DNA of 64,000 nt, from the NCBI RefSeq assembly GCF_000429325.1, contig NZ_AUBQ01000017.1, positions 62,001 to 126,000 of the forward strand, in the 5' to 3' direction. The stretch is from Fundidesulfovibrio putealis DSM 16056. GTDB lineage: Bacteria; Desulfobacterota; Desulfovibrionia; Desulfovibrionales; Desulfovibrionaceae. How positions within the stretch are numbered: the first letter of the stretch is position 1; each line of letters opens with the position of its first letter. The notes under the pieces were generated by a model that made no database searches, was not told the DNA's origin, and worked only from the letters and a program-made list of their open reading frames with translations. The translations under genes were made by a program, and so were the position numbers. Positions 1 through 64,000 of this stretch are shown piece by piece.

Positions 1-53
1 ACTTAGGGCATGCCGATTCCTTTCGTCCCTCTTTTCGACCACGGAGAGTTCCT

Positions 54-1649
54 TTGGCATCCCAAGACAAGCCTCGCCGGCGCGAGTACAAGCTGCCCGT
101 TAAATCGGATAAGGTCGAGCGGTTCCATCCCCTGCTCGACGCCCTGGCCAACCGCGATGAACTCAACGAGGTCATCAAGAACCGGGTGGCCAAAGCCTGC
201 CAGTACCTCGACGCGGAAATCCCGCTCTATCCCAACGACTTCGTCAAAACCGACGACCTCGGGCACACCCTCACGGACCACGACGCCCTGGACGAGGAAG
301 CCCTCCAGGCCCTGGACCGGGTCTTCTCCGTGGCAGGCCGGATCGTGGCCATGCGCTCCTTCGGCAAGGTGGCGTTCTTCCACATCCAGGACGCCTCCGC
401 CCGGCTCCAGTGCTACGCCGCCCGCGAAGACATGGGTGAGGCGGCCTACGGCCTTTTCAAGAAGCTGGACATCGGCGACGTGGTCGGCGTGACCGGGAAG
501 CTGTTTCGCACCAAGACCGGCGAGCTGACGCTTTCAAGTTCCACCGTGCGCCTGCTCACCAAGTCCATGCGCCCCCTGCCGGAGAAGTACCACGGCCTGA
601 AGGACATGGAGATCCGCTACCGCCAGCGCTACGTGGACCTGATCGTCACCCCGCGCACCGCCGAGATTTTCAAGATACGCACCCGGATCGTCTCCGGCCT
701 GCGCCGCTTCCTGGACGAGCGCGGCTTCGTCGAGGTGGAGACGCCCATGATGCAGGCCATACCCGGCGGCGCATCGGCCAAACCCTTCCTGACGCACCAC
801 AACGCCCTGGACCTCCAGCTCTACATGCGCATCGCGCCGGAGCTGTACCTGAAGCGCCTCCTGGTGGGCGGCTTCGAGAAGGTCTACGAGATAGGCCGCA
901 ACTTCCGCAACGAGGGCATCTCCACCCGGCACAACCCGGAATTCACCATGTGCGAGTTCTACTGGGCCTACGCCCGGTTCGACGACCTCATGGACCTGAC
1001 CGAACAGATGTACGCCACCCTGGCCCAGGACGTGTGCGGAACCACAAAGATCACCTACCAGGGCCAGGACATCGACCTTACCGCCGGCACCTGGCAGCGC
1101 GTGCAGTTCCACGAGTCCCTGGAGAAAATCGGCGGCGTGTCCCCGGGTATCTACACCGACTACGAAGCCTGCAAGGCCCACGTGCTCAAGCACGGCGAGA
1201 AGGTCCTCAAGGGCGAGAAGCTCGGCAAGCTCCAGGCCAAGCTCTTCGACCTGTTCGTGGAGCCCAAGCTCATTCAGCCGCACTTCATCTACGGCTACCC
1301 CACGGACATCTCGCCCCTGTCCCGGCGCAACGAGGCCAACCCCGACGTGACCGACCGCTTCGAGCTCTTCATCTGCGGGCGCGAAATGGGCAACGCCTTC
1401 TCGGAGCTGAACGACCCCGTGGACCAGCGCCTGCGCTTCGAGGAGCAGGTGGCCGAAAAGGACGCAGGCGACGACGAGGCCCATTACATGGACGAGGACT
1501 ACGTCCGCGCCCTGGAGTACGGCATGCCGCCGGCGGCAGGCCAGGGCATCGGCATCGACCGTCTGGTCATGCTGCTGACCGACTCGGCCTCCATCCGCGA
1601 GGTCATCCTGTTCCCCCTGCTGAAACCTGAGAGCGTCGCGACCGAATGA
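54..1649 (+). CDS. lysS: Lysyl-tRNA synthetase, class II
   Basis: Charges tRNA-Lys with lysine in the cytoplasm. The 531-aa protein has an N-terminal OB-fold anticodon-binding region (about residues 90-180) followed by the class II catalytic core. Motif 2 is around 'GRNFRNEGIST', and motif 3 is at the C-terminus ('GIGIDRLVMLLT', then 'REVILFPLLKPE'). Length is slightly above the usual 490-510 aa because of a short basic N-terminal tail. I chose the TTG at 54 because a GGAGAG Shine-Dalgarno (43-48) sits 5 nt upstream; no ATG fits the frame there. The stop overlaps the lolC start, so the two are translationally coupled. Family identity is clear from sequence. Confidence 0.96.
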   Translation: MASQDKPRRREYKLPVKSDKVERFHPLLDALANRDELNEVIKNRVAKACQYLDAEIPLYPNDFVKTDDLGHTLTDHDALDEEALQALDRVFSVAGRIVAMRSFGKVAFFHIQDASARLQCYAAREDMGEAAYGLFKKLDIGDVVGVTGKLFRTKTGELTLSSSTVRLLTKSMRPLPEKYHGLKDMEIRYRQRYVDLIVTPRTAEIFKIRTRIVSGLRRFLDERGFVEVETPMMQAIPGGASAKPFLTHHNALDLQLYMRIAPELYLKRLLVGGFEKVYEIGRNFRNEGISTRHNPEFTMCEFYWAYARFDDLMDLTEQMYATLAQDVCGTTKITYQGQDIDLTAGTWQRVQFHESLEKIGGVSPGIYTDYEACKAHVLKHGEKVLKGEKLGKLQAKLFDLFVEPKLIQPHFIYGYPTDISPLSRRNEANPDVTDRFELFICGREMGNAFSELNDPVDQRLRFEEQVAEKDAGDDEAHYMDEDYVRALEYGMPPAAGQGIGIDRLVMLLTDSASIREVILFPLLKPESVATE

Positions 1650-2875
1650 AATTCGAGCTGTTCATCGCCCTCCGGTATCTGCTCACCAAGAGGGAGCACT
1701 CCTTCATCTCGGTGATCTCGCTCATGTCCGTATTGGGCGTGGGCCTTGGAGTGGCGGCGCTCATCGTGACCATGGCCGTGATGACCGGGTTCTCCACGGA
1801 GTTTCGCGACAAGCTCCTGGGCCTGTCCTCCCACGTCATCACCGGCGTGGCCGGGGCTCCGCTGCGCAACTATCCGGCCCAGATGGAGAAGGTCGCCAAT
1901 GTCGAGGGCGTCACCGCCGTCACCCCGGTGGTGTACTCCGAGGTGATGCTCTCCAAGGCGGGAGCGCCCAAGGGCGTGATCCTGCGCGGCATCGACCCGG
2001 CGAGCGCCCGAAACGTCCTGACGCTGCACAAGGACATGGTGGAGGGCGACGACCAAGCCCTGTCCAGGGCGTCCGAAGTCCCGCCGATCCTCCTGGGCTC
2101 CGAGCTGGCCTCGCGCCTGGGCGTGGCCGTGGGCTCCACGGTGAACGTGCTCACCCCGTCGCTTCGCGGCTCGGCCGTGGGCTTCACCCCCAAGGTGAAG
2201 ATCTTCCAGGTGGCAGGCATCTTCAAGACCCACATGTTCGAGTACGACTCCTCCTCGGCCTTCATCTCCCTGGCGGCGGCGCAGGAGATGCTCGGCTTCA
2301 AGTCCGACGCCGTCCTGTACCTGGACGTGCGCCTGAAGGACCCAGACAAGGCCCCGGAAATCTCCAACGAGATCGTCAAGGCCCTGGGCGGCATGCCCTA
2401 CTACGCCCGCACCTGGATCGACATGAACGGCAACATCTTCGCCGCGCTGAAACTCGAACAGCTGGGGCTCTTCGTGGTGCTCATGATGATCGTGCTGGTG
2501 GGGTCGTTCTCCATCATCACCTCGCTTGTGCTCCTGGTGATGGAGAAAACGCGCGACATCGCGATACTCATGTCAATGGGCGCCACGGCGGACGCCATCC
2601 GGCGCATCTTCCTGCTCCAGGGCAGCATCATCGGCGCGGTGGGAACGCTCATGGGCCTCACGCTCGGCGTGTCCGTGGCGCTCCTGCTGAAAGAATTCCA
2701 GTTCATCAAGCTGCCGCCGGGCGTCTACCCCATGGACACCCTGCCGGTGGCGCTGGTGTGGTCGGACATGGCCATCATCGCGGCCACGGCCTTCGTGCTC
2801 TGTTTTCTCTCGACCCTGTATCCGGCGAGCAAGGCCGCCTCTCTTAAACCTGTGGAGGCCCTGCGCCATGACTAG
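1646..2875 (+). CDS. lolC: Lipoprotein-releasing ABC transporter permease (LolC/LolE family)
   Basis: Inner-membrane subunit of the Lol complex, which extracts outer-membrane lipoproteins and passes them to the periplasmic carrier. The 409-aa protein has the family layout: one N-terminal membrane helix (about 20-45), a large periplasmic MacB-type domain (about 50-260), then three C-terminal helices with the FtsX-like core ('GATADAIRRIFLLQGSIIG'). Only one permease gene is present beside lolD, as in bacteria with a homodimeric LolC/E (LolF-type) complex, so LolC versus LolE is a naming choice. It overlaps lysS by 4 nt (ATGA) and lolD by 8 nt, indicating one operon. Confidence 0.92.
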   Translation: MKFELFIALRYLLTKREHSFISVISLMSVLGVGLGVAALIVTMAVMTGFSTEFRDKLLGLSSHVITGVAGAPLRNYPAQMEKVANVEGVTAVTPVVYSEVMLSKAGAPKGVILRGIDPASARNVLTLHKDMVEGDDQALSRASEVPPILLGSELASRLGVAVGSTVNVLTPSLRGSAVGFTPKVKIFQVAGIFKTHMFEYDSSSAFISLAAAQEMLGFKSDAVLYLDVRLKDPDKAPEISNEIVKALGGMPYYARTWIDMNGNIFAALKLEQLGLFVVLMMIVLVGSFSIITSLVLLVMEKTRDIAILMSMGATADAIRRIFLLQGSIIGAVGTLMGLTLGVSVALLLKEFQFIKLPPGVYPMDTLPVALVWSDMAIIAATAFVLCFLSTLYPASKAASLKPVEALRHD

Positions 2876-3551
2876 GCCGCTGTACTCGCTTCGCGGCCTG
2901 GGCAAGGACTACGCCGGTCCCGAAGAGCCCGTGCGCATCCTGGGCTCCATCGACCTGGACATCCTCCCCGGTGAATCCCTTGCGATCCTGGGCGCTTCCG
3001 GCTCAGGAAAGTCCACGCTGCTGCACATGCTGGGGGCGCTCGACACGCCCACCCGGGGCACGGTGGAGTTCGACGGCAAGGACATCTCCAGGCTGCGCCC
3101 CGCCGAAGCGGCCCAGCTGCGCAACCGCGACATAGGGTTCGTGTTCCAGTTCCACCATCTGCTGGCGGAATTCACGACCCTGGAAAACGTGGCGATGCCG
3201 GCCTTTATCGCAGGCATCGACAAAGACGAGGCACTGGAGAAAGCCCGGCGCGCATTGGTGCTTTTAGGGCTTGAACAAAGGTTGCTTCACAGGGTAACAA
3301 CGCTGTCCGGCGGGGAGCGTCAGCGCGCCGCCATAGCCCGTGCCGTGTTGCTGGACCCGAAGGTCCTGCTTGCGGACGAACCCACAGGCAATCTCGACGA
3401 AGCAACCGGAGAGCGTGTCGGCGAAATGCTGGCCTCGCTCAACGGTGATCTTGGCATGACTCTGGTGGTGGTCACCCACAACCAAAACCTGGCCCGACTC
3501 ATGGGCCGACGGATGGAACTGCATGGTGGAGAACTCTCTGCGCGGCCCTAA
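2868..3551 (+). CDS. lolD: Lipoprotein-releasing ABC transporter ATP-binding protein
   Basis: Cytoplasmic ATPase that powers lipoprotein release by the adjacent LolC-type permease. The 227-aa protein shows Walker A 'GASGSGKSTLL' (about 42-52), a Q-loop 'FVFQFHHLL', the ABC signature 'LSGGERQRAAIARA' and Walker B 'LLADEPTGNLD', typical of the LolD/MacB subfamily. A GGAGG Shine-Dalgarno lies before the ATG inside the end of lolC. Its 3' end overlaps the bamA start by 29 nt, so expression of lipoprotein sorting and beta-barrel assembly is coupled here. Confidence 0.95.
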   Translation: MTRPLYSLRGLGKDYAGPEEPVRILGSIDLDILPGESLAILGASGSGKSTLLHMLGALDTPTRGTVEFDGKDISRLRPAEAAQLRNRDIGFVFQFHHLLAEFTTLENVAMPAFIAGIDKDEALEKARRALVLLGLEQRLLHRVTTLSGGERQRAAIARAVLLDPKVLLADEPTGNLDEATGERVGEMLASLNGDLGMTLVVVTHNQNLARLMGRRMELHGGELSARP

Positions 3552-6216
3552 GCGTACCGGTCTGACCCTCGCCTTTCTCGCCACCCTGCTCCTGTGCCTC
3601 ACCGGGCAGGCCTTCGCCCAGGCCGGCGCAGGCAAGGTGCTGGTGTTGCCCTTCGCGGTCAACGCCCCCGGCGACAAGGAAACGTTACGCAAAAGCGTCA
3701 GCCAGCTCTTGGTCGAACGCCTGAAACAGCAGGGCGTGGCCGTGGTGGATTCCGCCGCGGCCGCTTCAGCTTTGAAGGGCAAAAAGGAAGTGACTTCCGC
3801 TTCCGAAGCCCGGCAGGCCGCCCGGCAGGCCGGAGCGGCGCTGGCCGTGTTCGGCACGGTGAGCCAGGTGGGCGAAGCCATCTCCATCGACGCCAAGACC
3901 GTCAGCGCCTCCGGCTCCGACGAACCGGCAGCGATCGTCGTCACCCGTCCCGGCGTCATGGCCCTGCCCTCCGCCGTGGATGAGCTGGCCCAGAAGATCA
4001 AGCCCGACGTCGCCCCCTCCGCTTCCGGCATGAAGGTCGTGGAGCTTGACGTGGAAGGCAACAACGCCCTGGAAAAGGACGTGGTGCTCCTCAAGGTCAA
4101 GACCCAGGTGGGCGACCCCTTCGACTCCAAAACCGTCAACGAGGACCTGAAACGACTCGTTGAACTCGGCTACTTCGACGACGTGCAGATCCGCGTGGAC
4201 GACATGCGCGGCGGAAAGCGCGTGGTGTTCGTGGTCAAGGAAAAGCCGCGCATCCAAGCCATCAGCGTGGTGGGCAACGACGAAATCAAGAAGAGCGACA
4301 TCCAGGAGGCCATGGGCACCAAGGCAGGCTCGGTGCTCAACATGCAGGTGCTGGCCGACGACCTGGAAAAAATCCGCGAGCTCTACCGCAAGAAAGGCTA
4401 CTACCAGACCACCGTGGACTACAAGCTGGAGCAGACCGACCCGCGTCTGGCCAGGCTGAACATCGTGATCAAGGAAGCCAAGAAGCTCTACATCAAGAAG
4501 ATCGTCTTCCAGGGCGTCAAGCAGGTCGACACCTCCGATCTGAAAGACCAGATGGGCCTCAAGGAGAAGAACTTCCTCTCCTGGATGCTCCAGACCGGCG
4601 TCCTCAAGGAAGAGCTGCTCGACCGCGACTCCGCCGCCATCGAGAACTACTACACCAACCGGGGCTTCATCGACGCCCGCGTGGGCCAGCCCCAGGTGGA
4701 CATCGCCGACGACGGCATCACCATCACCATCCAGGTGGAGGAAGGCGACCGCTACAAGCTGGGCAACGTGGGCTTCAAGGGCGATCTGCTGCTTGACGAG
4801 GCCAAGCTGCGCGAGCTCTCCAAGCTGGACGCCGCCTCCAAGAAGAAAGACTACTTCGACCGCTCCATGGTCCGCGACGACATGACCAAGCTGAACGAAG
4901 CCTACTCCGACATGGGCTACGCGTTCGCCGAGACCGACATCGACATGCAGAAGCGCGGCGACGAAAAGATCGTCGACGTCACCTACATCCTGAGCAAGGG
5001 CCAGAAGGTCTACGTCCGCCGCGTCACCGTGGAAGGCAACGACCGCACCCGCGAGAACGTCATCCGCCGCGAGCTGCGCCTCTCCGACGGCGACCTGTTC
5101 TCCGGCACCAAGCTCAAACGCTCCAACGAGCGCCTGAACAAGCTGGACTACTTCGAGAAGGTCGACGTGGAGACCGTCCCCACCGAGAACCCCGCCGAGG
5201 TCGACATCCGCGTCAAGGTCAAGGACAAGAACACCGGCTCCATCTCCGCCGGCGTCGGCTACTCCACCTACGACTCCGTGTTCGTGGGCGGCTCCGTCGA
5301 AGAGCGCAACCTCTTCGGCAAGGGCTACGGCGCGCAGTTTCAGGGCATGTTCTCGGGCATCACCAACCGCTTCGTGCTCTCCTTCACCAACCCCGCCGTC
5401 TACGACTCGCAGCTCTCCGCTGGCGTGGACGCCTTCAGCACCTTCCGGGCCTACTCGGACTACTACAAGCAGTCGCAGGGCGGCATGCTCCGCTTCGCCT
5501 ACCCCCTGGGCGAATACACCAACCTTCGCTTCGACTACCGCCTCACCCGCGACGACGTGTACCACACCAACCCCCTGGCCTCCTACGTCATCCAGGAATC
5601 CAAGGGCATCCACTGGACCAGCGCGGTCATCGTGGGCGCCTCGCGCGACACCACCGACAGCCGCACCAAGCCCACCAAGGGCACCATCAACGAGCTTTCC
5701 CTCGAATACGCCGGTCTCGGCGGCGACCGGGGCTACGTCAAGACCTACTACGCCTTCAACTACTACTACCCCCTGTTCTGGGATACGGTCTTCCACGCCC
5801 GCGCCCAGACCGGCTTCCTCTTCCAGAACGGCTTCGGCGACATCCCCGTCTTCGAACGCTTCTACCTGGGCGGCATCGGCAACGTCCGCGGCTACGAGAC
5901 CGACAAGATCTCCCCCAAGGACCACCGCACCGGCGAGCGTATCGGCGGCGACACCACCTACTTCGCCAACCTGGAGTACATCTTCCCCATCAGCAAGCAG
6001 TACGGCGTCTACGGCCTGGGCTTCTTCGATGCCGGTAACTCCATCTGGCGCATGCGCGACGGTTTCGACATCTCGTTCATGAAGTCCGTCGGCGCTGGCA
6101 TCCGCTGGTTCTCGCCCATGGGCCTGATCCGGGTCGAAGGCGGCTACGCTCTGGACAACATCCAGAACAACCAGCAGAAGTTCCAGATCGGCTTCACCAT
6201 GGGCAATACGTTCTAA
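3523..6216 (+). CDS. bamA: Outer membrane protein assembly factor BamA, with extra N-terminal domain
   Basis: Core Omp85 subunit that inserts beta-barrel proteins into the outer membrane. The 897-aa product has a signal peptide (about 1-33, ending 'AFAQA'), then about 135 residues not found in the standard BamA architecture ('KVLVLPFAVNAPGD...'), resembling a TolB-N/FlgO-like alpha-beta domain. POTRA repeats start near residue 170 ('MKVVELDVEGNNALEKD') and the 16-strand barrel occupies about 572-897, with the 'VRGYE' loop motif near 788 and a terminal Phe. E. coli BamA is about 810 aa. The ATG lies inside lolD; an overlapping GTG at 3526 is possible. Skp follows directly. Confidence 0.95.
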   Translation: MVENSLRGPKRTGLTLAFLATLLLCLTGQAFAQAGAGKVLVLPFAVNAPGDKETLRKSVSQLLVERLKQQGVAVVDSAAAASALKGKKEVTSASEARQAARQAGAALAVFGTVSQVGEAISIDAKTVSASGSDEPAAIVVTRPGVMALPSAVDELAQKIKPDVAPSASGMKVVELDVEGNNALEKDVVLLKVKTQVGDPFDSKTVNEDLKRLVELGYFDDVQIRVDDMRGGKRVVFVVKEKPRIQAISVVGNDEIKKSDIQEAMGTKAGSVLNMQVLADDLEKIRELYRKKGYYQTTVDYKLEQTDPRLARLNIVIKEAKKLYIKKIVFQGVKQVDTSDLKDQMGLKEKNFLSWMLQTGVLKEELLDRDSAAIENYYTNRGFIDARVGQPQVDIADDGITITIQVEEGDRYKLGNVGFKGDLLLDEAKLRELSKLDAASKKKDYFDRSMVRDDMTKLNEAYSDMGYAFAETDIDMQKRGDEKIVDVTYILSKGQKVYVRRVTVEGNDRTRENVIRRELRLSDGDLFSGTKLKRSNERLNKLDYFEKVDVETVPTENPAEVDIRVKVKDKNTGSISAGVGYSTYDSVFVGGSVEERNLFGKGYGAQFQGMFSGITNRFVLSFTNPAVYDSQLSAGVDAFSTFRAYSDYYKQSQGGMLRFAYPLGEYTNLRFDYRLTRDDVYHTNPLASYVIQESKGIHWTSAVIVGASRDTTDSRTKPTKGTINELSLEYAGLGGDRGYVKTYYAFNYYYPLFWDTVFHARAQTGFLFQNGFGDIPVFERFYLGGIGNVRGYETDKISPKDHRTGERIGGDTTYFANLEYIFPISKQYGVYGLGFFDAGNSIWRMRDGFDISFMKSVGAGIRWFSPMGLIRVEGGYALDNIQNNQQKFQIGFTMGNTF

Positions 6217-6325
6217 CTAGGGCTTGACTTTCACTGCAAAAGGGTATGTGAGCATCGCCGTGCCACCGGGAAGGACCTGGGCTTGGCACCGCGAACCGCC
6301 AGGATACACAAGGAGAATGAGAAAA

Positions 6326-6847
6326 ATGCGTAATGTGCTGAAATATGTGCTGCTTGCCACCGTTATCGTCGCCATGCCCATCCTGGCCAACGCCGCAGAC
6401 AAGGTCGGCGTCGTGAGCTCCGACGAAGTTCTCCAGAACTCCGAAGTTGGCAAGAAGACCATGGCTGACCTCAAGGCCAAGGTCGAAAGCAAGGAGCGCG
6501 ACATCCAGCGCCAGAACGAAGAGATCAAGCGCCTCGGCGAGGATTACCAGAAGAAGAGCGCCGCCCTGTCCGCCGAAGCCCGCGCCAAGGCCCAGTCCGA
6601 ACTGGAGACCAAGGCCCGTAAGATGATGGAAGACCAGCAGGGCTTTGCCCAGCAGCTCGACGTCGAACAGAAGAAGCTCATGGAGCCCCTGTTCAAGGTG
6701 TTCACCCAGGTCGTCGGCGACTACGCCAAGAAGAACGGCTTCTCGCTCATCATCGACAAGCGCGCCGCCCTCTACTACGGCGCCGGCCTCGACGTGACCG
6801 CCGACATCACCAAGGACTTCGACGCCGCTGCCAAGCGCTCGAAATAG
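6326..6847 (+). CDS. skp: Periplasmic chaperone Skp/OmpH family
   Basis: Periplasmic holdase that keeps unfolded outer-membrane proteins soluble on the way to BamA. The 173-aa product has a signal peptide ('VIVAMPILANAADKVG', cleavage near residue 24) and a long charged coiled-coil of about 70-100 residues, as in OmpH/Skp 'tentacles'. I chose the ATG at 6326 because AGGAG (6311-6315) is 10 nt upstream; the ATG at 6317 is too close and the longer open frame upstream lacks a signal. A strong intrinsic terminator follows immediately. Position after bamA is the classical arrangement. Confidence 0.93.
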   Translation: MRNVLKYVLLATVIVAMPILANAADKVGVVSSDEVLQNSEVGKKTMADLKAKVESKERDIQRQNEEIKRLGEDYQKKSAALSAEARAKAQSELETKARKMMEDQQGFAQQLDVEQKKLMEPLFKVFTQVVGDYAKKNGFSLIIDKRAALYYGAGLDVTADITKDFDAAAKRSK

Positions 6848-6864
6848 TCACACGCTCATCAACA

Positions 6865-6896
6865 GGCGGCTCCCTGCCGGGAGCCGCCTTTTTTTT
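6865..6896 (+). terminator. Intrinsic terminator after skp
   Basis: A perfect 10-bp GC-rich stem (6865-6874 with 6879-6888), a 4-nt loop and a run of eight T. It lies between skp and fabZ, whose start codon is only 17 nt beyond the T-run, so it either ends the bamA-skp transcript or attenuates fabZ expression. Confidence 0.9.
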
Positions 6897-6913
6897 ACCC
6901 TACAGGAGGCGAC

Positions 6914-7366
6914 ATGGCCCAACTGCCCATACCCGTCACCGAAATTCTCAAGCTCCTTCCGCACCGCTACCCGTTCCTGCTGGTGGACCGCGTCCTCGCC
7001 TACGAGAAGGACTCCTCCCTCACCGCCATCAAGAACGTCACATTCAACGAGCCCTTCTTTCAGGGGCACTTCCCGGACAAGCCCATCATGCCAGGCGTCC
7101 TCATCCTGGAAGCCATGGCCCAGGCTGGCGGACTGCTGCTCGGCCTGTCGCGCGAAGGGCTCGGCGACAAGCTGTTCATGTTCACCGGCATCAACAATGC
7201 CAAGTTCAGGCGGCCCGTGGTGCCCGGCGACCAGCTGACCCTGGAATGCTTCGAGGCCAAGCAGAAGCTCAGCCTCTGGCGCATGAAAGGCCGCGCCACT
7301 GTCAACGGTGAGTTGGCCTGCGAAGCCGAATTGACCGCCGCCATCGTCGATAGAGATAAGATGTAG
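6914..7366 (+). CDS. fabZ: 3-hydroxyacyl-[ACP] dehydratase FabZ
   Basis: Dehydrates beta-hydroxyacyl-ACP in type II fatty-acid synthesis; usually clustered with lipid A genes because both pathways share beta-hydroxymyristoyl-ACP. The 150-aa protein has the hot-dog signature '[13 protein letters not shown]' and catalytic His52 ('GHFP') and Glu66 ('LILEAMAQ'). An AGGAGG Shine-Dalgarno (6904-6909) sits 4 nt before the ATG. The usual partners lpxD (before) and lpxA/lpxB (after) are missing: a terminator precedes the gene and a 480-bp repeat element follows it. Confidence 0.96.
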
Positions 7367-7392
7367 GGGAGAGATGGGGCGCTGCCCCATAC

Positions 7393-7872
7393 CCCGGCGG
7401 GCTCCGCCCTGCACCCGCCAGGGGAGAAGCCTCCCCTGGACCCGGCTTTCCGCTTCGCGTCGTCTGCGGGAGTATTGAGCTGTCAGGGTTGGTGCTGGAG
7501 GCTGTCCCGTTCGTGTCCTTGCGGGCGGGCTAGAACCGATTTGAAGACGATTCGTCGCCCGCCCGCAAGGCCCCGACCGGGACAACCCCCAGCACCTGCT
7601 GAAAGCACGCTCAGCCGCGCAGAATGCACTTTCTACGCGACGAAACGCGAGTGAATGCTGAGAAGCAGGTGGAAGTCAGAAGCATTCAAGTCAGTAGATC
7701 TCGCCAGCCCCCGCCGAAGACGACAAAGAAAAATAAAGACCTGAAGCGCAGCTTTGCGCGCTTCAGGTCTTTTTATTGGCTCAATACTGATTCGTAGCAG
7801 GACGTTACGCGAAGCCCACTGAGGGTCCAGGGGGATCATCCCCCTGGCGGGTGCAGGGCGGAGCCCGCCGGG
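7393..7872. repeat. Composite palindromic repeat element, copy 1 (terminal inverted repeats, no ORF)
   Basis: About 480 bp bounded by near-identical inverted ends of about 50 nt (7393-7443 against 7823-7872), each itself made of small palindromes. Inside are two hairpins. One has 14-bp arms (7517-7530, 7557-7570) around a 26-nt loop; the other is at 7735-7774. A second, shorter copy lies in opposite orientation at 48165-48538: it has the same order of parts and an identical 26-nt loop. Further small palindromes run to about 7917. No credible protein is encoded, so this looks like a non-autonomous mobile or structural element filling the gap between fabZ and the next gene. Confidence 0.85.
7735..7774. 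terminator. Perfect 15-bp hairpin with flanking A and T runs (bidirectional terminator)
   Basis: Arms 7735-7749 and 7758-7772 are perfectly complementary and continue into a T-run, with A-rich sequence on the other side, so it could end transcripts from fabZ (+) and from the TPR gene (-). It is one module of the composite repeat; the corresponding hairpin in copy 2 is at 48261-48294. Confidence 0.75.
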
Positions 7873-7923
7873 TCAAGGGCAGAGCCCTTGCGGGTCCAGG
7901 GCGGAGCCCTGGCAGCTTCCCGG

Positions 7924-8610
7924 CTACTTGCTGATTTCCTTCAGGGCGTCGGCCACGCGCTTGCCATCGGGCATCTTGGCCTCGGGGTTTACGGCGATCA
8001 GCCCTTTCCAGGCGACGATCGCTCCGGGGGTGTCTTTCAGGTCGAAGAGCTTCACCACGCCGATGTTCAGGCGCGACTGCTCGTGCTTGGGGTCGAGCGA
8101 CGCGGCCTGCTCGAATGCCTTCAGGGCGTCCTCGGTCTTGTTCATCATGCGCAGCATCACGCCCATGTCGGTCCAGACATTGGGCTGGTTGGGTTTCAAG
8201 GCCAGGGACTTCTGGTAGGCCATGACGGAGCGCTCGGGCAGTTCCGCGTCAAAGTAGGTGTCGCCGAGCTTGGCCCATACCACGGGGTCGTTGGGCGATT
8301 TGGCGGCCTGGTCTTCCATGGCCTTGGCCTGGGCCATGAGCGGCGATGTCATGGGGTTGCCGCCCTGCTGGCCGGGCATCCCGCCAGGCATGCCCGGGGG
8401 CATCTGGGGAGACGCGGAAGACTGTTGCATGCCGGGCTTGCCGCCTTGCAGCGCGTCCTGGTTGAAGACGACCACAGCGCCCTGCCAACCCATGAAAACG
8501 CCTGCCATAAGCATGGCCACGGCGAACACGGCCGCATTGCGTTTGAGAACCATGCCCTGCGGCGGCTGGGCGTGCTGCTTGTCCTGCGGGGCGGCCTTGG
8601 TCTTCTTCAT
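7924..8610 (-). CDS. Membrane-anchored TPR protein
   Basis: A 228-aa protein with a charged N-terminal tail, one membrane helix (about 28-48), a Gly/Met/Pro-rich linker, and three tetratricopeptide-type repeats in the C-terminal half (for example 'PVVWAKLGDTYFDAELPE' and 'VWTDMGVMLRMMNKTEDAL'). The topology, N-in with a periplasmic TPR domain, is like cytochrome-c-maturation CcmI/NrfG C-terminal parts, but no haem-maturation gene is near. The start has a GAGGAG Shine-Dalgarno. It is the last gene of the run 12954-7924 and probably acts as a scaffold for that envelope cluster. Exact role unknown. Confidence 0.8.
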   Translation of the reverse strand: MKKTKAAPQDKQHAQPPQGMVLKRNAAVFAVAMLMAGVFMGWQGAVVVFNQDALQGGKPGMQQSSASPQMPPGMPGGMPGQQGGNPMTSPLMAQAKAMEDQAAKSPNDPVVWAKLGDTYFDAELPERSVMAYQKSLALKPNQPNVWTDMGVMLRMMNKTEDALKAFEQAASLDPKHEQSRLNIGVVKLFDLKDTPGAIVAWKGLIAVNPEAKMPDGKRVADALKEISK

Positions 8611-8656
8611 GCTATCTCCTCGGGTGTGTTTGGTGCGTGTGCTGCTTAATGGACGG

Positions 8657-9517
8657 CTACTGGGCGGGCTGGCTCATACCCTTGCCGTACTTGGGATTCA
8701 GCGCCGCCTTGGACAGGAAGTAGTCCACGGTGAGCTTCTTGTTGCGGTAGATCTTGTCCCAATAGTAGTTGGGCGGGTCCTTCCAGACCAGCCGGTCCTT
8801 GACGCCGTCCTGGAAGACGGCCTCCACCGCCGGGTCGGGGCAGTTGGCCGTGCCGCCTTGCAGGGTGACCACGGCCACAAAGGTAAGCGACTTGAAGGTC
8901 TCGCGCAGGTCCTTGGAGAGCAGCCGCGACACGTAGCGGCTGTCCAACTCGGTGACGCTGGAGAGGTCGATGTCGCCCCGGAACTCTGCCTTGTCCGGCC
9001 CGAGCACTTTCCAGGAACGCGACGAGAAGAAGGCGTAGTTGTCGAGGGCCTGCCCCAGGGGCACGGAGGCGTTGAACTTGAGCTTGGCGTCCTTGAAGGG
9101 AGCGGCGTCGCCGGAATCTGCGGAGGGAGTTCCAGGCGATGCGGTTGACGCAGGGGACGGCGTGAACGTGGGGTTCAGGTCCTTGATGTCCAGCTTGCCA
9201 AGCGGCAGCGTGAACACCGGAGCCTGATCGTTGAAGATGAGCATCTGGCCCACGATCTCCACGGTCAGCTTGCGTTCCACGGCCTGGTCCAGCGCGGCGC
9301 GGGTGGCGGGCGGGAAGAACTCGCGGTCGCCGATGACGATAAGCTTGTTGTTGGCCAGGAACAGGCGGTAGACGCTGGCCTGTCCATCGGTGACCACGGC
9401 GACCTTGCCGCTGCGGGTGACCTGCATCTCCTTGATAAGCCGTGCCTGGGCCGACTCGTTCAGGGGACCGGCGAATAGAGCGATGGCCAGTGCTGCCAGC
9501 AGGATTAGACGTCTCAT
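8657..9517 (-). CDS. Exported protein of unknown function
   Basis: A 286-aa protein with a clear Sec signal peptide (about 1-25, 'LAALAIALFAG'). I do not recognise the family. The mature part has an N-terminal beta-rich stretch, a Thr/Ser/Pro linker near 118-136, and a C-terminal domain rich in aromatic residues ('NYYWDKIYRNKKLTVDYFL'). It lies 46 nt upstream of the TPR gene and 18 nt downstream of an SGNH lipoprotein, in the same direction as the MBOAT gene, so an envelope or extracellular role in that cluster is likely. No catalytic motif seen. Confidence 0.7.
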   Translation of the reverse strand: MRRLILLAALAIALFAGPLNESAQARLIKEMQVTRSGKVAVVTDGQASVYRLFLANNKLIVIGDREFFPPATRAALDQAVERKLTVEIVGQMLIFNDQAPVFTLPLGKLDIKDLNPTFTPSPASTASPGTPSADSGDAAPFKDAKLKFNASVPLGQALDNYAFFSSRSWKVLGPDKAEFRGDIDLSSVTELDSRYVSRLLSKDLRETFKSLTFVAVVTLQGGTANCPDPAVEAVFQDGVKDRLVWKDPPNYYWDKIYRNKKLTVDYFLSKAALNPKYGKGMSQPAQ

Positions 9518-9535
9518 ATGCGGGTTCCTCGTCGG

Positions 9536-10405
9536 TTAGAAGCCTGTGGCCGCCACGGGAGTGCCCCCGGGCGCGGACGCCTCCAGGTCGATTCGCGCCT
9601 CCAGGGCGGCCATGCACCGCTCAGCCAGGGCCTGGGCCCCGGCGGTGGTCAGGTGGACGCCGTCGCGGGCGCGCAAGGTGGCCCCTGCCTCAACGTCGGG
9701 CTTGGAAAAGGCGAAGCCGCCGCTGGAATCTGCGAACAGCGCCCAGGTGTCCACGAAGTGGCAGTCGCGCCCGGCGGCCATCACCTTGCGCACCAGCGCG
9801 TTGATGTGCCTGAGGTCGCGGCTCAAGTCCGGGTCGGCCATGACGGGCGCGCCCATCCAGAAAACCGTGGCCGTGGGATTGTGGGCGCGGATGATGTCCA
9901 CGATGCGCTGGACGCGCCCCATGTAGGTCCGGTTCCACTCCGGCGTGCCGTAGGCAATCTGGGAACCGTCCTGCATGCGCAGGTGTTTGTTGTCGTTTGT
10001 GCCGAGCATGACCACCACGGCGTCTGGCCGATAGCGCCGGGCCAGATCCTCCATATGGCGGTCCCAGTCGAAGAAATCGGGGCGGGCAAGCCCGGAGGAG
10101 ACCTTGCCAAGCTTGGCAAAGCCCAACTTGGGGCGCGAGGCCAGGTTCTTCTCGAGTTCCGAGGCCAGCCCGATGGACAGGGAATCCCCGGCCACGGCCA
10201 GGGTGTTTATCTGGCGGCGGGGCAGACGGTTGGAGAAAAGGTCCTTGGGACCAAGCTTGGGACGCTCCAGGGCGGCCAGGGCCTGGGATTTGCGGTTGGA
10301 CTTGGCGAAGGCCGAGTTCTCGCCTCCGTCCAGACCGGCGCACCCGCCCAGCAGCACCCAAACCAGAACCAGCGACAGCTTGCGGAAAAAGGATGAAAAA
10401 CGCAT
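9536..10405 (-). CDS. SGNH/GDSL-family hydrolase, predicted lipoprotein (DUF459-like)
   Basis: A 289-aa protein with a lipoprotein-type signal ending 'LLGGC' (Cys22). The SGNH blocks are visible: nucleophile Ser75 in 'GDSLSIG', 'GTND' at 135-138 and the Asp248-His251 pair in 'DGVHLT'. Such proteins act with MBOAT acyltransferases (as AlgJ/AlgX or PatB do) to move acetyl groups onto glycans, or remove them. I chose the internal ATG at 10405 because a GGAGG sits just upstream; the longer frame adds 7 unlikely residues. It is paralogous to the next upstream gene (10455-11525), with matching blocks around the active site. Confidence 0.85.
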   Translation of the reverse strand: MRFSSFFRKLSLVLVWVLLGGCAGLDGGENSAFAKSNRKSQALAALERPKLGPKDLFSNRLPRRQINTLAVAGDSLSIGLASELEKNLASRPKLGFAKLGKVSSGLARPDFFDWDRHMEDLARRYRPDAVVVMLGTNDNKHLRMQDGSQIAYGTPEWNRTYMGRVQRIVDIIRAHNPTATVFWMGAPVMADPDLSRDLRHINALVRKVMAAGRDCHFVDTWALFADSSGGFAFSKPDVEAGATLRARDGVHLTTAGAQALAERCMAALEARIDLEASAPGGTPVAATGF

Positions 10406-10454
10406 TGCGCCTCCGTGTGACCCCAAAAGGGGCCGCCGTCAAGGCCGGAAGAGC

Positions 10455-11525
10455 CTACTGGGGGCTGACCGGAGCCGCGTGCGCGGCCTGGGCCACCTGT
10501 TTCGCCCCCTTGGGACGAAGCTCGATGACCTCTTCCACGTCACGCAGGAACGCCTTGACGATGATGTCTCCGCCCGCCGTGGAGAAATGAACCTTGTCCC
10601 CCTCGCGCACCCGGACCCTGTGTCCAGCGGCGTCCTGGATGTGCTGGGCGTAGCTGCCCTGCGGCCCCGCGAGGAGCTCCCAGGTTGAGAGGAAACGGCC
10701 ATGGGAGGAACCCTGGCAGGCCGCGCGCACAATGGCGTTCAGGGCGCGGCTCTTGTCCGAGAGTTCCTGGTCGCCCATGACGGGCAGACCAATCCAATAC
10801 GACGTCACGCCGCGTTCGTCCATGATTGAAAGAAATTTTGCTAGCCTGGCTTCGTATGCGGCGCGGCGCTTGTCGGCTGCGGCCGCCGGTTCCGGGGCTT
10901 CCGGGTCCAGGCTCAGGTACTTGGCGTCGTTGGCCCCCATCATCACCACCACCAGTTTGGGGTCGTACTCGGCCATGAACTGACGCAGGGCCTGCTCCCA
11001 GTTGTAGTACTGGGGGTTCTGGAGCCCGCTTGCGATCTTGCCCTTGGGAATCATGGTCAGCCCGTCGAACTCCTTGAGGGCCTTCTCCAGGCTGACGGCC
11101 AGGGTGACGGCCAGGGAGTCGCCCACCACCAGCACGTTGCAGGGCGGGATCAGCTTGGGCTGGGCCTTGGCGGGCTGCTGCCCGGACGGGCCGGAGTCTG
11201 TCGGCGCATCGAGAGAGGCAGAGGCCAGGGACACTCCCGAGGGGGCCGGAGGCGCTGCGTCCACCAGGGCTGCCTCGTGGCAGCGGTAGGTTTTTTTGTA
11301 TGTGCCGCCGAACATGCCCGAGGTGGAGCAGTCCAGGGCCAGTCCCATGCCGGTGAGCCCCATGGCCGAATGCAGGGACTCGCCGACGTTCACCACTGCG
11401 GCCAGCCCCTCGGGCAGGCCGTCCGCGAACTTTCCGGCCAGCCAGGGCTCTATCCGGTCGAACTGCAGGAGCACCCCGATGGCCAGGGCTGCCGCGTATA
11501 TCGCTATGATGCGTCCGCCTTTCAT
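10455..11525 (-). CDS. SGNH/GDSL-family hydrolase, membrane-anchored (DUF459-like)
   Basis: A 356-aa protein with an N-terminal membrane helix (about 5-21), a low-complexity Ala/Ser/Pro linker (about 88-125) and a C-terminal SGNH domain: 'GDSL' with Ser137, 'GAND' at 197-200, and Asp310/His313 in 'GDKVHF'. It shares blocks with the downstream lipoprotein SGNH gene ('GKIASGLQNPQYYNWE' here, 'GKVSSGLARPDFFDWD' there), so the two arose by duplication. The ATG at 11525 is favoured over an upstream GTG, which lies on the Shine-Dalgarno. Likely the periplasmic partner of the MBOAT acyltransferase encoded just before it. Confidence 0.84.
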   Translation of the reverse strand: MKGGRIIAIYAAALAIGVLLQFDRIEPWLAGKFADGLPEGLAAVVNVGESLHSAMGLTGMGLALDCSTSGMFGGTYKKTYRCHEAALVDAAPPAPSGVSLASASLDAPTDSGPSGQQPAKAQPKLIPPCNVLVVGDSLAVTLAVSLEKALKEFDGLTMIPKGKIASGLQNPQYYNWEQALRQFMAEYDPKLVVVMMGANDAKYLSLDPEAPEPAAAADKRRAAYEARLAKFLSIMDERGVTSYWIGLPVMGDQELSDKSRALNAIVRAACQGSSHGRFLSTWELLAGPQGSYAQHIQDAAGHRVRVREGDKVHFSTAGGDIIVKAFLRDVEEVIELRPKGAKQVAQAAHAAPVSPQ

Positions 11526-11544
11526 GGAACCGAACACCTCTCGC

Positions 11545-12954
11545 CTAGAATGAAAAATAAATGAACGGCAGCACGCCGTCGGGTCCCATGCGAACGATCA
11601 AGGCCCCAAGCACTCCAAGGGCGGCGGCCATGGCCGGAGCCGGAAGGCGCGACAGCCCCGCCGGACAGGTGCGCAGCCAGTTCAGCCGGAATGTCTGGAA
11701 GCCGATCACTCCAAGGGTGATCGCCGTGAGGGTCACGGTAGGCCCGGTTCCTGCGGAATCAAAGCTGACGATGCGCGCCAGCACCTGGGAGGCGGTGGCG
11801 AAATCCGGAGCAGCGAAGAACACCCAGGCCAGGGTGACGAACCCGAAGGTGCAGGCCCAGAAGGCGGCGTCGCGAACGCGCGCCTGCCAGCCCGTGAGCG
11901 TGGCGCCCACGCGCCCGGCCAACGCGTGCGTGACCATGAGCCCCACCCCGTGCAGCGCGCCCCAGGCCAGGAAGGTCAGGCTCGCTCCGTGCCACAGCCC
12001 GCCAAGCCCCATGGTGAGGAGCAGGTTCAGGTTGCGCCGCACCGGCCCGCAACGGCTGCCGCCCAACGGGATGTACAGGTAGTCGCGCAGCCAGGTGGAC
12101 AGGCTTATGTGCCAGCCCTGCCAGAACTCGCGCAGGTTGCGCGCCTTGTAGGGCTGGTTGAAGTTGTCGGGCACGCGAAGCCCCATGAGCCCGGCCAGCC
12201 CCTGGGCCAGGTCGGAGTAGCCGGAGAAGTCGCAGTAGATCTGGGCGCTGTAGCCCATCACGCCCACCAGCGCACCGAGGCTTGAGAAGTCGTCCGGGGC
12301 GCTGAACAGCTGGCGGGTGACGTGCTCTGATATGTAGCTGGACAGGGCCACCTTCTTGAAGAGCCCCACGATGATCAGCCAGAAGGCCTGGTTGGCGTCG
12401 GTCCAGGACGGAGCGGCGGCGCGCAGCTGCGGGATGAAATCCCTGGCGCGCAGGATCGGCCCTGAGAGTACTGTGGGGAAGAAGGCCATGAACAGGAGCA
12501 CGTCCAGGGGAGAGCGCACGACTTCGCCCGGGCGGCGGTACACGTCCACCACGTAGCCGATGCCCTGGAAGGTGAAGAAGGAGATGCCCACGGGCAGGAC
12601 GATGGCCAGCTCCGGCAGCACTCCTGTAAGTTCCGCCGCAAGCCCGTAGTACTTGAAGAAGCACAGCTCCCCCAGCACCACGGCCAGATAAGCGGCCACA
12701 AGACTCTTGGCCTTCCGGGACGGCGGCTGTCCGCCCTCCTCGCGGGCCAGATGCGCCAAGCCAAGGGCCGTGCCCCAGGTGGCAAGGCTGACGCCCAGCA
12801 GCAGGAGCGCGAATCCGGCATGGAAGCCCGCATAAAAAATATACGACGCTGCCAGCAGAAGAGCACGGAACACTGTGGAATATGGACGAAGGGTCCAGGC
12901 CAGGGCCAGGACGATCAGGAAAAAGGCTGCGAATTCGAGGCTAAGAAGCTGCAT
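11545..12954 (-). CDS. MBOAT-family O-acyltransferase (AlgI/DltB-like)
   Basis: A polytopic 469-aa inner-membrane protein, with about 10-12 hydrophobic segments, that carries acyl groups across the membrane for O-acylation of an extracytoplasmic glycan. Diagnostic signatures are 'YCDFSGYSDLAQG' (240-252), 'NLREFWQGWHISLSTWLRD' (273-291) and 'GGLWHGASLTF' with the conserved His322. Length matches AlgI (about 470-520). It is the first gene of a same-strand run with two SGNH hydrolases, the usual partners. No glycan-synthesis genes are adjacent, so the acyl acceptor is unknown. Confidence 0.93.
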   Translation of the reverse strand: MQLLSLEFAAFFLIVLALAWTLRPYSTVFRALLLAASYIFYAGFHAGFALLLLGVSLATWGTALGLAHLAREEGGQPPSRKAKSLVAAYLAVVLGELCFFKYYGLAAELTGVLPELAIVLPVGISFFTFQGIGYVVDVYRRPGEVVRSPLDVLLFMAFFPTVLSGPILRARDFIPQLRAAAPSWTDANQAFWLIIVGLFKKVALSSYISEHVTRQLFSAPDDFSSLGALVGVMGYSAQIYCDFSGYSDLAQGLAGLMGLRVPDNFNQPYKARNLREFWQGWHISLSTWLRDYLYIPLGGSRCGPVRRNLNLLLTMGLGGLWHGASLTFLAWGALHGVGLMVTHALAGRVGATLTGWQARVRDAAFWACTFGFVTLAWVFFAAPDFATASQVLARIVSFDSAGTGPTVTLTAITLGVIGFQTFRLNWLRTCPAGLSRLPAPAMAAALGVLGALIVRMGPDGVLPFIYFSF

Positions 12955-13012
12955 GGCGGCGAGAGGCGAAAATCATGATGAAATCCTGCGATGGTTCCTG
13001 AAAACGATGGGC

Positions 13013-13039
13013 TTGACGCAGCCTCGCGTGTGTTACACT
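13013..13039 (+). promoter_or_regulatory. Possible sigma-70 type promoter
   Basis: TTGACG at 13013-13018 and TACACT at 13034-13039 with a 15-nt spacer, shorter than the preferred 17. It lies in the 258-bp gap between the divergent MBOAT gene and the small gene at 13213; nothing else notable is seen in that gap. Confidence 0.35.
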
Positions 13040-13212
13040 CTTTCAAACGCGCCAGACCTTGCAGGTGCGGAGCGCTACACCAAACATATCAACAAAATCA
13101 GACGGTTGAAACGGCAGCCCCCTGACACGGGGGCACCCTCTCGGCTTGTGGAGGCATTTTACGCCACACGACGAAAAAGGCAACCGCCAACCGACCGTCC
13201 GGAGCCGCTCAC

Positions 13213-13539
13213 ATGGAAGATCTTCTGCGGGAACTTATCGCCGTCAATAAAGAAATGCTCAATGAAATCAGGCAACTTCGTTACACCCTGGAACGTTCCG
13301 GGCAGGCCGCTCCACAGGGCGCAGGCGCGGTTATCGAGGCGGGAAGCCAGCTTAAGGGCTTCGGGCCTGTTTTCGGACAAACTGAAGAAATTCCCGAACC
13401 CGCCAGGACCGCTCCGCCCCGCTACACTCCCGAGGACCTGGAGGACATCCGGGGCTCGCTCATGGACGGATTGAAGAAGCGCAACAAGGACAAGAGCAAC
13501 GCCTTCACCGAGTTCGAGAAGCGCCACAAGGACTGGTAG
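13213..13539 (+). CDS. Small protein of unknown function
   Basis: A 108-aa charged, probably cytoplasmic protein. The N-terminus ('MEDLLRELIAVNKEMLNEIRQLRYTLE' in outline, residues 1-27) is predicted as a coiled coil; a Pro/Ala-rich linker follows, and the C-terminus is highly basic/acidic ('GLKKRNKDKSNAFTEFEKRHKDW' region). I do not recognise the family and see no catalytic motif. A GGAG at 13201 lies 8 nt before the ATG. Codon use looks like its neighbours, and the gene stands alone between two minus-strand genes. A possible weak terminator (inverted repeat 13548-13555/13592-13599, then TTTT) follows. Confidence 0.7.
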   Translation: MEDLLRELIAVNKEMLNEIRQLRYTLERSGQAAPQGAGAVIEAGSQLKGFGPVFGQTEEIPEPARTAPPRYTPEDLEDIRGSLMDGLKKRNKDKSNAFTEFEKRHKDW

Positions 13540-13666
13540 GCCGGGGCATCCGCCGTTCAAGAGCCCGTCGGAAACATGGCATCAGCACGTCCGGCGGATT
13601 TTCGACGACGCCGTCCGGGCTGCCATGATCCAGCAGCAACACAACAGTGGGAATGCTCTTTCTGGT

Positions 13667-14506
13667 CTAGTAGAAGGGCCGCTGCACCACGCCGCGCACC
13701 ATCTCCACCACGTCCGGGTCGGCTGCGAAGGGATTCTCCGCCATGGACGGGATCGCCACGGACTTGCGGGCGGCAAAGGGGGTGGTCAGCAGAAGCTCAT
13801 CCAGGGCGTGCGCCATGAGCACCTCCAGGGACAACACGTCGGCCACGTTGTAGGCCAGGAGCGTCTCCAGCACGTTCTCGCTGCGCGAGCGCTCGAACTC
13901 TCGCCACAGGAGCACCGCGCTCCAGCCGTCCACGCCGTCAAGCTCCCGCCGCGACAGCCCGAAGCGTTTCTCGCAGGCCTTGAGCCCCCCGGAAACGCCC
14001 AGCGACTTCAGCACGAAGCGCAGGTCCACGTGGGCCTTGGGACAGCGCATGCCAAGCACCCGCTCGATGATGGGGACGTCGAAGCACTTGCCGTTGAAGG
14101 TCACCAGCACCTTCACGCGGGCCAGGTCCTCTTCCAGGTCGGCCATGTTGCGGCCGTGCACGTAGGTGGTGACCCGCCCCTGATGGTACAGGGCCACGGC
14201 CGTGACCACGGGGTCGCGCTCGCCGTCGGTCTCGATGTCCAGGTAGCCCGCGTGGGGCAGGAAATGCGGAAAGAGCCGCCAGGAATTTGCGGTGCGCAGC
14301 CGCGCGGCGAACCAGTCGGCCTCGCCCGCCTCCAGGGCCTCGCGCGAGGCTTCAAGGCCCGGGCGCATGGAGGCGGCTTTGGCCGCGCTCACGGGCGGGC
14401 TGGCCGCGCAAAGGAAATCCTCCCACGTGTGGATGCCCGCATCCCACAGGGAGGATTCGCTTTTGGGACCGACGCCGGGCAGATGACAAAAGCAATGGCC
14501 TAGCAT
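13667..14506 (-). CDS. RNase H-like (YprB-type) predicted 3'-5' exonuclease
   Basis: A 279-aa cytoplasmic protein. The N-terminus resembles a helix-hairpin-helix segment ('LPGVGPKSESSLWDAGIHT'). The rest fits the ribonuclease-H-like exonuclease superfamily: 'LDIETDG' (Exo I, DxE), 'LVTFNGKCFDVPIIE' (Exo II, N-x3-FD) and 'LLAYNVADVLSLEVL' (Exo III, Y-N-x2-D). This is the pattern of YprB-like proteins (RNase_H_2), presumed to act on DNA or RNA ends; substrate unknown. It is 17 nt upstream of... the tatA gene end lies just beyond its start, so the two minus-strand genes may be co-transcribed, tatA first. Confidence 0.8.
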   Translation of the reverse strand: MLGHCFCHLPGVGPKSESSLWDAGIHTWEDFLCAASPPVSAAKAASMRPGLEASREALEAGEADWFAARLRTANSWRLFPHFLPHAGYLDIETDGERDPVVTAVALYHQGRVTTYVHGRNMADLEEDLARVKVLVTFNGKCFDVPIIERVLGMRCPKAHVDLRFVLKSLGVSGGLKACEKRFGLSRRELDGVDGWSAVLLWREFERSRSENVLETLLAYNVADVLSLEVLMAHALDELLLTTPFAARKSVAIPSMAENPFAADPDVVEMVRGVVQRPFY

Positions 14507-14522
14507 CGACCGAAAATTCCGG

Positions 14523-14741
14523 CTAGACTTTGGACTTTTCGGACTGGTTCACCGTGGCCGAAGCCTGGGTGGACTGGCTGTCGATCTTGTCCGGGGTGAT
14601 GTCCTTGTCGTTCATGGCGCCCTTGAACTCCTTGATGCTCTTGCCCAGGTCACGCCCAAGATTGCCCAGGCGGCCGGGTCCGAAGAGCAGAAGAACGATT
14701 GCCAGAACCACGACCCAATGCCAGATGGAAAAAGCGCCCAT
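14523..14741 (-). CDS. tatA: Sec-independent translocase protein TatA/E
   Basis: Small component of the twin-arginine translocation pore. The 72-aa protein has an N-terminal membrane helix ('[19 protein letters not shown]'), the Gly-Pro hinge, an amphipathic helix ('[17 protein letters not shown]') and a polar, Ser/Gln-rich tail, as TatA and TatE have; TatB would be longer. tatB and tatC are not adjacent, as is common in Desulfovibrio-type genomes. It reads toward the exonuclease gene on the same strand. Confidence 0.92.
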
Positions 14742-14999
14742 AAGCCTCTCCTTGCGCGTGCGCGCCGAACGTTTTGCCGTGGCGGGAACCTAAGCGCGAC
14801 CCCACGGTTTGGCAACTTAAAAACCTGTCATAAAATCGGAAATCCGCGCGACTTGCACGCGCCGTCCCCCGTCCGGGACGTCCGGAGCCGCATTTGCCGC
14901 GCCTGAACGTCCACAGCGGCAAACTTCATCTGTACCCGGGAGATAAGCATCATTCTCCCGGGGCCAAGGCCCCAGGGACGACAAACCGTCCTCCCTGGT

Positions 15000-15644
15000 C
15001 TACTTCCTGGCCGCAATGTCCTTCAGGAAGGCCTCCACGTCCGGCAGGATGCGCCGTACGATCTCCCGGATGCCCTGCGCGGTGGGGTGCAGGCCGTCCG
15101 GCAGGTTGAGCGCGGGGTCCCCGGCCACGCCCTCAAGGAAGAACGGATAGAGCCGCAGGCCGTGTTTGGCGGCCAGCCTGGGGTAGATGGCCGCAAACTC
15201 CTCGCCGTAGCGTTTGCCCATACCCATGACCGCCCGCATGCCCGTCAGCATCACCGGGATGCCCTCCGCGCGCAGCATGCTTATGATGCGGTCCAGGTTG
15301 GCTTCGGCCAGGGCGGGGTCGAAGCCGCGCAGGGCGTCGTTGGCCCCGAGCTCCAGGATCACGCCGTCGGGCCTGGCCCGGATCACCGCGCTCACGCGAG
15401 ACACGCCCCCGGCGGTGGTGTCGCCGGAGATGCCGAAATTTATCATCTCGACAGAGTGGCCGCGCGCGGCCAGTTCGTGCTGGAGGACGGCAGGGAAAGC
15501 CTCATTCGGCCTCAGGCCGTATCCGGCGGTGAGGCTGTCGCCCAGGGCCGCGATGCGCAAAGGCCCAGGTCCGGCGTGAACGGTCATGGAAACTCCAGAG
15601 AATACAAGGACAAGGAACACAATACCGGCCAGTTTTCGAAGCAC
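15000..15644 (-). CDS. tesA: TesA-type multifunctional GDSL esterase/thioesterase
   Basis: Periplasmic or extracellular SGNH esterase of the TesA/arylesterase family, hydrolysing acyl-thioesters, lysophospholipids and aryl esters. The 214-aa product has a signal peptide (about 1-24, 'VFLVLVFSGVSMTVHAG'), 'ALGDSLTAGYG' with the nucleophile Ser, 'ELGANDALRG' and the C-terminal Asp-His pair in 'LPDGLHPTAQG'. I chose the GTG at 15644, preceded by GGGGA, because it gives a proper signal peptide and usual TesA length; longer starts run into the divergent ABC gene. The divergent tesA-ybbA pair is conserved from Proteobacteria such as E. coli. Confidence 0.9.
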   Translation of the reverse strand: MLRKLAGIVFLVLVFSGVSMTVHAGPGPLRIAALGDSLTAGYGLRPNEAFPAVLQHELAARGHSVEMINFGISGDTTAGGVSRVSAVIRARPDGVILELGANDALRGFDPALAEANLDRIISMLRAEGIPVMLTGMRAVMGMGKRYGEEFAAIYPRLAAKHGLRLYPFFLEGVAGDPALNLPDGLHPTAQGIREIVRRILPDVEAFLKDIAARK

Positions 15645-15681
15645 GTTGCCATCCCCGCTTTTCTCGTGCCATGATGAGCGC

Positions 15682-16355
<674 letters not shown>

Positions 16356-16359
<4 letters not shown>

Positions 16360-16925
16360 CGCGCGGCGGCGATTCGGACGAGCCCGGCAGATCCGGAAAA
16401 TCTGGCGATTCGGGCGAATTGGGTGGCGAACGCATCGAATTCGCCACGCACTCGTCGCGCTGCGCCCTGCCTCGCGCCATATGGCGCATCCTGCTCCTGG
16501 TCATGGTGGTGCTGGGCACGGTCTGGGCCTATTCCTGGCACTTCGAGAACCTGGCCCATCGCCTGAAGTCTCAGGACGCCATCTTTGACGAGACCGGGCA
16601 GCTGCCGCCCGAGCGCCTGGCCCTGCTGCGCGACGCGGGCCAGGCCATGCGCGAGGCCTACGGCATCACGCTGCGGGTGCAGGTGCGCACGGGGCCGGTG
16701 CAGCCTCCCGAGCCAGACTCCAAGACGCTGTTCATCGGCCTGGACACCGCCTCCGGAAAAGCAGTCGTGCAGCTTCCGCCGCTTCTGGCCCGGGCGCTGC
16801 CCGCCGGGCTTGCCCAAAGCCTGGCAAACGACTACTTCCAGCCCTACTTCGCCGCAGGCGCATGGCCCGAAGGGCTGTACGCCTGCGTGCTCACCATTCT
16901 GGAGGCTTTGCGTGACCCCACCTGA
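16356..16925 (+). CDS. TPM-domain-like membrane protein
   Basis: A 189-aa protein with a Gly/Ser/Asp-rich N-terminal tail, one membrane helix (about 46-63, 'ILLLVMVVLGTVWAYSW') and a C-terminal extracytoplasmic domain. The pattern 'DETGQLPPERLALLRDAG' followed by a hydrophobic strand and 'KTLFIGLDTASGKAVVQL' resembles the TPM fold (TLP18.3/Psb32/MOLO-1), found in YgcG-like proteins implicated in membrane-protein quality control. The TTG start at 16356 overlaps the ybbA-type stop and has GGAGGAG 5 nt upstream. Function unknown; TPM assignment is inferred from sequence pattern only. Confidence 0.6.
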
Positions 16926-17418
16926 TTCAACCGCCGCTCCCAATTGCGCGGGACTTCGCAGCGTGCTGATCCATACCGACGGCGCCTGCCTTGGCAACCC
17001 CGGCCCCGGCGGCTACGGCGCCGTGCTGGCCTGCGACGGCCACAACATGGAGCTTTCCGGCGGATACAAGCTGACCACCAACAACCGTATGGAGATCCTG
17101 GCCGTGATCGCCGCGCTGGAATCCCTGACCGAGACTTGCGACGCGCAGGTGGTTACGGATTCCATGTACGTGCGCGACGCCATCGAGAAGGGCTGGCTCT
17201 CCAAGTGGAAACGCAACGGCTGGAAGACCGCCGCCAAGACCGACGTGAAGAACCGCGACCTGTGGGTGCGGCTGGACGGTCTACTGGCCAAACACAAAGT
17301 GAAGTTCAGCTGGGTGCGCGGCCACACCGGACATCCCGAGAACGAGCGCTGCGACGAACTGGCCCGCCGCGCCGCCCAGGGGCGCGAGCTGGCACCCGAC
17401 ACGGGCTACAAGCCCTAG
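16912..17418 (+). CDS. rnhA: Ribonuclease HI
   Basis: Degrades the RNA strand of RNA-DNA hybrids in the cytoplasm. The 168-aa protein carries the DEDD active site: Asp23 ('HTDGAC'), Glu61 ('RMEIL'), Asp83 ('VTDSMY') and Asp148 ('ERCDELA'), plus the basic protrusion 'GWLSKWKRNGWKT'. The GTG at 16912, with GGAGG 6 nt upstream, overlaps the previous gene by 14 nt; this gives 168 aa against 155 for E. coli, the difference being a short N-terminal tail. A strong terminator lies about 120 nt downstream. Confidence 0.95.
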   Translation: MTPPDSTAAPNCAGLRSVLIHTDGACLGNPGPGGYGAVLACDGHNMELSGGYKLTTNNRMEILAVIAALESLTETCDAQVVTDSMYVRDAIEKGWLSKWKRNGWKTAAKTDVKNRDLWVRLDGLLAKHKVKFSWVRGHTGHPENERCDELARRAAQGRELAPDTGYKP

Positions 17419-17480
17419 ACGTCTCCTGGCCTGTTCCCTTGAGACAGCGCCGAAGTTGCCTGCCTGCCTCGACCCGGACC

Positions 17481-17500
17481 GGCCCGGCCCGGCCCGGCCC
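17481..17500. repeat. Four tandem GGCCC pentamers
   Basis: Perfect tandem run of the 5-mer GGCCC (four copies), flanked by similar 'CCGGACC' sequence, in the spacer after rnhA. Probably simple-sequence expansion; no function is apparent. Confidence 0.6.
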
Positions 17501-17540
17501 GGACATGATCCGGCCACGATCCAGGAATTGAAACAAAGAA

Positions 17541-17570
17541 GGGGGATGCCCGAGGGCATCCCCCTTTGCT
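17541..17570 (+). terminator. Intrinsic terminator after rnhA
   Basis: Perfect 10-bp stem (17541-17550 with 17555-17564), 4-nt loop, then TTT and T-rich sequence. It lies 120 nt beyond the rnhA stop. Confidence 0.75.
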
Positions 17571-17592
17571 GTTGCTCCTGCCCCATGCGGGT

Positions 17593-17624
17593 GCGTCCGG
17601 GAAGCTTGAGAGGGCGCCGGACGC
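17593..17624. repeat. Imperfect hairpin repeat 'GCGTCCG...CGGACGC', copy 1
   Basis: A 32-nt unit with 7-bp complementary ends around a G/A-rich middle ('GGAAGCTTGAGAGGGCG'). A closely similar unit in the same orientation is at 20007-20039, each lying beyond the 3' end of one of the paired MSISGI genes. The rest of the 17419-17966 spacer holds the terminator and GGCCC run; otherwise I see nothing in it. Confidence 0.6.
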
Positions 17625-17966
17625 CAGGAGCGCGACCTCCGGGCCTTGACCCGGAGGGACAGCACAGGCTGGACCTTCCGGTCCGATCTCATGGCGCGCC
17701 TGCAAAGGCAGCCGCTTGCCGGGATGCTTGCCAGAGCGCTTGCCTGATGTGCTCCGGCGCGGCAACGCGCATCGACTCCGGCACCGGCTTTGCGCTGACT
17801 CAGCGCTGACGGCCTCACGTCGCATGCCGGAGCCGCCTGGCGAGGCCTATCCGCGCCCGAATCGCGCCCCGGCGTCTCCCAACTCCCGGGCCGGGACGCG
17901 ATTCGAGTCTGGAAGGCGCATCCGGGAAAGGCTCAGCCGATCCGGAAAGCTCCTTGAAGAGTCAGC

Positions 17967-18869
17967 TCACAGGCTCGTCTGGTAGGCGTTCTGGGCAGCC
18001 AGGAAGCTGCTCCAGGAGGTTGCGTCTGTGAGCGACGAGGATGTCGAGCCCATAAGGTTCTGGAGCATGGCGAACAGCTCCTGGTTACTGCTGGCCGTGG
18101 TGGATGCGCTGTATTCCGTGCTCCCGGAGTCCGAGCCTGAGGCCGACGGCGGAGGGGGAGGCGGCGGCGAGCCCTGCGGCCTGAGGCTGTCCATGCTGCC
18201 GCTCTGCGCTGCCTCGGCGAAGCGTGTGGACATGTCCGAGAGCATGCTGCTCTCCCCGCTGTCCGAGGTCAGCCCGGACTGCGAACTGAGCTGCTCCGCG
18301 ATCTGGGCGGCCACTTCCTTGAAGGCTGCGGGGTCGCTCTCCTGGAGCTTGGTCAATTCGTCCATCAAAACCTTCATCTGGTCTCCGCCAGTGTAGGACG
18401 CGGACGACTCGCTGCTGAGCCCGGCGTTGGACAAGCTCTCGGCAATGGCGTCGCTAATGGCGCTGAAGACGTCCCCGCCTCCGGAACCGCTTGAACCTTC
18501 GGATGGGGGCGACGGGGGCGGCCCCTGGGGCTTCAGGCTCTCCATGCTGCCGGTCTGCGCCGCCGTGGCGAAATTCGCGGACATCTGGGTGAGCATGTTG
18601 CTCTGCCCGATGGTTGTGGCGCTCTCGGCCTGTTCGGCCAGATCGTCGGCGATCTGCTGGGCCACCTCTTTGAATTTATCCGTGTCCGTGGACGACAGCT
18701 GCATGAGTTGGCTCATCATCTGGCCCATCTGGGACATGCTGCTGCTGTCCGAGGTGGTGCTGGAGACGCCCGAGGTCGTGGAGTCGTCGTTTTTCCAGTA
18801 CTGCTCCAGGCCAGAGACGCTTGAGAGCTGGGACAACTGCCCATAACTGGTAATGCCGCTTATGCTCAT
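17967..18869 (-). CDS. MSISGI-family protein A: two copies of an unrecognised 75-aa module
   Basis: A 300-aa Ser/Gln-rich acidic protein without signal peptide or membrane helix. It contains two copies of a module (about 45-120 and 164-240). Each module reads: a helical stretch 'QMxxLxxLQxxDpxxFKEVAxQIAxxL', a small linker, 'SxMLxxMSxxFAxAAQxGSMxSLxPQG', then a poly-Pro tail. The divergent gene at 19402 has one copy and the same first six residues. I do not recognise the family. The ATG at 18869 has an AGGAGGA site, and the leader 'CCCAACAGGAGGA' is identical in the two genes. The N-terminus recalls non-classically secreted or flagellar-export substrates, which is only a guess. Confidence 0.75.
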   Translation of the reverse strand: MSISGITSYGQLSQLSSVSGLEQYWKNDDSTTSGVSSTTSDSSSMSQMGQMMSQLMQLSSTDTDKFKEVAQQIADDLAEQAESATTIGQSNMLTQMSANFATAAQTGSMESLKPQGPPPSPPSEGSSGSGGGDVFSAISDAIAESLSNAGLSSESSASYTGGDQMKVLMDELTKLQESDPAAFKEVAAQIAEQLSSQSGLTSDSGESSMLSDMSTRFAEAAQSGSMDSLRPQGSPPPPPPPSASGSDSGSTEYSASTTASSNQELFAMLQNLMGSTSSSLTDATSWSSFLAAQNAYQTSL

Positions 18870-19401
18870 GGAAGTCCTCCTGTTGGGATGATCGGGACCA
18901 GGAGGATGGAGGCTCCCGGCCATGCCTGCCCGGCATTGTCGTGGGGAGTGCAAGGGAGACGCCTTCGCGCCATACATAATTATCCTGCTATTTCAATATA
19001 TTACCTGGTGTAACCTTTCATAGGCCGCCCCCTTCGGGGCACCTTCCCTGCACCGTGGAGAGTAAAATCAATTTATTCAGAGCATTAGCTCCAAATGGGA
19101 GGTGGGCATATTTTTCCCGCACACATCCGGAAAAATTAAACATTACCGTATTGTAATTATTGTAACCTTTTCAAATTGTTACCTAAATCCTGACAAATCA
19201 CCCGCGCAGGCTGCCTGACAGAAAATACAAGGGCCTTGAATCACAGAGGAACACCGCCAGAACGTGGCACCGTCTCCTTAGTTCGGCACACATGAAAAGT
19301 ACTAATGAACACAAGGGGTTCCGCAAGCAGAGAGCTAAACTTATCCGGGTAGGGGCCGAAAAGAGCTTCAGTGTTTCACATCCCAACAGGAGGATAACGC
19401 A
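18870..19401. other. Divergent AT-rich intergenic region between the MSISGI genes
   Basis: A 532-bp spacer with a conspicuously AT-rich centre (about 18970-19200) in an otherwise GC-rich region; it must hold the promoters of both flanking genes. The motif GTAACCTTTTC/GTAACCTTTC occurs twice (near 19009 and 19161). One copy forms an inverted repeat GTAAC-N11-GTTAC, which could be an operator. I see no clear -24/-12 element and no ORF that is convincing. Confidence 0.5.
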
Positions 19402-19953
19402 ATGAGCATCTCAGGAATAACCACTTCATCCACGGCCACGAGCCTGATTTCCGGAACGACCTACTCGTCCAACACTTCGGCCAGCAGCCTTCTGGCACAG
19501 GGCCAGGGCCTGGACGAGGCCAAGGTGTCCAAGGGCGGCCAGCAGATGAGCCAGCTCAGCAAGCTCCAGACGTCCGACCCGGAGAAGTTCAAGGCAGCGG
19601 CCCAGGAAATCTCGGACAAGCTGGCCGAAGCCGCCAAGAACTCCTCGGACGAGGGTGAGTCCTCCGCGCTGAGCGACATGTCCTCGCAGTGGGCCGAGGC
19701 CGCCGAAACCGGCGACATGTCCAGCCTCCAGCCCAAGGCCCCTCCCAGCGGCGCCCAGAACTCTTCCCAGAGTGCCGCAATGAAGTTCAAGGGCCAGCAG
19801 CAGAGCGGCAGCGGCGGCCCCATGGGCGTGATGGAGTCCGTGGTGTCCAGCGTCCTGTCCGGAATGAACATCAGCACGTCCAGTTCCAGCAGCAGCGGCT
19901 CCTCCGCCAGCAGCTACTACTCCACCGCCTCCAGCGGCGAGACGGCCGCCTAG
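19402..19953 (+). CDS. MSISGI-family protein B: single copy of the shared module
   Basis: A 183-aa Ser-rich protein, paralogous to the divergent 300-aa protein. It begins 'MSISGITTSS', has one module (about 47-117: 'QQMSQLSKLQTSDPEKFK', then 'SALSDMSSQWAEAAETGDM') and ends in a Ser/Tyr-rich low-complexity tail. No signal peptide, no Cys, no membrane helix. An AGGAGG site lies 6 nt before the ATG within a leader shared with the paralogue. Downstream are a hairpin repeat and an octamer array. The two genes are likely co-regulated from the AT-rich spacer. Function unknown. Confidence 0.75.
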   Translation: MSISGITTSSTATSLISGTTYSSNTSASSLLAQGQGLDEAKVSKGGQQMSQLSKLQTSDPEKFKAAAQEISDKLAEAAKNSSDEGESSALSDMSSQWAEAAETGDMSSLQPKAPPSGAQNSSQSAAMKFKGQQQSGSGGPMGVMESVVSSVLSGMNISTSSSSSSGSSASSYYSTASSGETAA

Positions 19954-20006
19954 AGCGTCACGCTCCGCAAAAAAGCATGCCACACGCTCCAATCCCTTCG
20001 GGGATC

Positions 20007-20039
20007 GCGTCCGGGAAGTCGAGAGAGGGCGACGGACGC
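20007..20039. repeat. Imperfect hairpin repeat 'GCGTCCG...CGGACGC', copy 2
   Basis: Partner of 17593-17624: the same GCGTCCGGGAAG start, G/A-rich middle and CGGACGC end. It follows the stop of MSISGI protein B by 53 nt. Confidence 0.6.
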
Positions 20040-20080
20040 AGGGAGCAGGCAGGCAGACAGCCGCAGGCATGAACGCCGAG

Positions 20081-20144
20081 CCATCGAGCCATCGAGCCAT
20101 CGAGCCATCGAGCCATCGAGCCATCGAGCCATCGAGCCATCGAG
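20081..20144. repeat. Octanucleotide tandem array (CCATCGAG, 8 perfect copies)
   Basis: Eight identical 8-bp units in a row in the 393-bp spacer between protein B and the porin. Such perfect arrays arise by slippage and may vary in copy number between strains. Because the array lies outside any credible gene it would not switch a reading frame; it could affect transcript ends. Sequence from 20145 to 20295 is AT-richer and shows nothing else. Confidence 0.9.
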
Positions 20145-20295
20145 CAGCCATGACCCTGTTTCGGAAATTTTGAACTTATTTTTGTGTAACCTGAAATTTT
20201 CCGCCTGTTTATTTCCGTCACTCCCGCACACGCTACACACCGCCCGGCTACACCCGCCGGAAATTCTTGCCCCCGGACATCCCCCTTCTACCGGC

Positions 20296-20330
20296 AAAAA
20301 AAAGGCCGGCCAGGAACCCCCGACCGGCCT
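20296..20330 (-). terminator. Intrinsic terminator after the porin gene
   Basis: On the minus strand, an AGGCCGG/CCGGCCT stem is followed by a run of eight T (plus-strand A-run 20296-20303), 17 nt past the porin stop. Confidence 0.85.
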
Positions 20331-20346
20331 CTGCCCATGAGCGGCG

Positions 20347-21795
20347 CTAGAACTGGTAGCGCAAGCCCACCGCCACCTTGATGGGGTCGCCGTTGTTGTT
20401 CGCCTGGACGAGGCGGCGTCCCCACACCGATTGCTGAAAATCTCCATGCGCCCACCCGGTCTCCACGATCAGCGCGAGATTCTCGTAGATGTTGTACTGA
20501 TGGTCGAAGTTGACGGCCACAAGGTATTCTTCGGTGGTCAGGTCCCGGCCCATCTGGACGTAGACCCCCATGCCGGTGAGCCGGTTCGCGGTGCGCAGGG
20601 CGCGGGGAGAGTTGGTGCCGCGAACAAAGGTGAAAGTCAGGCGGTGGGTGAGATCCTGGATGAAGGAGACCTTGTTCAGCGAGGCGGAAAAGCCCCAGTT
20701 GCCCACGTTGTTCACGCCCATGACGCTGCGGTTGTAGGCTTGGCTGCTGTCGAAGAGAAACGACGTGGACGGTCCCCAGTAACCCACCACGGAAGGCATC
20801 CGCTCCGAGCCGTTGGTGGTGGAGCTGTCCTCGCCGGTTGAATACCAGAAGGCCACCTGGGGGGTCATGAAATCAAACCCCGTGTACTCGGCGGCCACGT
20901 CGAAGAACAGGCCGCCGCGCAGGTTCTTGCCCCTGTCCGAGGCGTTGCCCTGCCCGTACATCACGTCCGCGTAGAACTTGAACGGATCGAGCGCGGTCAG
21001 GGAGAGGGCCGCGCCAGCCCACCAGTAGAGGTTCTGGTTGTTGCGGAAGCCAAGGGGGGCCACCACGGTTCCGGCTGACAGGAGGTTGCTGGCCAGGGTC
21101 TGGCCCACGCTGCTGTTGGCAAGGCCTATACCGGTGAGGAAATCGGCGTCGCGCCCGACCACGCCGATCATGGCCCAGGGCGTGGCTGAAAAACCTTCCA
21201 GGGTGATGGGGAGCGTCAGGAAATAGCCGTCGATCTCGTCGGAAACCTGGGTGGTGGTAGGGTCGAAGTCCCTGTTGGAATCGATGAACCGGCTGAACCC
21301 GCCCACGACCTTGACCCCGTTTGCCACCGGCACGTTGAACACTGCCGCTGCCGAGCGTGTGCCGCCGAACACGGGGTTGGTATTGAAGATGGCGTCGGAG
21401 GAGATCGGCAAGGCCCAGTCCTGGTAGCCGACGATGAATTCGGCGTCCGTTCCGGGCCACTTGAACTGAAGATAGGCCTGCCAGACCTGGATGGCGACCG
21501 CCGGGTTGTCCACGGTGTAGGTGCCGTTGCCCCAGGCGGTGTTGTTGACGCGCATGCTGAATCGGAATTTCAGGTTCTCGTTGGCGATGAAATCCGTGCG
21601 CAGGCGAAAGCGCTGCCAGATGGTGAACGCGTCCTCGGTCTGGGTGGCGTTGGCGTTCCAGCCGGTGAAGTTTCTTTGGGTGAAGGAGGTGGCGTGGACG
21701 CGGGAGTCGCCGACCATCTTCACCTCCGAGGCCAAGGAGGAGGACACATTCGACACCAGGACAAGAAACAGCAGAATGGGAAGGGCTCTCTTCAA
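20347..21795 (-). CDS. Outer-membrane porin of the Desulfovibrio homotrimeric type
   Basis: A 482-aa beta-barrel protein. It has a signal peptide (residues 1-23, 'LPILLFLVLV...SSSLA'), alternating amphipathic strands throughout, many aromatic residues at strand ends and the C-terminal 'AVGLRYQF' ending in Phe, the BamA recognition signature. It resembles the abundant trimeric porins of Desulfovibrio, which allow passive entry of small solutes. I chose a TTG start at 21795: GGAGGT lies 5 nt upstream and it gives a textbook signal peptide, whereas the upstream ATG codons place nine residues before it and overlap the Shine-Dalgarno. Single-gene unit with its own terminator. Confidence 0.85.
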   Translation of the reverse strand: MKRALPILLFLVLVSNVSSSLASEVKMVGDSRVHATSFTQRNFTGWNANATQTEDAFTIWQRFRLRTDFIANENLKFRFSMRVNNTAWGNGTYTVDNPAVAIQVWQAYLQFKWPGTDAEFIVGYQDWALPISSDAIFNTNPVFGGTRSAAAVFNVPVANGVKVVGGFSRFIDSNRDFDPTTTQVSDEIDGYFLTLPITLEGFSATPWAMIGVVGRDADFLTGIGLANSSVGQTLASNLLSAGTVVAPLGFRNNQNLYWWAGAALSLTALDPFKFYADVMYGQGNASDRGKNLRGGLFFDVAAEYTGFDFMTPQVAFWYSTGEDSSTTNGSERMPSVVGYWGPSTSFLFDSSQAYNRSVMGVNNVGNWGFSASLNKVSFIQDLTHRLTFTFVRGTNSPRALRTANRLTGMGVYVQMGRDLTTEEYLVAVNFDHQYNIYENLALIVETGWAHGDFQQSVWGRRLVQANNNGDPIKVAVGLRYQF

Positions 21796-21936
21796 ATTCG
21801 ACCTCCAAAGTGGCATTTGCACTATAAACTTCGTGCTCCTAAACGTATCTCCTTGGGTTATTCATTTCAACACAAATCAGGACATTGCGCCATACATCCA
21901 AAGTACATCCCAGATAGGAACATTTCCCACCACAAC

Positions 21937-22269
21937 TCAGGACGCCATCTTCAGCGTGACCACCCCGCCGATGATCAAGAGCACGCCGACGATGCGCATG
22001 ACGCTCGCCGGGTCGCCGTACAGCGCCAGCCCAAGGACGAACGTTCCGGCAGCGCCGATGCCCGTCCAGACCGCATAGGCCGTACCCATGGGGATGGACT
22101 TCTGCGCGAGCCACAAAAGCGCCCCGCTCACAGCCATGCAGAACACGGCAAAAGCGACCCCCGGCAGCACCTTTCCCGGCGTCTGCGCCATCTTCAGCCC
22201 AACGGGCCAGCCTATCTCGAAAAGTCCGGCGAGAATCAGGAAAATCCAGGCGTATTGCGCTGTCGGCAT
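21937..22269 (-). CDS. Small multidrug resistance (SMR) exporter, SugE/Gdx-like
   Basis: A 110-aa inner-membrane protein with four helices, a proton-coupled dimeric exporter. The essential membrane Glu is in 'LAGLFEIGWPVGLK', and 'GTAYAVWTGIGAAGTF' plus the preceding 'PMG' match the SugE/Gdx branch, whose characterised members export guanidinium; some export quaternary ammonium compounds. ATG 22269 has AAGGAG upstream; earlier in-frame residues are not membrane-protein-like. It stands alone. I looked for a guanidine riboswitch in the 5' region and found no convincing one. Confidence 0.88.
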   Translation of the reverse strand: MPTAQYAWIFLILAGLFEIGWPVGLKMAQTPGKVLPGVAFAVFCMAVSGALLWLAQKSIPMGTAYAVWTGIGAAGTFVLGLALYGDPASVMRIVGVLLIIGGVVTLKMAS

Positions 22270-22349
22270 GGTCGTGGCTCCTTCGTCGTACCCGTCAGGA
22301 TGATTGATTATTTCGGTAGTTATCCCATGAACAATCCGCCCATGCCAAA

Positions 22350-22379
22350 CAAAAAACGCCACCGCTTGCGCGGTGGCGT
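22350..22379 (-). terminator. Intrinsic terminator after the DRTGG-domain gene
   Basis: Perfect 10-bp stem (22356-22365 with 22370-22379), 4-nt loop and T6 on the minus strand; it ends the transcript of the gene at 22407-23471. Confidence 0.88.
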
Positions 22380-22406
22380 CCGTGAATCAGGTTCGTCCAG
22401 GCGGGG

Positions 22407-23471
22407 CTATTTCAGAGCCAGCGCCTTCTTGATGTACTCGAAGTCGATGTTGGAGCTCACCAGCTGCGCGCCCTGCTTGATCTTTATGATGTCGCGCAGT
22501 TTGTGGCGCTGCAGGATGGTCTCCATCTTCTTGGCCACGGAGAAGGTGTCGTCGCGCACCACAATGATGGGGATCTCCAGCACCTCGGAGCGGGTGAGGA
22601 TGATGTCGTTGGGATACAGGTTGCCGGTGAGCACCAGGCAGGGGCTGTCGCCCTCCAGGGCCACCAGCTGCACGTCGGAGCGGTCGCCGCCCACGATGAC
22701 CGCCGCGTTCTTGTTCTTGCGGAAGTGGGTGAGGAAGTTCTCCACCTGCATGGTGCCGATGAGGAAGCTCTCCACGATGCGCTCGGCCTTGTGCTGGGCC
22801 GAGATCACCTTGCCGCCCAGCTTTTCGGCCAGATCCGCCACCTTGATGGCCCCCATGAGGGGGTCCTTGGGGATGACGCCCAGCACCTTCACGCCGCTTC
22901 GGTTCAGGAAGGGCACGATGAGCGACTCCACCTCGTCCAGGAAGTTGGGGGTGATGTCGTTTAGCACCACGCCCATCAGGTGGTCGCCCAGGGCTTCCTT
23001 GAGGATCACCAGATAGTCGTAGTTGAGCTCTTTCTGGAAGCGGTCGATGACGATGGCCGGGATGTCCAGGGTCTTGACCACGTTCACGCCGTCCACGCCG
23101 CAGTACTTGCCGGAGTACATGGAGCCGGAACCGGCCACCAGCGTCACGTCCTTGCCCTTGGAGAGCTTCTTGTAGCCCGCCGAGATCTTGGTCATGAGGT
23201 CTTCGCATTGGCCGGAGAAGGCCTTGACCTTGAAGTCCTGGGTGACCACCACCGGCGTGACCTCTGCGGGGTCCTCCTCCAGGCCGAGCACGCCCTGGAC
23301 GAAGTTCGCGTCGTCATCGCCGAGTTTGCCGGCCACTTCCTTGGGCATGGCTCCAACGGGCTTGTAATAGCCTACCTGGTAGCCTTCCTTCTGGAACTTG
23401 AGCCCAAGGCCCATGGTGACCATGTTCTTGCCGGAATACCCCGATGTGGAACCTATGTAGATGCCCGCCAT
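22407..23471 (-). CDS. DRTGG-domain, BioD/Pta-N-like P-loop protein
   Basis: A 354-aa cytoplasmic protein. The N-terminal half is a dethiobiotin-synthetase-like P-loop domain ('GSTSGYSGKNMVTMGLG', with the Lys/Asn degenerate Walker A). It is followed by a DRTGG domain (about 210-310), the combination seen in the N-terminal regulatory part of long phosphotransacetylases, but the catalytic PTA domain is absent. It ends 93 nt downstream... its partner is the acetyl-CoA synthetase gene, which precedes it on the same strand by 93 nt, so the pair probably forms an acetate/acetyl-CoA operon with this protein as regulator. GGGAGGA precedes the ATG at 23471. Role inferred from context. Confidence 0.8.
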   Translation of the reverse strand: MAGIYIGSTSGYSGKNMVTMGLGLKFQKEGYQVGYYKPVGAMPKEVAGKLGDDDANFVQGVLGLEEDPAEVTPVVVTQDFKVKAFSGQCEDLMTKISAGYKKLSKGKDVTLVAGSGSMYSGKYCGVDGVNVVKTLDIPAIVIDRFQKELNYDYLVILKEALGDHLMGVVLNDITPNFLDEVESLIVPFLNRSGVKVLGVIPKDPLMGAIKVADLAEKLGGKVISAQHKAERIVESFLIGTMQVENFLTHFRKNKNAAVIVGGDRSDVQLVALEGDSPCLVLTGNLYPNDIILTRSEVLEIPIIVVRDDTFSVAKKMETILQRHKLRDIIKIKQGAQLVSSNIDFEYIKKALALK

Positions 23472-23564
23472 GGCTTCCTCCCAACCCTGTGCCCTAGAAG
23501 TTTTACCGCACACGTGCCGCCTGACGGCTCAGAGCGCGATTGTAGACCGTTTGATGCCCCGTGA

Positions 23565-25685
23565 TCAACTCTCTTCGGCCACGGGCTTGCCCAAAGTGAA
23601 GCGGGCGTCCACCACGAGCGCCCCTCCGGGATAGGCCATGACCGGATTGAAATCGCATTCCTCGATTTCGGGAAAATCCACCGCGATCTGCGACAACGTC
23701 AGCAGAACGTCCTCGATGGCGCGGAAATCCACCGGCGGCTCTCCGCGCACTCCCCGCAGGATGGGGTAGCTCTTGATCTCGCGCACCATCTCCCCCACGT
23801 CCAGAAGCGACAGCGGGGCCAGGCGCCCGGACACGTCGCGCAACACCTCGACGTACACGCCGCCCAGTCCGAAAAGCACCAGCGGCCCGAACTGCGGATC
23901 GCGCTTGAACCCCGCGAACACCTCGCGCGAGCCTTTTGGAGCCATCTCCTGCACCAGACAGCCCATCACGTAGGCTTCCTTCACGCGCTTGGCCCGGTTG
24001 GTGACCGACAGGAAGGCCTTGCGCAGGTCCTCCTCGTTGTCGATGCCCACCACCACGCCGCCCACGTCGGACTTGTGCGAGATCTGCGGCGAGGCGATCT
24101 TCAGCACCACCGGATAGCCGATGGACTTGGCCGCCTGGGCCGCCTCGTCCGAGGTGCGCGCCAGGATGGTCTTGGGAACGGGCAGCCCGTAGGCCTTCAG
24201 CACGTCCTGGGCCTGGAACTCCACGAGCTCCGTGAAGCCCTTGGCCTTGGCCCGGTCCAGCACGTCGCGCGCGTGGAACGTGTTGGACATGTAGCAGATT
24301 TCCACGGGCAGGGGACGTTTTTTCCACTCGGCGTGGCGAAACAGCGCGTCCAGGGCCATCACTGCGGAATCCGGATAGTTGTAGCAGGGAACGTGGGCGC
24401 GCCGCAGAATCTCGCGCGCCCCGGACACCTTGGATTCGCCCATGAAGCAAGCCACCACGGGCTTGCCGCACACCGCCGCCTGTGCGGCCACGGCGCGGGC
24501 CACGGCCTCCACGTCCACGGCGGGGGTGGGCGTCAGGAGCGCCAGCACCATGTGCACCATGGGGTCGGCGATCACCACCTCCAGCGCCTTGGAGAAACGC
24601 GAGGCGTCGGCGTCTCCGATGATGTCCACCGGGTTATACAGCGCCGCGTAGTTGGGCAGAAATTCCTTGAGCTGGTCCACGGTCTGGCCGCGCAGCGGGG
24701 CCATGTTCAGCTTGGAGCGCTCGGCGGCGTCCGCAGCCAGGATGCCAGGACCGCCGGAGTTGGTCACCACGCACAGGTTGGGGCCTGTGGGCGTGGGCTG
24801 GGTGGAGAAGGCCATGGCCAGATGGAACATGTCCTCCACGCCGCGCACCCGGATGATGCCCGACTGGGTGAAGGCCGCCTGGTAGGCGTCCTCGGCCCCG
24901 GCCATGGCCCCGGTGTGGCTGGACGCGGCGCGCGCGCCCGCAGGAGTGGTGCCGGACTTTATCATGATGACCGGCTTCTCGATGGTAGCTTCCTGAGCGG
25001 CGCGCAGGAAGGCCTGCCCGTCGTTGATGTTCTCCACGTAGCCCAGGATGACCTTGGTGTCCGGGTCGTCCTTCAGGGCGCGCAGCATGTCGGTCTCGTC
25101 AAGGGCGGCCTTGTTGCCCAGGCTCACGAACTTGGAGAAGCCGATGCCCTTGCCCAGGGCCGCGTCCAGGATGGCGATGCACAGCGCCCCGGACTGGGAG
25201 AAGAACGCGATGGACCCCTTTTCGGGGTTGCCCGCCGCAAAGGTGGCGTTCAGTCCGTTGGCGGTGTTCACGAGGCCCAGGCAGTTGGGGCCGAGCATTA
25301 TCATGGAATGGCGGCGGCAAATGCTTGCGGCTTCCTCTTCGAGGTAGTAGCCCTTGCGCCCCACTTCCTTGAAGCCTGCGGTGATGATCACCACGGCGCG
25401 TGTCCCGATGGCCGCGAGGCGCTCCAGGGATTCGATGACCTCGGCCCTGGGGACGCAGATCACGGCCAAGTCCAGGCCGCGAGGCAGCCCTTCGATGGAA
25501 GAAGTTACGGTCAAACCCAGGATTTCTCCTCCGTGGGGGTTGACCGGAAAAATTTTCCCCTGATAACCCGCAGCAAGCAGGTTGGACACCACGAGATGCC
25601 CCACCTTGCCCTGAGTGCGCGATGCTCCTATGACCGCAACTGCCTGCGGATCAAAGAGCGCTTTCAACTGGTCGTTTCTTTCCAT
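23565..25685 (-). CDS. Acetyl-CoA synthetase, ADP-forming (fused alpha-beta)
   Basis: Interconverts acetyl-CoA + ADP + Pi and acetate + CoA + ATP, conserving energy from acyl-CoA. The 706-aa protein is the fused form: CoA-binding Rossmann domain (about 8-105, '[14 protein letters not shown]'), ligase-CoA domains with the phosphorylated His257 in 'SSHTGAMAG', and a C-terminal ATP-grasp domain (about 480-700, '[21 protein letters not shown]'). The ATG at 25685 starts 24 nt from the divergent rnc; the Shine-Dalgarno is weak. It is followed by a DRTGG-domain protein, supporting a role in acetate metabolism. Other acyl-CoA substrates cannot be excluded. Confidence 0.9.
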
Positions 25686-25709
25686 GCGGCCCCGAAGGAA
25701 GGCATTGTA

Positions 25710-26402
25710 ATGACGGAAGATGCGTTCACTAGCCTTCAGGAAGCTATTTCCTATAGCTTCCGCCAAGTCAAGCTGCTGGACATGGCCATGACCCACAGCT
25801 CCTTCGCCAACGAGCGCAGCTGCGATCACAACGAACGCCTGGAATTCCTGGGTGATGCGGTGCTCGAGCTGACCGTTTCCGAGGTTTTGTACACCCGTTT
25901 TCCCGATGCGCCGGAAGGTGTTCTGACAAAACTGCGCGCCCGGCTGGTGAGCATGCCGAGCCTCGCGGAGATGGCCAAGAACCTTGGCCTGGAAGAGCAC
26001 GTGAAATTGGGAAAGGGAGAAGAAAGCCAGGGCGGACGTATGCGCGACTCGCTTTTGTCCGACGCTTTCGAGGCGCTTCTGGGAGCGGTTTTTCTGGACG
26101 GCGGCTACGCGGCCGCCAAGCAGGTGGTGTCTGGGCTGTTCGCCCCGTTCTGGCCCCAGGACGTGGAGCCGCCCAAGGCCCGCGACTTCAAGAGCAGGTT
26201 GCAGGAACTGACGCAGCGCTGCCACCGCACGCGGCCCATCTACCGGCTGCTGGGCAGTTCCGGGCCGGAGCACGAGAAACTCTTCGAGGTGGAGCTTTCC
26301 CTGCCGGACGGTCAGACGCTTCTGGCCAAAGGCCCCAGCGTGAAGAAGGCTGAACAGACAGCCGCCCGGATTGCCCTGGACATGCTGGAAAATCCTTCCT
26401 GA
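25710..26402 (+). CDS. rnc: Ribonuclease III
   Basis: Cleaves double-stranded RNA during rRNA and mRNA processing. The 230-aa protein has the signature '[10 protein letters not shown]' (41-50) with catalytic Asp49 and Glu121 ('[13 protein letters not shown]'), and a C-terminal dsRNA-binding domain ('[11 protein letters not shown]' to the end). The ATG at 25710 follows a GAAGGAAGG site. It is divergent from the acetyl-CoA synthetase gene with only 24 nt between start codons, so the promoters overlap the opposite genes. Confidence 0.96.
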
Positions 26403-26408
26403 CGCAGG

Positions 26409-26444
26409 CCAGGGTGGGGGCGTACCATCGCCCCCCCCTCCCTG
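26409..26444. terminator. Hairpin between convergent rnc and fliC
   Basis: CCAGGG and CCCTGG (26409-26414, 26439-26444) frame a G-run/C-run stem of about 14 bp. There is no T-run, but its place between two convergent gene ends suggests a shared terminator. Confidence 0.5.
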
Positions 26445-26474
26445 GTCCTGTCCATAGAGAGATCAGGCCGGCGT

Positions 26475-27371
26475 TTAGCCGCCGATCAGCTGCATGGCCA
26501 TCTTCGGCAGGCTGTTGGCCTGGGCGAGCATGGCAACCGCAGACTGGGTGAGAATCTGCTGGCGCACGAACTGCGTCATTTCGGTCGCAACGTCCACGTC
26601 GGAGATTCGCGACTCTGCGGATTGCAGGTTTTCGGCCTGGATCTGCAGGTTCTGGATGGTATTTTGCAGCCGGTTCTGGGTGGCGCCGAGCTGCGCGCGA
26701 ATCTTGTCCTTGGACACGATGGCGTTGTTGATCTGGTCCAGTGCCTGCTGGGCAAGCGCCTGGGTGGAGATGGCCCGGCCTCCGGGGGAGGTGGCCGCCG
26801 CTCCGAGGCCCAGACCGAAGGCCGACGCCGTGGACGTGCCGATGTTGATGAAATAGTAGTCTTCGGCGCTGGAGTTGCCGGTGCCGAAGTGGATCTTGAT
26901 CTTGCCGATGGGATTCAGGCCCGTGCCGTTGTGCACGTTGCTGGAAAGGTTCCCGTTCAGCAGATAGATTCCGTTGAAGTCCGTGGCGGAAGCGATACGG
27001 GTGATTTCCGAGGCCATGGCCTGATATTCCGAGTCGATGATCAGGCGCTGGTCGGATGTGTAGGTGCCCGTGGCCGCCTGCGTGGCCAGCTCCTTCATGC
27101 GGATGAGCTTCTCGTCGATGACGCCGAGCGCTCCGTCCGCCGTCTGGATCATGGAGATGGCGTCGTTGGCGTTGCGCACGCCTTGGTTCAGGGAGCTGAT
27201 GTCCGCGCGCATGAGCTCGCGGATGGCCAGACCGGCGGCGTCGTCAGCTGCGGTTCCTACGCGAAGTCCCGAAGACAGTCGGCGGGTGGAGACGCCGAGC
27301 TGATCGTACGAATCGCCAAGGTTCCGAGCGGCGTTCATCGCCATAAGGTTGTGGTTAATGACCAGGGACAT
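26475..27371 (-). CDS. fliC: Flagellin
   Basis: Subunit of the flagellar filament. The 298-aa protein has conserved D0/D1 ends: N-terminal 'NHNLMAMNAARNLG' and 'LSSGLRVGTAADDAAGLAI', and C-terminal 'ENLQSAESRISDVDVATEM' and 'QSAVAMLAQANSLPKMAMQLI'. The variable middle is short, giving a small flagellin; several Ser/Thr in 165-215 are possible glycosylation sites. The ATG at 27371 has GGAGG upstream, and a sigma-54 type promoter lies at 27421-27439. It is separated from the other flagellar genes by an unrelated three-gene cassette. Confidence 0.96.
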   Translation of the reverse strand: MSLVINHNLMAMNAARNLGDSYDQLGVSTRRLSSGLRVGTAADDAAGLAIRELMRADISSLNQGVRNANDAISMIQTADGALGVIDEKLIRMKELATQAATGTYTSDQRLIIDSEYQAMASEITRIASATDFNGIYLLNGNLSSNVHNGTGLNPIGKIKIHFGTGNSSAEDYYFINIGTSTASAFGLGLGAAATSPGGRAISTQALAQQALDQINNAIVSKDKIRAQLGATQNRLQNTIQNLQIQAENLQSAESRISDVDVATEMTQFVRQQILTQSAVAMLAQANSLPKMAMQLIGG

Positions 27372-27420
27372 GGTATTACCTCCGTGTGATAAGGCAACTT
27401 TCCTTGTTGTTGACCTCCTA

Positions 27421-27439
27421 TTGCTTGATCCGTGCCAAG
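27421..27439 (-). promoter_or_regulatory. Sigma-54 (RpoN) promoter for fliC
   Basis: On the minus strand the sequence TTGGCACG-N4-AAGCAAT has the invariant GG and GC separated by exactly 10 nt, a near-consensus -24/-12 element, about 50-65 nt before the fliC start. The remainder of the 27372-27700 spacer shows no gene or repeat. Confidence 0.72.
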
Positions 27440-27700
27440 ACAAAATACACCAATTAAATCAGTTAACTAAAACTGGCACGGTTGTTTTTTCCGCCTATTT
27501 TGGCCGCTGCGGGTCAAAGTTGCCGCGCTGAAATGCGGGTGAAACCGGCCAGGTTTCAAAGAGTTGGCGGTGGCGGGGGCCTGCAGACCGAATCCACCAC
27601 GGGAGTTCGCGTCCAGCCATTCCGTGGCTGAATCGAAAGGCTGGAAAGACTCGCCGCTACAGCACTGTCGACAAGCATCCCACGGCTTCATTGACTGTAA

Positions 27701-28045
27701 TCAGGCGTCGTCCTCGCTGCGCTCCTCACGCAGATCGGCCCATTTGAGCAGCGAATCGAGCACCGGGCAAAGCGCCTGCCCCCAATCAGTCAGACCGTAT
27801 TCAACTTTCGGCGGCACCTGATGATGGACAATACGCCGGACAACTCCGTCGACTTCCATTTGGCGTAGCTGCTGGATCAGCATCTTCTGTGTGATGGAAG
27901 GAATTGCCTTTTCAAGTTCGGAGAATCGCAGCATATTCCCTCCGAACAGATGAAACAGGATCACCATCTTCCACTTCCCTTCGAGGATCTTGAGCGCCTG
28001 CCCGACAGCATGTGCGGCCGAGGTGGGTGTCCATTTTTTTCCCAT
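27701..28045 (-). CDS. HxlR-family transcriptional regulator
   Basis: A 114-aa winged-helix DNA-binding protein of the HxlR family, typically a redox- or electrophile-responsive repressor of an adjacent oxidoreductase gene. Visible signatures are 'ALKILEGKWKMVILFHLF', 'LRFSELEKAIPSITQKML' (recognition helix) and the wing 'PKVEYGLTDWGQAL'. The usual N-terminal Cys of redox-sensing members is missing; I see only a Cys near the C-terminus ('ALCPVLD'). It is divergent from the SnoaL/SDR pair, which it probably regulates. No good Shine-Dalgarno. Confidence 0.88.
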   Translation of the reverse strand: MGKKWTPTSAAHAVGQALKILEGKWKMVILFHLFGGNMLRFSELEKAIPSITQKMLIQQLRQMEVDGVVRRIVHHQVPPKVEYGLTDWGQALCPVLDSLLKWADLREERSEDDA

Positions 28046-28049
28046 ACTC

Positions 28050-28078
28050 TTTAGTGTGTACCTTACTTTTTAGTGCGT
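28050..28078. promoter_or_regulatory. Possible HxlR operator in the divergent spacer
   Basis: Direct repeats TTTAGTGTG and TTTAGTGCG, 19 bp apart, enclose GTACCTTACTTTT, a composition like known HxlR/YodB-type operators. It lies just 5 nt upstream of the regulator start, fitting autoregulation and control of the divergent SnoaL/SDR genes. Confidence 0.45.
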
Positions 28079-28169
28079 TCTTGTTCTTCCCTGAACATAG
28101 CCTTATCCTTCTTACGTATCAATTCCGATCGCACAAGGCGATCCGATAATCCACGAAGGAGCAATCCAC

Positions 28170-28496
28170 ATGTCTATCAAACTACCAGAACCCATCGACG
28201 CCTATTTTAAAGCGGACAAAGGTGACAGCGAGGCTGTCTCCCTGTGCTTCACCGAGAACGCCGTTGTGAAGGACGAAGGCCACACTTACAACGGTCTTGC
28301 CGCCATAAAGCAATGGAAAACAGACTCTTCAAATAAATACACATACACCGTCGCACCATTCGCATGCGACGAAAAGGACGGCATTACCATCGTCACCAGC
28401 CGGGTGACCGGCAACTTCCCCGGCAGCCCCGTTGATCTTCGATACTTCTTTCGTCTCGATGGCAGCAAGATCGCATCCCTGGAAATCACCCTATGA
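28170..28496 (+). CDS. SnoaL-like (NTF2-fold) protein
   Basis: A 108-aa protein of the SnoaL/NTF2-like superfamily: N-terminal helix '[17 protein letters not shown]', '[17 protein letters not shown]' and 'AIKQW' then a curved beta sheet with '[21 protein letters not shown]'. Members bind or isomerise small hydrophobic compounds; the substrate cannot be told. AAGGAG precedes the ATG. It overlaps the SDR gene by 4 nt (ATGA), so the two are co-translated. Codon use and base composition are less GC-biased than the flanking flagellar genes, suggesting acquisition. Confidence 0.82.
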
Positions 28497-29275
28497 GCTT
28501 CCACCTGGATCTCGCAGGGCGCAGGGCGCTTGTTACGGGCGGGACGATGGGCGTGGGTGCTGCCGTCGTCGAGTCCTTGCGCAATGCCGGGGTGACAGTC
28601 GCGGCAGCGGCGCGTTCGGTTCCCGACGTATCGCCCGATGGCGTGATGTATGTCGCCGCTGATCTGACAACAGCCAAGGGGTGCCAGGACGTGGCGGATT
28701 GCGTGCTGGACCGTTTCGGCGGCATAGACATCATCGTCAATGTCCTCGGAGGGTCAAGCGCGCCCGCTGGCGGCTTCGCGAGCCTGAATGACAGTGAGTG
28801 GGAGGCCGCGATCAACCGGAACCTGATGCCGGCGGTGCGCCTCGACAGGGCGTTGCTCCCATCAATGATCGCCCAGGGATCTGGCGTCATCATCCACGTC
28901 ACGTCCATACAACGTCAGCTGCCGCTGCCGGAATCGACCACCGCCTACGCTGCGGCGAAGGCTGCGCTCTCAACCTACAGCAAGAGTCTGTCCAAGGAAG
29001 TGACGCCAAAGGGCATCCGGGTGGTGCGCGTCTCTCCGGGCTGGATTGAGACCGAAGCAGCCGTCCGTCTCGCGGAGCGCCTCGCGGATCAGGCAGGAAC
29101 AGACTACGAGGGCGGAAAAAAGATCATCATGGAATCCCTTGGCGGTATTCCACTTGGCCGCCCGGCCCGCCCCCAAGAGGTTGCCGACCTGATCACGTTC
29201 CTGGTTTCGCCGCGAGCGGCATCAATCACAGGCACTGAGTACGTCATCGACGGAGGGACCATCCCCACGGCCTGA
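28493..29275 (+). CDS. Short-chain dehydrogenase/reductase (SDR)
   Basis: A 260-aa NAD(P)-dependent oxidoreductase of the classical SDR type. It has the cofactor motif 'TGGTMGVG' (16-23), an 'NVLGG' stretch in place of NNAG, catalytic Ser in 'HVTSIQRQ' and 'YAAAK' (Tyr-x3-Lys), and the C-terminal 'YVIDGG'. Substrate unknown. It is translationally coupled to the SnoaL-like gene and presumably regulated by the divergent HxlR protein; this trio recurs in bacteria as a transferable detoxification-type cassette. A bidirectional terminator follows. Confidence 0.92.
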
Positions 29276-29335
29276 CCCGCCTGCGCTCCAGGCTTGTCGT
29301 CTTGTCCTCATCATGACGCCCCTATCCCCATACAA

Positions 29336-29365
29336 AAGCGCCGGATGCTTTCGCATCCGGCGCTT
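29336..29365. terminator. Bidirectional intrinsic terminator
   Basis: Perfect 13-bp stem (29336-29348 with 29353-29365) and 4-nt loop between the convergent SDR gene and flgE; T-rich sequence follows on both strands. Confidence 0.85.
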
Positions 29366-29395
29366 CATTTTCAGTTCAGTTCAGCCGAGTAAGTC

Positions 29396-31030
29396 TTAAC
29401 GCTTCAGCTGGATGACTTCCGACAGCATTGTATCTGCCGTGGTGATGACCTTGGAGTTGGCCTGGAAGCCGCGCTGGGTCTGGATCATCTGGACCATTTC
29501 GCGGGCCATGTCCACGTTGGAGGTTTCCAGCGAGTTGCTGGCCACGGCTCCGAGTCTGCCGGTGTTGGCCCGGCCCACCAGGGCGTCGCCCGACTCCCTG
29601 GTCTGGGAGAAGAGGTTGCCGCCGTCTCGCTTGAGTCCCCAGGGGCTCGCGAAGTCCGTGAGCGCCACCACGTAGAGTTCCTGCACCTGTCCGTTGGAGT
29701 AGCGGCCCGTGAGCACGCCGTCGGCCGAGACAGACACGCTTTGCAGCGTTCCCGGGGGGTAGCCGTCCTGCGAGACGAACAGCGTGGAGGAGGCCGCCTC
29801 GTAGTTGGTGGTTTGCAGGTTGTTGATGGTCAGCGTGTCGGTGTCGAACCCTTGCAGCTCCGCAGGATCGGTCAGGTGCGCGAAGCCGATCATGTCGGCG
29901 GTGGTCGCAGTGCTGGCCCAGGTGGTGTTGCCGTTGCGGATGCCCAGGTTCAGGGACATGGACACCGAGTTGGACGCCGTGGTGATGCTGCCGCCGGAAA
30001 CGCTTCTGTAGTTGGCGGTGAACACCGGATAGCCGGAGCTCGATATGCGCGCCTGCGACCAGTTGCCCAGGTTGCTGACGGAAGTGGTATAGCTGTTTGC
30101 GTTCAGCGTGTAGGCGGTCATGTTCTGCAATCCGCCCGAGTCGTCGAACACCAGGGTCCCGAGCATCAGCACGCCGCCCTTGGAGTTGGAGGCCATGTTC
30201 ACGGTGTTGCCGTTCACATCGAACACGCGGCCGTCCTGACCGGGAGTGGTGGTGACCATGTACTCCCAGTATTCGCGCCCGCCCACGTCCGACACCTTGT
30301 CGAAGTAGACGGTCAGGTCGTGCGCACCGCCGCGCTGATCGTACACCTTGAGGGTGTTCTGGAACCCGAAGGAGGTGTCGGCAAGCGGCGGATCGTCGGG
30401 GCGCAGGGGGTTGTAATTGTAGTTCTGATAGAGAGAGAAGAACGGGTTGGTGGTGCTGCTGGACTTACTGGCCGTCCTGGGATCCAGGTTGGAGACCAGA
30501 GACACCGCGTTGGTGTTCTGGGCGGCCAGGGCCAGGGTGTCCAGGCGCACGTCGGTGACGGAGCCCTTGATGGGCACCTGGTTTATCACCGCTCCGGTGG
30601 CTCGGGCGGCCCTCAGGGAGGCGGCGTCCACCTGCCAGCCCTGGAGGGCGAAGTTGTGGGGGTCCACCAGGAAGCCGTCACGGTCGAAGCGGAAGTTGCC
30701 CGCGCGGGTGTAGTGCGTGGACAGGTTGACCCGGTCGCGAACGGTGAAGAAGCCCATTCCGGAGATGGCCATGTCGGTGGTCTCGTTGGAGGTCTCGAAA
30801 CCGCCCTGGGTGAAGTCGGAGAGGATGCCTTCTACACGCACGCCTTGGCCCAGCTGCTGGGTGCCTGTGGCGGTGCCAATGTTGGTGTATACCAGATCCT
30901 CAAAGTCCATGCGCGCGGACTTGTAGCCGACGGTGTTGACGTTGGCCAGGTTGTTGCCGATGACGCCCATTTTGTCGCCGTGGGCGAGCAGGCCCGTCAC
31001 GCCTGACCACATTGATGTCGAAAGACCCAT
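29396..31030 (-). CDS. flgE: Flagellar hook protein FlgE
   Basis: Structural subunit of the flagellar hook. The 544-aa protein has the rod/hook N-terminal signature 'MGVIGNNLANVNTVGYKSARMDFEDL' (residues 21-46 in outline), the FlgE-specific 'GGFETSNETTDMAISGMGFF' and the C-terminal 'SLETSNVDMAREMVQMIQTQRGFQ' region typical of axial proteins. It is longer than the 402-aa enteric protein, owing to an enlarged central domain, as in other Desulfovibrio-type hooks. GGAGGT precedes the ATG. It follows flgD by 36 nt in the order fliK-flgD-flgE. Confidence 0.95.
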   Translation of the reverse strand: MGLSTSMWSGVTGLLAHGDKMGVIGNNLANVNTVGYKSARMDFEDLVYTNIGTATGTQQLGQGVRVEGILSDFTQGGFETSNETTDMAISGMGFFTVRDRVNLSTHYTRAGNFRFDRDGFLVDPHNFALQGWQVDAASLRAARATGAVINQVPIKGSVTDVRLDTLALAAQNTNAVSLVSNLDPRTASKSSSTTNPFFSLYQNYNYNPLRPDDPPLADTSFGFQNTLKVYDQRGGAHDLTVYFDKVSDVGGREYWEYMVTTTPGQDGRVFDVNGNTVNMASNSKGGVLMLGTLVFDDSGGLQNMTAYTLNANSYTTSVSNLGNWSQARISSSGYPVFTANYRSVSGGSITTASNSVSMSLNLGIRNGNTTWASTATTADMIGFAHLTDPAELQGFDTDTLTINNLQTTNYEAASSTLFVSQDGYPPGTLQSVSVSADGVLTGRYSNGQVQELYVVALTDFASPWGLKRDGGNLFSQTRESGDALVGRANTGRLGAVASNSLETSNVDMAREMVQMIQTQRGFQANSKVITTADTMLSEVIQLKR

Positions 31031-31066
31031 GATCCACCTCCGAGATGATAATCCGGAAAATTTTAC

Positions 31067-31765
31067 CTATGAGGACGTTCCGGGGGTGACCACACCCTTC
31101 ACGTCCGTGAAATATACCTGCCTGCCGTCCTTGGTGGTCAGCAGGAATTTGCCGTTCTCGCTGGACACGCCCGAGATGAGGCCCGTCACTGTGGTGTCCA
31201 CCAGCATGGACTTGCCGTCAGCCTTCTGCGTGGTGATGCCCACCCGGTAGACGCCGTCCGGCTGTGACTTGCCGTTCCAGTCCTTGCCGTCCCACTGGAA
31301 GCTCTGCTCTCCCGCAGCCTTGGCGCCGACTTCCACGGTGCGCACGAAGTTGCCGTTGTCGTCCATGACGTTGATGGACACCTTGGTGGCCGCTTCGGGC
31401 AGGGTGTAAAAGAGCTTGCTGACTGTTTCTCCGGACTTGGAGAGGGAGTCGCCCGAGGCCTTCACTTCCTTGCCGATGAAGCTCACCGCGGAGAACATCT
31501 GCTGCTGGGTGGTGGCGGTGTTCAGCTTGTCCATGCTGGCGTTGATGTTGGTGAGCTGCTCAAGGCTGGAGAACTGCGCCAGCTGGGCCAGGAATTCCTT
31601 GTCGCTGGTGGGGTTCAGGGGGTCCTGATACTTCATCTGGGTGACCAGAAGGTTCAGGAACGCATCCTTGCCCAGGCTCGGATTTCCCGAGGTTTTGTTC
31701 GCCTGGTACTGTGACTCGGCCTGGCCGAACAGTCCTGCGCTTGCTCCGGTGTATGAGACGCTCAT
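31067..31765 (-). CDS. flgD: Flagellar hook assembly (scaffold) protein FlgD
   Basis: Cap protein on which FlgE polymerises, discarded when the hook is complete. The 232-aa protein has the N-terminal export/assembly signature 'LGKDAFLNLLVTQMKYQDPLNP' region, 'QFSSLEQLTNIN' and the C-terminal FlgD Ig/tudor domains ('QSFQWDGKDWNGKSQPDGVYR'). AGAGGT precedes the ATG. It lies between fliK and flgE, a standard cluster order. Confidence 0.95.
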   Translation of the reverse strand: MSVSYTGASAGLFGQAESQYQANKTSGNPSLGKDAFLNLLVTQMKYQDPLNPTSDKEFLAQLAQFSSLEQLTNINASMDKLNTATTQQQMFSAVSFIGKEVKASGDSLSKSGETVSKLFYTLPEAATKVSINVMDDNGNFVRTVEVGAKAAGEQSFQWDGKDWNGKSQPDGVYRVGITTQKADGKSMLVDTTVTGLISGVSSENGKFLLTTKDGRQVYFTDVKGVVTPGTSS

Positions 31766-31784
31766 GGGGGTACCTCTGGGCGGC

Positions 31785-33509
31785 CTAGGCCATTATGTCC
31801 AATCCGCCCTGGGAAATTTTTACCTCAGCACCCGTGTTCTGCATGCCCTGGGCCAACCCGGTTCCACCGGCAACATCGGCCAGCAGGGAAGAGGCGCGCA
31901 GACGCTCCAGAGCGTCGCGGCGGTCCTGGGACTGGTTGTGCTTCTCGGCTCCGGCCCACTGCTGGCCCAGGTTGGAATCCTGGGAGATGCCAGGGCGCAC
32001 TTCCATCTTGGACACGGTAAGCCCCTGGTTTTCCAGGCTCTGCTTGATCTGCTGGAGGTTCTCGGCCAGAACCTTCTCGGCCTCGGGGCTGTCGGCCCTG
32101 ATCACGGCCTGGACATCCTTGCCCTTCACCGTGAGCATGACGTTCAGCTTGCCCAGGTTGTCAGGGGTCAGCTCGAGGGTGAGCTGCTTAACGCCCTGGC
32201 CCATATTGCGAAGGATTCCCGACTCCACCTGGCTGAGCACCTGGGTGTTCTGGCCCTTGAGCACCTGGCTGGCGTCGCCCTTGGCCTGGGCCGCAGACGC
32301 CGCGCCCAGGGTCTGCCCGATGCCGAAGCGGGAATCGCCGAAGGTATGCCCTTCGCCTTCCGCGCGCAGCTTGCCGGTGAACTCGCCCACGGCCTTGTCG
32401 TGCGCGGTCTTGCCCTGCTGGGAGCCGTTCTGGGCGCCGGAGCCGTCCTGGCCCGTGAAGCGCTGATTCTGCTGGCGGGCGTCCCTGGCCGCCACGGCAG
32501 GGTCCACCTGGGGCGCGTTGGCGCCGGTGGCCTTGCCTGATCCGTTTTGGGCGTCCTTGCCCACCTGGGCGTGGTCCTGGGGGTCCTTCAGGAGCGAAGA
32601 CGGCTTCACCTGGGAGGACTCGACCTGGCCGTCCGTGGCCTGCCTGGCGATTTCGAGCTGCTGGCGGGCCTTTTCCATGGCCGGGTGCAGCGCGTCGCGG
32701 ACCGACTGCAGGGCGTCCTTGCTCTGGGTCAGCTGGCCGGAAAGTTCTTCCTTCACGGAAAGAAACGCCTGGCGCATGCCCTCAGGAGTCAGCTGCACCT
32801 TTTCAGAGGAGCCGAACTTGGCCATCAGGCGCTGGCTGGCGCTGTCGGAGAGCTTCAGGGCCTTGGCCAGGGCTCCCATCTCCTCCTTGGACAGGGAGAG
32901 CGTCTGGTCCGCGCCCAGCTCCTTGAGCTTGGCGGAAACGGCGGCGAAGGCCTTTGCGGGCTGACCGCTGGCAAGACCCGCCGTGAGTTCTTCGGCCTGC
33001 TTGGGGTCGAACCCGATGCGCGTGAGCAGCGAGGAGATCGCGGCCTTGTCCTCTTCGGTGAGCTCGGCGGGCTTGCTGATCTTTTCCAGGGTCGCCTCGC
33101 GCACCGAGTGCATGAGCTGGCCCCAGGTCATGCCTTCGGGGCTCTGGACCTTCTTGTCCAGCTCTTCGAGCTTCTCCTTGGAGACGCCTGCCTGCTCGAG
33201 CTTATCGCGCACCCCGGCATAATCTTCCCTGCTCATCTTGACGTTGCGCAGGGAATCGTCGGCGTGGCTTGCGGGCATGGAGGGCTCTTCCAGCCGGGCC
33301 GACGAGGCGGACACCGTGGAGGAACTCGGGGCGATCTGCAACGGGTCGGCATAGGCTGGAGCAAGCGCCGGCAAGGACGCGGAGGTCGTTGCGCTGTACT
33401 TGAGCAGGTCAGCGAAAAGGTCGCCGCCCTTGCTCGAAGAGAAGCTGCTCTGGAAACTGTCCAGGATATTGAATCCGGCAGTGGATTTCTGACTGGGAAG
33501 GATCTGCAT
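31785..33509 (-). CDS. fliK: Flagellar hook-length control protein FliK
   Basis: Molecular ruler that switches export from hook to filament subunits. The 574-aa protein is Gln/Ala/Lys-rich with a long, mostly helical, poorly conserved N-terminal and central region, and ends in the conserved FliK C-domain ('KQLTLELTPDNLGKLNVML', then 'LAENLQQIKQSLENQGLTV', about 445-515). Such length and layout are normal for FliK. AGGAGG precedes the ATG at 33509. First gene of the fliK-flgD-flgE run. Confidence 0.9.
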   Translation of the reverse strand: MQILPSQKSTAGFNILDSFQSSFSSSKGGDLFADLLKYSATTSASLPALAPAYADPLQIAPSSSTVSASSARLEEPSMPASHADDSLRNVKMSREDYAGVRDKLEQAGVSKEKLEELDKKVQSPEGMTWGQLMHSVREATLEKISKPAELTEEDKAAISSLLTRIGFDPKQAEELTAGLASGQPAKAFAAVSAKLKELGADQTLSLSKEEMGALAKALKLSDSASQRLMAKFGSSEKVQLTPEGMRQAFLSVKEELSGQLTQSKDALQSVRDALHPAMEKARQQLEIARQATDGQVESSQVKPSSLLKDPQDHAQVGKDAQNGSGKATGANAPQVDPAVAARDARQQNQRFTGQDGSGAQNGSQQGKTAHDKAVGEFTGKLRAEGEGHTFGDSRFGIGQTLGAASAAQAKGDASQVLKGQNTQVLSQVESGILRNMGQGVKQLTLELTPDNLGKLNVMLTVKGKDVQAVIRADSPEAEKVLAENLQQIKQSLENQGLTVSKMEVRPGISQDSNLGQQWAGAEKHNQSQDRRDALERLRASSLLADVAGGTGLAQGMQNTGAEVKISQGGLDIMA

Positions 33510-33642
33510 CTTTTTCCTCCTGACGGCCCCTGTTCTTCAAGAGTCGTTCCAGGACGAAAGCATGCATTATCGAGCAGTTGGCATAATCAGGCGGCAGGCA
33601 GCTTTTTCCTCCCGCCAGATGGGGAGGATGAGAGGGCGCGGA

Positions 33643-35040
33643 TCAGGCCGTAAGGGTGCGTACGCGCTCGATCATGCCCAGGCCCTCGGCAAAGGCCTCG
33701 CGGGAGAAGTCCGCGTTTTCAAAGGACATATGGATGTAGCCTGCCAGGGGACGAAGCATGGGCGGAGCGCCGGTCCAGAACTCCTCGCCCGGCGCGGCGC
33801 AGGACACCAGGCATTCGCGCACCCTCCGCGCCAGCTCCAATAGCGCCCGGTTGAAGGCCGCCGCAAGACGTGGGTGCTCCGCGGCCAGCCGCGTCCAGGT
33901 GCTGCGTGGCCGGGTCTCGTCCCAGAGCCCGAAGAAGGCCCCGAACACGCCGCGCCACCACTCGCCCAGGTAGTCCGAGGCGCGCGTGGCCGCGCGTCCC
34001 ACCGGGACCAGATCGTAGAAACCCTCCGGGGTGCGCCCGGTGCGGTACAGACGCATGCCCGGCGGTGCGGCGAAACGCCGGGAGCCGCCTGGGCGGGCCA
34101 GACGCCAGGCCAGATAGGCCACCTGGGCCGGGTCGAAGCGGTCGCGGCAGTGGGGGCGGTCGAAGCGGCAGTGCCAGCAGTCCAGGCAGGACATGCTGGC
34201 CCGAAGCACGTGGTGTCCGGGCTGGAACGGCCCGGTCTCCCAGGGGTTCACCGGCCCCATGGACAGGTTGAGGGTCTGGAGGCCAGACCACGCGGCCAGA
34301 TGCATGGGGCCGGTGTCCGGCGTGACCAGAAGCGAGAGCGTCTGTCCCACGGCCATGAATTCGCGAAGGCTTAAGGTGCCGCAGGTGTCCAGGAGCCTTC
34401 CGCCGTGCAGGCGGCGCACCTCCTCGCCAAGCGGAACCTCGGCGGGTCCGCCCATGAGCACCACGGTCATGCCCCGGCGCTCCAGTTCCTTGGCCAGGGC
34501 CGCCCAGAACGGCGGGTCCGGGCGCTTCTCCACCTGGCTGGCCCCCAGGAAAAGCCCCACGGCCTGGTTGGTGGAGGGCAGGATGCGCGGCGTGTCGAAA
34601 TGGGTGGCCGAAAAGCAGCCATTGTCCACGCAGTCCAGGGCGTTCAGCTCCGCCCAGTGGAAACGGTTGTGCCGGTTGTTGCCGGTGAGCGCGGCCCGGT
34701 ACAGCTGCCAGCGCCCGCTGACATGCAGGCCCTGGGGGTCCTTCAGCGGGCCGAACTTCAAGCGCGCAGAGAGTTTCCCGGCAAGCTCTGCGGCCTCAGG
34801 CCGGTGGCTCAGGTTCACGATGATGGAGTATTCCCGCGCGGAGAGCTCCTTGATGGCTGTCCAGGGCAGATAGGTGACCTTCGGGGAGACGTGGAGCAAC
34901 TCCTCGTAAAAATGAGGCTCGGCCACCACCCAGATGGGGCGCTCCGGCGCGGTGCGCGCAGCCCAGAGGAACAGCGGGAAGGAGAGGATGATGTCTCCCA
35001 TGCGCTGCATCTGGAGTATGAGGGCAGGATTGTTGGTCAT
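33643..35040 (-). CDS. Glycosyltransferase family 9 (heptosyltransferase-like)
   Basis: A 465-aa GT-B fold protein of family GT9. The N-terminus 'ILQMQRMGDIILSFPLFLW' and the C-terminal 'LLVTPDTGPMHLAAWSGL' motif match ADP-heptose:LPS heptosyltransferases, and a Cys cluster ('SCLDCWHCRFDRPHC') follows, seen in some Desulfovibrio GT9 proteins. It is longer than WaaC/WaaF (about 320-350) by a C-terminal extension of about 110 residues. It sits between a GT2 gene and the fliK operon, so flagellin or hook glycosylation is as plausible as LPS core synthesis. Confidence 0.83.
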   Translation of the reverse strand: MTNNPALILQMQRMGDIILSFPLFLWAARTAPERPIWVVAEPHFYEELLHVSPKVTYLPWTAIKELSAREYSIIVNLSHRPEAAELAGKLSARLKFGPLKDPQGLHVSGRWQLYRAALTGNNRHNRFHWAELNALDCVDNGCFSATHFDTPRILPSTNQAVGLFLGASQVEKRPDPPFWAALAKELERRGMTVVLMGGPAEVPLGEEVRRLHGGRLLDTCGTLSLREFMAVGQTLSLLVTPDTGPMHLAAWSGLQTLNLSMGPVNPWETGPFQPGHHVLRASMSCLDCWHCRFDRPHCRDRFDPAQVAYLAWRLARPGGSRRFAAPPGMRLYRTGRTPEGFYDLVPVGRAATRASDYLGEWWRGVFGAFFGLWDETRPRSTWTRLAAEHPRLAAAFNRALLELARRVRECLVSCAAPGEEFWTGAPPMLRPLAGYIHMSFENADFSREAFAEGLGMIERVRTLTA

Positions 35041-35118
35041 GTTGGAGGCGCTTCGCGTTCAGGCCTTGTAGTGTCTTCGCGGGGGAAAAAACAAGGGAGC
35101 AGATGCCCGGACGGCCCC

Positions 35119-36723
35119 TCACTGCGGCGCAACAGCGCGCCATTTGGCCAGGGCGTCCTCCCAGGCGGCGCGGTCGGCCACGGAAGCCGCCCGGCGGAAG
35201 GTGTCCTGGTCGAATTTCTGGTGGAGCTTGTACTGGTTGGCCCAGCCCACGCCATACTGCGCCTGCCCCTCCCCGCCCTGGCTGCCTGTGGACTTGAAAT
35301 GTCCCACGGCCAGATGCCCCTGGTAGACGGGCGTGCGGCCCGAGAGCAGCAGCCGGATGTCGTGGTCCAGGTCGTCGTACTGGGAGGGGGAATAGCGCAG
35401 GTCGAAACCGCCCTGCCCTGCCAGCGTCCGCGTGCGGAACATGTGGCAGCAGCCCGTGACCGTGGCGCAGGGGCGCACGTAGGCGAACTGCCCCCGGTCC
35501 AGGGTCTGGTGATGGCAGGAGCTCAGGCTGAAGCGCCGCCCTTCCCCGGCGTCGCGAGCCCCTATCGATCCGAACGCGGCGTCCAGGAACACGTCGGCGG
35601 ACTGCACGTGCGCCGGGCGCGAAAAATCGCGCACCCGCGCCCCCCAGACTCCCGCCAGGGGATACAGGCCTGCCGCCGCTCCCAGCAGCCCCAGCCAGTC
35701 CGGCGGCAGGGACACGTCGTCGTCCAGGAACACCGTCCACTGCGACTGTTTCACCACCGGAAGCGACATAAGCCAGTTGCGCGCGGCAGGAGCGCCCACG
35801 TTCACGGGCAGGCTCACTGTCGAGAAGCGTTCCGGCCCGAGCTTGCCGCCCCAGGAGTCCAGCACTTGCGCGGTGTCGTCCGTGCTGCCGTTGTCCAGCA
35901 CGATGATGTGCGCCTGCCCCAACTCGCTGGCCGCGAGGCTCTCCAGGGTGAGGCCGATGTCTCGGGCCTTGTTCCAGGTGTAGAGCAGGACCACGGTCTC
36001 GCCCTCGGGCAGCGAGCGCAGGCCGGGACCGGCGAAGAGAAGATCGTAGAGCGCCAGCAGGGCGTGCACCTGCCAGGGCTCGCGCGTGAGCCCTGCGCGC
36101 AGCCAGGACTCGGCCTCGGCGCGCTGGCCCAGGGCAACGCAGGCCAGGCCCAGGCGCGCCGTAAGGCCAGGGCATTCCCAGAGGCGGACGCAGCGGGCGT
36201 AGTTGGCCAGGGCCGCCTCGGGCGCGCCGCGCATCATGGCCGCGTCGCCGCCCAGCAGCCGGGCCAGGGGCTCTGGCAGGCGGGCGATGACCGCCCCTGC
36301 GGCGTCCCAGTCTTCGGCGTCCAGGGCATGGGTGAGCGAGAGGCGCTCCCAGAAGAGGTTGCCCGGATCGGCTTCCAGCTGCCGTTCGAGATAATGGGCT
36401 ATCTTTACGGCCTCGCGGCGCTGGGCCAGGCGTTGGTAGTAGCCCAGATCACCCGGGTTGACCGGAGGGCGGGAATTTTCTGCCACGAAGGCGGCCACCC
36501 CCCGCACGGAGGCAGGGATATCCGGCAGGGACGCGGCTTCCCCGGCCAACACCGCGTCCAGGGGCGACTGCGCCCAGGCCGCCAGCAGAAGTTCGCCCGA
36601 CAGGCGCGCACGCCCGGCCTGCGCGGCCAGACGCGCGCAACCGCGCAGATGGCCCGCCCCCTCGGTTCCGTGAACCAGGGCGGTGCGCAGGGTTTCGGGA
36701 AGTTCCTCCAGCAGCCAGGGCAT
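35119..36723 (-). CDS. Glycosyltransferase family 2 with N-terminal helical repeats
   Basis: A 534-aa protein. The N-terminal half is all-helical and TPR-like ('LAQRREAVKIAHYLERQLEA', 'GAPEAALANYARCVRLWE'). A GT2 domain starts near 243 ('TVVLLYTWNKARDIGLTLESL'), with 'VLDNGSTDDT', the metal-binding 'VFLDDDVSLP' (DxD-type) and 'YDDLDHDIRLLLSG' (ED-type catalytic region). TPR-GT fusions often glycosylate proteins. It lies between a hemerythrin gene and a GT9 gene on the same strand, near the flagellar operon. Acceptor unknown. Confidence 0.85.
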   Translation of the reverse strand: MPWLLEELPETLRTALVHGTEGAGHLRGCARLAAQAGRARLSGELLLAAWAQSPLDAVLAGEAASLPDIPASVRGVAAFVAENSRPPVNPGDLGYYQRLAQRREAVKIAHYLERQLEADPGNLFWERLSLTHALDAEDWDAAGAVIARLPEPLARLLGGDAAMMRGAPEAALANYARCVRLWECPGLTARLGLACVALGQRAEAESWLRAGLTREPWQVHALLALYDLLFAGPGLRSLPEGETVVLLYTWNKARDIGLTLESLAASELGQAHIIVLDNGSTDDTAQVLDSWGGKLGPERFSTVSLPVNVGAPAARNWLMSLPVVKQSQWTVFLDDDVSLPPDWLGLLGAAAGLYPLAGVWGARVRDFSRPAHVQSADVFLDAAFGSIGARDAGEGRRFSLSSCHHQTLDRGQFAYVRPCATVTGCCHMFRTRTLAGQGGFDLRYSPSQYDDLDHDIRLLLSGRTPVYQGHLAVGHFKSTGSQGGEGQAQYGVGWANQYKLHQKFDQDTFRRAASVADRAAWEDALAKWRAVAPQ

Positions 36724-36733
36724 GGGGAGTCGC

Positions 36734-37165
36734 TCAGGCCTTGCCGCTTTTTTCCAGGTGGGTCAGGCCGCGCTCCACCAGATACTCGGTCAGGCCCTGG
36801 TCGATACCGGTGGTGTGGCTCCTGAACCAGCCCACGATGTATTCCAAAAATTCAACCAGATCGAATTCGGCCTCCTCCACGAACCGCCGATGGAATTCCA
36901 GGGCCTTTGTGGAGCAATCCAGGTGTTCGCGCACCTGTGTGAAGTAGTCCGCGTAGCTGTTGTGGTCCATGAGGGACTCTTCCGTCTGAAAGTGGACGAT
37001 GGTATAGTTGTAGAATCGGCGGATGAAGCGGGACACCTCGGAGACGCTGGCTCCGGATTGAACCGCCTCGGCTATGTTGTTGATGAGCACCACGAGTTCC
37101 TTGTGCTGCTCGTCAATCAGATACACGCCAACAGCCATGCTGTCGTCCCATTCAAGAATCGCCAT
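36734..37165 (-). CDS. Bacteriohemerythrin, one His ligand replaced by Gln
   Basis: A 143-aa four-helix-bundle di-iron protein that binds oxygen reversibly in family members. Ligands by position: His21, His58, Glu62 ('HFQTEE'), His81, His117 and Asp122 ('SHTTGID'). The seventh expected ligand, a His four residues before His81, is Gln77 here ('TQVREHLD'). The numbering matches that of the well-studied Methylococcus protein almost exactly, which makes the substitution clear. Gene start has an upstream 'GAGAAAGG'. Flanked by glycosyltransferase genes on the same strand, with no signalling domain fused. Confidence 0.88.
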   Translation of the reverse strand: MAILEWDDSMAVGVYLIDEQHKELVVLINNIAEAVQSGASVSEVSRFIRRFYNYTIVHFQTEESLMDHNSYADYFTQVREHLDCSTKALEFHRRFVEEAEFDLVEFLEYIVGWFRSHTTGIDQGLTEYLVERGLTHLEKSGKA

Positions 37166-37219
37166 ACGGACCGCCTTTCTCTTCCAACACCACTACAGTT
37201 ACAGAAACAGTCTCACGCT

Positions 37220-38410
37220 TCACCCGAACGTCCTCTTCATCACATCCAACAGCTGCCCCATCCGGATGACGTAGGTGTGCTCGGCCAGCACACGCTTCCT
37301 GGCGGCCCGGGCGATCCTGGCCCGTTCTTCGGGATGCGCCAGATAGTGCCGCACGAGCTCCGGGATCTCCTGCGGGTCGCCATACACGGCCACCTCGCGC
37401 CCCGGCTCGAACAGGCGCTCCATCTGGGCGCGGTGGTCCGTCAGCAGGAACGCGCCGCACGCGGGCACGTCGAACACGCGCTGGTTCACCGCGCCCTTCA
37501 TCTGGAGGCTGGTGCAGTTGAAGTTCACATCGCTGTGCGGATAAAAGCCCGGTAATTCATCATAGTAGGCCAGTTCCGAAAGTCTGCGCCAGCGCGTCCC
37601 CTCGTCGGGAAAGGTGAGCAGCCAGCCCTCGTCCCCGGCGATGAGGGGCGAAAATTCCATGACCTGCCCCAGGCAGAGGGCGCGGTACTGCCGTGTTGAC
37701 TCCCAGATGACGGCGGTCTCGAAGGCCAGCTGGCGCTGCGGCGTGGCCAGGGCCTCGAAGGCTGGCATGAGGTGCGCGAAGTGCCCGGCCATGAATGCCC
37801 GCACGCTCCACTCGGGATGCTGGCCGAAGGCCTCGGCCAGCGTCGGCAGGGCTTCCAGCAGTTGCGGGCCGGGATTGGCATACTCCAGGCGTTTGGCGGT
37901 CTTTACGACCATGGAGTTGCCCACGAAGCTGACCTTGGCGCGCCAGGGATGATCCGGCGGCGCGGGCCGGTCAGGCGGGACGAAGCGGCGCTCGTCCGCA
38001 GCCAGGGGGAGATAGAACACGTTGTCGAAGCCCTGGGCGCCAAGCGGCTCCAGGTTGTCCGCGTCCCAGGTGAAGACCGCCGTCTTTTTGGCCGCCGGAT
38101 TGGCATAGAGGGCCAGAGCCAGGGCCGGGTTGTCCACGAACCAGGAGGCCAGGGGGATGTCCAGCTTGGAGAGAAGCCCGGTGAGCAGCCCCTCGTGGTC
38201 CACGCCCAGGTGGTTCACGGTCAGGGCAAAGTGGGGGCGCAGTTCCTTGATGGCGGTGATGAGCGATCGCAGGTACTCGTCCAGGCCGAGTTCGTCGCCG
38301 CCGGTATCCAGGTAGCGGTAGCGGACCCCCATGCGGTCGAAGGCGGTCATGATCTCGCCCAGCAGGAAGAACCGGCTGGTGATCAGCAGCACCCTTGGGG
38401 CTTCAGCCAC
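37220..38410 (-). CDS. CgeB-type glycosyltransferase
   Basis: A 396-aa GT-B protein resembling the CgeB/DUF3880 plus Glyco_trans_1_2 family. The N-terminal domain ('VLLITSRFFLLGEIMTAF', 'ALTVNHLGVDHEGLL', 'ASWFVDNPALAL') is followed by a C-terminal donor-binding half ('HSDVNFNCTSLQMKGAVNQRVFDVPACGAFLLTD', residues about 290-325). Members are common in flagellin-modification and cell-surface clusters of Desulfovibrio and Bacillus spores. The start is 6 nt after the STAS gene end, so it belongs to the same minus-strand transcript. Confidence 0.82.
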   Translation of the reverse strand: MAEAPRVLLITSRFFLLGEIMTAFDRMGVRYRYLDTGGDELGLDEYLRSLITAIKELRPHFALTVNHLGVDHEGLLTGLLSKLDIPLASWFVDNPALALALYANPAAKKTAVFTWDADNLEPLGAQGFDNVFYLPLAADERRFVPPDRPAPPDHPWRAKVSFVGNSMVVKTAKRLEYANPGPQLLEALPTLAEAFGQHPEWSVRAFMAGHFAHLMPAFEALATPQRQLAFETAVIWESTRQYRALCLGQVMEFSPLIAGDEGWLLTFPDEGTRWRRLSELAYYDELPGFYPHSDVNFNCTSLQMKGAVNQRVFDVPACGAFLLTDHRAQMERLFEPGREVAVYGDPQEIPELVRHYLAHPEERARIARAARKRVLAEHTYVIRMGQLLDVMKRTFG

Positions 38411-38416
38411 GCGGGA

Positions 38417-38770
38417 TCACTTGGCGGCCTGGGCTGCGAGCGCCGCGAGCTCCTCGTCGGACTCGGCCACCGTGAAAAACTGCATGAGCTGCACAAGCCC
38501 CAGGGTCTTTTTCACCTGGGAGCTGGGCTTGAAGAGCACCAGGGTCCTGCCCGAGGTCTGGAGCCGGGTGTTGCAGGCAACCAGGAAGCCGATGCCGGAG
38601 GAGTCCATGAAGCTGACCTCGGAGAGGTCCAGGACCAGGGTGGCGGCGTTGGCGTCCTCCAGGTTCTTCTCCACGGCGTGCTTGAAGTCCTGCGTTACTT
38701 CCATGGTTATCTCGCCGACGTATCTGGCGGTCAGGCACGGGCCGTCGTGGGTCCAGGTCAGATTTTCCAC
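38417..38770 (-). CDS. STAS-domain anti-sigma-factor antagonist (RsbV/SpoIIAA-like)
   Basis: A 117-aa single-domain partner-switching protein. The phosphorylation site motif 'VSFMDSSGIGFLVA' places the target Ser at 57 or 58, the same as in SpoIIAA. In its unphosphorylated form such a protein sequesters the anti-sigma kinase. I chose the GTG at 38770, with GGAAGGA upstream; it overlaps the response-regulator/phosphatase gene by 13 nt, so the two products are made together. The open frame extends far upstream, but that part is only a shadow of the neighbouring gene. Confidence 0.88.
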   Translation of the reverse strand: MENLTWTHDGPCLTARYVGEITMEVTQDFKHAVEKNLEDANAATLVLDLSEVSFMDSSGIGFLVACNTRLQTSGRTLVLFKPSSQVKKTLGLVQLMQFFTVAESDEELAALAAQAAK

Positions 38771-40305
38771 AGGTCCTTCCTTATCTGTTTGACCACACGC
38801 AGCACGTTTTCCTTGCCGCGTGTGGTGAGTTCGCATGAGTCCGACAGCTTGCAGATGATGAACATGCCCCGGCCGCACTCGGAATCCGGGGGGGCGTTCT
38901 CGAAGGAGATGGAATTGCCGAAGCCCTTGCCCCAGTCCACCACCTCGAACTCCACGGAGCGCCCCGGATTGAGGCGCAGGCGGACCTCCATAGGCCCCTC
39001 CCCGCCCGCGTAGGCGTGGCGGGTGACGTTGGCGCAGGCCTCGGTGAGCACGATGTCCAGGTCGTGGAGGGTGTCCTCGTCCGAGACGAACCGGGCCACG
39101 GCGGCCACAGCGTCCTTGGCCAGGTTGCGGCTGGCCGACGGGGAGGACGGAGCGGTGAAGATGCGGATGAGGGGGCTGCCGACGCTGACCCACAGGGCGG
39201 TGACGTCGTCGGAGAACACGGGGCCGGTGCGCTCTCCGCAGAGGTTCTCCAGGAGCGTCTCCAGGGAGAAGCGGTTCTCGGCCAGGAGCTTTTCGCTCAG
39301 GATCTTGAAGTTCTCCAGTTCGAACATCTGGTGATCCAGGCCGCGCCATTCGTACCAGCCGTCGGTGTACAAGAAGAGGCCTGCGGGCCGCTCGAAGGTG
39401 ATGGTCCTGGTGGTGAACTCCTGGTCGAAGAAACCCAGCACCGAGGCGGTGGCGTCCAGCCAGGTGGGCTTGCCGTCGCTCCAGACCAGCGGGGGACAGT
39501 GCCCGGCGTTGACGTAGGTGATGGTGCCGGCGTCGGGGTCGATGTCGGCGGCGGCCAGGGTGACGAAGTCGGGCTCCTCGCCGATGGAGGACAACAAATG
39601 CCGACTGGCCAGTGAGAGCATCTCCGAGAGCGAGAAATAGTGCGTCTTGGACACGCGCACCAGCGTGCGCACCACGGCCATGAGGAAGGCCGCCCGCGCG
39701 CCGTGGCCGGACACGTCGGCCATGACCACGCGGATGGAGCCGTCGGGCAGGGTGAAGAAGTCGTAGTAGTCGCCGCTGGCCCGTCCTGACGGGCGGTAGA
39801 AGCACTCCACTGTGGTCTCGCCAAGCACTGGCGAGCAGTCCGGCAGCAGGCGGCGCTGCAACCCGGCCACAAGGTCGATCTCGCGGCTGATGCGGTCGTA
39901 GGCCTGGCGCAGGCGGCGGGTCAGGGTCACCTGCCTTGCGGCCGCGCCCACGCGGGCCAGCAGCTCCTCGCGGTCGAAGGGCTTGCCCAGAAAGTCGTTG
40001 GCTCCTGCGGCGAAGGCCTTGGCCTTGAGGGCCTTGGTGTCCTGCGCGGTGAGCACGATGATCTGCACGTCGTGGTCCTGGGCCGTGCCGCGTACGTGGG
40101 CCATGACCTCGAGGCCCGACTTCACGGGCATGTTCATGTCCAGGATGATCACGTCCGGCTTGAACGCGCCGTGGGCCTCGATGGCCTCCTGCCCGTCCTC
40201 TGCGGCGTGCAGCCGGTAGTGGCTGCCCAGGATGTAGGTCAGGAGCCGAAGGACGGTTTTGGAGTCGTCCACCACCAGGACGCGGATGTCTTCGGGTGTT
40301 GCCAT
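38758..40305 (-). CDS. Receiver - PP2C phosphatase - HATPase fusion (RsbU/RsbW-like)
   Basis: A 515-aa signalling protein with three parts: a response-regulator receiver (1-120, phospho-acceptor Asp56 in 'ILDMNMP'), a PP2C/SpoIIE phosphatase domain (about 160-360, metal-binding 'GDYYD' and 'MADVSGHGARAA') and a C-terminal RsbW-type ATPase (about 385-510, N-box 'VLTEACANVTRHAY', G-box 'GKGFGNSI', 'CGRGMFII'). So it carries both the phosphatase that activates, and the kinase that inactivates, the STAS protein encoded directly downstream. Output may be a sigma factor or another target, not in this window. It overlaps dtd by 1 nt. Confidence 0.92.
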   Translation of the reverse strand: MATPEDIRVLVVDDSKTVLRLLTYILGSHYRLHAAEDGQEAIEAHGAFKPDVIILDMNMPVKSGLEVMAHVRGTAQDHDVQIIVLTAQDTKALKAKAFAAGANDFLGKPFDREELLARVGAAARQVTLTRRLRQAYDRISREIDLVAGLQRRLLPDCSPVLGETTVECFYRPSGRASGDYYDFFTLPDGSIRVVMADVSGHGARAAFLMAVVRTLVRVSKTHYFSLSEMLSLASRHLLSSIGEEPDFVTLAAADIDPDAGTITYVNAGHCPPLVWSDGKPTWLDATASVLGFFDQEFTTRTITFERPAGLFLYTDGWYEWRGLDHQMFELENFKILSEKLLAENRFSLETLLENLCGERTGPVFSDDVTALWVSVGSPLIRIFTAPSSPSASRNLAKDAVAAVARFVSDEDTLHDLDIVLTEACANVTRHAYAGGEGPMEVRLRLNPGRSVEFEVVDWGKGFGNSISFENAPPDSECGRGMFIICKLSDSCELTTRGKENVLRVVKQIRKDLWKI

Positions 40306-40775
40306 CAGGCGAAGTCCCGACTGTCCAGCATGATGGTCACCGGCCCGGCGTTCACCAGCCCCACGGCCATGTCCGCCCCGAACACGCCGCGCTGCGCGCG
40401 TCCTTCAGGAAGCAAGGCCTGCACGTCGTCGCAGAGCTTGTCGAACAGGGCCTGCGCCACCGCAGGCGGCGCGGCCTGGGAGAACGACGGGCGAAGGCCC
40501 TTGCGGCAGTCGGCGTACAGCGTGAACTGGGAGACGAGCAGCACCTCGCCCCCGGCGTCCAGGAGGCTCACGTTCATCTTGCCCGCCTCGTCGGGAAAAA
40601 CCCGCAGTTTGACCAGTTTTTCGAGCATGGCCCGCCACCAGGGAGCATCCGGAGAGTCCGGGCCGTCCTGCGGGCCGAACCCGGCCAGCACCAGGAACCC
40701 CGGCCCCACGGCGGCCACGCGTTCCCCGGCCACGTCCACGTGCGCCTGGGACACGCGCTGGAGAATAAGCCTCAC
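40305..40775 (-). CDS. dtd: D-aminoacyl-tRNA deacylase
   Basis: Removes D-amino acids (and glycine) mischarged on tRNA. The 156-aa protein shows 'MRLILQRVSQAHVDV', the catalytic 'SQFTLYADCRKGLRPSF' and 'NAGPVTIMLDSRDF' (GlyPro motif region) with one insertion ('GPQDGPDSPDAPWW') usual in bacteria. It overlaps queD (ATGA) and the downstream signalling gene (TGATG), so these genes are translationally coupled. Confidence 0.95.
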   Translation of the reverse strand: MRLILQRVSQAHVDVAGERVAAVGPGFLVLAGFGPQDGPDSPDAPWWRAMLEKLVKLRVFPDEAGKMNVSLLDAGGEVLLVSQFTLYADCRKGLRPSFSQAAPPAVAQALFDKLCDDVQALLPEGRAQRGVFGADMAVGLVNAGPVTIMLDSRDFA

Positions 40776-41194
40776 AGGACCTCGGAATACGTCGCCTTGC
40801 TGGTGGACTTTTCGTAGACGCTCACCTCGTACACCGTGGCGGGCAGCCCGGCCATCAGCCTCCCCAGTTCCCAGTAGATGAACCGGGCCAGGTTCTCGGC
40901 GGTGGGGTTTCTACGCTGGAAATAGGGGACGTTATTCAAGTGGGTGTGGTCCAGCTTGTCGGTAACGGCCTTGAGATGGGCCTTCAAGTCCTTGAAGTCC
41001 ATGAGCATTTCCGTGTCCTGGGTCAGGCGTTCGCCCTCGAACACGGCCTCCACCACGAAGTTGTGCCCGTGCAGGGCCTCGCACGGCCCGTCGTAGTTGC
41101 GCAGGCAGTGGGAGGAGGAGAACTCGTCCGTTATCGTCAGCTTGAAAACGCCACGGCGCAGGGGTTTGCGCTCGGATGCAGGTATTGTCGTCAT
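40772..41194 (-). CDS. queD: 6-carboxy-5,6,7,8-tetrahydropterin synthase QueD
   Basis: Second step of queuosine (7-deazaguanine) synthesis, converting dihydroneopterin triphosphate. The 140-aa protein has the zinc ligands His29, His42 and His44 ('FSSSHCLR', 'ALHGHNF'), the catalytic Cys38 in 'DGPCEA', 'DHTHLN' and 'YEKSTSKATY'. ATG 41194 follows AAGGA at an 11-nt spacing; the longer open frame would run into dnaE. It starts 17 nt after the dnaE stop and overlaps dtd. Confidence 0.93.
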   Translation of the reverse strand: MTTIPASERKPLRRGVFKLTITDEFSSSHCLRNYDGPCEALHGHNFVVEAVFEGERLTQDTEMLMDFKDLKAHLKAVTDKLDHTHLNNVPYFQRRNPTAENLARFIYWELGRLMAGLPATVYEVSVYEKSTSKATYSEVL

Positions 41195-41211
41195 AATTGT
41201 GTAATCCTTGT

Positions 41212-44200
41212 TTATACCGTCGCCTTTCCGGCGTTGGCCAGACAGTCGTCCACCGCCTGCCAGAACTGCGGGCACGGCCCCACGCACAGCTCTTCGGAGA
41301 GCGAAGTCAGGCATTCCAGGTCGTCGTAGACCAGGCGCAGCCTGACCTTGGCCGAACCTGGGTACTTATGAAAGATTTCCTTGAGTCCCGCAAGGGTGGT
41401 GCAGGTGTTGGCCTCCACGCGCACCTCCACGGGCTCGTCCCCGGCGGCCACGGCCTCGCCCAGGGGCCGCGCGGACTGCACCATGAGTTTCAGCTTCACG
41501 GGGTGGTCGCCCGCCTCCTCCATCTCCTTGCCGATCTTGGCCGTGAGCAGCAGGGGCTGGTCGCCTTCGAGCAGCTCGCGGCATTTGGCGAAGGCCTCGG
41601 GGAAGAAGATGGCCTCGCCGTCGCCCGCTATGTCCTCCAGGCCGCAGAAGGCCATGCGGTCGCCCTTCTTGGTGATGTGCTCCTTCTTGGTGGTGATGAT
41701 GGCCGCCACCTTCACCTCGCAGTCGGGCGCGTATCCCTTGCACTCGGACAGGGTCTTGATGCCCATGCGGCGCATGTCGCGGATAAAGGACTTCAGCGGA
41801 TGGCTGGTCAGATAGAAGCCCAGGGCCTCTTTCTCGCGGGCCATCAGCTCCTGGTGCTCCCATTCGGGCACCGAGGCCTCCTCGCAGCTCATGCCAAGGC
41901 CGGGGGTCTTGTTCTGGGGGACCGGAGCCAGGGCCATGAGCGAGAGCTGCCCGGAGTTTCGCTCCTCGGCGCGCTTCTGCCCCTGGGACACGGCCCGGTC
42001 AAGCCCGGCCATCAGGGCGGCGCGCGGCGCGCCGAAGGAGTCCATGGCCCCGGCCTTGATGAGGAACTCCAGCACCCGCTTGGTCACCTTGCGCAGGTTC
42101 ACCCGGGAGGTGAGGTCCACGAGGCTCAGGTAAGGTCCGTTCTCCCCGCGCTCGCGCACGATCTCGTTTATGGCCTCGCCGCCCACGTTCTTGATGCCCG
42201 CCAGCCCGTAGACGATCTGGGCGTCCTTCACGCTGAAGTGGCGCATGGACAGGTTCACGTCCGGGGGGAGCACCTCGATGCCCCGGTCCGAGCTGTCGGA
42301 GATGTATTTCAGGACCTTGTCCTGGTTTTCGATGTCCGACGTGATGAGCGCGGCCATGAAGGCCACCGGGAAGTGGGTCTTCAGAAAGGCCGTATGATAG
42401 GAGATGAGGGCGTAGGCTGCGGAGTGGGATTTGTTGAAGCCGTACTCCGCGAACTTCTCCATCAAGTCGAAGATTTCGTTGGCCTGGTCGGCGGGGATGT
42501 CCTTCCTGGCGGTGCCCTCCAGGAAGCGCTTGCGCTGGGTGGCCATCTCCTCGGCGTTCTTCTTGCCCATGGCCCGGCGCAACAGGTCGCCTTCGCCCAG
42601 CGAATAGCCCGAGAGCACCTGGGCGATCTGCATGACCTGTTCCTGGTACACGATGACGCCATACGTCGGCTTGAGCACCGGCTCCAGGTCCGGATGGGGG
42701 TATTTGACCTCCACCAGCCCGTGCTTGCGGTCGATGAACTCCTGCACCATGCCCGAGCCCAGGGGGCCGGGGCGGTACAGGGCCAGCATGGCGATGATGT
42801 CCTCGAAGCAGTTGGGTTTGAGCTGCCGCAGGTACTTGCGCATGCCGTCGGATTCCACCTGGAAGATGCCGTCGGTGTCGCCCTTGGAGAAGAGCTCGTA
42901 GGTGGCCGCGTCGGTCAGGGGCAGGTTGTCGAGATCAGGCGGCTCGTGGCCCATCTCCCGGATGATGTCCAGGGCGTCCTGGATCACGGTCATGGTTTTA
43001 AGGCCCAGGAAGTCGAACTTGATGAGCCCGATCTTCTCAACCCGCTTCATGTCCCACTGGGTGACTATTTCCTGGTTCTTGCCCTGGTAGAGCGGCACGT
43101 ACTCGGTCATGGGCTTGTCGGAGATGACCACGCCCGCCGCGTGGGTGGAGGCGTGGCGCGACAACCCCTCCAGCCTGCGCGACACGTCGATCAGCCGCCC
43201 GATCCTGGCGTCCTGGGAGGCCAGCACGGAGAGCTCCGGCTCTTTGTCCAGGGCCTTGTCAATGGTCATCTTCAGATCTTCGGGGATGAGCTTGGCGATG
43301 CGGTCGGTCTCAGGGAAGGTCATGCCCAGGGCGCGGCCAACGTCGCGCACCACGGCCTTGGCCTTCATGGTTCCGAAGGTGGTGATCTGGGCCACTGAGT
43401 CGCGCCCGTAGCGCTCGGACACGTAGCGGATGACTTCGGTGCGGCGGCGCTCGCAGAAGTCCACGTCGATATCAGGCATGGAGATACGTTCGATGTTCAG
43501 GAAGCGCTCGAACAGCAGGTCGTAGGGCAGCGGGTCCAGGTTGGTGATGCGCAGCGCGAAGGCCACCAGCGAACCGGCGGCCGAACCGCGCCCCGGCCCT
43601 ACGGGGATGCCCTGGCGCTTGGCCCAGTTGATGAAATCCTGGACGATGAGAAAATATCCCGGAAATCCCATGGTCTTGATGACGCCCAGCTCATATTCCA
43701 GGCGGTCCCAGTATTTCTTCTCTTCTTCCGGCGTTTTCGGCCCCAGCTTGGCCAGGCGGTCCTTGAGGCCCTGGCGGGCCATGTCCGCCATCTCGTCGTC
43801 CAGGGATTTGCCCTCTGCCACCTCGTAGACCGGGAAGTGGTAGGTTTTGAGATCCAACTCCAGGTTGACGCGGCTGGCGATCTCGCAGGTGTTGGCCAGG
43901 GCCTGGGGCACGTGGGCGAAGGCGGCGGCCATCTCCTCGGGCGATTTGTAGTAGAGTTCCTGGGTGGTGAAGCGCATGCGCTTCTCGTCGTCCACCTTGG
44001 CCTGGGTCTGGATGCACAAGAGCACGTCGTGGGCGCTGGCGTCGTCGGCGTTCAGGTAGTGGCAGTCGTTGGTGGCCACCAGGGGCAGCTTCATCTCGTC
44101 GGCCAGTTCGAGCACCATCTCGTTCAGGCGGGCCTGCTCGGGCAGGTCGTTGGCCTGGAGCTCCATGTACAGGCGGTCGGGGAAGAGGGTCATGTACTGG

Positions 44201-44682
44201 CGCGCCATGTCCCGGGCCGCGTCCATGCCCTCTTTCAGGAGCGCCTGATGGATCTCGCCCTTCAGGCAGGCGGACAGGGCGATGATGCCCTCGCCGTGGG
44301 CGGCCAGGAGCTCCTTGTCCACGCGCGGCTTGTAGTGGAAGCCGCTCAGGTAGGATTCGGAGGAAAGCTTCAGCAGGTTTCGAAAGCCCACCGCGTTCTG
44401 GGCCAAAAGCACCAGATGATAGCCCGCGTCGCGCACGGAGCGGGCGTTCTTGTCCTTGCGGCTGCCCTTGGCCACGTAGACCTCGCAGCCGACGATGGGC
44501 TTGATGCCCGCCTTCTTGCAGTATTCGTAGAAGACCAGCGCGCCGTGCATGTTGCCGTGGTCGGTGATGGCCGCCGCCGGACAGCCGAACTCACCGGCGC
44601 GCTTGATCAGGTCGCCGATGCGGATCGCCCCGTCCAGCAGGGAATATTCGGTGTGGCAATGCAGATGAACGAAATCAGACAT
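41212..44682 (-). CDS. dnaE: DNA polymerase III subunit alpha
   Basis: Catalytic subunit of the replicative polymerase. The 1156-aa protein (E. coli 1160) begins with a PHP domain ('VHLHCHTEYSLLDGA') and has the palm motif 'PDIDVDFCERRR' near residues 400-410 holding two catalytic Asp, the fingers and beta-clamp regions, and an OB fold near 970-1050 ('VKVAAIITTKKEHITKKGD'). The PHP metal-ligand residues look mostly intact, so proofreading or pyrophosphatase activity is possible. No clear Shine-Dalgarno before the ATG at 44682. Heads the minus-strand run that continues through queD and dtd. Confidence 0.97.
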   Translation of the reverse strand: MSDFVHLHCHTEYSLLDGAIRIGDLIKRAGEFGCPAAAITDHGNMHGALVFYEYCKKAGIKPIVGCEVYVAKGSRKDKNARSVRDAGYHLVLLAQNAVGFRNLLKLSSESYLSGFHYKPRVDKELLAAHGEGIIALSACLKGEIHQALLKEGMDAARDMARQYMTLFPDRLYMELQANDLPEQARLNEMVLELADEMKLPLVATNDCHYLNADDASAHDVLLCIQTQAKVDDEKRMRFTTQELYYKSPEEMAAAFAHVPQALANTCEIASRVNLELDLKTYHFPVYEVAEGKSLDDEMADMARQGLKDRLAKLGPKTPEEEKKYWDRLEYELGVIKTMGFPGYFLIVQDFINWAKRQGIPVGPGRGSAAGSLVAFALRITNLDPLPYDLLFERFLNIERISMPDIDVDFCERRRTEVIRYVSERYGRDSVAQITTFGTMKAKAVVRDVGRALGMTFPETDRIAKLIPEDLKMTIDKALDKEPELSVLASQDARIGRLIDVSRRLEGLSRHASTHAAGVVISDKPMTEYVPLYQGKNQEIVTQWDMKRVEKIGLIKFDFLGLKTMTVIQDALDIIREMGHEPPDLDNLPLTDAATYELFSKGDTDGIFQVESDGMRKYLRQLKPNCFEDIIAMLALYRPGPLGSGMVQEFIDRKHGLVEVKYPHPDLEPVLKPTYGVIVYQEQVMQIAQVLSGYSLGEGDLLRRAMGKKNAEEMATQRKRFLEGTARKDIPADQANEIFDLMEKFAEYGFNKSHSAAYALISYHTAFLKTHFPVAFMAALITSDIENQDKVLKYISDSSDRGIEVLPPDVNLSMRHFSVKDAQIVYGLAGIKNVGGEAINEIVRERGENGPYLSLVDLTSRVNLRKVTKRVLEFLIKAGAMDSFGAPRAALMAGLDRAVSQGQKRAEERNSGQLSLMALAPVPQNKTPGLGMSCEEASVPEWEHQELMAREKEALGFYLTSHPLKSFIRDMRRMGIKTLSECKGYAPDCEVKVAAIITTKKEHITKKGDRMAFCGLEDIAGDGEAIFFPEAFAKCRELLEGDQPLLLTAKIGKEMEEAGDHPVKLKLMVQSARPLGEAVAAGDEPVEVRVEANTCTTLAGLKEIFHKYPGSAKVRLRLVYDDLECLTSLSEELCVGPCPQFWQAVDDCLANAGKATV

Positions 44683-44931
44683 TATTTAAACACCCGTAAT
44701 TATTATCTTTAAAAAACGAGACCCACGTCTGGATCGCTGACATCTTCTAGCGCCATTTCGCCTGAAAGCCAATCCCGAGCACGGCAGACATTTTCTGGCG
44801 TTCATTAAATTGCTCGTGGCACGTATCAAAACGGGGGGAACCCTACCTTACCTTTGGCGAGATCAGCCATATATAGAAAACACCAGCCCGACATGCGCAC
44901 AGCTGAATTATTTCGCACGTGGAGACGGATT

Positions 44932-45264
44932 ATGTCTGCAAAAATGATTATTCAAGCGGTGAATTCGGATACTTACCGACTCCGGTTCACCACGCACGAC
45001 GGGGATTGCATCCTGGAATGCGAACCCCGCAAAAGCAAAAGCAAGGCAATTGAAGACGCCGAGACGCTCCGGCGAGGTGTGATGGAAGACGGTCGCTACG
45101 CTGTGCAGCGCAACGAACACGGACATTTTGCGTTCAACTTTCTCGGAGAGTCCGGCGAGGCCATCGGTGTGAGTGCACTCTTCCCCACGCCGGAGGGACT
45201 CGGCAGGGCCATCGCCGTGTTGAAGCAGCTGGCCCCCATGGCCGTGCTGGTGGACAACACCTGA
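44932..45264 (+). CDS. YegP-family (DUF1508) protein
   Basis: A 110-aa cytoplasmic protein of the YegP/DUF1508 family, whose function is not established. The repeat-type pattern is visible: a beta strand 'RLRFTTHDGDCILECEP', 'SKSKAIEDAETLRRGV', then 'FAFNFLGESGEAIGVSALF' and 'GLGRAIAVLKQLAP'. The ATG at 44932 is favoured (GTGGAG upstream); an upstream in-frame ATG at 44893 would add 13 residues. It stands alone between dnaE and tssA, with a 249-bp AT-richer leader in which I see no further feature. Confidence 0.75.
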   Translation: MSAKMIIQAVNSDTYRLRFTTHDGDCILECEPRKSKSKAIEDAETLRRGVMEDGRYAVQRNEHGHFAFNFLGESGEAIGVSALFPTPEGLGRAIAVLKQLAPMAVLVDNT

Positions 45265-45390
45265 TGTAAGCCCCGCCTGTTGACGCCGTCACCGCCAGGA
45301 CTCTCGTGGCTTGATCCTTTCGCGCCTGAAGCACGCACTTGCCGCCCCCCCCCGGATCGTCAGCTCCGCGCCGACCGCTCGGCTACGGCC

Positions 45391-46962
45391 CTACCCGCTC
45401 ACCCGCATGGCCGCCGCCGGATTTATCCGCGCGATGCGAGACAGCACCTGATGCAGCTGGGCCTTGCCCTCCTCGCTTGCGTCCACGGAGAGCACGTCGT
45501 AGGCGGCCAGCAGGCCGCGTAGCGCCGTGTCCGGCTCCCACAGCTCCAGCTTGTACTGCCCCACCAGATCAAGAAGCTCCTCGATGTTTGGTCCGGCCAG
45601 GTCCGCCCTGCCCGACTGGGACAGCATCCCGGCCATGGCGATCAGGCCGTCGAAGCGCTCCCGCCCGGAGCGCGACTGGCGAAGCGCCTCCTGCAAACGG
45701 GTCACGGCCTCCATGAATTTCTTCTGGGCGGACAGGGCCTGGGCCTCTTCCAGGGCCTTGGCCAGCGGCGAATCCGACGGCCCCGCCTCCACGGACTGCC
45801 CGGACCCCAGGGCGATGGACTTCAGCCACGTTTTGGTCTCCGCGTCAGCGAAGGGTGTCCCGTCCGAGAAGCTCATCTTGTCGATGCCCTTCAGGCGCGA
45901 CACGTACAGCGCGGTCTGGGACTTGAGCGCCTCCAGGGCGGGCGCGCCCTTGGCCCCCAGCGAGTCCAGGGCCTGGGCCGACAGACGTGAGAGGTCCAGC
46001 CAAAACAAGTACACCGGCACCTGCGATTCGGCCCGGCGCGCGGCCTCCTCGAACTGGCGGCCAGACACCAACTGGGCAATGGACGACTTGATGTTCTCGT
46101 CCGGGGCGGGGATCATGGTCTGGCCGTTGTCCGCCGGGGGCAGGCCGTCCACCTTGAGCCACGCTCCCAGGCGGTTCAGCGTATAGGCGCGCGGGTCGCC
46201 GCAGTCGGCTGCCAGCAGCAGGGCTGCCGTGCCGGTCATCTGGCTCAGGCAGGCGTCCAGGCTTACCGCCGGATCGGTCGATACCGGGCCGGATGGAGGC
46301 GCTGCGGGACGAGGCTGCGCACTCGCCGAAGCCCCTGAGGCTCCAGCCGTCTGCACCTGCTCTGGCTGCCCGCCTGCTGCGGGCGTGGGCTCCGGCTGCG
46401 GCTGGGCCTCCTGCGGAGGCGCTTCCACCGGAAGCCGCTTGGCGAACTCGGCCAGATCGCGCATGCCCGGCCCGTCCGGGGCGTTCTGGGCTATGAACTC
46501 GTCCAGGGTGCTGAACCCGCCCACCAGACGGTCCACCACGTCCTTGGGGAAGGCGGCGTCGGTGCTGTAGGCGTCGAAATAGGCCTGCACCTGGTCGCGA
46601 TACCAGACCAGGGCGTTCACGCGACCCCGCATGCGTTTTTTCGGGGGGGACAGGTCCTCCCAGAAGGTGGTGGTCATGTCGGCGAGGAGCGTCACCCCGT
46701 CGGCCATGCCGGGGATGGCGTTCATCTTGAAGAGCGCCACGGCCATGTAGGCCGCGGTGGGCAGGTGCTTGCCCTTGGTGGTCAGGATGGTGGTGGCCAG
46801 CTTGGCGACGTTTTCCCAGTCGATGCCCTGGCCGCCGATGGTGGGCATGGAAAGCTTGTCGATTTCTGCCTGGAGCTTCTCGAACTCCGGCTCGTATGAC
46901 GGGTCGGCTCCGGCGGGCTGCGCCGCGGAGATGGGGGCTTTGCCGATTTCTGCTACGTCCAT
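45391..46962 (-). CDS. tssA: Type VI secretion protein TssA
   Basis: Baseplate-associated cap of the type VI secretion system, priming tail-sheath polymerisation. The 523-aa protein has an ImpA N-terminal domain (about 10-130, 'FWEDLSPPKKRMRGRVNAL'), a Pro/Ala/Gln linker (about 175-225) and a C-terminal VasJ-type domain ('PVYLFWLDLSRLSAQALDSLG', 'LWEPDTALRGLLAAYDVL'). No other T6SS gene is visible in the window; the cluster may continue elsewhere or this is an isolated gene. The Shine-Dalgarno is weak. Confidence 0.88.
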   Translation of the reverse strand: MDVAEIGKAPISAAQPAGADPSYEPEFEKLQAEIDKLSMPTIGGQGIDWENVAKLATTILTTKGKHLPTAAYMAVALFKMNAIPGMADGVTLLADMTTTFWEDLSPPKKRMRGRVNALVWYRDQVQAYFDAYSTDAAFPKDVVDRLVGGFSTLDEFIAQNAPDGPGMRDLAEFAKRLPVEAPPQEAQPQPEPTPAAGGQPEQVQTAGASGASASAQPRPAAPPSGPVSTDPAVSLDACLSQMTGTAALLLAADCGDPRAYTLNRLGAWLKVDGLPPADNGQTMIPAPDENIKSSIAQLVSGRQFEEAARRAESQVPVYLFWLDLSRLSAQALDSLGAKGAPALEALKSQTALYVSRLKGIDKMSFSDGTPFADAETKTWLKSIALGSGQSVEAGPSDSPLAKALEEAQALSAQKKFMEAVTRLQEALRQSRSGRERFDGLIAMAGMLSQSGRADLAGPNIEELLDLVGQYKLELWEPDTALRGLLAAYDVLSVDASEEGKAQLHQVLSRIARINPAAAMRVSG

Positions 46963-47065
46963 GGCGGGTATGGCCTTGCGTTGGGGGTTGGCTGGGCGCG
47001 GCCTTGCGCCTCGCCCTTCCCCGCAATCTAACCAGAATCCCCCCCGCTGAACAACTCTTTACTCT

Positions 47066-47200
47066 TTACGGCTTTTGGACCTCGTATTTCTGGGCCTCGT
47101 GCCGACCTGGATCCTGGGAAATCGCCTCCGAGCGGGTCGCCGTGCCGAAAGCCAGTCCCACTGCCGCCAATATGAACAAAATAATGACCAGGCGTTTCAT
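47066..47200 (-). CDS. 44-aa exported or membrane peptide
   Basis: A short ORF with a good GAGGAGT site 7 nt before the ATG at 47200. The peptide has a Lys-Arg start, a hydrophobic core ('LVIILFILAAVGLAFG') that could be a signal peptide cleaved after 'SEA' or a membrane anchor, and a 17-residue polar tail ('SQDPGRHEAQKYEVQKP'). It sits between tssA and the alpha/beta hydrolase gene, same strand, 19 nt after the latter. Family unknown; the ribosome site and signal pattern are the only support. Confidence 0.6.
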   Translation of the reverse strand: MKRLVIILFILAAVGLAFGTATRSEAISQDPGRHEAQKYEVQKP

Positions 47201-47219
47201 GCGGGTACTCCTCGTGTGG

Positions 47220-48017
47220 TTACGCGTCGCCCTGCTGTCGCGCGCAGCTGCGGTCGTTTTTCCTGGGCGTGACGCCTGAGCCTCCTCCGTCCGAGCCAAG
47301 TCCCATCTCCATCGCCGCCGCCTGGAGCACCTTGGCCATGCGGCCCGGATTGCTGACCATGGGCAGCGGCCCGGTCTGCAATTCGGCCACGCGCATCTTC
47401 ATGAGCGTCGCCTTGGCGGCCTGGGCCTTCAGCGCCGATTCCTCCGCGTTCGATACCGTGCCCACAGTGCGCAGATAGACGCCTGGCAGCTGCCTGTCCC
47501 GCCTGCCGTAGGGATACGGCGCTGTCAGGCAGCTCCGGGGAAACGGCTGAAGCCGCACCGACAACCAGCGCGCCAGCTCCCGGCAGGTGAGCCCGAAGCT
47601 CTCGGCGGGCGGGGCGGGCACCAGCCAGTCCGAACCGCTTTGCCTGCCCGCGCCCCTCATGCCTGTCCGCCCGGCCACATCCAGGAACGATGCGCCGCGC
47701 TCCGGCAGCACGCCGTCCAGGTGCACCACGCCGCCGACTTTGCCGCCGTGCCGGTGCGCCACCGCCGAGGCGATCATGGAGCCGTACCCGTGCCCAACCA
47801 GGATGGCCCGTTCCAGGTCCTCGTGGAAAAGAAGCTGCGCCACGTCCTCCACGTGCCAGGAGAGCGATATCTCCGGGCGCAACATGTGCGAGCGCTCGCC
47901 GCAGCCGGTCAGCGTGGGGCGGAACGCCTCGTGGCCGAGCTTTGTCAGCGCCCTGGCTGTGCGCCGCCAGATCCAGCCTCCCGTGAAGGCCCCGTGGATG
48001 AGTACGAATGTGGCCAT
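47220..48017 (-). CDS. Alpha/beta hydrolase fold protein lacking catalytic Ser and His
   Basis: A 265-aa protein of the salicylate-esterase/hydroxynitrile-lyase-like alpha/beta hydrolases: 'FVLIHGAFTGGWIW' (oxyanion-hole HG), 'AILVGHGYGSMIAS' (nucleophile elbow) and 'QTGPLPMVSNPGRMAKVL' (His loop). In active members the elbow is GHSxG; here residue 77 is Gly (codon GGG). The loop is normally GHxP; here the His is Pro217 (CCG). Both changes are in open sequence with no frameshift, so the fold is kept but the triad is not: a pseudoenzyme is likely. The C-terminus has an unusual Gly/Arg-rich tail. ATG 48017 lacks a clear Shine-Dalgarno. Confidence 0.8.
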   Translation of the reverse strand: MATFVLIHGAFTGGWIWRRTARALTKLGHEAFRPTLTGCGERSHMLRPEISLSWHVEDVAQLLFHEDLERAILVGHGYGSMIASAVAHRHGGKVGGVVHLDGVLPERGASFLDVAGRTGMRGAGRQSGSDWLVPAPPAESFGLTCRELARWLSVRLQPFPRSCLTAPYPYGRRDRQLPGVYLRTVGTVSNAEESALKAQAAKATLMKMRVAELQTGPLPMVSNPGRMAKVLQAAAMEMGLGSDGGGSGVTPRKNDRSCARQQGDA

Positions 48018-48164
48018 GCCGATGCAGAGCAAAGAGCCTGCCACAGGCTAACTTGAATCATATCGGCACATTAGCAGTCGACACAAACACAAACAGCACC
48101 ACAAAAATGAAACATGCTACAAATTCGTCATGTTACATGGGGAGAGGCGGCCAGAGGATAAGAG

Positions 48165-48538
48165 CCGGGCTCCGCCCGGACCCGCCAGGGGGATGATCCC
48201 CCTGGACCCTGCAATTAGCTTCGCGGGCAGCATCGTTACTGTTCAGATATTTCGCAAGAGAGCCTTGAAGCGCGCAAAGCCGCGCTTCATGGCTTATTTA
48301 TTCTTGAAATTGCCGTCTTCGACGATGGCTGTGGGCTTGGTGCTGTCACGGTCGGGTTCTGGCGGGCGGGCGACGAATCGTCTTCAAATCGGTTCTAGCC
48401 CGCCCGCCAGGACACGAACGGGACAGCATCCAGCCCACAGCCCCAATCTCAGCCCAACCAACCGCCCACGACGCGAAGCGGAAAGCCGGGTCTGGGGGAG
48501 GCCTCTCCCCCAGCGGGTGCAGGGCGGAGCCCGCCGGG
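48165..48538. repeat. Composite palindromic repeat element, copy 2 (inverted relative to copy 1)
   Basis: About 374 bp with the same parts as 7393-7872, in reverse order and strand. It has TIR-like ends at 48165-48209 and 48488-48538. The hairpin at 48261-48294 matches the 15-bp one of copy 1. The 13-bp-armed hairpin (48359-48371 with 48398-48410) has a loop identical to copy 1 over 26 nt. Between copies the outer stem pairs of the latter change together (TT/AA to GG/CC type, at CTTGC/GCAAG versus CTGGC/GCCAG). It fills the gap between the dead hydrolase and the benE-sahR-ahcY operon. Confidence 0.85.
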
Positions 48539-48582
48539 TCTGGGCGGAGCCCAGCATCATCTCCAAATGCATGATTTCCCGC

Positions 48583-48611
48583 TTGACCTCACTTTCCTGA
48601 TTCAGTATTTC
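48583..48611 (+). promoter_or_regulatory. Probable promoter of benE-sahR-ahcY
   Basis: TTGACC at 48583-48588 and TATTTC at 48606-48611 with a 17-nt spacer; the -10 is weak. The transcription start expected from it falls inside the inverted repeat at 48611-48638. Confidence 0.5.
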
Positions 48612-48638
48612 CTCATATCAACATATCTTGATATGAGG
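48611..48638. promoter_or_regulatory. SahR-type operator (perfect 11-bp inverted repeat)
   Basis: CCTCATATCAA, a 6-nt spacer, then its exact reverse complement. The core ATATCAA-N6-TTGATAT has the form of ArsR-family operators, as reported for the SAH-responsive regulator SahR in Desulfovibrio. It sits at the probable transcription start and 12 nt before the benE-like ATG, ideal for repression by the SahR protein encoded two genes... one gene downstream. Confidence 0.78.
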
Positions 48639-48650
48639 ATGCACACATAC

Positions 48651-49838
48651 ATGGAAGCCGTAGCCGCACCACGTTCGCTCCCGCGCGATTTTTCCCTCTC
48701 CGCCCTGACCGCCGGACTGGTGGCGGTGGCCGTGTCCTTCGGCGGCCCTGCGGCCATCATCTTCCAGGCCGCCAAGGTGGCCGGGCTGTCGCCCCAGGAG
48801 CTTTCCAGCTGGATCTGGGCCATCTCCATCGGCAGCGGGCTCACGGGCATCTACCTGTCGCTTCGCTACCGCGCGCCGGTCATCACGGCCTGGTCCACGC
48901 CGGGCGTGGCGCTCCTGGCGGCTGGCTGGGCGGCCTATCCGTACCCCGAGGCCATCGGGGCCTTCGTGGTGTCCGCCGCGCTCATCACCGTCACCGGAGC
49001 CAGCGGCCTGTTCCAGGCCATGATGGACCGCATCCCCAAGCCCGTCGTCTCTGCCATGCTGGCGGGCATCCTGTTCAAGTTCGGGGTGGACGTGTTCGCC
49101 TGGCTGAAGAACGCGCCGCTGCTGGCGGGCGTGATGATCGCCACGTATCTGGCGGCCAAACGCCTGACTCCCCGCTACTCCGTGGTGTGCACCCTGGGCG
49201 CGGGGTTCGCGGCTGCCGGGCTCACGGGCGGGCTTGATTTCAGCACGGTGGATGCCTCGTTGGCCGTGCCGGTGTTCACCATGCCCTCGTTCAGCTTAGG
49301 AGCGGTGATCGGCCTTGGCCTGCCGCTCTTCCTGGTGACCATGACCGGCCAGAACGCCACGGGCCTGGGCGTGATGCGCGCCAGCGGCTACGACACCCCG
49401 GCCACCCCCATGGTGACGCTGACCGGCCTGTGCTCGCTGGTGCTGGCTCCGTTCGGCTGCCACGGCGTGAACCTTGCGGCCATCACCGCCGCCATCTGCA
49501 CCGGGCAGGAGTCCCACCCCGACCCGGACAAGCGCTACGTGGCGGGCGTGGCCTGCGGCGCGTGCTACCTGGCGGTGGGCGTGTTCGGCGCGGCCCTGGT
49601 GGGCGTGTTCACGGCGCTTCCGGGCGCGCTTATCTCCGTGGTGTCGGGGCTTGCCCTGTTCGGGGCGATCTCCTCGGGCCTGACCCAGGCCATGGAGGAC
49701 GCCGACCGCCGCGAGGCCGCGCTAGTCACGCTGCTCATTACAGTATCCGGCGTGAGCTTCTTCGGCATCGGCTCGGCCTTCTGGGGGCTTCTGGGCGGGC
49801 TGGCGGCGGACAGGATTCTTTCTTCGAGGCGCGCGTGA
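48651..49838 (+). CDS. BenE-family membrane transporter
   Basis: A 395-aa polytopic inner-membrane protein (about 11-12 helices) of the BenE benzoate/H+ symporter family. Family signatures include 'AVSFGGPAAIIFQAAKVAGL', 'WSTPGVALLAAGWAAYPYPEAIGAF', 'MLAGILFKFGVDVF' and 'TGQNATGLGVMRASGY'. It is the first gene of a tight operon (4-nt overlaps) with sahR and ahcY behind a SahR-type operator. The substrate may therefore be a compound of the methyl/SAH cycle, not benzoate; that is inference. ATG 48651 is preferred because earlier ATGs fall within the operator and lack a Shine-Dalgarno. Confidence 0.85.
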   Translation: MEAVAAPRSLPRDFSLSALTAGLVAVAVSFGGPAAIIFQAAKVAGLSPQELSSWIWAISIGSGLTGIYLSLRYRAPVITAWSTPGVALLAAGWAAYPYPEAIGAFVVSAALITVTGASGLFQAMMDRIPKPVVSAMLAGILFKFGVDVFAWLKNAPLLAGVMIATYLAAKRLTPRYSVVCTLGAGFAAAGLTGGLDFSTVDASLAVPVFTMPSFSLGAVIGLGLPLFLVTMTGQNATGLGVMRASGYDTPATPMVTLTGLCSLVLAPFGCHGVNLAAITAAICTGQESHPDPDKRYVAGVACGACYLAVGVFGAALVGVFTALPGALISVVSGLALFGAISSGLTQAMEDADRREAALVTLLITVSGVSFFGIGSAFWGLLGGLAADRILSSRRA

Positions 49839-50755
49839 GCCCCTGCGTCCCCCTGGCGGCCTTCAAGGCCCTGGCGGATGAAACGCGGCTTCGGCTCATG
49901 CGCATCCTGGTGCGCTACGAGCTGAACGTGGGCGAGATCGTTGGTGTTCTGGACATGGGCCAGTCGCGCATCTCGCGCCATCTGCGCATCCTGGTGGAGT
50001 CCGGGCTTCTTTCCGCTAGACGCGACGGCCTGTGGGTGTTTTATGGTGCGGAGAAATCCGCCTTCCTGGACGCCGTGGCCCCGCACATCGCCGACTGCGG
50101 CCCCCCGGAAGACCTCGTGCGCGCCCGCGAGGCCCTGGAAGCCCGCAACAGCGAGACCCGGCGCTTCTTCAACGCCATAGCTCCCGACTGGCACGCCATG
50201 CGCCGCGAGGTGCTGGGCGACGTGGACCTGGACGCCCTGATTCTGGAATTGCTGCCCGACAGCGAAGCCGTGGCGGACCTGGGCTGCGGGCCGGGCGAGC
50301 TTCTGGCCGCCGTGGCCCCCAAGGCCGGGCGGCTGATCGGCGTGGACGCCTCTCCGGCCATGCTGGAGCTGGCCCGGCGCAAGGTGGCCCTGGCCGGGGC
50401 GAGCCTTCGCGTCGGGGAGCTCGAGCACCTGCCCCTGGCCGACGCCGAAGTGCAGGCGGCGGTATTGAGCCTTACCCTGCACCATCTTTCCGACCCCGCC
50501 GCCGCGCTGCGTGAAGCCCGGCGCGTGGTGGCCCCCGGCGGCACGCTTGTGGTGGTGGACTACCTCAAGCACGCAAGCGAGCTGATGCGCGAGCGCTTCG
50601 GCGACCGCTGGCTGGGCTTTGATCCCGAGGAACTGTCCGGCTGGCTCACCCAGGCCGGATTCACCGTACACACCATCGACACGAAACCAGTAAAACTGGG
50701 CCTGAAACTTGGGCTGTACGTAGCCCGCAGGCCCAACCCGGAGGAAACCGCATGA
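49835..50755 (+). CDS. sahR: ArsR-type regulator fused to SAM-methyltransferase fold (SahR-like)
   Basis: A 306-aa protein with an N-terminal winged-helix ArsR domain (about 8-80, '[20 protein letters not shown]', '[19 protein letters not shown]') and a C-terminal class I methyltransferase-type domain ('[14 protein letters not shown]', 147-160, '[14 protein letters not shown]'). This architecture, next to ahcY, is that of SahR, a repressor relieved by S-adenosylhomocysteine. The methyltransferase fold probably acts as the sensor. The GTG at 49835 overlaps the benE stop, with GAGG 5 nt upstream; the open frame to its 5' side is a shadow of benE. Its likely operator is at 48611-48638. Confidence 0.9.
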
Positions 50756-52176
50756 CCATCAAGCCCCTTGATCTGAGCCTTCCCTACAAAGTCGCCGACA
50801 TGTCCCAGGCCGAATGGGGCCGCAAGGAGATGATCATCTCCGAAAACGAGATGCCCGGCCTCATGGCCGTTCGCGCCAAGTACGGCCCGTCAAAGCCCCT
50901 GAAGGGCCTGAAGGTGGCCGGCAGCCTGCACATGACCATCCAGACCGCCATGCTCATCGAGACCCTGTACGAACTGGGCGCGGACCTGCGCTGGGCCAGC
51001 TGCAACATCTACTCTACCCAGGACCACGCCGCCGCCGCCATCGCCAAGGCCGGAACCGCCGCCGTGTTCGCCTGGAAGGGCGAGACCCTGGAAGACTACT
51101 GGTGGTGCACGGAGATGGCCCTGACCTGGCCTGACGGCTCCGGCCCCGACCTGATCGTGGACGACGGCGGCGACGCCACCCTGTTCATCCACCACGGCGT
51201 CAAGGCCGAGAAGGACCCCAGCATCCTGGACAAGGCCACCGACAACAAGGAATTCGCCATCATCCTGGAGCGCCTCGCCGCCTCCGTGGCCGCCGACAAG
51301 ACCCGCTTCACCGGCTGGGCCGCCAAGATCAAGGGCGTCTCCGAGGAGACCACCACCGGCGTCCACCGCCTGTACCAGATGATGAAGGACGGCGAGCTGC
51401 TGTTCCCGGCCATCAACGTCAACGACTCGGTCACCAAGTCCAAGTTCGACAACCTGTACGGCTGCCGCGAGTCCCTGGCCGACGGCATCAAGCGCGCCAC
51501 CGACGTGATGATGGCCGGCAAGGTCGTGGTCGTGGCCGGTTACGGCGACGTGGGCAAGGGCTGCGCCAGCTCCATGCGCGGCTACGGCGCGCGCGTGATC
51601 GTCACCGAGATCGACCCCATCTGTGCCCTCCAGGCCGCCATGGAAGGCTACGAAGTCACCACCATGGCCGAGGCCTGCACCCAGGGCGACATCTTCGTCA
51701 CCGCCACCGGTTGCGCGGACGTCATCACCGGCGCGCACATGGAAAAGATGCGCGAAGGGGCCATCATCTGCAACATCGGCCACTTCGACTCCGAAATCGC
51801 CATGCACTACCTTGAGGGCAACAACGGCTGCACCAAGGAAGAGATCAAGCCCCTGGTGGACAAGTGGACCCTGAAGTCGGGCCGCAGCGTGCTGGTGCTG
51901 GCCGAAGGCCGTCTGGTGAACCTGGGCTGCGCCACCGGCCACCCCAGCTTCGTCATGTCCAACAGCTTCACCAACCAGGCCCTGGCCCAGATCGACCTGG
52001 CGCTGAAGAAGTACGAGATCGGCGTGTACACGCTGCCCAAGCTCCTGGACGAGGAAGTCGCCCGCCTGCACCTGGAGCGCCTGGAAGTGAAGCTCGAGAC
52101 CCTGACCCCCGAGCAGGCCAAGTACATGGGCATCGACCCCAAGGGCCCCTACAAGCCCGAGCACTACCGCTACTAG
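50752..52176 (+). CDS. ahcY: Adenosylhomocysteinase
   Basis: Splits S-adenosylhomocysteine into adenosine and homocysteine, removing the product inhibitor of methyltransferases and feeding methionine synthesis. The 474-aa protein has '[19 protein letters not shown]', the NAD-binding '[21 protein letters not shown]' region, '[12 protein letters not shown]' and the C-terminal '[18 protein letters not shown]' that closes the neighbouring NAD site. Its ATG overlaps the sahR stop with GGAGGAAA upstream. A palindromic repeat is inserted just past the stop, and the last codons of the gene are duplicated beyond it. Confidence 0.97.
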
Positions 52177-52287
52177 CATCGCGGTATTGAAAAACATGAA
52201 CATGTTTTTCAAAAACAAAATAAGTGGTTCTCTTGGTTTAGGTTCATACAATGTTATGAACGCATTTCGAGAATTACCGCTACTAGC
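52165..52287. repeat. 13-bp direct repeat flanking an inserted palindromic element
   Basis: TACCGCTACTAGC, which contains the last codons and stop of ahcY, occurs at 52165-52177 and again at 52275-52287. The 97 bp between them hold the palindromic repeat (52181-52242) and a small GTTCATA/TATGAAC inverted repeat. The arrangement looks like an insertion with target duplication. Confidence 0.75.
52181..52242 (+). repeat. ACATGAA palindromic repeat, copy A
   Basis: A perfect 12-bp inverted repeat with a 2-nt centre (52187-52212) followed by a tail 'AAAACAAAATAAGTGGTTCTC' and 'TTGGTTTAGG'. Related copies are at 59314-59370 and 59621-59687. In each the stem centre (AACATGAA.ATGTT) is kept while the outer stem differs but stays complementary. 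Just 3' of ahcY it may also act as a transcript-end hairpin, though no T-run follows. Confidence 0.8.
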
Positions 52288-52458
52288 CCGCATGCCTCGC
52301 TTGATTTGATTTGATCGCCATGGCCCGGCCGGAAACGGTCGGGCCTTTTGCGTGTGCGATTGACGGGGCCGCCCCTGCCGGACATAGTGCAAGCCTGACG
52401 CACCACGCACAATCTATCACCACGCGGGCGCTTCCAGCCTCACGCCCCGCAGGACCCG

Positions 52459-53535
52459 ATGCCCGGACGTACCGCCTTTTCCGCATCGCCTGACGCCGAT
52501 GCACGCCTCGCCTGCGGCTCAGCTCGCGCCCTGGCTGCGTTCCTGGCGCTGGCCCTCCTGCTCTGCGGCGTCCTGTCCGCATTCCCCGCGCCCGCGCTGG
52601 CCGCCGAACCGGTCGCGGTCCCCCTGCTGGACCGCATGCCCGACGGCAAACGCATCGGCTACTGGGTCCCGGTGAGCTTCGGCGGCAAGGACCCCGTCCC
52701 GCTGCTTCTGGACACGGGCTCCAAGGGGCTCATGGTCATGGCTTCGCGCCTGGGCAACGCGCCGGTCAAGCGCACCGGGCGGCGCATGACGCAGGTGTTC
52801 CTGGACGGCACCACCTTCCAGGGCGAGATCGTCAGGACCAAAGTCACCATCGGCAACGTCACCACGCCGGAGCCGGTGTTCATCCTGGCGGTGAACAAGG
52901 CCACCTGCGCCAAGGACCGCCCGGACTGCCCGGCGCGCCTGTTCGGAGACAGGGGGCCGGGGGGCATCATGGGCGTGGGCCTGGGCGATGTGACCTCCCT
53001 GGACAACCCTCTGGAGTACCTGCCCCCGGCGCACTCGGGAGGGTTCATCATCCAGGGGCGCGGCCCCGGCGGGCGAGCATTCCTCACCCTGGGGCTCACC
53101 CCGGCCAACCGGGCGGGCTTCACGCTGTTTCCCGTGCCGCGAACCAAACTCACGTTGTCCTGGCGCGACGCCTTTTTCGCCGTCAACGCCCTGCCCGGCT
53201 GCGTCACCCTGGACGACACGGACGATAAGCCCCTTTGCGGCAGGTTCCTGCTGGATTCGGGAAGCTCAGTCAGCATCCTCACCCAGCCTTCCAACGCCAA
53301 GGGAGCGGCTCCGGCACGCATCGGGGACCAGCTTCCTGCGGGCAAACGCGTCACCGTGGCCCTCGAGGGCATGCCCCCCCTGTCCCTGACCAACACCGCC
53401 ACCCCCTGGGGAGACGCCTTCAGGCTCTCCCAGGGGAACAAGGCCCACAGCATCCTGGGCGCCGGTTTCTTCACCCTCTTCGACGTGCTCTACGACATAA
53501 AAGGCAGCGCCATCGGACTGCGGCCCGCGCGATAA
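52459..53535 (+). CDS. Pepsin-fold (bilobal) aspartic protease homologue, exported
   Basis: A 358-aa protein with a long-n-region signal peptide (cleavage near 48, 'PAPALAAEP'). It has two catalytic-type motifs, 'LLLDTGSKG' (Asp85) and 'FLLDSGSSV' (Asp266), each followed by a hydrophobic-hydrophobic-Gly motif ('GIMGVG' 169-174, 'ILGAGFF' 332-338). The ending 'FDVLYDIKGSAIGLRPA' closely follows the C-terminal strand of pepsins ('VFDxxxxxIGxAPA'). So this is a full bilobal, A1-like protein of the type known from few bacteria (shewasin), not a single-lobe retropepsin. Activity is not proven by sequence. The start is the first ATG; the Shine-Dalgarno AGGA is weak. No operon partner is evident. 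Confidence 0.7.
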   Translation: MPGRTAFSASPDADARLACGSARALAAFLALALLLCGVLSAFPAPALAAEPVAVPLLDRMPDGKRIGYWVPVSFGGKDPVPLLLDTGSKGLMVMASRLGNAPVKRTGRRMTQVFLDGTTFQGEIVRTKVTIGNVTTPEPVFILAVNKATCAKDRPDCPARLFGDRGPGGIMGVGLGDVTSLDNPLEYLPPAHSGGFIIQGRGPGGRAFLTLGLTPANRAGFTLFPVPRTKLTLSWRDAFFAVNALPGCVTLDDTDDKPLCGRFLLDSGSSVSILTQPSNAKGAAPARIGDQLPAGKRVTVALEGMPPLSLTNTATPWGDAFRLSQGNKAHSILGAGFFTLFDVLYDIKGSAIGLRPAR

Positions 53536-53632
53536 ACGCCCCGCAACTTGACACTCTCGCCGATCAGGGAGAATGGTTTGTATATCGGGGCGTTATACGG
53601 ACACTTTTACGAATGGCGGACGGACATCAATA

Positions 53633-56600
53633 ATGGGCTTCATCCCGGACAGGCTGCGTAACCGCCTCCTCTTCGACCGCAAGGACTACGATCTCCTTCG
53701 CATCGTTACCGATGTCCTTGGCCGCGAGGACCTCTCCGGCTTCAAGCACCTGCTGACCCCCTACCTGCACCCGCGCGGCGTGAAGGAACTGGCCGCCACC
53801 CAGGGCCTGCGCATCGCCTATGCCGCAGCCAACCTCCTGGGGTCGCTGGAGATCGGCAAGGCGCACGACCGCCTCGTGGCGCTGCGCGCGCTCCAGGGCG
53901 AGGTCATGAACGCCGCCGTCACCCACCTTAGGCGCAACACCGCCCGCGTGCTCATGCAGATCATGAAGGAGCTGGTGCGCACCGAAGGCGACGAACGCCG
54001 CCGCCTGGAGCTGGCCCACGACTTCCGCATGGCCGCCACCAGCAAGCCGCGCATCGTGGCCCGCCTGCTCAAGCGCTACCACCTGCTCATGATGCCCGAA
54101 GACTGGGTGCAGATCTGCTTCGACAACCACGTCCACGACGCCAACACCAAGGGCCGCAAGTCCGCCACGCACCTCATCATGGACGCCTGGATCAAGGGCA
54201 TCCGCCACCTGACGGTGATCTACTACAACTTCGTGCTGCCAAGCGTGGCCGAAGAGCTGCTCCAGGCGGCGGACATCATGGGCATCACCGTGCGCGTGGG
54301 CATCGAATTCACCACCCGTTTCCACGACAAGCCGGTAAAGATAATCTGGGTGCCGCGCGGCTTCACCGGCCCGTCCGACTTCCTGAATTTCCTGCGCGAA
54401 CCGGCCATGGCCGACTTCATGCAGCAGGGGCGCAGCCTGGCCCGGCTCCAGGAGGAGCAGATCCTGCACGTGCTGGGCGAATTCAACGGCACCATCCTGC
54501 CGGACTTCAACGCCTATTTCGGCCTGAGCATGCCCGCGCCCAGCGTGGAGGGCTTCCATGAGTCCGTGGGTGCTGGACAGGCGTCCCTGGTGCACCTGGG
54601 CAAGTATCTCCACTCCATGCTGCTGCCGCACCTGAACGCCCGCTTCGCCGAGCTCCAGGCCGAGTACCTCACTGTCGACACCCCCGAGGACAAGGCCCAC
54701 ATCGAGGGCCTGGCCGAGGAGATGAACAACCTGGACGCCGAGTCCATCGTGGACGACTACCTGGACCAGATCGTCTCGCCGGAGATGAACCCGGAGGACC
54801 CGGACGGCGCGTTCGCCCTGTACTGTCCCTCCCAGCCGCCCGCCGCGCTCATCAACGCCGTGGCCACGCTCCGGGTGGGCAGCCGCTTCATCCTGAACCT
54901 CTTCGGGCTCTGCGCCAGCGACGTGCTGGAGATCCTCTGCGACTGCGCGGGCAGGATAACCCATCTGGAAGTGGTGAACCTGAAAAACGCGGCCATGGGC
55001 AACGCCCAGGAATGCGCCCGCATCGCCGAACTCCAGGAAGTGGTGAACGCGAAAAGCGTCATCCCCCTGAAGCGCTGGGTGCTCGGGCGCATGGCGCAGC
55101 TGGACGAGGACGCCTCTCCGGACGCCCCGGAGCGCCGCGAACGCATGGCGCGCATCCTCCAGGCCGTGCCCGCCCTGCACGCCCACTACCGTGACAGGCC
55201 GCTGCGCACCTCTCTGGGGTCCGACTCCACCGGGCAATCCTGCCGGGGCCACGGCATGGGCATGGTGGCCCGCGAGACCCTGCCCCGCAAGGTGCAGAAC
55301 GACCGGCTGGGACTGTCCGAGGACCAGCACGGGGCCATGGTGGTGGGCATGCGCATCGAGCCCCAGCTGCTCTTTGAGCCCCGCGAGAGCACCCATCCGG
55401 GCATGAACGCCCTGTATGCCTTCGCCAGGCGCTACCCCGCGCTGCGCTTCGTGGGCTACAAGGCCCGGCGCAACTTCCGGGTCTGCGAGTTCCACCCCGT
55501 GGCAGGCGCGAAGAGCAACATCCTCATCATGGGCGGCGTGAAGAAGGGCTGCGGCAACAATTTCGTGCTGGAGAAAAAGGCCGCTGCCCACGCCGGGCAG
55601 ATCCCTCTCCTCCAGTACATGAACAACCTCGTGCGCAATACGCTGCTGGTGGCCGCCGGCTTCATCCCGGCCTTTTTGACCTTCGCCCTCACCAAGGACT
55701 GGTGGGTGCTCAGCTGGTTCGGCGCCTTCATCTGGTTCGCCATCACCGGGTTTCGCAACATCATCCAGTCGGTGCTTGGGGGGGGCGGCTTTTCCCGCAC
55801 GCCGCTTCTCAAGTGGAACAACTACGTCAGCTGGAGCCGGTTGTGCGAGTCGCTCTTCTACACGGGCTTCTCCGTCCCCCTCATGGACTACCTGGTGAAG
55901 ACCCTGCTCATGGACCGCACCCTGGGCATCACCGTGGCCAACGATCCGGCCCTGCTCTACAGCATCATGGCCATGATAAACGGCGTCTACATCATGACCC
56001 ACAACCTGATACGCGGCCTGCCCAGGCAGGCGGCCCTGTGGAACCTGCTGCGCAGCGCATTCTCCATCCCGCTGGCCATGGGCATGAGCTCCGCAGTGGG
56101 CTGGATGCTCTCCCCTGGCGACCCTGCGGCGGCAGCTCCCGTGTTGCAGCAGTGGGCGGCCATCTTCTCCAAGCTGGCCTCGGACTGCGTGGCAGGGGTG
56201 ATCGAAGGCCTGGCCGACCGCGAGAACAACATGCGACAGCGCCTGCGCGACTATCGCGAGAAGATCACCCAGATGCTCACCGTGCAGGAGAAGCTGGAAC
56301 TCCTGTTCCCCTCCGAGGACGTGCTGGGCATGCTCTCCGACCCCAAGAAGTTCGTGAACACCCTGATGCACAGGCGAAGCGACCTGGCCAACGCCGTGAT
56401 CGTCAACTCCCTGGACTTCCTGTATTTCTGGATGTACCAGCCGCGCGGCAGAAGCGCGCTGACACGCATCCTCATGGAACTGGACGCCCAGACGCGCCAG
56501 ATCTTCCTGCTGTCGCAGTATGTGCTGCTGCGAAAGCGCGAGATAAGCCAGCTCTTCCTGGACGGCCTATTGGGCAAGAACTTCTCCAAGGGCCTGGCCT

Positions 56601-56701
56601 TTTATCTCGACTACGCCGACGGCTACCTGGACGCCCTGCAACGCGAAGCCGCCAGGACCCAGACCGCCGCCACCCGAACCGGCCCGCGAGCCGGGAGCTG
56701 A
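53633..56701 (+). CDS. Large PHP-like, multi-pass membrane protein of unknown function
   Basis: A 1022-aa protein. Residues about 160-235 resemble a degenerate PHP phosphoesterase core: 'FDNHVHDANTKGRKSATHL', a beta-alpha pattern 'GIRHLTVIYY', then 'AADIMGITVRVGIEF'. A long soluble region follows. About six hydrophobic segments lie between 665 and 860 ('LLVAAGFIPAFLTFAL', 'WFGAFIWFAITGF', 'LLYSIMAMINGVYIM'), and a basic helical C-terminus ends the protein. I do not know the family name. ATG 53633 is chosen; its Shine-Dalgarno is weak, and the upstream ATG at 53573 touches its own purine tract. The transporter gene starts 4 nt after the stop, so both are co-expressed. Confidence 0.72.
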   Translation: MGFIPDRLRNRLLFDRKDYDLLRIVTDVLGREDLSGFKHLLTPYLHPRGVKELAATQGLRIAYAAANLLGSLEIGKAHDRLVALRALQGEVMNAAVTHLRRNTARVLMQIMKELVRTEGDERRRLELAHDFRMAATSKPRIVARLLKRYHLLMMPEDWVQICFDNHVHDANTKGRKSATHLIMDAWIKGIRHLTVIYYNFVLPSVAEELLQAADIMGITVRVGIEFTTRFHDKPVKIIWVPRGFTGPSDFLNFLREPAMADFMQQGRSLARLQEEQILHVLGEFNGTILPDFNAYFGLSMPAPSVEGFHESVGAGQASLVHLGKYLHSMLLPHLNARFAELQAEYLTVDTPEDKAHIEGLAEEMNNLDAESIVDDYLDQIVSPEMNPEDPDGAFALYCPSQPPAALINAVATLRVGSRFILNLFGLCASDVLEILCDCAGRITHLEVVNLKNAAMGNAQECARIAELQEVVNAKSVIPLKRWVLGRMAQLDEDASPDAPERRERMARILQAVPALHAHYRDRPLRTSLGSDSTGQSCRGHGMGMVARETLPRKVQNDRLGLSEDQHGAMVVGMRIEPQLLFEPRESTHPGMNALYAFARRYPALRFVGYKARRNFRVCEFHPVAGAKSNILIMGGVKKGCGNNFVLEKKAAAHAGQIPLLQYMNNLVRNTLLVAAGFIPAFLTFALTKDWWVLSWFGAFIWFAITGFRNIIQSVLGGGGFSRTPLLKWNNYVSWSRLCESLFYTGFSVPLMDYLVKTLLMDRTLGITVANDPALLYSIMAMINGVYIMTHNLIRGLPRQAALWNLLRSAFSIPLAMGMSSAVGWMLSPGDPAAAAPVLQQWAAIFSKLASDCVAGVIEGLADRENNMRQRLRDYREKITQMLTVQEKLELLFPSEDVLGMLSDPKKFVNTLMHRRSDLANAVIVNSLDFLYFWMYQPRGRSALTRILMELDAQTRQIFLLSQYVLLRKREISQLFLDGLLGKNFSKGLAFYLDYADGYLDALQREAARTQTAATRTGPRAGS

Positions 56702-56705
56702 CATC

Positions 56706-58367
56706 ATGGTAATCGACCTCGCAGCGCTGTTCTCCTCGCAGCCCCTGCTCCTCTTTTTCGCAGTGCTGGCCTGCGGCTACGCCCTGAGCAAGCTCTCCCT
56801 GTGGCACTTCCACCTGTCCGCGCCGGTGGGCGTCATGGTGGCCGGGATGCTGTTCGGCCACTTCGGGTTCCAGGCCCCGCCCATGATCCAGGAGATCGGC
56901 TTCACCCTGTTCATCTACTCCATCGGCCTCACCGCCGGGCCGCGCTTCTTCAACATCCTGCTGGCCGACGGCTCCCGCTATCTGGCCCTGACCCTGGCCG
57001 TGGGTCTGCTCGCTGCGGCCACGGCCCTGGTCATGGGCCGCTGGCTGGGCTTTCCCGCCTCCACGGCAGCCGGGCTCATGGCCGGAACACTCACCAGCTC
57101 GCCAACGCTGGTGGCCGCCCAGGAGGCCCTCCGGCAGGCCAACCCCGACGCCGCCCCGGCCCTGGTGCAGATGGGCTCGGCCTACGCCGTGTCCTACATC
57201 GTGGGGCTCTTCAGCATCCTGGCGCTTATCCGCTTCGCCCCGGTCCTCCTGCGGGTGAACCTGGCCGCAGAGGCCCAGGCCCTCTCCAAGGAGCACCGCT
57301 ACCGCGACGAGTCCGTCGACCACCACGAGCCCATGGGCCCGCCGCCGCAGCTGCGCGCGTTTGTGGTGCAAAGTCCGGAGATCATAGGAAAATCATTCGA
57401 CCGCACGGACCTGTGCCTGGGCGGGAACTGCGTGATCCAGGCAGTCAAGCGCGAGGGCTCCGTGTTTCAGCCGGAGCCGGGCACGCCCCTGGCCGAGGGC
57501 GACGTTGTCTCCGTGACCGTGCCCGTGGACCGCGTGCCCCTGGTGGCCGAGCGGGTGGGCCGCGAGGTGATCGACCTGGACCTGCTGTCGGACTCCATCG
57601 ACACCGTGGACATCATCGTGGCCAGCCAGGACGCCGCCGGGCGTCCCCTGGGCGAGATGACCGTGCTCGCGCGCCAGGGCTGCACGGCGGTGCGGCTGGT
57701 GCGTTCGCACATCCCCATCGCGCCGCGCCCGGAGATCATCCTGGAGAAGGGCGACGTGCTCACCGTGGCGGGCCTCAAGCACCGGCTGGAGGCCGTGGTC
57801 AAGGCGCTGGGCTACGTGGAGCGGGCCATCATCGAGACGGACCTCATCGTCTTCGTCACGGGCATCATGCTTGGGCTGGCGCTCGGAGCGCTGAAATTCA
57901 AGGTGGGGGACCTCACCGTGGGCCTGGGACAGGCCGGAGGCCTTCTGGTGGCCGGTCTGGTGCTGGGGTTCTCGCGCTCGGTGTCGCCCACGTTCGGCAG
58001 GGTTCCCCCTGCCGCGCGCTGGATCCTCTCGGAGCTTGGGCTTCTGTTCTTCATGGCCTGCGTGGGCCTGAAGGCCGGTGAAGGCGTGCTGGCGGCCCTG
58101 GTGGGCATGGGGCCGCAGCTGGTGCTGTGCGGCTTCACCATCAGCGCCGTGAGCCTGTTCGGCGGGCTGGCCTTCGGGCGCATCGTCTTGCGCATGAACC
58201 CGGCCCTGCTGTTCGGCGCCATGACCGGAGCCATGACCTCAACGCCCGGCCTCAAGGTGGTCACGCTCGCGGCCAGAAGCTCGCTTCCGGCGCTGGGCTA
58301 CGCCGGGACCTACGCCTTCGCCAACGTGCTGCTGGCGCTTCTGGGCGCGCTGCTGGTGAGATTCTAG
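56706..58367 (+). CDS. AspT/YidE-family transporter with two RCK-C domains
   Basis: A 553-aa inner-membrane protein of the aspartate:alanine exchanger (AAE) family. It has five to six N-terminal helices ('APVGVMVAGMLFGHFGF', 'EIGFTLFIYSIGLTAGP'), two soluble TrkA-C/RCK-C domains (about 215-375, 'LAEGDVVSVTVPVDRVP', 'LEKGDVLTVAGLKHRLE') and five C-terminal helices with 'GAMTGAMTSTPGL'. The family moves small dicarboxylates or amino acids; substrate here is unknown. GGGAG precedes the ATG, and it is paired with the large PHP-like membrane protein upstream. Confidence 0.88.
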   Translation: MVIDLAALFSSQPLLLFFAVLACGYALSKLSLWHFHLSAPVGVMVAGMLFGHFGFQAPPMIQEIGFTLFIYSIGLTAGPRFFNILLADGSRYLALTLAVGLLAAATALVMGRWLGFPASTAAGLMAGTLTSSPTLVAAQEALRQANPDAAPALVQMGSAYAVSYIVGLFSILALIRFAPVLLRVNLAAEAQALSKEHRYRDESVDHHEPMGPPPQLRAFVVQSPEIIGKSFDRTDLCLGGNCVIQAVKREGSVFQPEPGTPLAEGDVVSVTVPVDRVPLVAERVGREVIDLDLLSDSIDTVDIIVASQDAAGRPLGEMTVLARQGCTAVRLVRSHIPIAPRPEIILEKGDVLTVAGLKHRLEAVVKALGYVERAIIETDLIVFVTGIMLGLALGALKFKVGDLTVGLGQAGGLLVAGLVLGFSRSVSPTFGRVPPAARWILSELGLLFFMACVGLKAGEGVLAALVGMGPQLVLCGFTISAVSLFGGLAFGRIVLRMNPALLFGAMTGAMTSTPGLKVVTLAARSSLPALGYAGTYAFANVLLALLGALLVRF

Positions 58368-58419
58368 CCTGCCGAGGCTGATCGCCCCGGCAGGACAGCC
58401 TTCTCTTAAAAATCCCTGT

Positions 58420-59070
58420 TTAACGTCCCTGCCCGGCAGCCGCCTGGGCCACCAGTATCGCCCCCATGTCCCGGGCGCGGGAACAGTCCTGCGGGAAGAC
58501 CTCTGCGCGGCGCTTGGCCTTGGCCTTCGCGTCCCAAGCGGTGGACAGGTACTTGGAGTAGTCCTCGAACTGGAAGGTGTCCGTGGACAGGAGCATCTCG
58601 CAGTTGCCGAACACGCGGGTCATCACACCCTTGGTGACGGAGAGGATGGGGGACGCGTCCTGCTCGCCCACGTTCATGGTGTAGACGAGCCCGGTCTGGA
58701 GACACCCCGGAAAGATCGGCGCGTAGCCGGGCGTATAGGTCAGGTAGGGGAAGAGCAGGCGCTCCAGGAAGGAACGCATCTCGCCGGTCTCGCAGTGGAA
58801 ATAGACCGGCGACCCCAAAATCAGCACGTCGGCCTGGGCGATCCTCTCCAGCAAATCAGTGATCCCGTCCTTCACGGCGCAGCGCCCGTAGCTCTTGCCG
58901 CCGATCTTCTTGCAGGCGAAACAGCTGATGCAGCCGCTGTAGGCCACATCGTATAGATGCACGAGCTCGGTGTCCGCACCGGCTCCCTTGGCCCCTTCCA
59001 GGGCGTGCTCCAGCAGTGTCGCGGTGTTCCACTTCTTTCTGGGGCTGCCATTTATGGCTATGGCTTTCAT
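58420..59070 (-). CDS. NAD(P)H-dependent / iron-sulfur flavoprotein (flavodoxin fold)
   Basis: A 216-aa flavodoxin-like protein. FMN-binding start 'AIAINGSPRKKWNTATLL' and 'ADVLILGSPVYFHCETGEM' are typical of NADPH-dependent FMN reductases. A Cys cluster, Cys47-x2-Cys50-x2-Cys53-x10-Cys64 ('GCISCFACKK...GRC'), resembles the [4Fe-4S] motif of iron-sulfur flavoproteins but has a longer last gap than the usual 4-7. Likely electron transfer between ferredoxin-type donors and quinones or oxygen species. ATG 59070 follows AAGGAGT; the longer open frame upstream has no start signal. It stands alone. Confidence 0.87.
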   Translation of the reverse strand: MKAIAINGSPRKKWNTATLLEHALEGAKGAGADTELVHLYDVAYSGCISCFACKKIGGKSYGRCAVKDGITDLLERIAQADVLILGSPVYFHCETGEMRSFLERLLFPYLTYTPGYAPIFPGCLQTGLVYTMNVGEQDASPILSVTKGVMTRVFGNCEMLLSTDTFQFEDYSKYLSTAWDAKAKAKRRAEVFPQDCSRARDMGAILVAQAAAGQGR

Positions 59071-59313
59071 GGGTGACTCCTTGCGAATGCGCGTGGCGAT
59101 TTCTTCATGCGCAGCTTTGGAGCAAACCGACGAATACGGCAAGTACGGTCTGAAATGGCATATACTTACACATTGTATAGCATAAAAGACAAGAAACTCG
59201 CACGCCAGTCCCTGGCGTAAGGCAGCGCCCCTGAACCAGACTTCCGCAGGCCTTCCACAGGGGATTTCCTCCAAGAGCACGGTCACACCTGCACTCCGCT
59301 GGCCACGGCTCGT

Positions 59314-59370
59314 GTCGCGATTTTGAACAACATGAATATGTTTTTCAAAATTAAAATACATGGTTTTGGC
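59314..59370 (+). repeat. ACATGAA palindromic repeat, copy B
   Basis: Inverted repeat 59323-59348 with two imperfect positions, preceded by GTCGCG as in copy C and followed by 'AATTAAAATACATGGTTTTG', related to the tails of copies A and C. Confidence 0.75.
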
Positions 59371-59620
59371 TGTTTGTCTTGAAAATCCGTATGGACGGAT
59401 TTTGAGGACGCAACACCAGCACCGCCTCCAGTTCCTTGCGGACCGGCCCTGACCTGCTCAGCACATTTCGGGCAGCCTATGTCAGGTTCGACGTCCTATT
59501 TGGCAGGCAGGACGCCGCTCCAGGCATCAATACAAACCAAACCAATTGTTTTGACGAGAAAATGCGTTTACCCCGGACTGACGACTGGGTCGCCAGGGAG
59601 AGGTTGCGCAAGTGGGAGTA

Positions 59621-59687
59621 GTGTCGCGTTTGCGAAAAACATGAATATGTTTTCCGCAAACACAACATATGGTTCTCTTGGATTAGG
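59621..59687 (+). repeat. ACATGAA palindromic repeat, copy C
   Basis: Inverted repeat 59629-59660, 15-nt arms: TTTGCG outer arm paired with CGCAAA, whereas copies A and B have TTGAA/TTCAA. The tail 'TGGTTCTCTTGGATTAGG' is nearly identical to that of copy A. Confidence 0.8.
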
Positions 59688-59818
59688 CATGTAAATTGCT
59701 TAAACGTAATCTCAGAACGCCACAGTGCCGTGTCGACGGGACGACCTCAAATCATGTTGCTGCTGTTGTGTGCAACCAGATCACGCAGCCATACGCCACT
59801 CTACTACGGAGCCATGTC

Positions 59819-60943
59819 ATGTCCATCAAAGCATACCTGAAAGACATCCAGCGGAGTTGGGATACATATGGGAAAGAAGACCCCATGTGGGCCATACTGG
59901 TTGATCCTCAGAAGGCAAACAACAGATGGGACGAGTCAGAATTCTTCCGCACGGGGGAGAACGTGGCCCAAGAGGTGATGCGTTGGAGTGACCGCCTCGG
60001 TGTGCCGTCAACAAGAGCGGTCTTCCTGGACTTCGGCTGCGGCATAGGCAGGTTGACGCAAGCGTTTGCGCACTACTTCGACAAGTGCGTAGGAGTCGAC
60101 ATCGCTCCATCCATGGTCGCGCGGGCGAAACAGTGCAATAAACATGGCTCCAGGGTTACGTATCTCGTAAATGACTCCGATGATCTTTCTCGCTTCAAAC
60201 CGAACTCCATCGACATGATATACACGGAGTATGTGTTGCAACACATGCATCCGGAAGCATCGCTGAAATACATAGCGGAGATGATCAGAATTTTAAAACC
60301 AAACGGACTGCTGTCATTCCACCTGCCGTCGTGTCTTGCCACGTTCACATACCCGGATGATGGCTTGAGCGCTGCCATAGAAATCTCAGGAGAGAGTTTC
60401 ATAGCCCACGCAGGAAACGTTGTTTCCATCCCGCTGGTCATCAAGAACACCGGTTCGCACGCGTGGATTATGGACGAAAGCGCAAATACGCCCAAAACCC
60501 CGCTCCGCGTGACGAACCACTGGCATAACGTCGTGACGAAAGAGTGGCTGCTTGTCCACCACCATCAGACAATTCCCGATACTGTCCGGCCTGGCGAAGA
60601 CTTCCGCATGGATTATGAATTACACATCCCGGGCGATGCAGGGCATTATATCGCAATCTTCGACCTGATGGATTTCAACGGAAGGACATTCTCGGACAGG
60701 GGCGGCCAGGTATATGCTGTCGAGGTCGAGGTCAAGCACGATGCCCAGCCGCAAAAGAAGATTACGGAGGAAGGTGCAGTCGATGATGCATACCGCCCCA
60801 AGATGGAGATGCATGCCGTTTCCACTGCCGAAGTGACACAGTTGATCACCAGCAGCGGCGGCAGGCTGCTTGAAGTCGAAACCAGAGAGCAGAAGCCTGG
60901 CGACAACGGTTGGGCCAGGTATTTTGTGAGCAAGGATGAATAG
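59819..60943 (+). CDS. Class I SAM-dependent methyltransferase with Ig-like domain
   Basis: A 374-aa protein. A Rossmann methyltransferase comes first: motif I 'VFLDFGCGIGRLTQAF' (68-83), 'VGVDIAPSMV', 'MIYTEYVLQHMHPEASLKYI' and 'ILKPNGLLSFHLP'. After residue 180 a beta-sandwich, about 125 residues long, follows ('SFIAHAGNVVSIPLVIKNTGSHAW', 'RPGEDFRMDYELHIPGDAGHY'), like Ig-like/CARDB domains found in glycan-associated methyltransferases. The ATG at 59819 has GGAG 7 nt upstream. Composition is less GC-rich than its neighbours and it is next to palindromic repeats, suggesting transfer. Likely modifies a surface sugar; not shown. Confidence 0.8.
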   Translation: MSIKAYLKDIQRSWDTYGKEDPMWAILVDPQKANNRWDESEFFRTGENVAQEVMRWSDRLGVPSTRAVFLDFGCGIGRLTQAFAHYFDKCVGVDIAPSMVARAKQCNKHGSRVTYLVNDSDDLSRFKPNSIDMIYTEYVLQHMHPEASLKYIAEMIRILKPNGLLSFHLPSCLATFTYPDDGLSAAIEISGESFIAHAGNVVSIPLVIKNTGSHAWIMDESANTPKTPLRVTNHWHNVVTKEWLLVHHHQTIPDTVRPGEDFRMDYELHIPGDAGHYIAIFDLMDFNGRTFSDRGGQVYAVEVEVKHDAQPQKKITEEGAVDDAYRPKMEMHAVSTAEVTQLITSSGGRLLEVETREQKPGDNGWARYFVSKDE

Positions 60944-61147
60944 GTTCGGATGCGAGGCGTACGCGCGCCTGCTTGTTCAGTGACGATCGCCACCTGACAC
61001 CGCCGCCTTGCCGGGACTCCATTGAGGCCACTGTGATCGTCTCGCCGGGTTGCGCTTTGCGGCCATAGAGAAGGCCCTGGAGCACCTCGCCATCAACTCG
61101 CCCGATGTCTCACCTCCCGACCGGCACTCACAATGGGGAGCTTGCAG

Positions 61148-62567
<1,420 letters not shown>

Positions 62568-62575
<8 letters not shown>

Positions 62576-64000
62576 CGCCATCCTCCAGCACGTCTTCAGG
62601 GGTATCTTCCTGCGCGGCCTGAAGCCGCACGGTGAACACCGCCCCGCCGTCGTTCGCAGCCTCTATGCTGCCGCCCAGGTCGCGCACCAGGCCGTAGACC
62701 ACGGCCAGGCCCAGGCCCGTGCCCTTGCCCACGCTCTTGGTGGTGAAGAACGGGTCGAACAGGCGGCTCAGGTTCTCCGTCGGGATTCCCGGCCCGTTGT
62801 CGCGCACGGTGAGCACCACTTCCCCTGCCTGCGGATCATGGATCGCTGCAAGGAGAATCTCGCCGTGCTCACCGCCCTTTTCGTCCAGGGCGTCCAGGGC
62901 GTTCAGCAGCAGGTTGGTGAGGATCTGTTCCAGCGCCGAGGTGTTGGAGCGCACCAGGGGCAAATCCGCCGGGATGTCCGAGCGGATATCCACGCCGCTC
63001 TTGGCGGCCTTGCCCCTGAACACCCGCGCGATGAACTCCACGGACTCGGCCAGGCTCACCGCGCCCAGGGATTCCGGCTTGGGGCGCGCGAAGCGCATCA
63101 GGTCCTCGAGCACCTTCTGGGCCTGGAGGGTGTAGCGGATTATTATGTCCAGGTCCTGCGCGTGGGGACTCTTGCCGTCGTCCCAGAGCAGGCGCGCGTA
63201 GCACAGGATCACGCCCAGGGGGTTGTTGATCTCGTGGGCCATGCCTGCGGCCAGCATGCCCACGGCCATGGATTTCTCGCTCTGTTGCAGGCGGGCCAGC
63301 ATGGTCTTTTCGGAGGTGTTGTCGCGGGCGTAGACGATGGTCCGGCCAGGGCCGCCCAGGTCGTTCATGGGGTAGGCGCGAAGCGTCAGAGAGAGTCCGC
63401 CGGGCAGCAGGGCCTCGCGCTGGATGGTGGCGCCGGGCATGCGCCCGGCCTCGGCGCACAGGGCGGCAAAATCCAGGGAGGACGCGCCCTCCGGCAAACC
63501 GGCCAGAAGCTGTGCCGCGCTCTCGTTGGCGTGCAGCACCTCGCCCGAGGCCGACAGCAGAAACAGCGGGTCCGCAATGCCCTCGAAGATGGACTCCAGC
63601 ACGGTCTTCTGGCGCAGGAGGTTCTCCATGGCCTCCAGGTTCTCAAGCGCGATGCCCAGCTGTCGCGCCACGGCCTGGAACACCTCGCGCTCGTGGGGCG
63701 ACAGTCCCGCGTCGCCCTCCCAGCGCAGGGACAGCGCCCCGCGCACGGTGTTGGCCGCCTGCACCGGGACGATGGCCTCGTCGGCCTCATACACGGCCTC
63801 GCCTTCCAGCAGGGCGGTCATCTGGGCCGGAGTGAAGGGCGGGCATTGTGTGCAGCTGGGCCAGACCTGGCTGTTCATGGAATAGAAGCAACAGAAGCTG
63901 GCGGAGCGCGCCCCGAAACGCTGGGCCGCAGCGCCCAGGGCCATGTCCAGGAGGCTCGCCCGGTCGGTGCCCTTCACGAAGAGCTCCAGCACGTACAGGA
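62568..64000 (-). CDS. Sensor histidine kinase (NtrB-like), 5' end outside the window
   Basis: At least 477 residues are present and the frame stays open to the window edge (Leu-Tyr before the GTG at 63992), so the start is likely beyond 64000. Order: a GAF-like domain with a Cys-rich patch ('[10 protein letters not shown]', 'SCTQCPP', about 10-120), a PAS domain (about 130-230), the HisKA helix with phospho-His253 ('[20 protein letters not shown]') and a C-terminal HATPase ('[12 protein letters not shown]', 'VRDNGPGIP', '[15 protein letters not shown]'). No membrane helix is visible in this part. Cognate partner is the downstream NtrC-type regulator. Confidence 0.92.

Follow-up and report, generated by a model that had tools for sequence, protein, structure and literature searches.

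The locus analysed here raises the question of what keeps a long hairpin paired around a constant loop when the sequence of its stem is replaced, and whether this is selection on a folded strand or the way in which palindromes mutate. It lies in the window, the whole stretch of 64,000 nucleotides that was analysed, from the genome of Fundidesulfovibrio putealis DSM 16056 (4.7 Mb, 29 contigs; G000, called the host below). With six genomes of sister species (G001 to G006, of which G006 is 66% complete), seven genomes of the genus were examined. We call the GC hairpin with the conserved cap H1, and the second hairpin of the composite element H2. The cap is a 22-nt pattern that consists of the loop and the cap stem, and the loop, UCUUCAAAU, has nine bases. 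Individual hairpin loci or stretches across the seven genomes carry L-numbers (e.g. L079).

The element and its second copy in the window

A first-pass annotation, made from the letters alone, had described an element with inverted ends, two internal hairpins and a second copy in inverse orientation. All of these were recovered (Table 1): the ends at 7393-7443 and 7823-7872 are inverted copies of each other with about 90% identity, both hairpins are present, and the parts of the second copy stand in identical order. The GC hairpin had been described as invariant at its centre and changed in pairs in its outer stem, and it turned out that the cap is identical between both window copies and that CTTGC/GCAAG in copy 1 becomes CTGGC/GCCAG in copy 2. 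H2 was said to keep its pairing despite base changes, which holds for most of the stem, with one mismatch in copy 2. The most conserved part is narrower than the 26-nt loop given in that annotation, namely the 9-nt loop plus a cap stem of 6-7 bp. Besides, the strand it described is the poorer folder; the opposite strand folds better, and the 114 bases around H1 reach -88 kcal/mol on the minus strand.

The absence of an open reading frame was confirmed, as the ORF caller finds no gene from 7366 to 7924. To the left of the element lies a gene whose product has a FabA-like domain, read by us as fabZ, and to the right a convergent gene for a TPR protein. Terminal inverted repeats, the lack of an ORF and multiple copies are traits that the element has in common with MITEs. 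In the window, no Rfam family reached its gathering score, nor did any of the matches listed. MicroRNA matches with low E-values were far under the cut-offs and were taken as artefacts of a long hairpin. In the literature searched, no description was found of loop UCUUCAAAU or of such repeats in the bacterial family of the host.

Table 1. Parts of the composite element and of its inverse copy, in window coordinates
Feature	Position	Strand	Remarks
Left outer arm	7376..7443		GC-rich hairpin modules, including the terminal inverted repeat of about 50 nt at 7393-7443
H1	7491..7596	- (better-folding strand)	Long GC hairpin, about 45 bp, with conserved cap
Conserved cap, 22 nt	7533..7554	-	Loop UCUUCAAAU at 7539-7547 on the minus strand
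H2	7734..7774		Hairpin flanked by A-rich and T-rich stretches; look of a bidirectional terminator
Right outer arm	7823..7914		Left arm inverted, plus additional GC hairpin modules
Composite copy 2, inverse	48160..48560 (ends approximate)	-	Between divergent genes
H1 of copy 2	48328..48441	+ (better-folding strand)	
H2 of copy 2	48262..48293		Stem with one A·A mismatch

Copies across the genus and the repeat that carries them

The first-pass annotation had reported the two window copies and proposed a search of the whole genome, which raised the number in the host to 54. Allowing up to two mismatches in the cap, we found 54 copies in the host, 25 in G006, 5 in G002 and 2 in G005, and none in the other 55 of the 59 genomes searched. 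The reversed cap pattern, used as a control, gave no match in any of the 59, so the host copies are not due to chance. In the named species collection, from which host records were possibly left out, the exact cap pattern hit 16 stretches of one organism, Desulfovibrionaceae MAG X3_MetaBAT.36. No match was found in viral contigs or phages, and among plasmids there was a single 43-base match, to a GC module, on one plasmid record.

The hairpin was found only in this genus, and in all seven of its genomes examined, with loop UCUUCAAAU or near variants. Trained on 69 hairpins, a covariance model picked out 6 of the 348 genomes searched in the order at E <= 0.001, each of which belongs to the host genus (ten candidates scored per genome). 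It also matched all five sister genomes G001 to G005 at E <= 0.1 (150 candidates scored). A looser cap pattern, applied to the 348 genomes, matched 20 times in G001, 12 in G002, 26 in G003, 4 in G005, 2 in G006, 1 in G000 and never in G004, and 11 times in ten genomes outside the genus; the reversed control gave one match. None of the six readable out-of-genus matches was a hairpin, whereas all six in-genus loci returned by this pattern were, as were 16 of 18 further in-genus cap matches that were fetched (some truncated at a contig end; the other two not hairpins). Several contigs of G001 and G003 stop within about 25 bases of the loop (L235, L241, L242, L246, L247, L248), and some looser-cap matches sit at contig starts. 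Since contigs end inside H1 hairpins, the copy counts are lower bounds, which is also a warning that draft contigs break within hairpins of this type.

Occupied and empty sites were compared at 21 host copies, for which 40 stretches were fetched by one-sided flank anchors (8 from G006, 17 from G005, 15 from G004). An intact H1 was found in none of the 40 by a test of loop and stem, with two weak flagged matches two bases off the loop; often only one flank aligned, so that the comparisons are not clean throughout. Among 17 site comparisons, nearly clean absences were seen for L072 and L092 against G006, L085 against G005 and L088_7337 against G004, and no target duplication was obvious by eye. 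Copies of one species that are absent from the same site in another thus occur with respect to all three genomes. Partial decay is also visible: half hairpins are kept in G006 at L088_7337, L070 and L101, and at L107 the G006 site has the arms with a different core. In G005 (L191), the site of a host element is occupied by two half elements with a longer stretch between them that is probably a gene.

The outer arms have a wider range. Their pattern GCCTCCGGCGGCCARAG was recovered from 43 of 150 genomes, which represent 12 of 36 genera and without exception belong to the family of the host. With up to 124 copies per genome, it seems to be an independent repeat of the family as a whole. Since such arms are found in other genera of the family, the carrier repeat is wider than H1. 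A stretch like GATTTCAAGAATAA also recurs by eye beside H2, between H2 and H1, in host copies such as L099 and L071; on the other strand it reads TTATTCTTGAAATC, one base from the loop context TTCTTCAAAT of G001 and G003.

H2 keeps the loop (A/G)GCTTTGC in most host copies found, and its stem varies in pairs without strand asymmetry (20:26 for G·U vs A·C, counted in 32 copies of the host). As in an intrinsic terminator, T-rich tails follow its GC stem, by eye, on both strands in many host copies, so that H2 would most simply be a bidirectional terminator. In the G002 copies read, H2 has no T-rich tails. The G002 elements that were read carry H1 and H2 in reversed order on the same strand, which suggests that the two hairpins are separate modules.

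To summarize the location of H1 relative to genes, we used an ORF-based caller in place of an underpowered sliding-window vote on the coding strand. At 27 of the 54 host copies the neighbouring genes converge. At 21 they stand in tandem and the H1 strand is sense to the gene upstream (one of these copies is flagged inside a called ORF), and at 4 they stand in tandem with the H1 strand antisense. One site, copy 2 of the window, is divergent, and one is uncalled. The tandem bias of 21:4 (p 0.0009) is a host feature, the corresponding ratio in G001 to G005 being 8:7, and this counts against a role as RNA at 3' ends. A regulon was considered and rejected, the 45 upstream proteins scanned (for 45 of the 54 copies) being functionally mixed.

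Constancy of the loop, pairing of the stem and choice of strand

The loop is TCTTCAAAT in 39 of the 54 host copies, and the remaining 15 differ by one or two changes, the loop finder tolerating two. It is likewise TCTTCAAAT in 23 of 28 hairpins from the five other species; in G004, two of three hairpins have TCTTCAGAT. Around this near-invariant loop the arms change together. Over 44 stem positions in the 54 host copies, pairing of a copy's own arms reaches 0.80 vs 0.67 for arms swapped between copies, and none of 2000 permutations exceeded 0.70. RNAalifold gave 32 pairs, 25 of them with double changes. The cap pattern yielded 11 more hairpins in G001, G002 and G003. Outside the cap, their 5' arms have a mean identity of 43% vs 34% when shuffled (one pair 72%), and 36 to 44 pairs are formed despite the differing arms; this set excludes the non-hairpins L250 and L252, a repeated 5' arm (L227/L237) and the already known site L230. 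The stem register adjacent to the cap varies between species.

The paired changes and near-invariant loop, now seen in 54 host copies and six sister genomes, support the proposal of the first-pass annotation that a folded single strand is under selection. It had also held that further copies with broken stems would speak against this, and in part this applies, since half or rearranged copies do exist. Paired change by itself is no proof of selection, as the arms of inverted repeats are homogenised by template switching (PMC8794818, PMC8604942). Loop conservation and the asymmetry of G·U over A·C described below point beyond template switching, though the asymmetry is not found in every species.

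Sites shared between species allow the rates of change to be compared directly. By their flanks, 19 G006 hairpins match sites of host copies; 11 shift-free G000/G006 pairs were kept, six being dropped for shifted, rearranged or cut arms and two for caps opposed relative to the flanks (L079/L119 and L075/L055). It turned out that 3 of 99 loop bases, 4 of 143 cap-stem bases and 95 of 924 outer-stem bases had changed (loop vs stem, p 0.018; loop plus cap vs stem, p 0.0001), the apparent loop rate being lowered by the fact that the G006 copies were found by the cap. There were 23 double changes vs 4.9 expected, and 19 of them keep the pair. A first version with 13 pairs, including the two with opposed caps, gave 5/117, 5/169 and 131/1092 respectively, with 275 of 2536 aligned bases changed in the inner flanks. 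The element in L055 is closer to that in L081 than to that in L075. In the G006 hairpin L120, one of the six dropped, arms of two types are joined with a loss of pairing, by recombination or as a MAG chimera.

As a control free of the cap, sister sites of ten G001/G003 hairpins were located by flanks alone. Three of the ten have no hairpin and seven keep it, two of these being truncated at a contig end or by a stretch of N. Not one of the 63 loop bases differs at the seven, one loop being matched as its reverse complement, and the five shift-free pairs have 25 of 324 stem bases changed vs 0 of 45 in the loop (p 0.056). Four other G001/G003 pairs, both members of which were found by their hairpin, have 0 of 36 loop changes. 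The inverted loop is that of L239 vs L253, at one site in two sister species, with one cap-stem base different. Such an inversion is the kind of change that template switching yields (PMC8604942) and predicts, so that this mechanism also acts here. Besides, L159 of G002 has an H1 downstream of the same gene as the window fabZ site (7533), with another stem and the opposite loop orientation.

To figure out which strand is folded, we counted, in the stem outside the cap, G·U on the strand with UCUUCAAAU against A·C, which would be G·U on the opposite strand. The ratio was 96:23 in the 54 host hairpins, 43:17 in G006 and 68:29 in 28 hairpins of the five other species pooled, where some of the non-host hairpins had been found with a G·U-tolerant model and the host copies by the cap only. 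The UCUUCAAAU strand also had the lower energy, cap included, in 53 of 54 host hairpins, 20 of 23 in G006 and 28 of 28 in the five others. When 11 new hairpins were added, the species stood at 33:10 in G002 (several copies of which have a common stem and hence are not independent), 10:3 in G004, 17:5 in G005, 15:10 in G003 and 8:7 in G001; the new hairpins alone gave 15:6 (p 0.078), with the lower energy on the UCUUCAAAU strand in 10 of 11. The host, G002 and G005 thus show a strong preference, G003 a weak one and G001 none. For the 15 hairpins with an antisense gene as their nearest upstream neighbour, the ratio was 32:16, and 13:11 outside G000 and G006. The base skew of the H1 flanks is small.

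Extruded cruciforms and the homogenisation of arms are strand-symmetric, so we take the wobble asymmetry to reflect selection on a single folded strand, which is best supported in the host. This strand, opposite to the one described in the first-pass annotation, is most likely the form under selection. Covariation together with a strand-specific wobble preference, as expected of a structured RNA, is found, G001 alone being excepted. In DNA, G·T outpairs A·C as well, which counts against the RNA reading. The lack of asymmetry in G001 somewhat lowers our confidence in the explanation favoured below and in its extension, and gives slightly more weight to each of the rival explanations.

Possible roles and relatives of the hairpin

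The explanation we favour, with a probability of roughly 45%, is that H1 would be a dispersed RNA hairpin at 3' ends, read through its loop and carried by a REP/MITE-like repeat. On this view, the window element represents a non-autonomous palindromic repeat of mosaic structure, the copies of which lie mainly downstream of genes. Its outer arms are a REP-like repeat common to other genera of the family, and its centre consists of H1, about 45 bp with loop UCUUCAAAU and found in one genus only, together with a terminator-like H2 in many host copies. At transcript 3' ends, a trans-acting factor may recognise the loop as presented by the long stem, with an effect on processing or stability of the 3' end irrespective of the gene. 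The copies would spread together with the carrier repeat, and template switching would supply many of the paired stem changes, which selection then filters. The half or rearranged copies, the mixed upstream genes and the lack of strand asymmetry in H2 count against such a role. An extension that we hold more tentatively is a genus-wide ribonucleoprotein or single-strand-binding system with up to dozens of sites per genome, in which one factor would read the UCUUCAAAU loop alone and leave the stem free to be rewritten, so that a loop-addressed 3'-end tag spreads with a non-autonomous repeat.

The folded strand might also be single-stranded DNA, on which a transposase or nuclease would act in trans, in a REP- or IS200/605-like manner, with the loop as the recognition site of the enzyme. 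Such a mobile element would suit the dispersed copies, the stems that look closely similar in many host copies and the sites in G006, G005 and G004 from which the element is wholly or almost wholly missing, and a fixed strand polarity suits ssDNA as well as RNA. However, the search for autonomous partners, which covered PF01797 and PF00078, lends no support to the RAYT or IS200/605-type transposase proposed in the first-pass annotation: Y1_Tnp (PF01797) has no match in G000, with 5 of 14 control genomes positive. The sites compared by eye have no obvious target duplication, and mobility alone does not require that loop and pairing be constrained at shared sites. We consider a DNA element rather unlikely. 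No link of H1 to reverse transcriptases emerges either way: RVT_1 (PF00078) has no match in G000, G002, G005 and G006 and is present in G001, G003 and G004, and all of them carry H1.

Two explanations dispense with a reader of the loop. An ordinary REP-like or terminator repeat, which passively ends transcription or stabilises mRNA, agrees with the placement at 3' ends, the terminator-like H2 of the host and the mixed upstream genes, but a passive stem whose own sequence is replaced has no need of a constant 9-nt loop, and we find this quite improbable. Still less credible to us is a mutational relic, in which template switching homogenises the arms of old palindromes without any selection on the hairpin. 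The excess of double changes far above expectation, the inverted loop between sister species, the opposite orientation at the fabZ site of G002 and the nearly balanced wobbles of G001 (8:7) all speak for it, and the mechanism is described in PMC8794818 and PMC8604942. Yet a relic predicts balanced G·U and A·C, where 96:23 was found in the host and 68:29 in the pooled species elsewhere, and it predicts no conservation of the loop, which recurs in seven of seven genomes with differing stems.

Several known systems are similar to the proposed 3'-end hairpin and its carrier. REP and BIME repeats with RAYT (TnpA-REP) are likewise dispersed intergenic palindromes and mosaic arrays of GC hairpins; their active form is a folded single-stranded hairpin (PMC8266576), and REPs measure 20-40 bp (PMC3733652). 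H1 differs from them in its length of about 45 bp, its changing stem with a constant loop, and a host in which no Y1_Tnp was found. In ERIC and NEMIS, sequence conservation extends over the whole unit, unlike in H1, which keeps its loop and cap and not its stem. ERIC, NEMIS and RU are intergenic palindromes foldable as RNA, some of which determine the stability of mRNA in Neisseriae and Yersiniae, and ERIC folds as a single long stem-loop (PMC2267715). MITEs share the non-autonomous state, terminal inverted repeats, lack of an ORF and presence or absence between sister species, but the present element has no autonomous partner found in the PF01797 and PF00078 searches, no obvious target duplication, and arms made of nested hairpin modules. 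Retrons and repeated msDNA-like sequences have a long hairpin with a variable stem, whereas H1 occurs in G000, G002, G005 and G006 without an RVT_1 match. H1 may also bear a resemblance to the T-loop, boxB, attC and rolling-circle origins.

In conclusion, H1 is a real dispersed hairpin family, constrained in its loop and its pairing, and kin in kind to ERIC, NEMIS and REP but conserved in loop and cap only. With many long hairpins per genome that have a common loop and little common stem sequence, the genus offers a natural experiment, in which selection on a fold can be told apart from homogenisation by template switching. Provided that one of its species can be grown in culture, the search for a factor that reads the loop would be testable.
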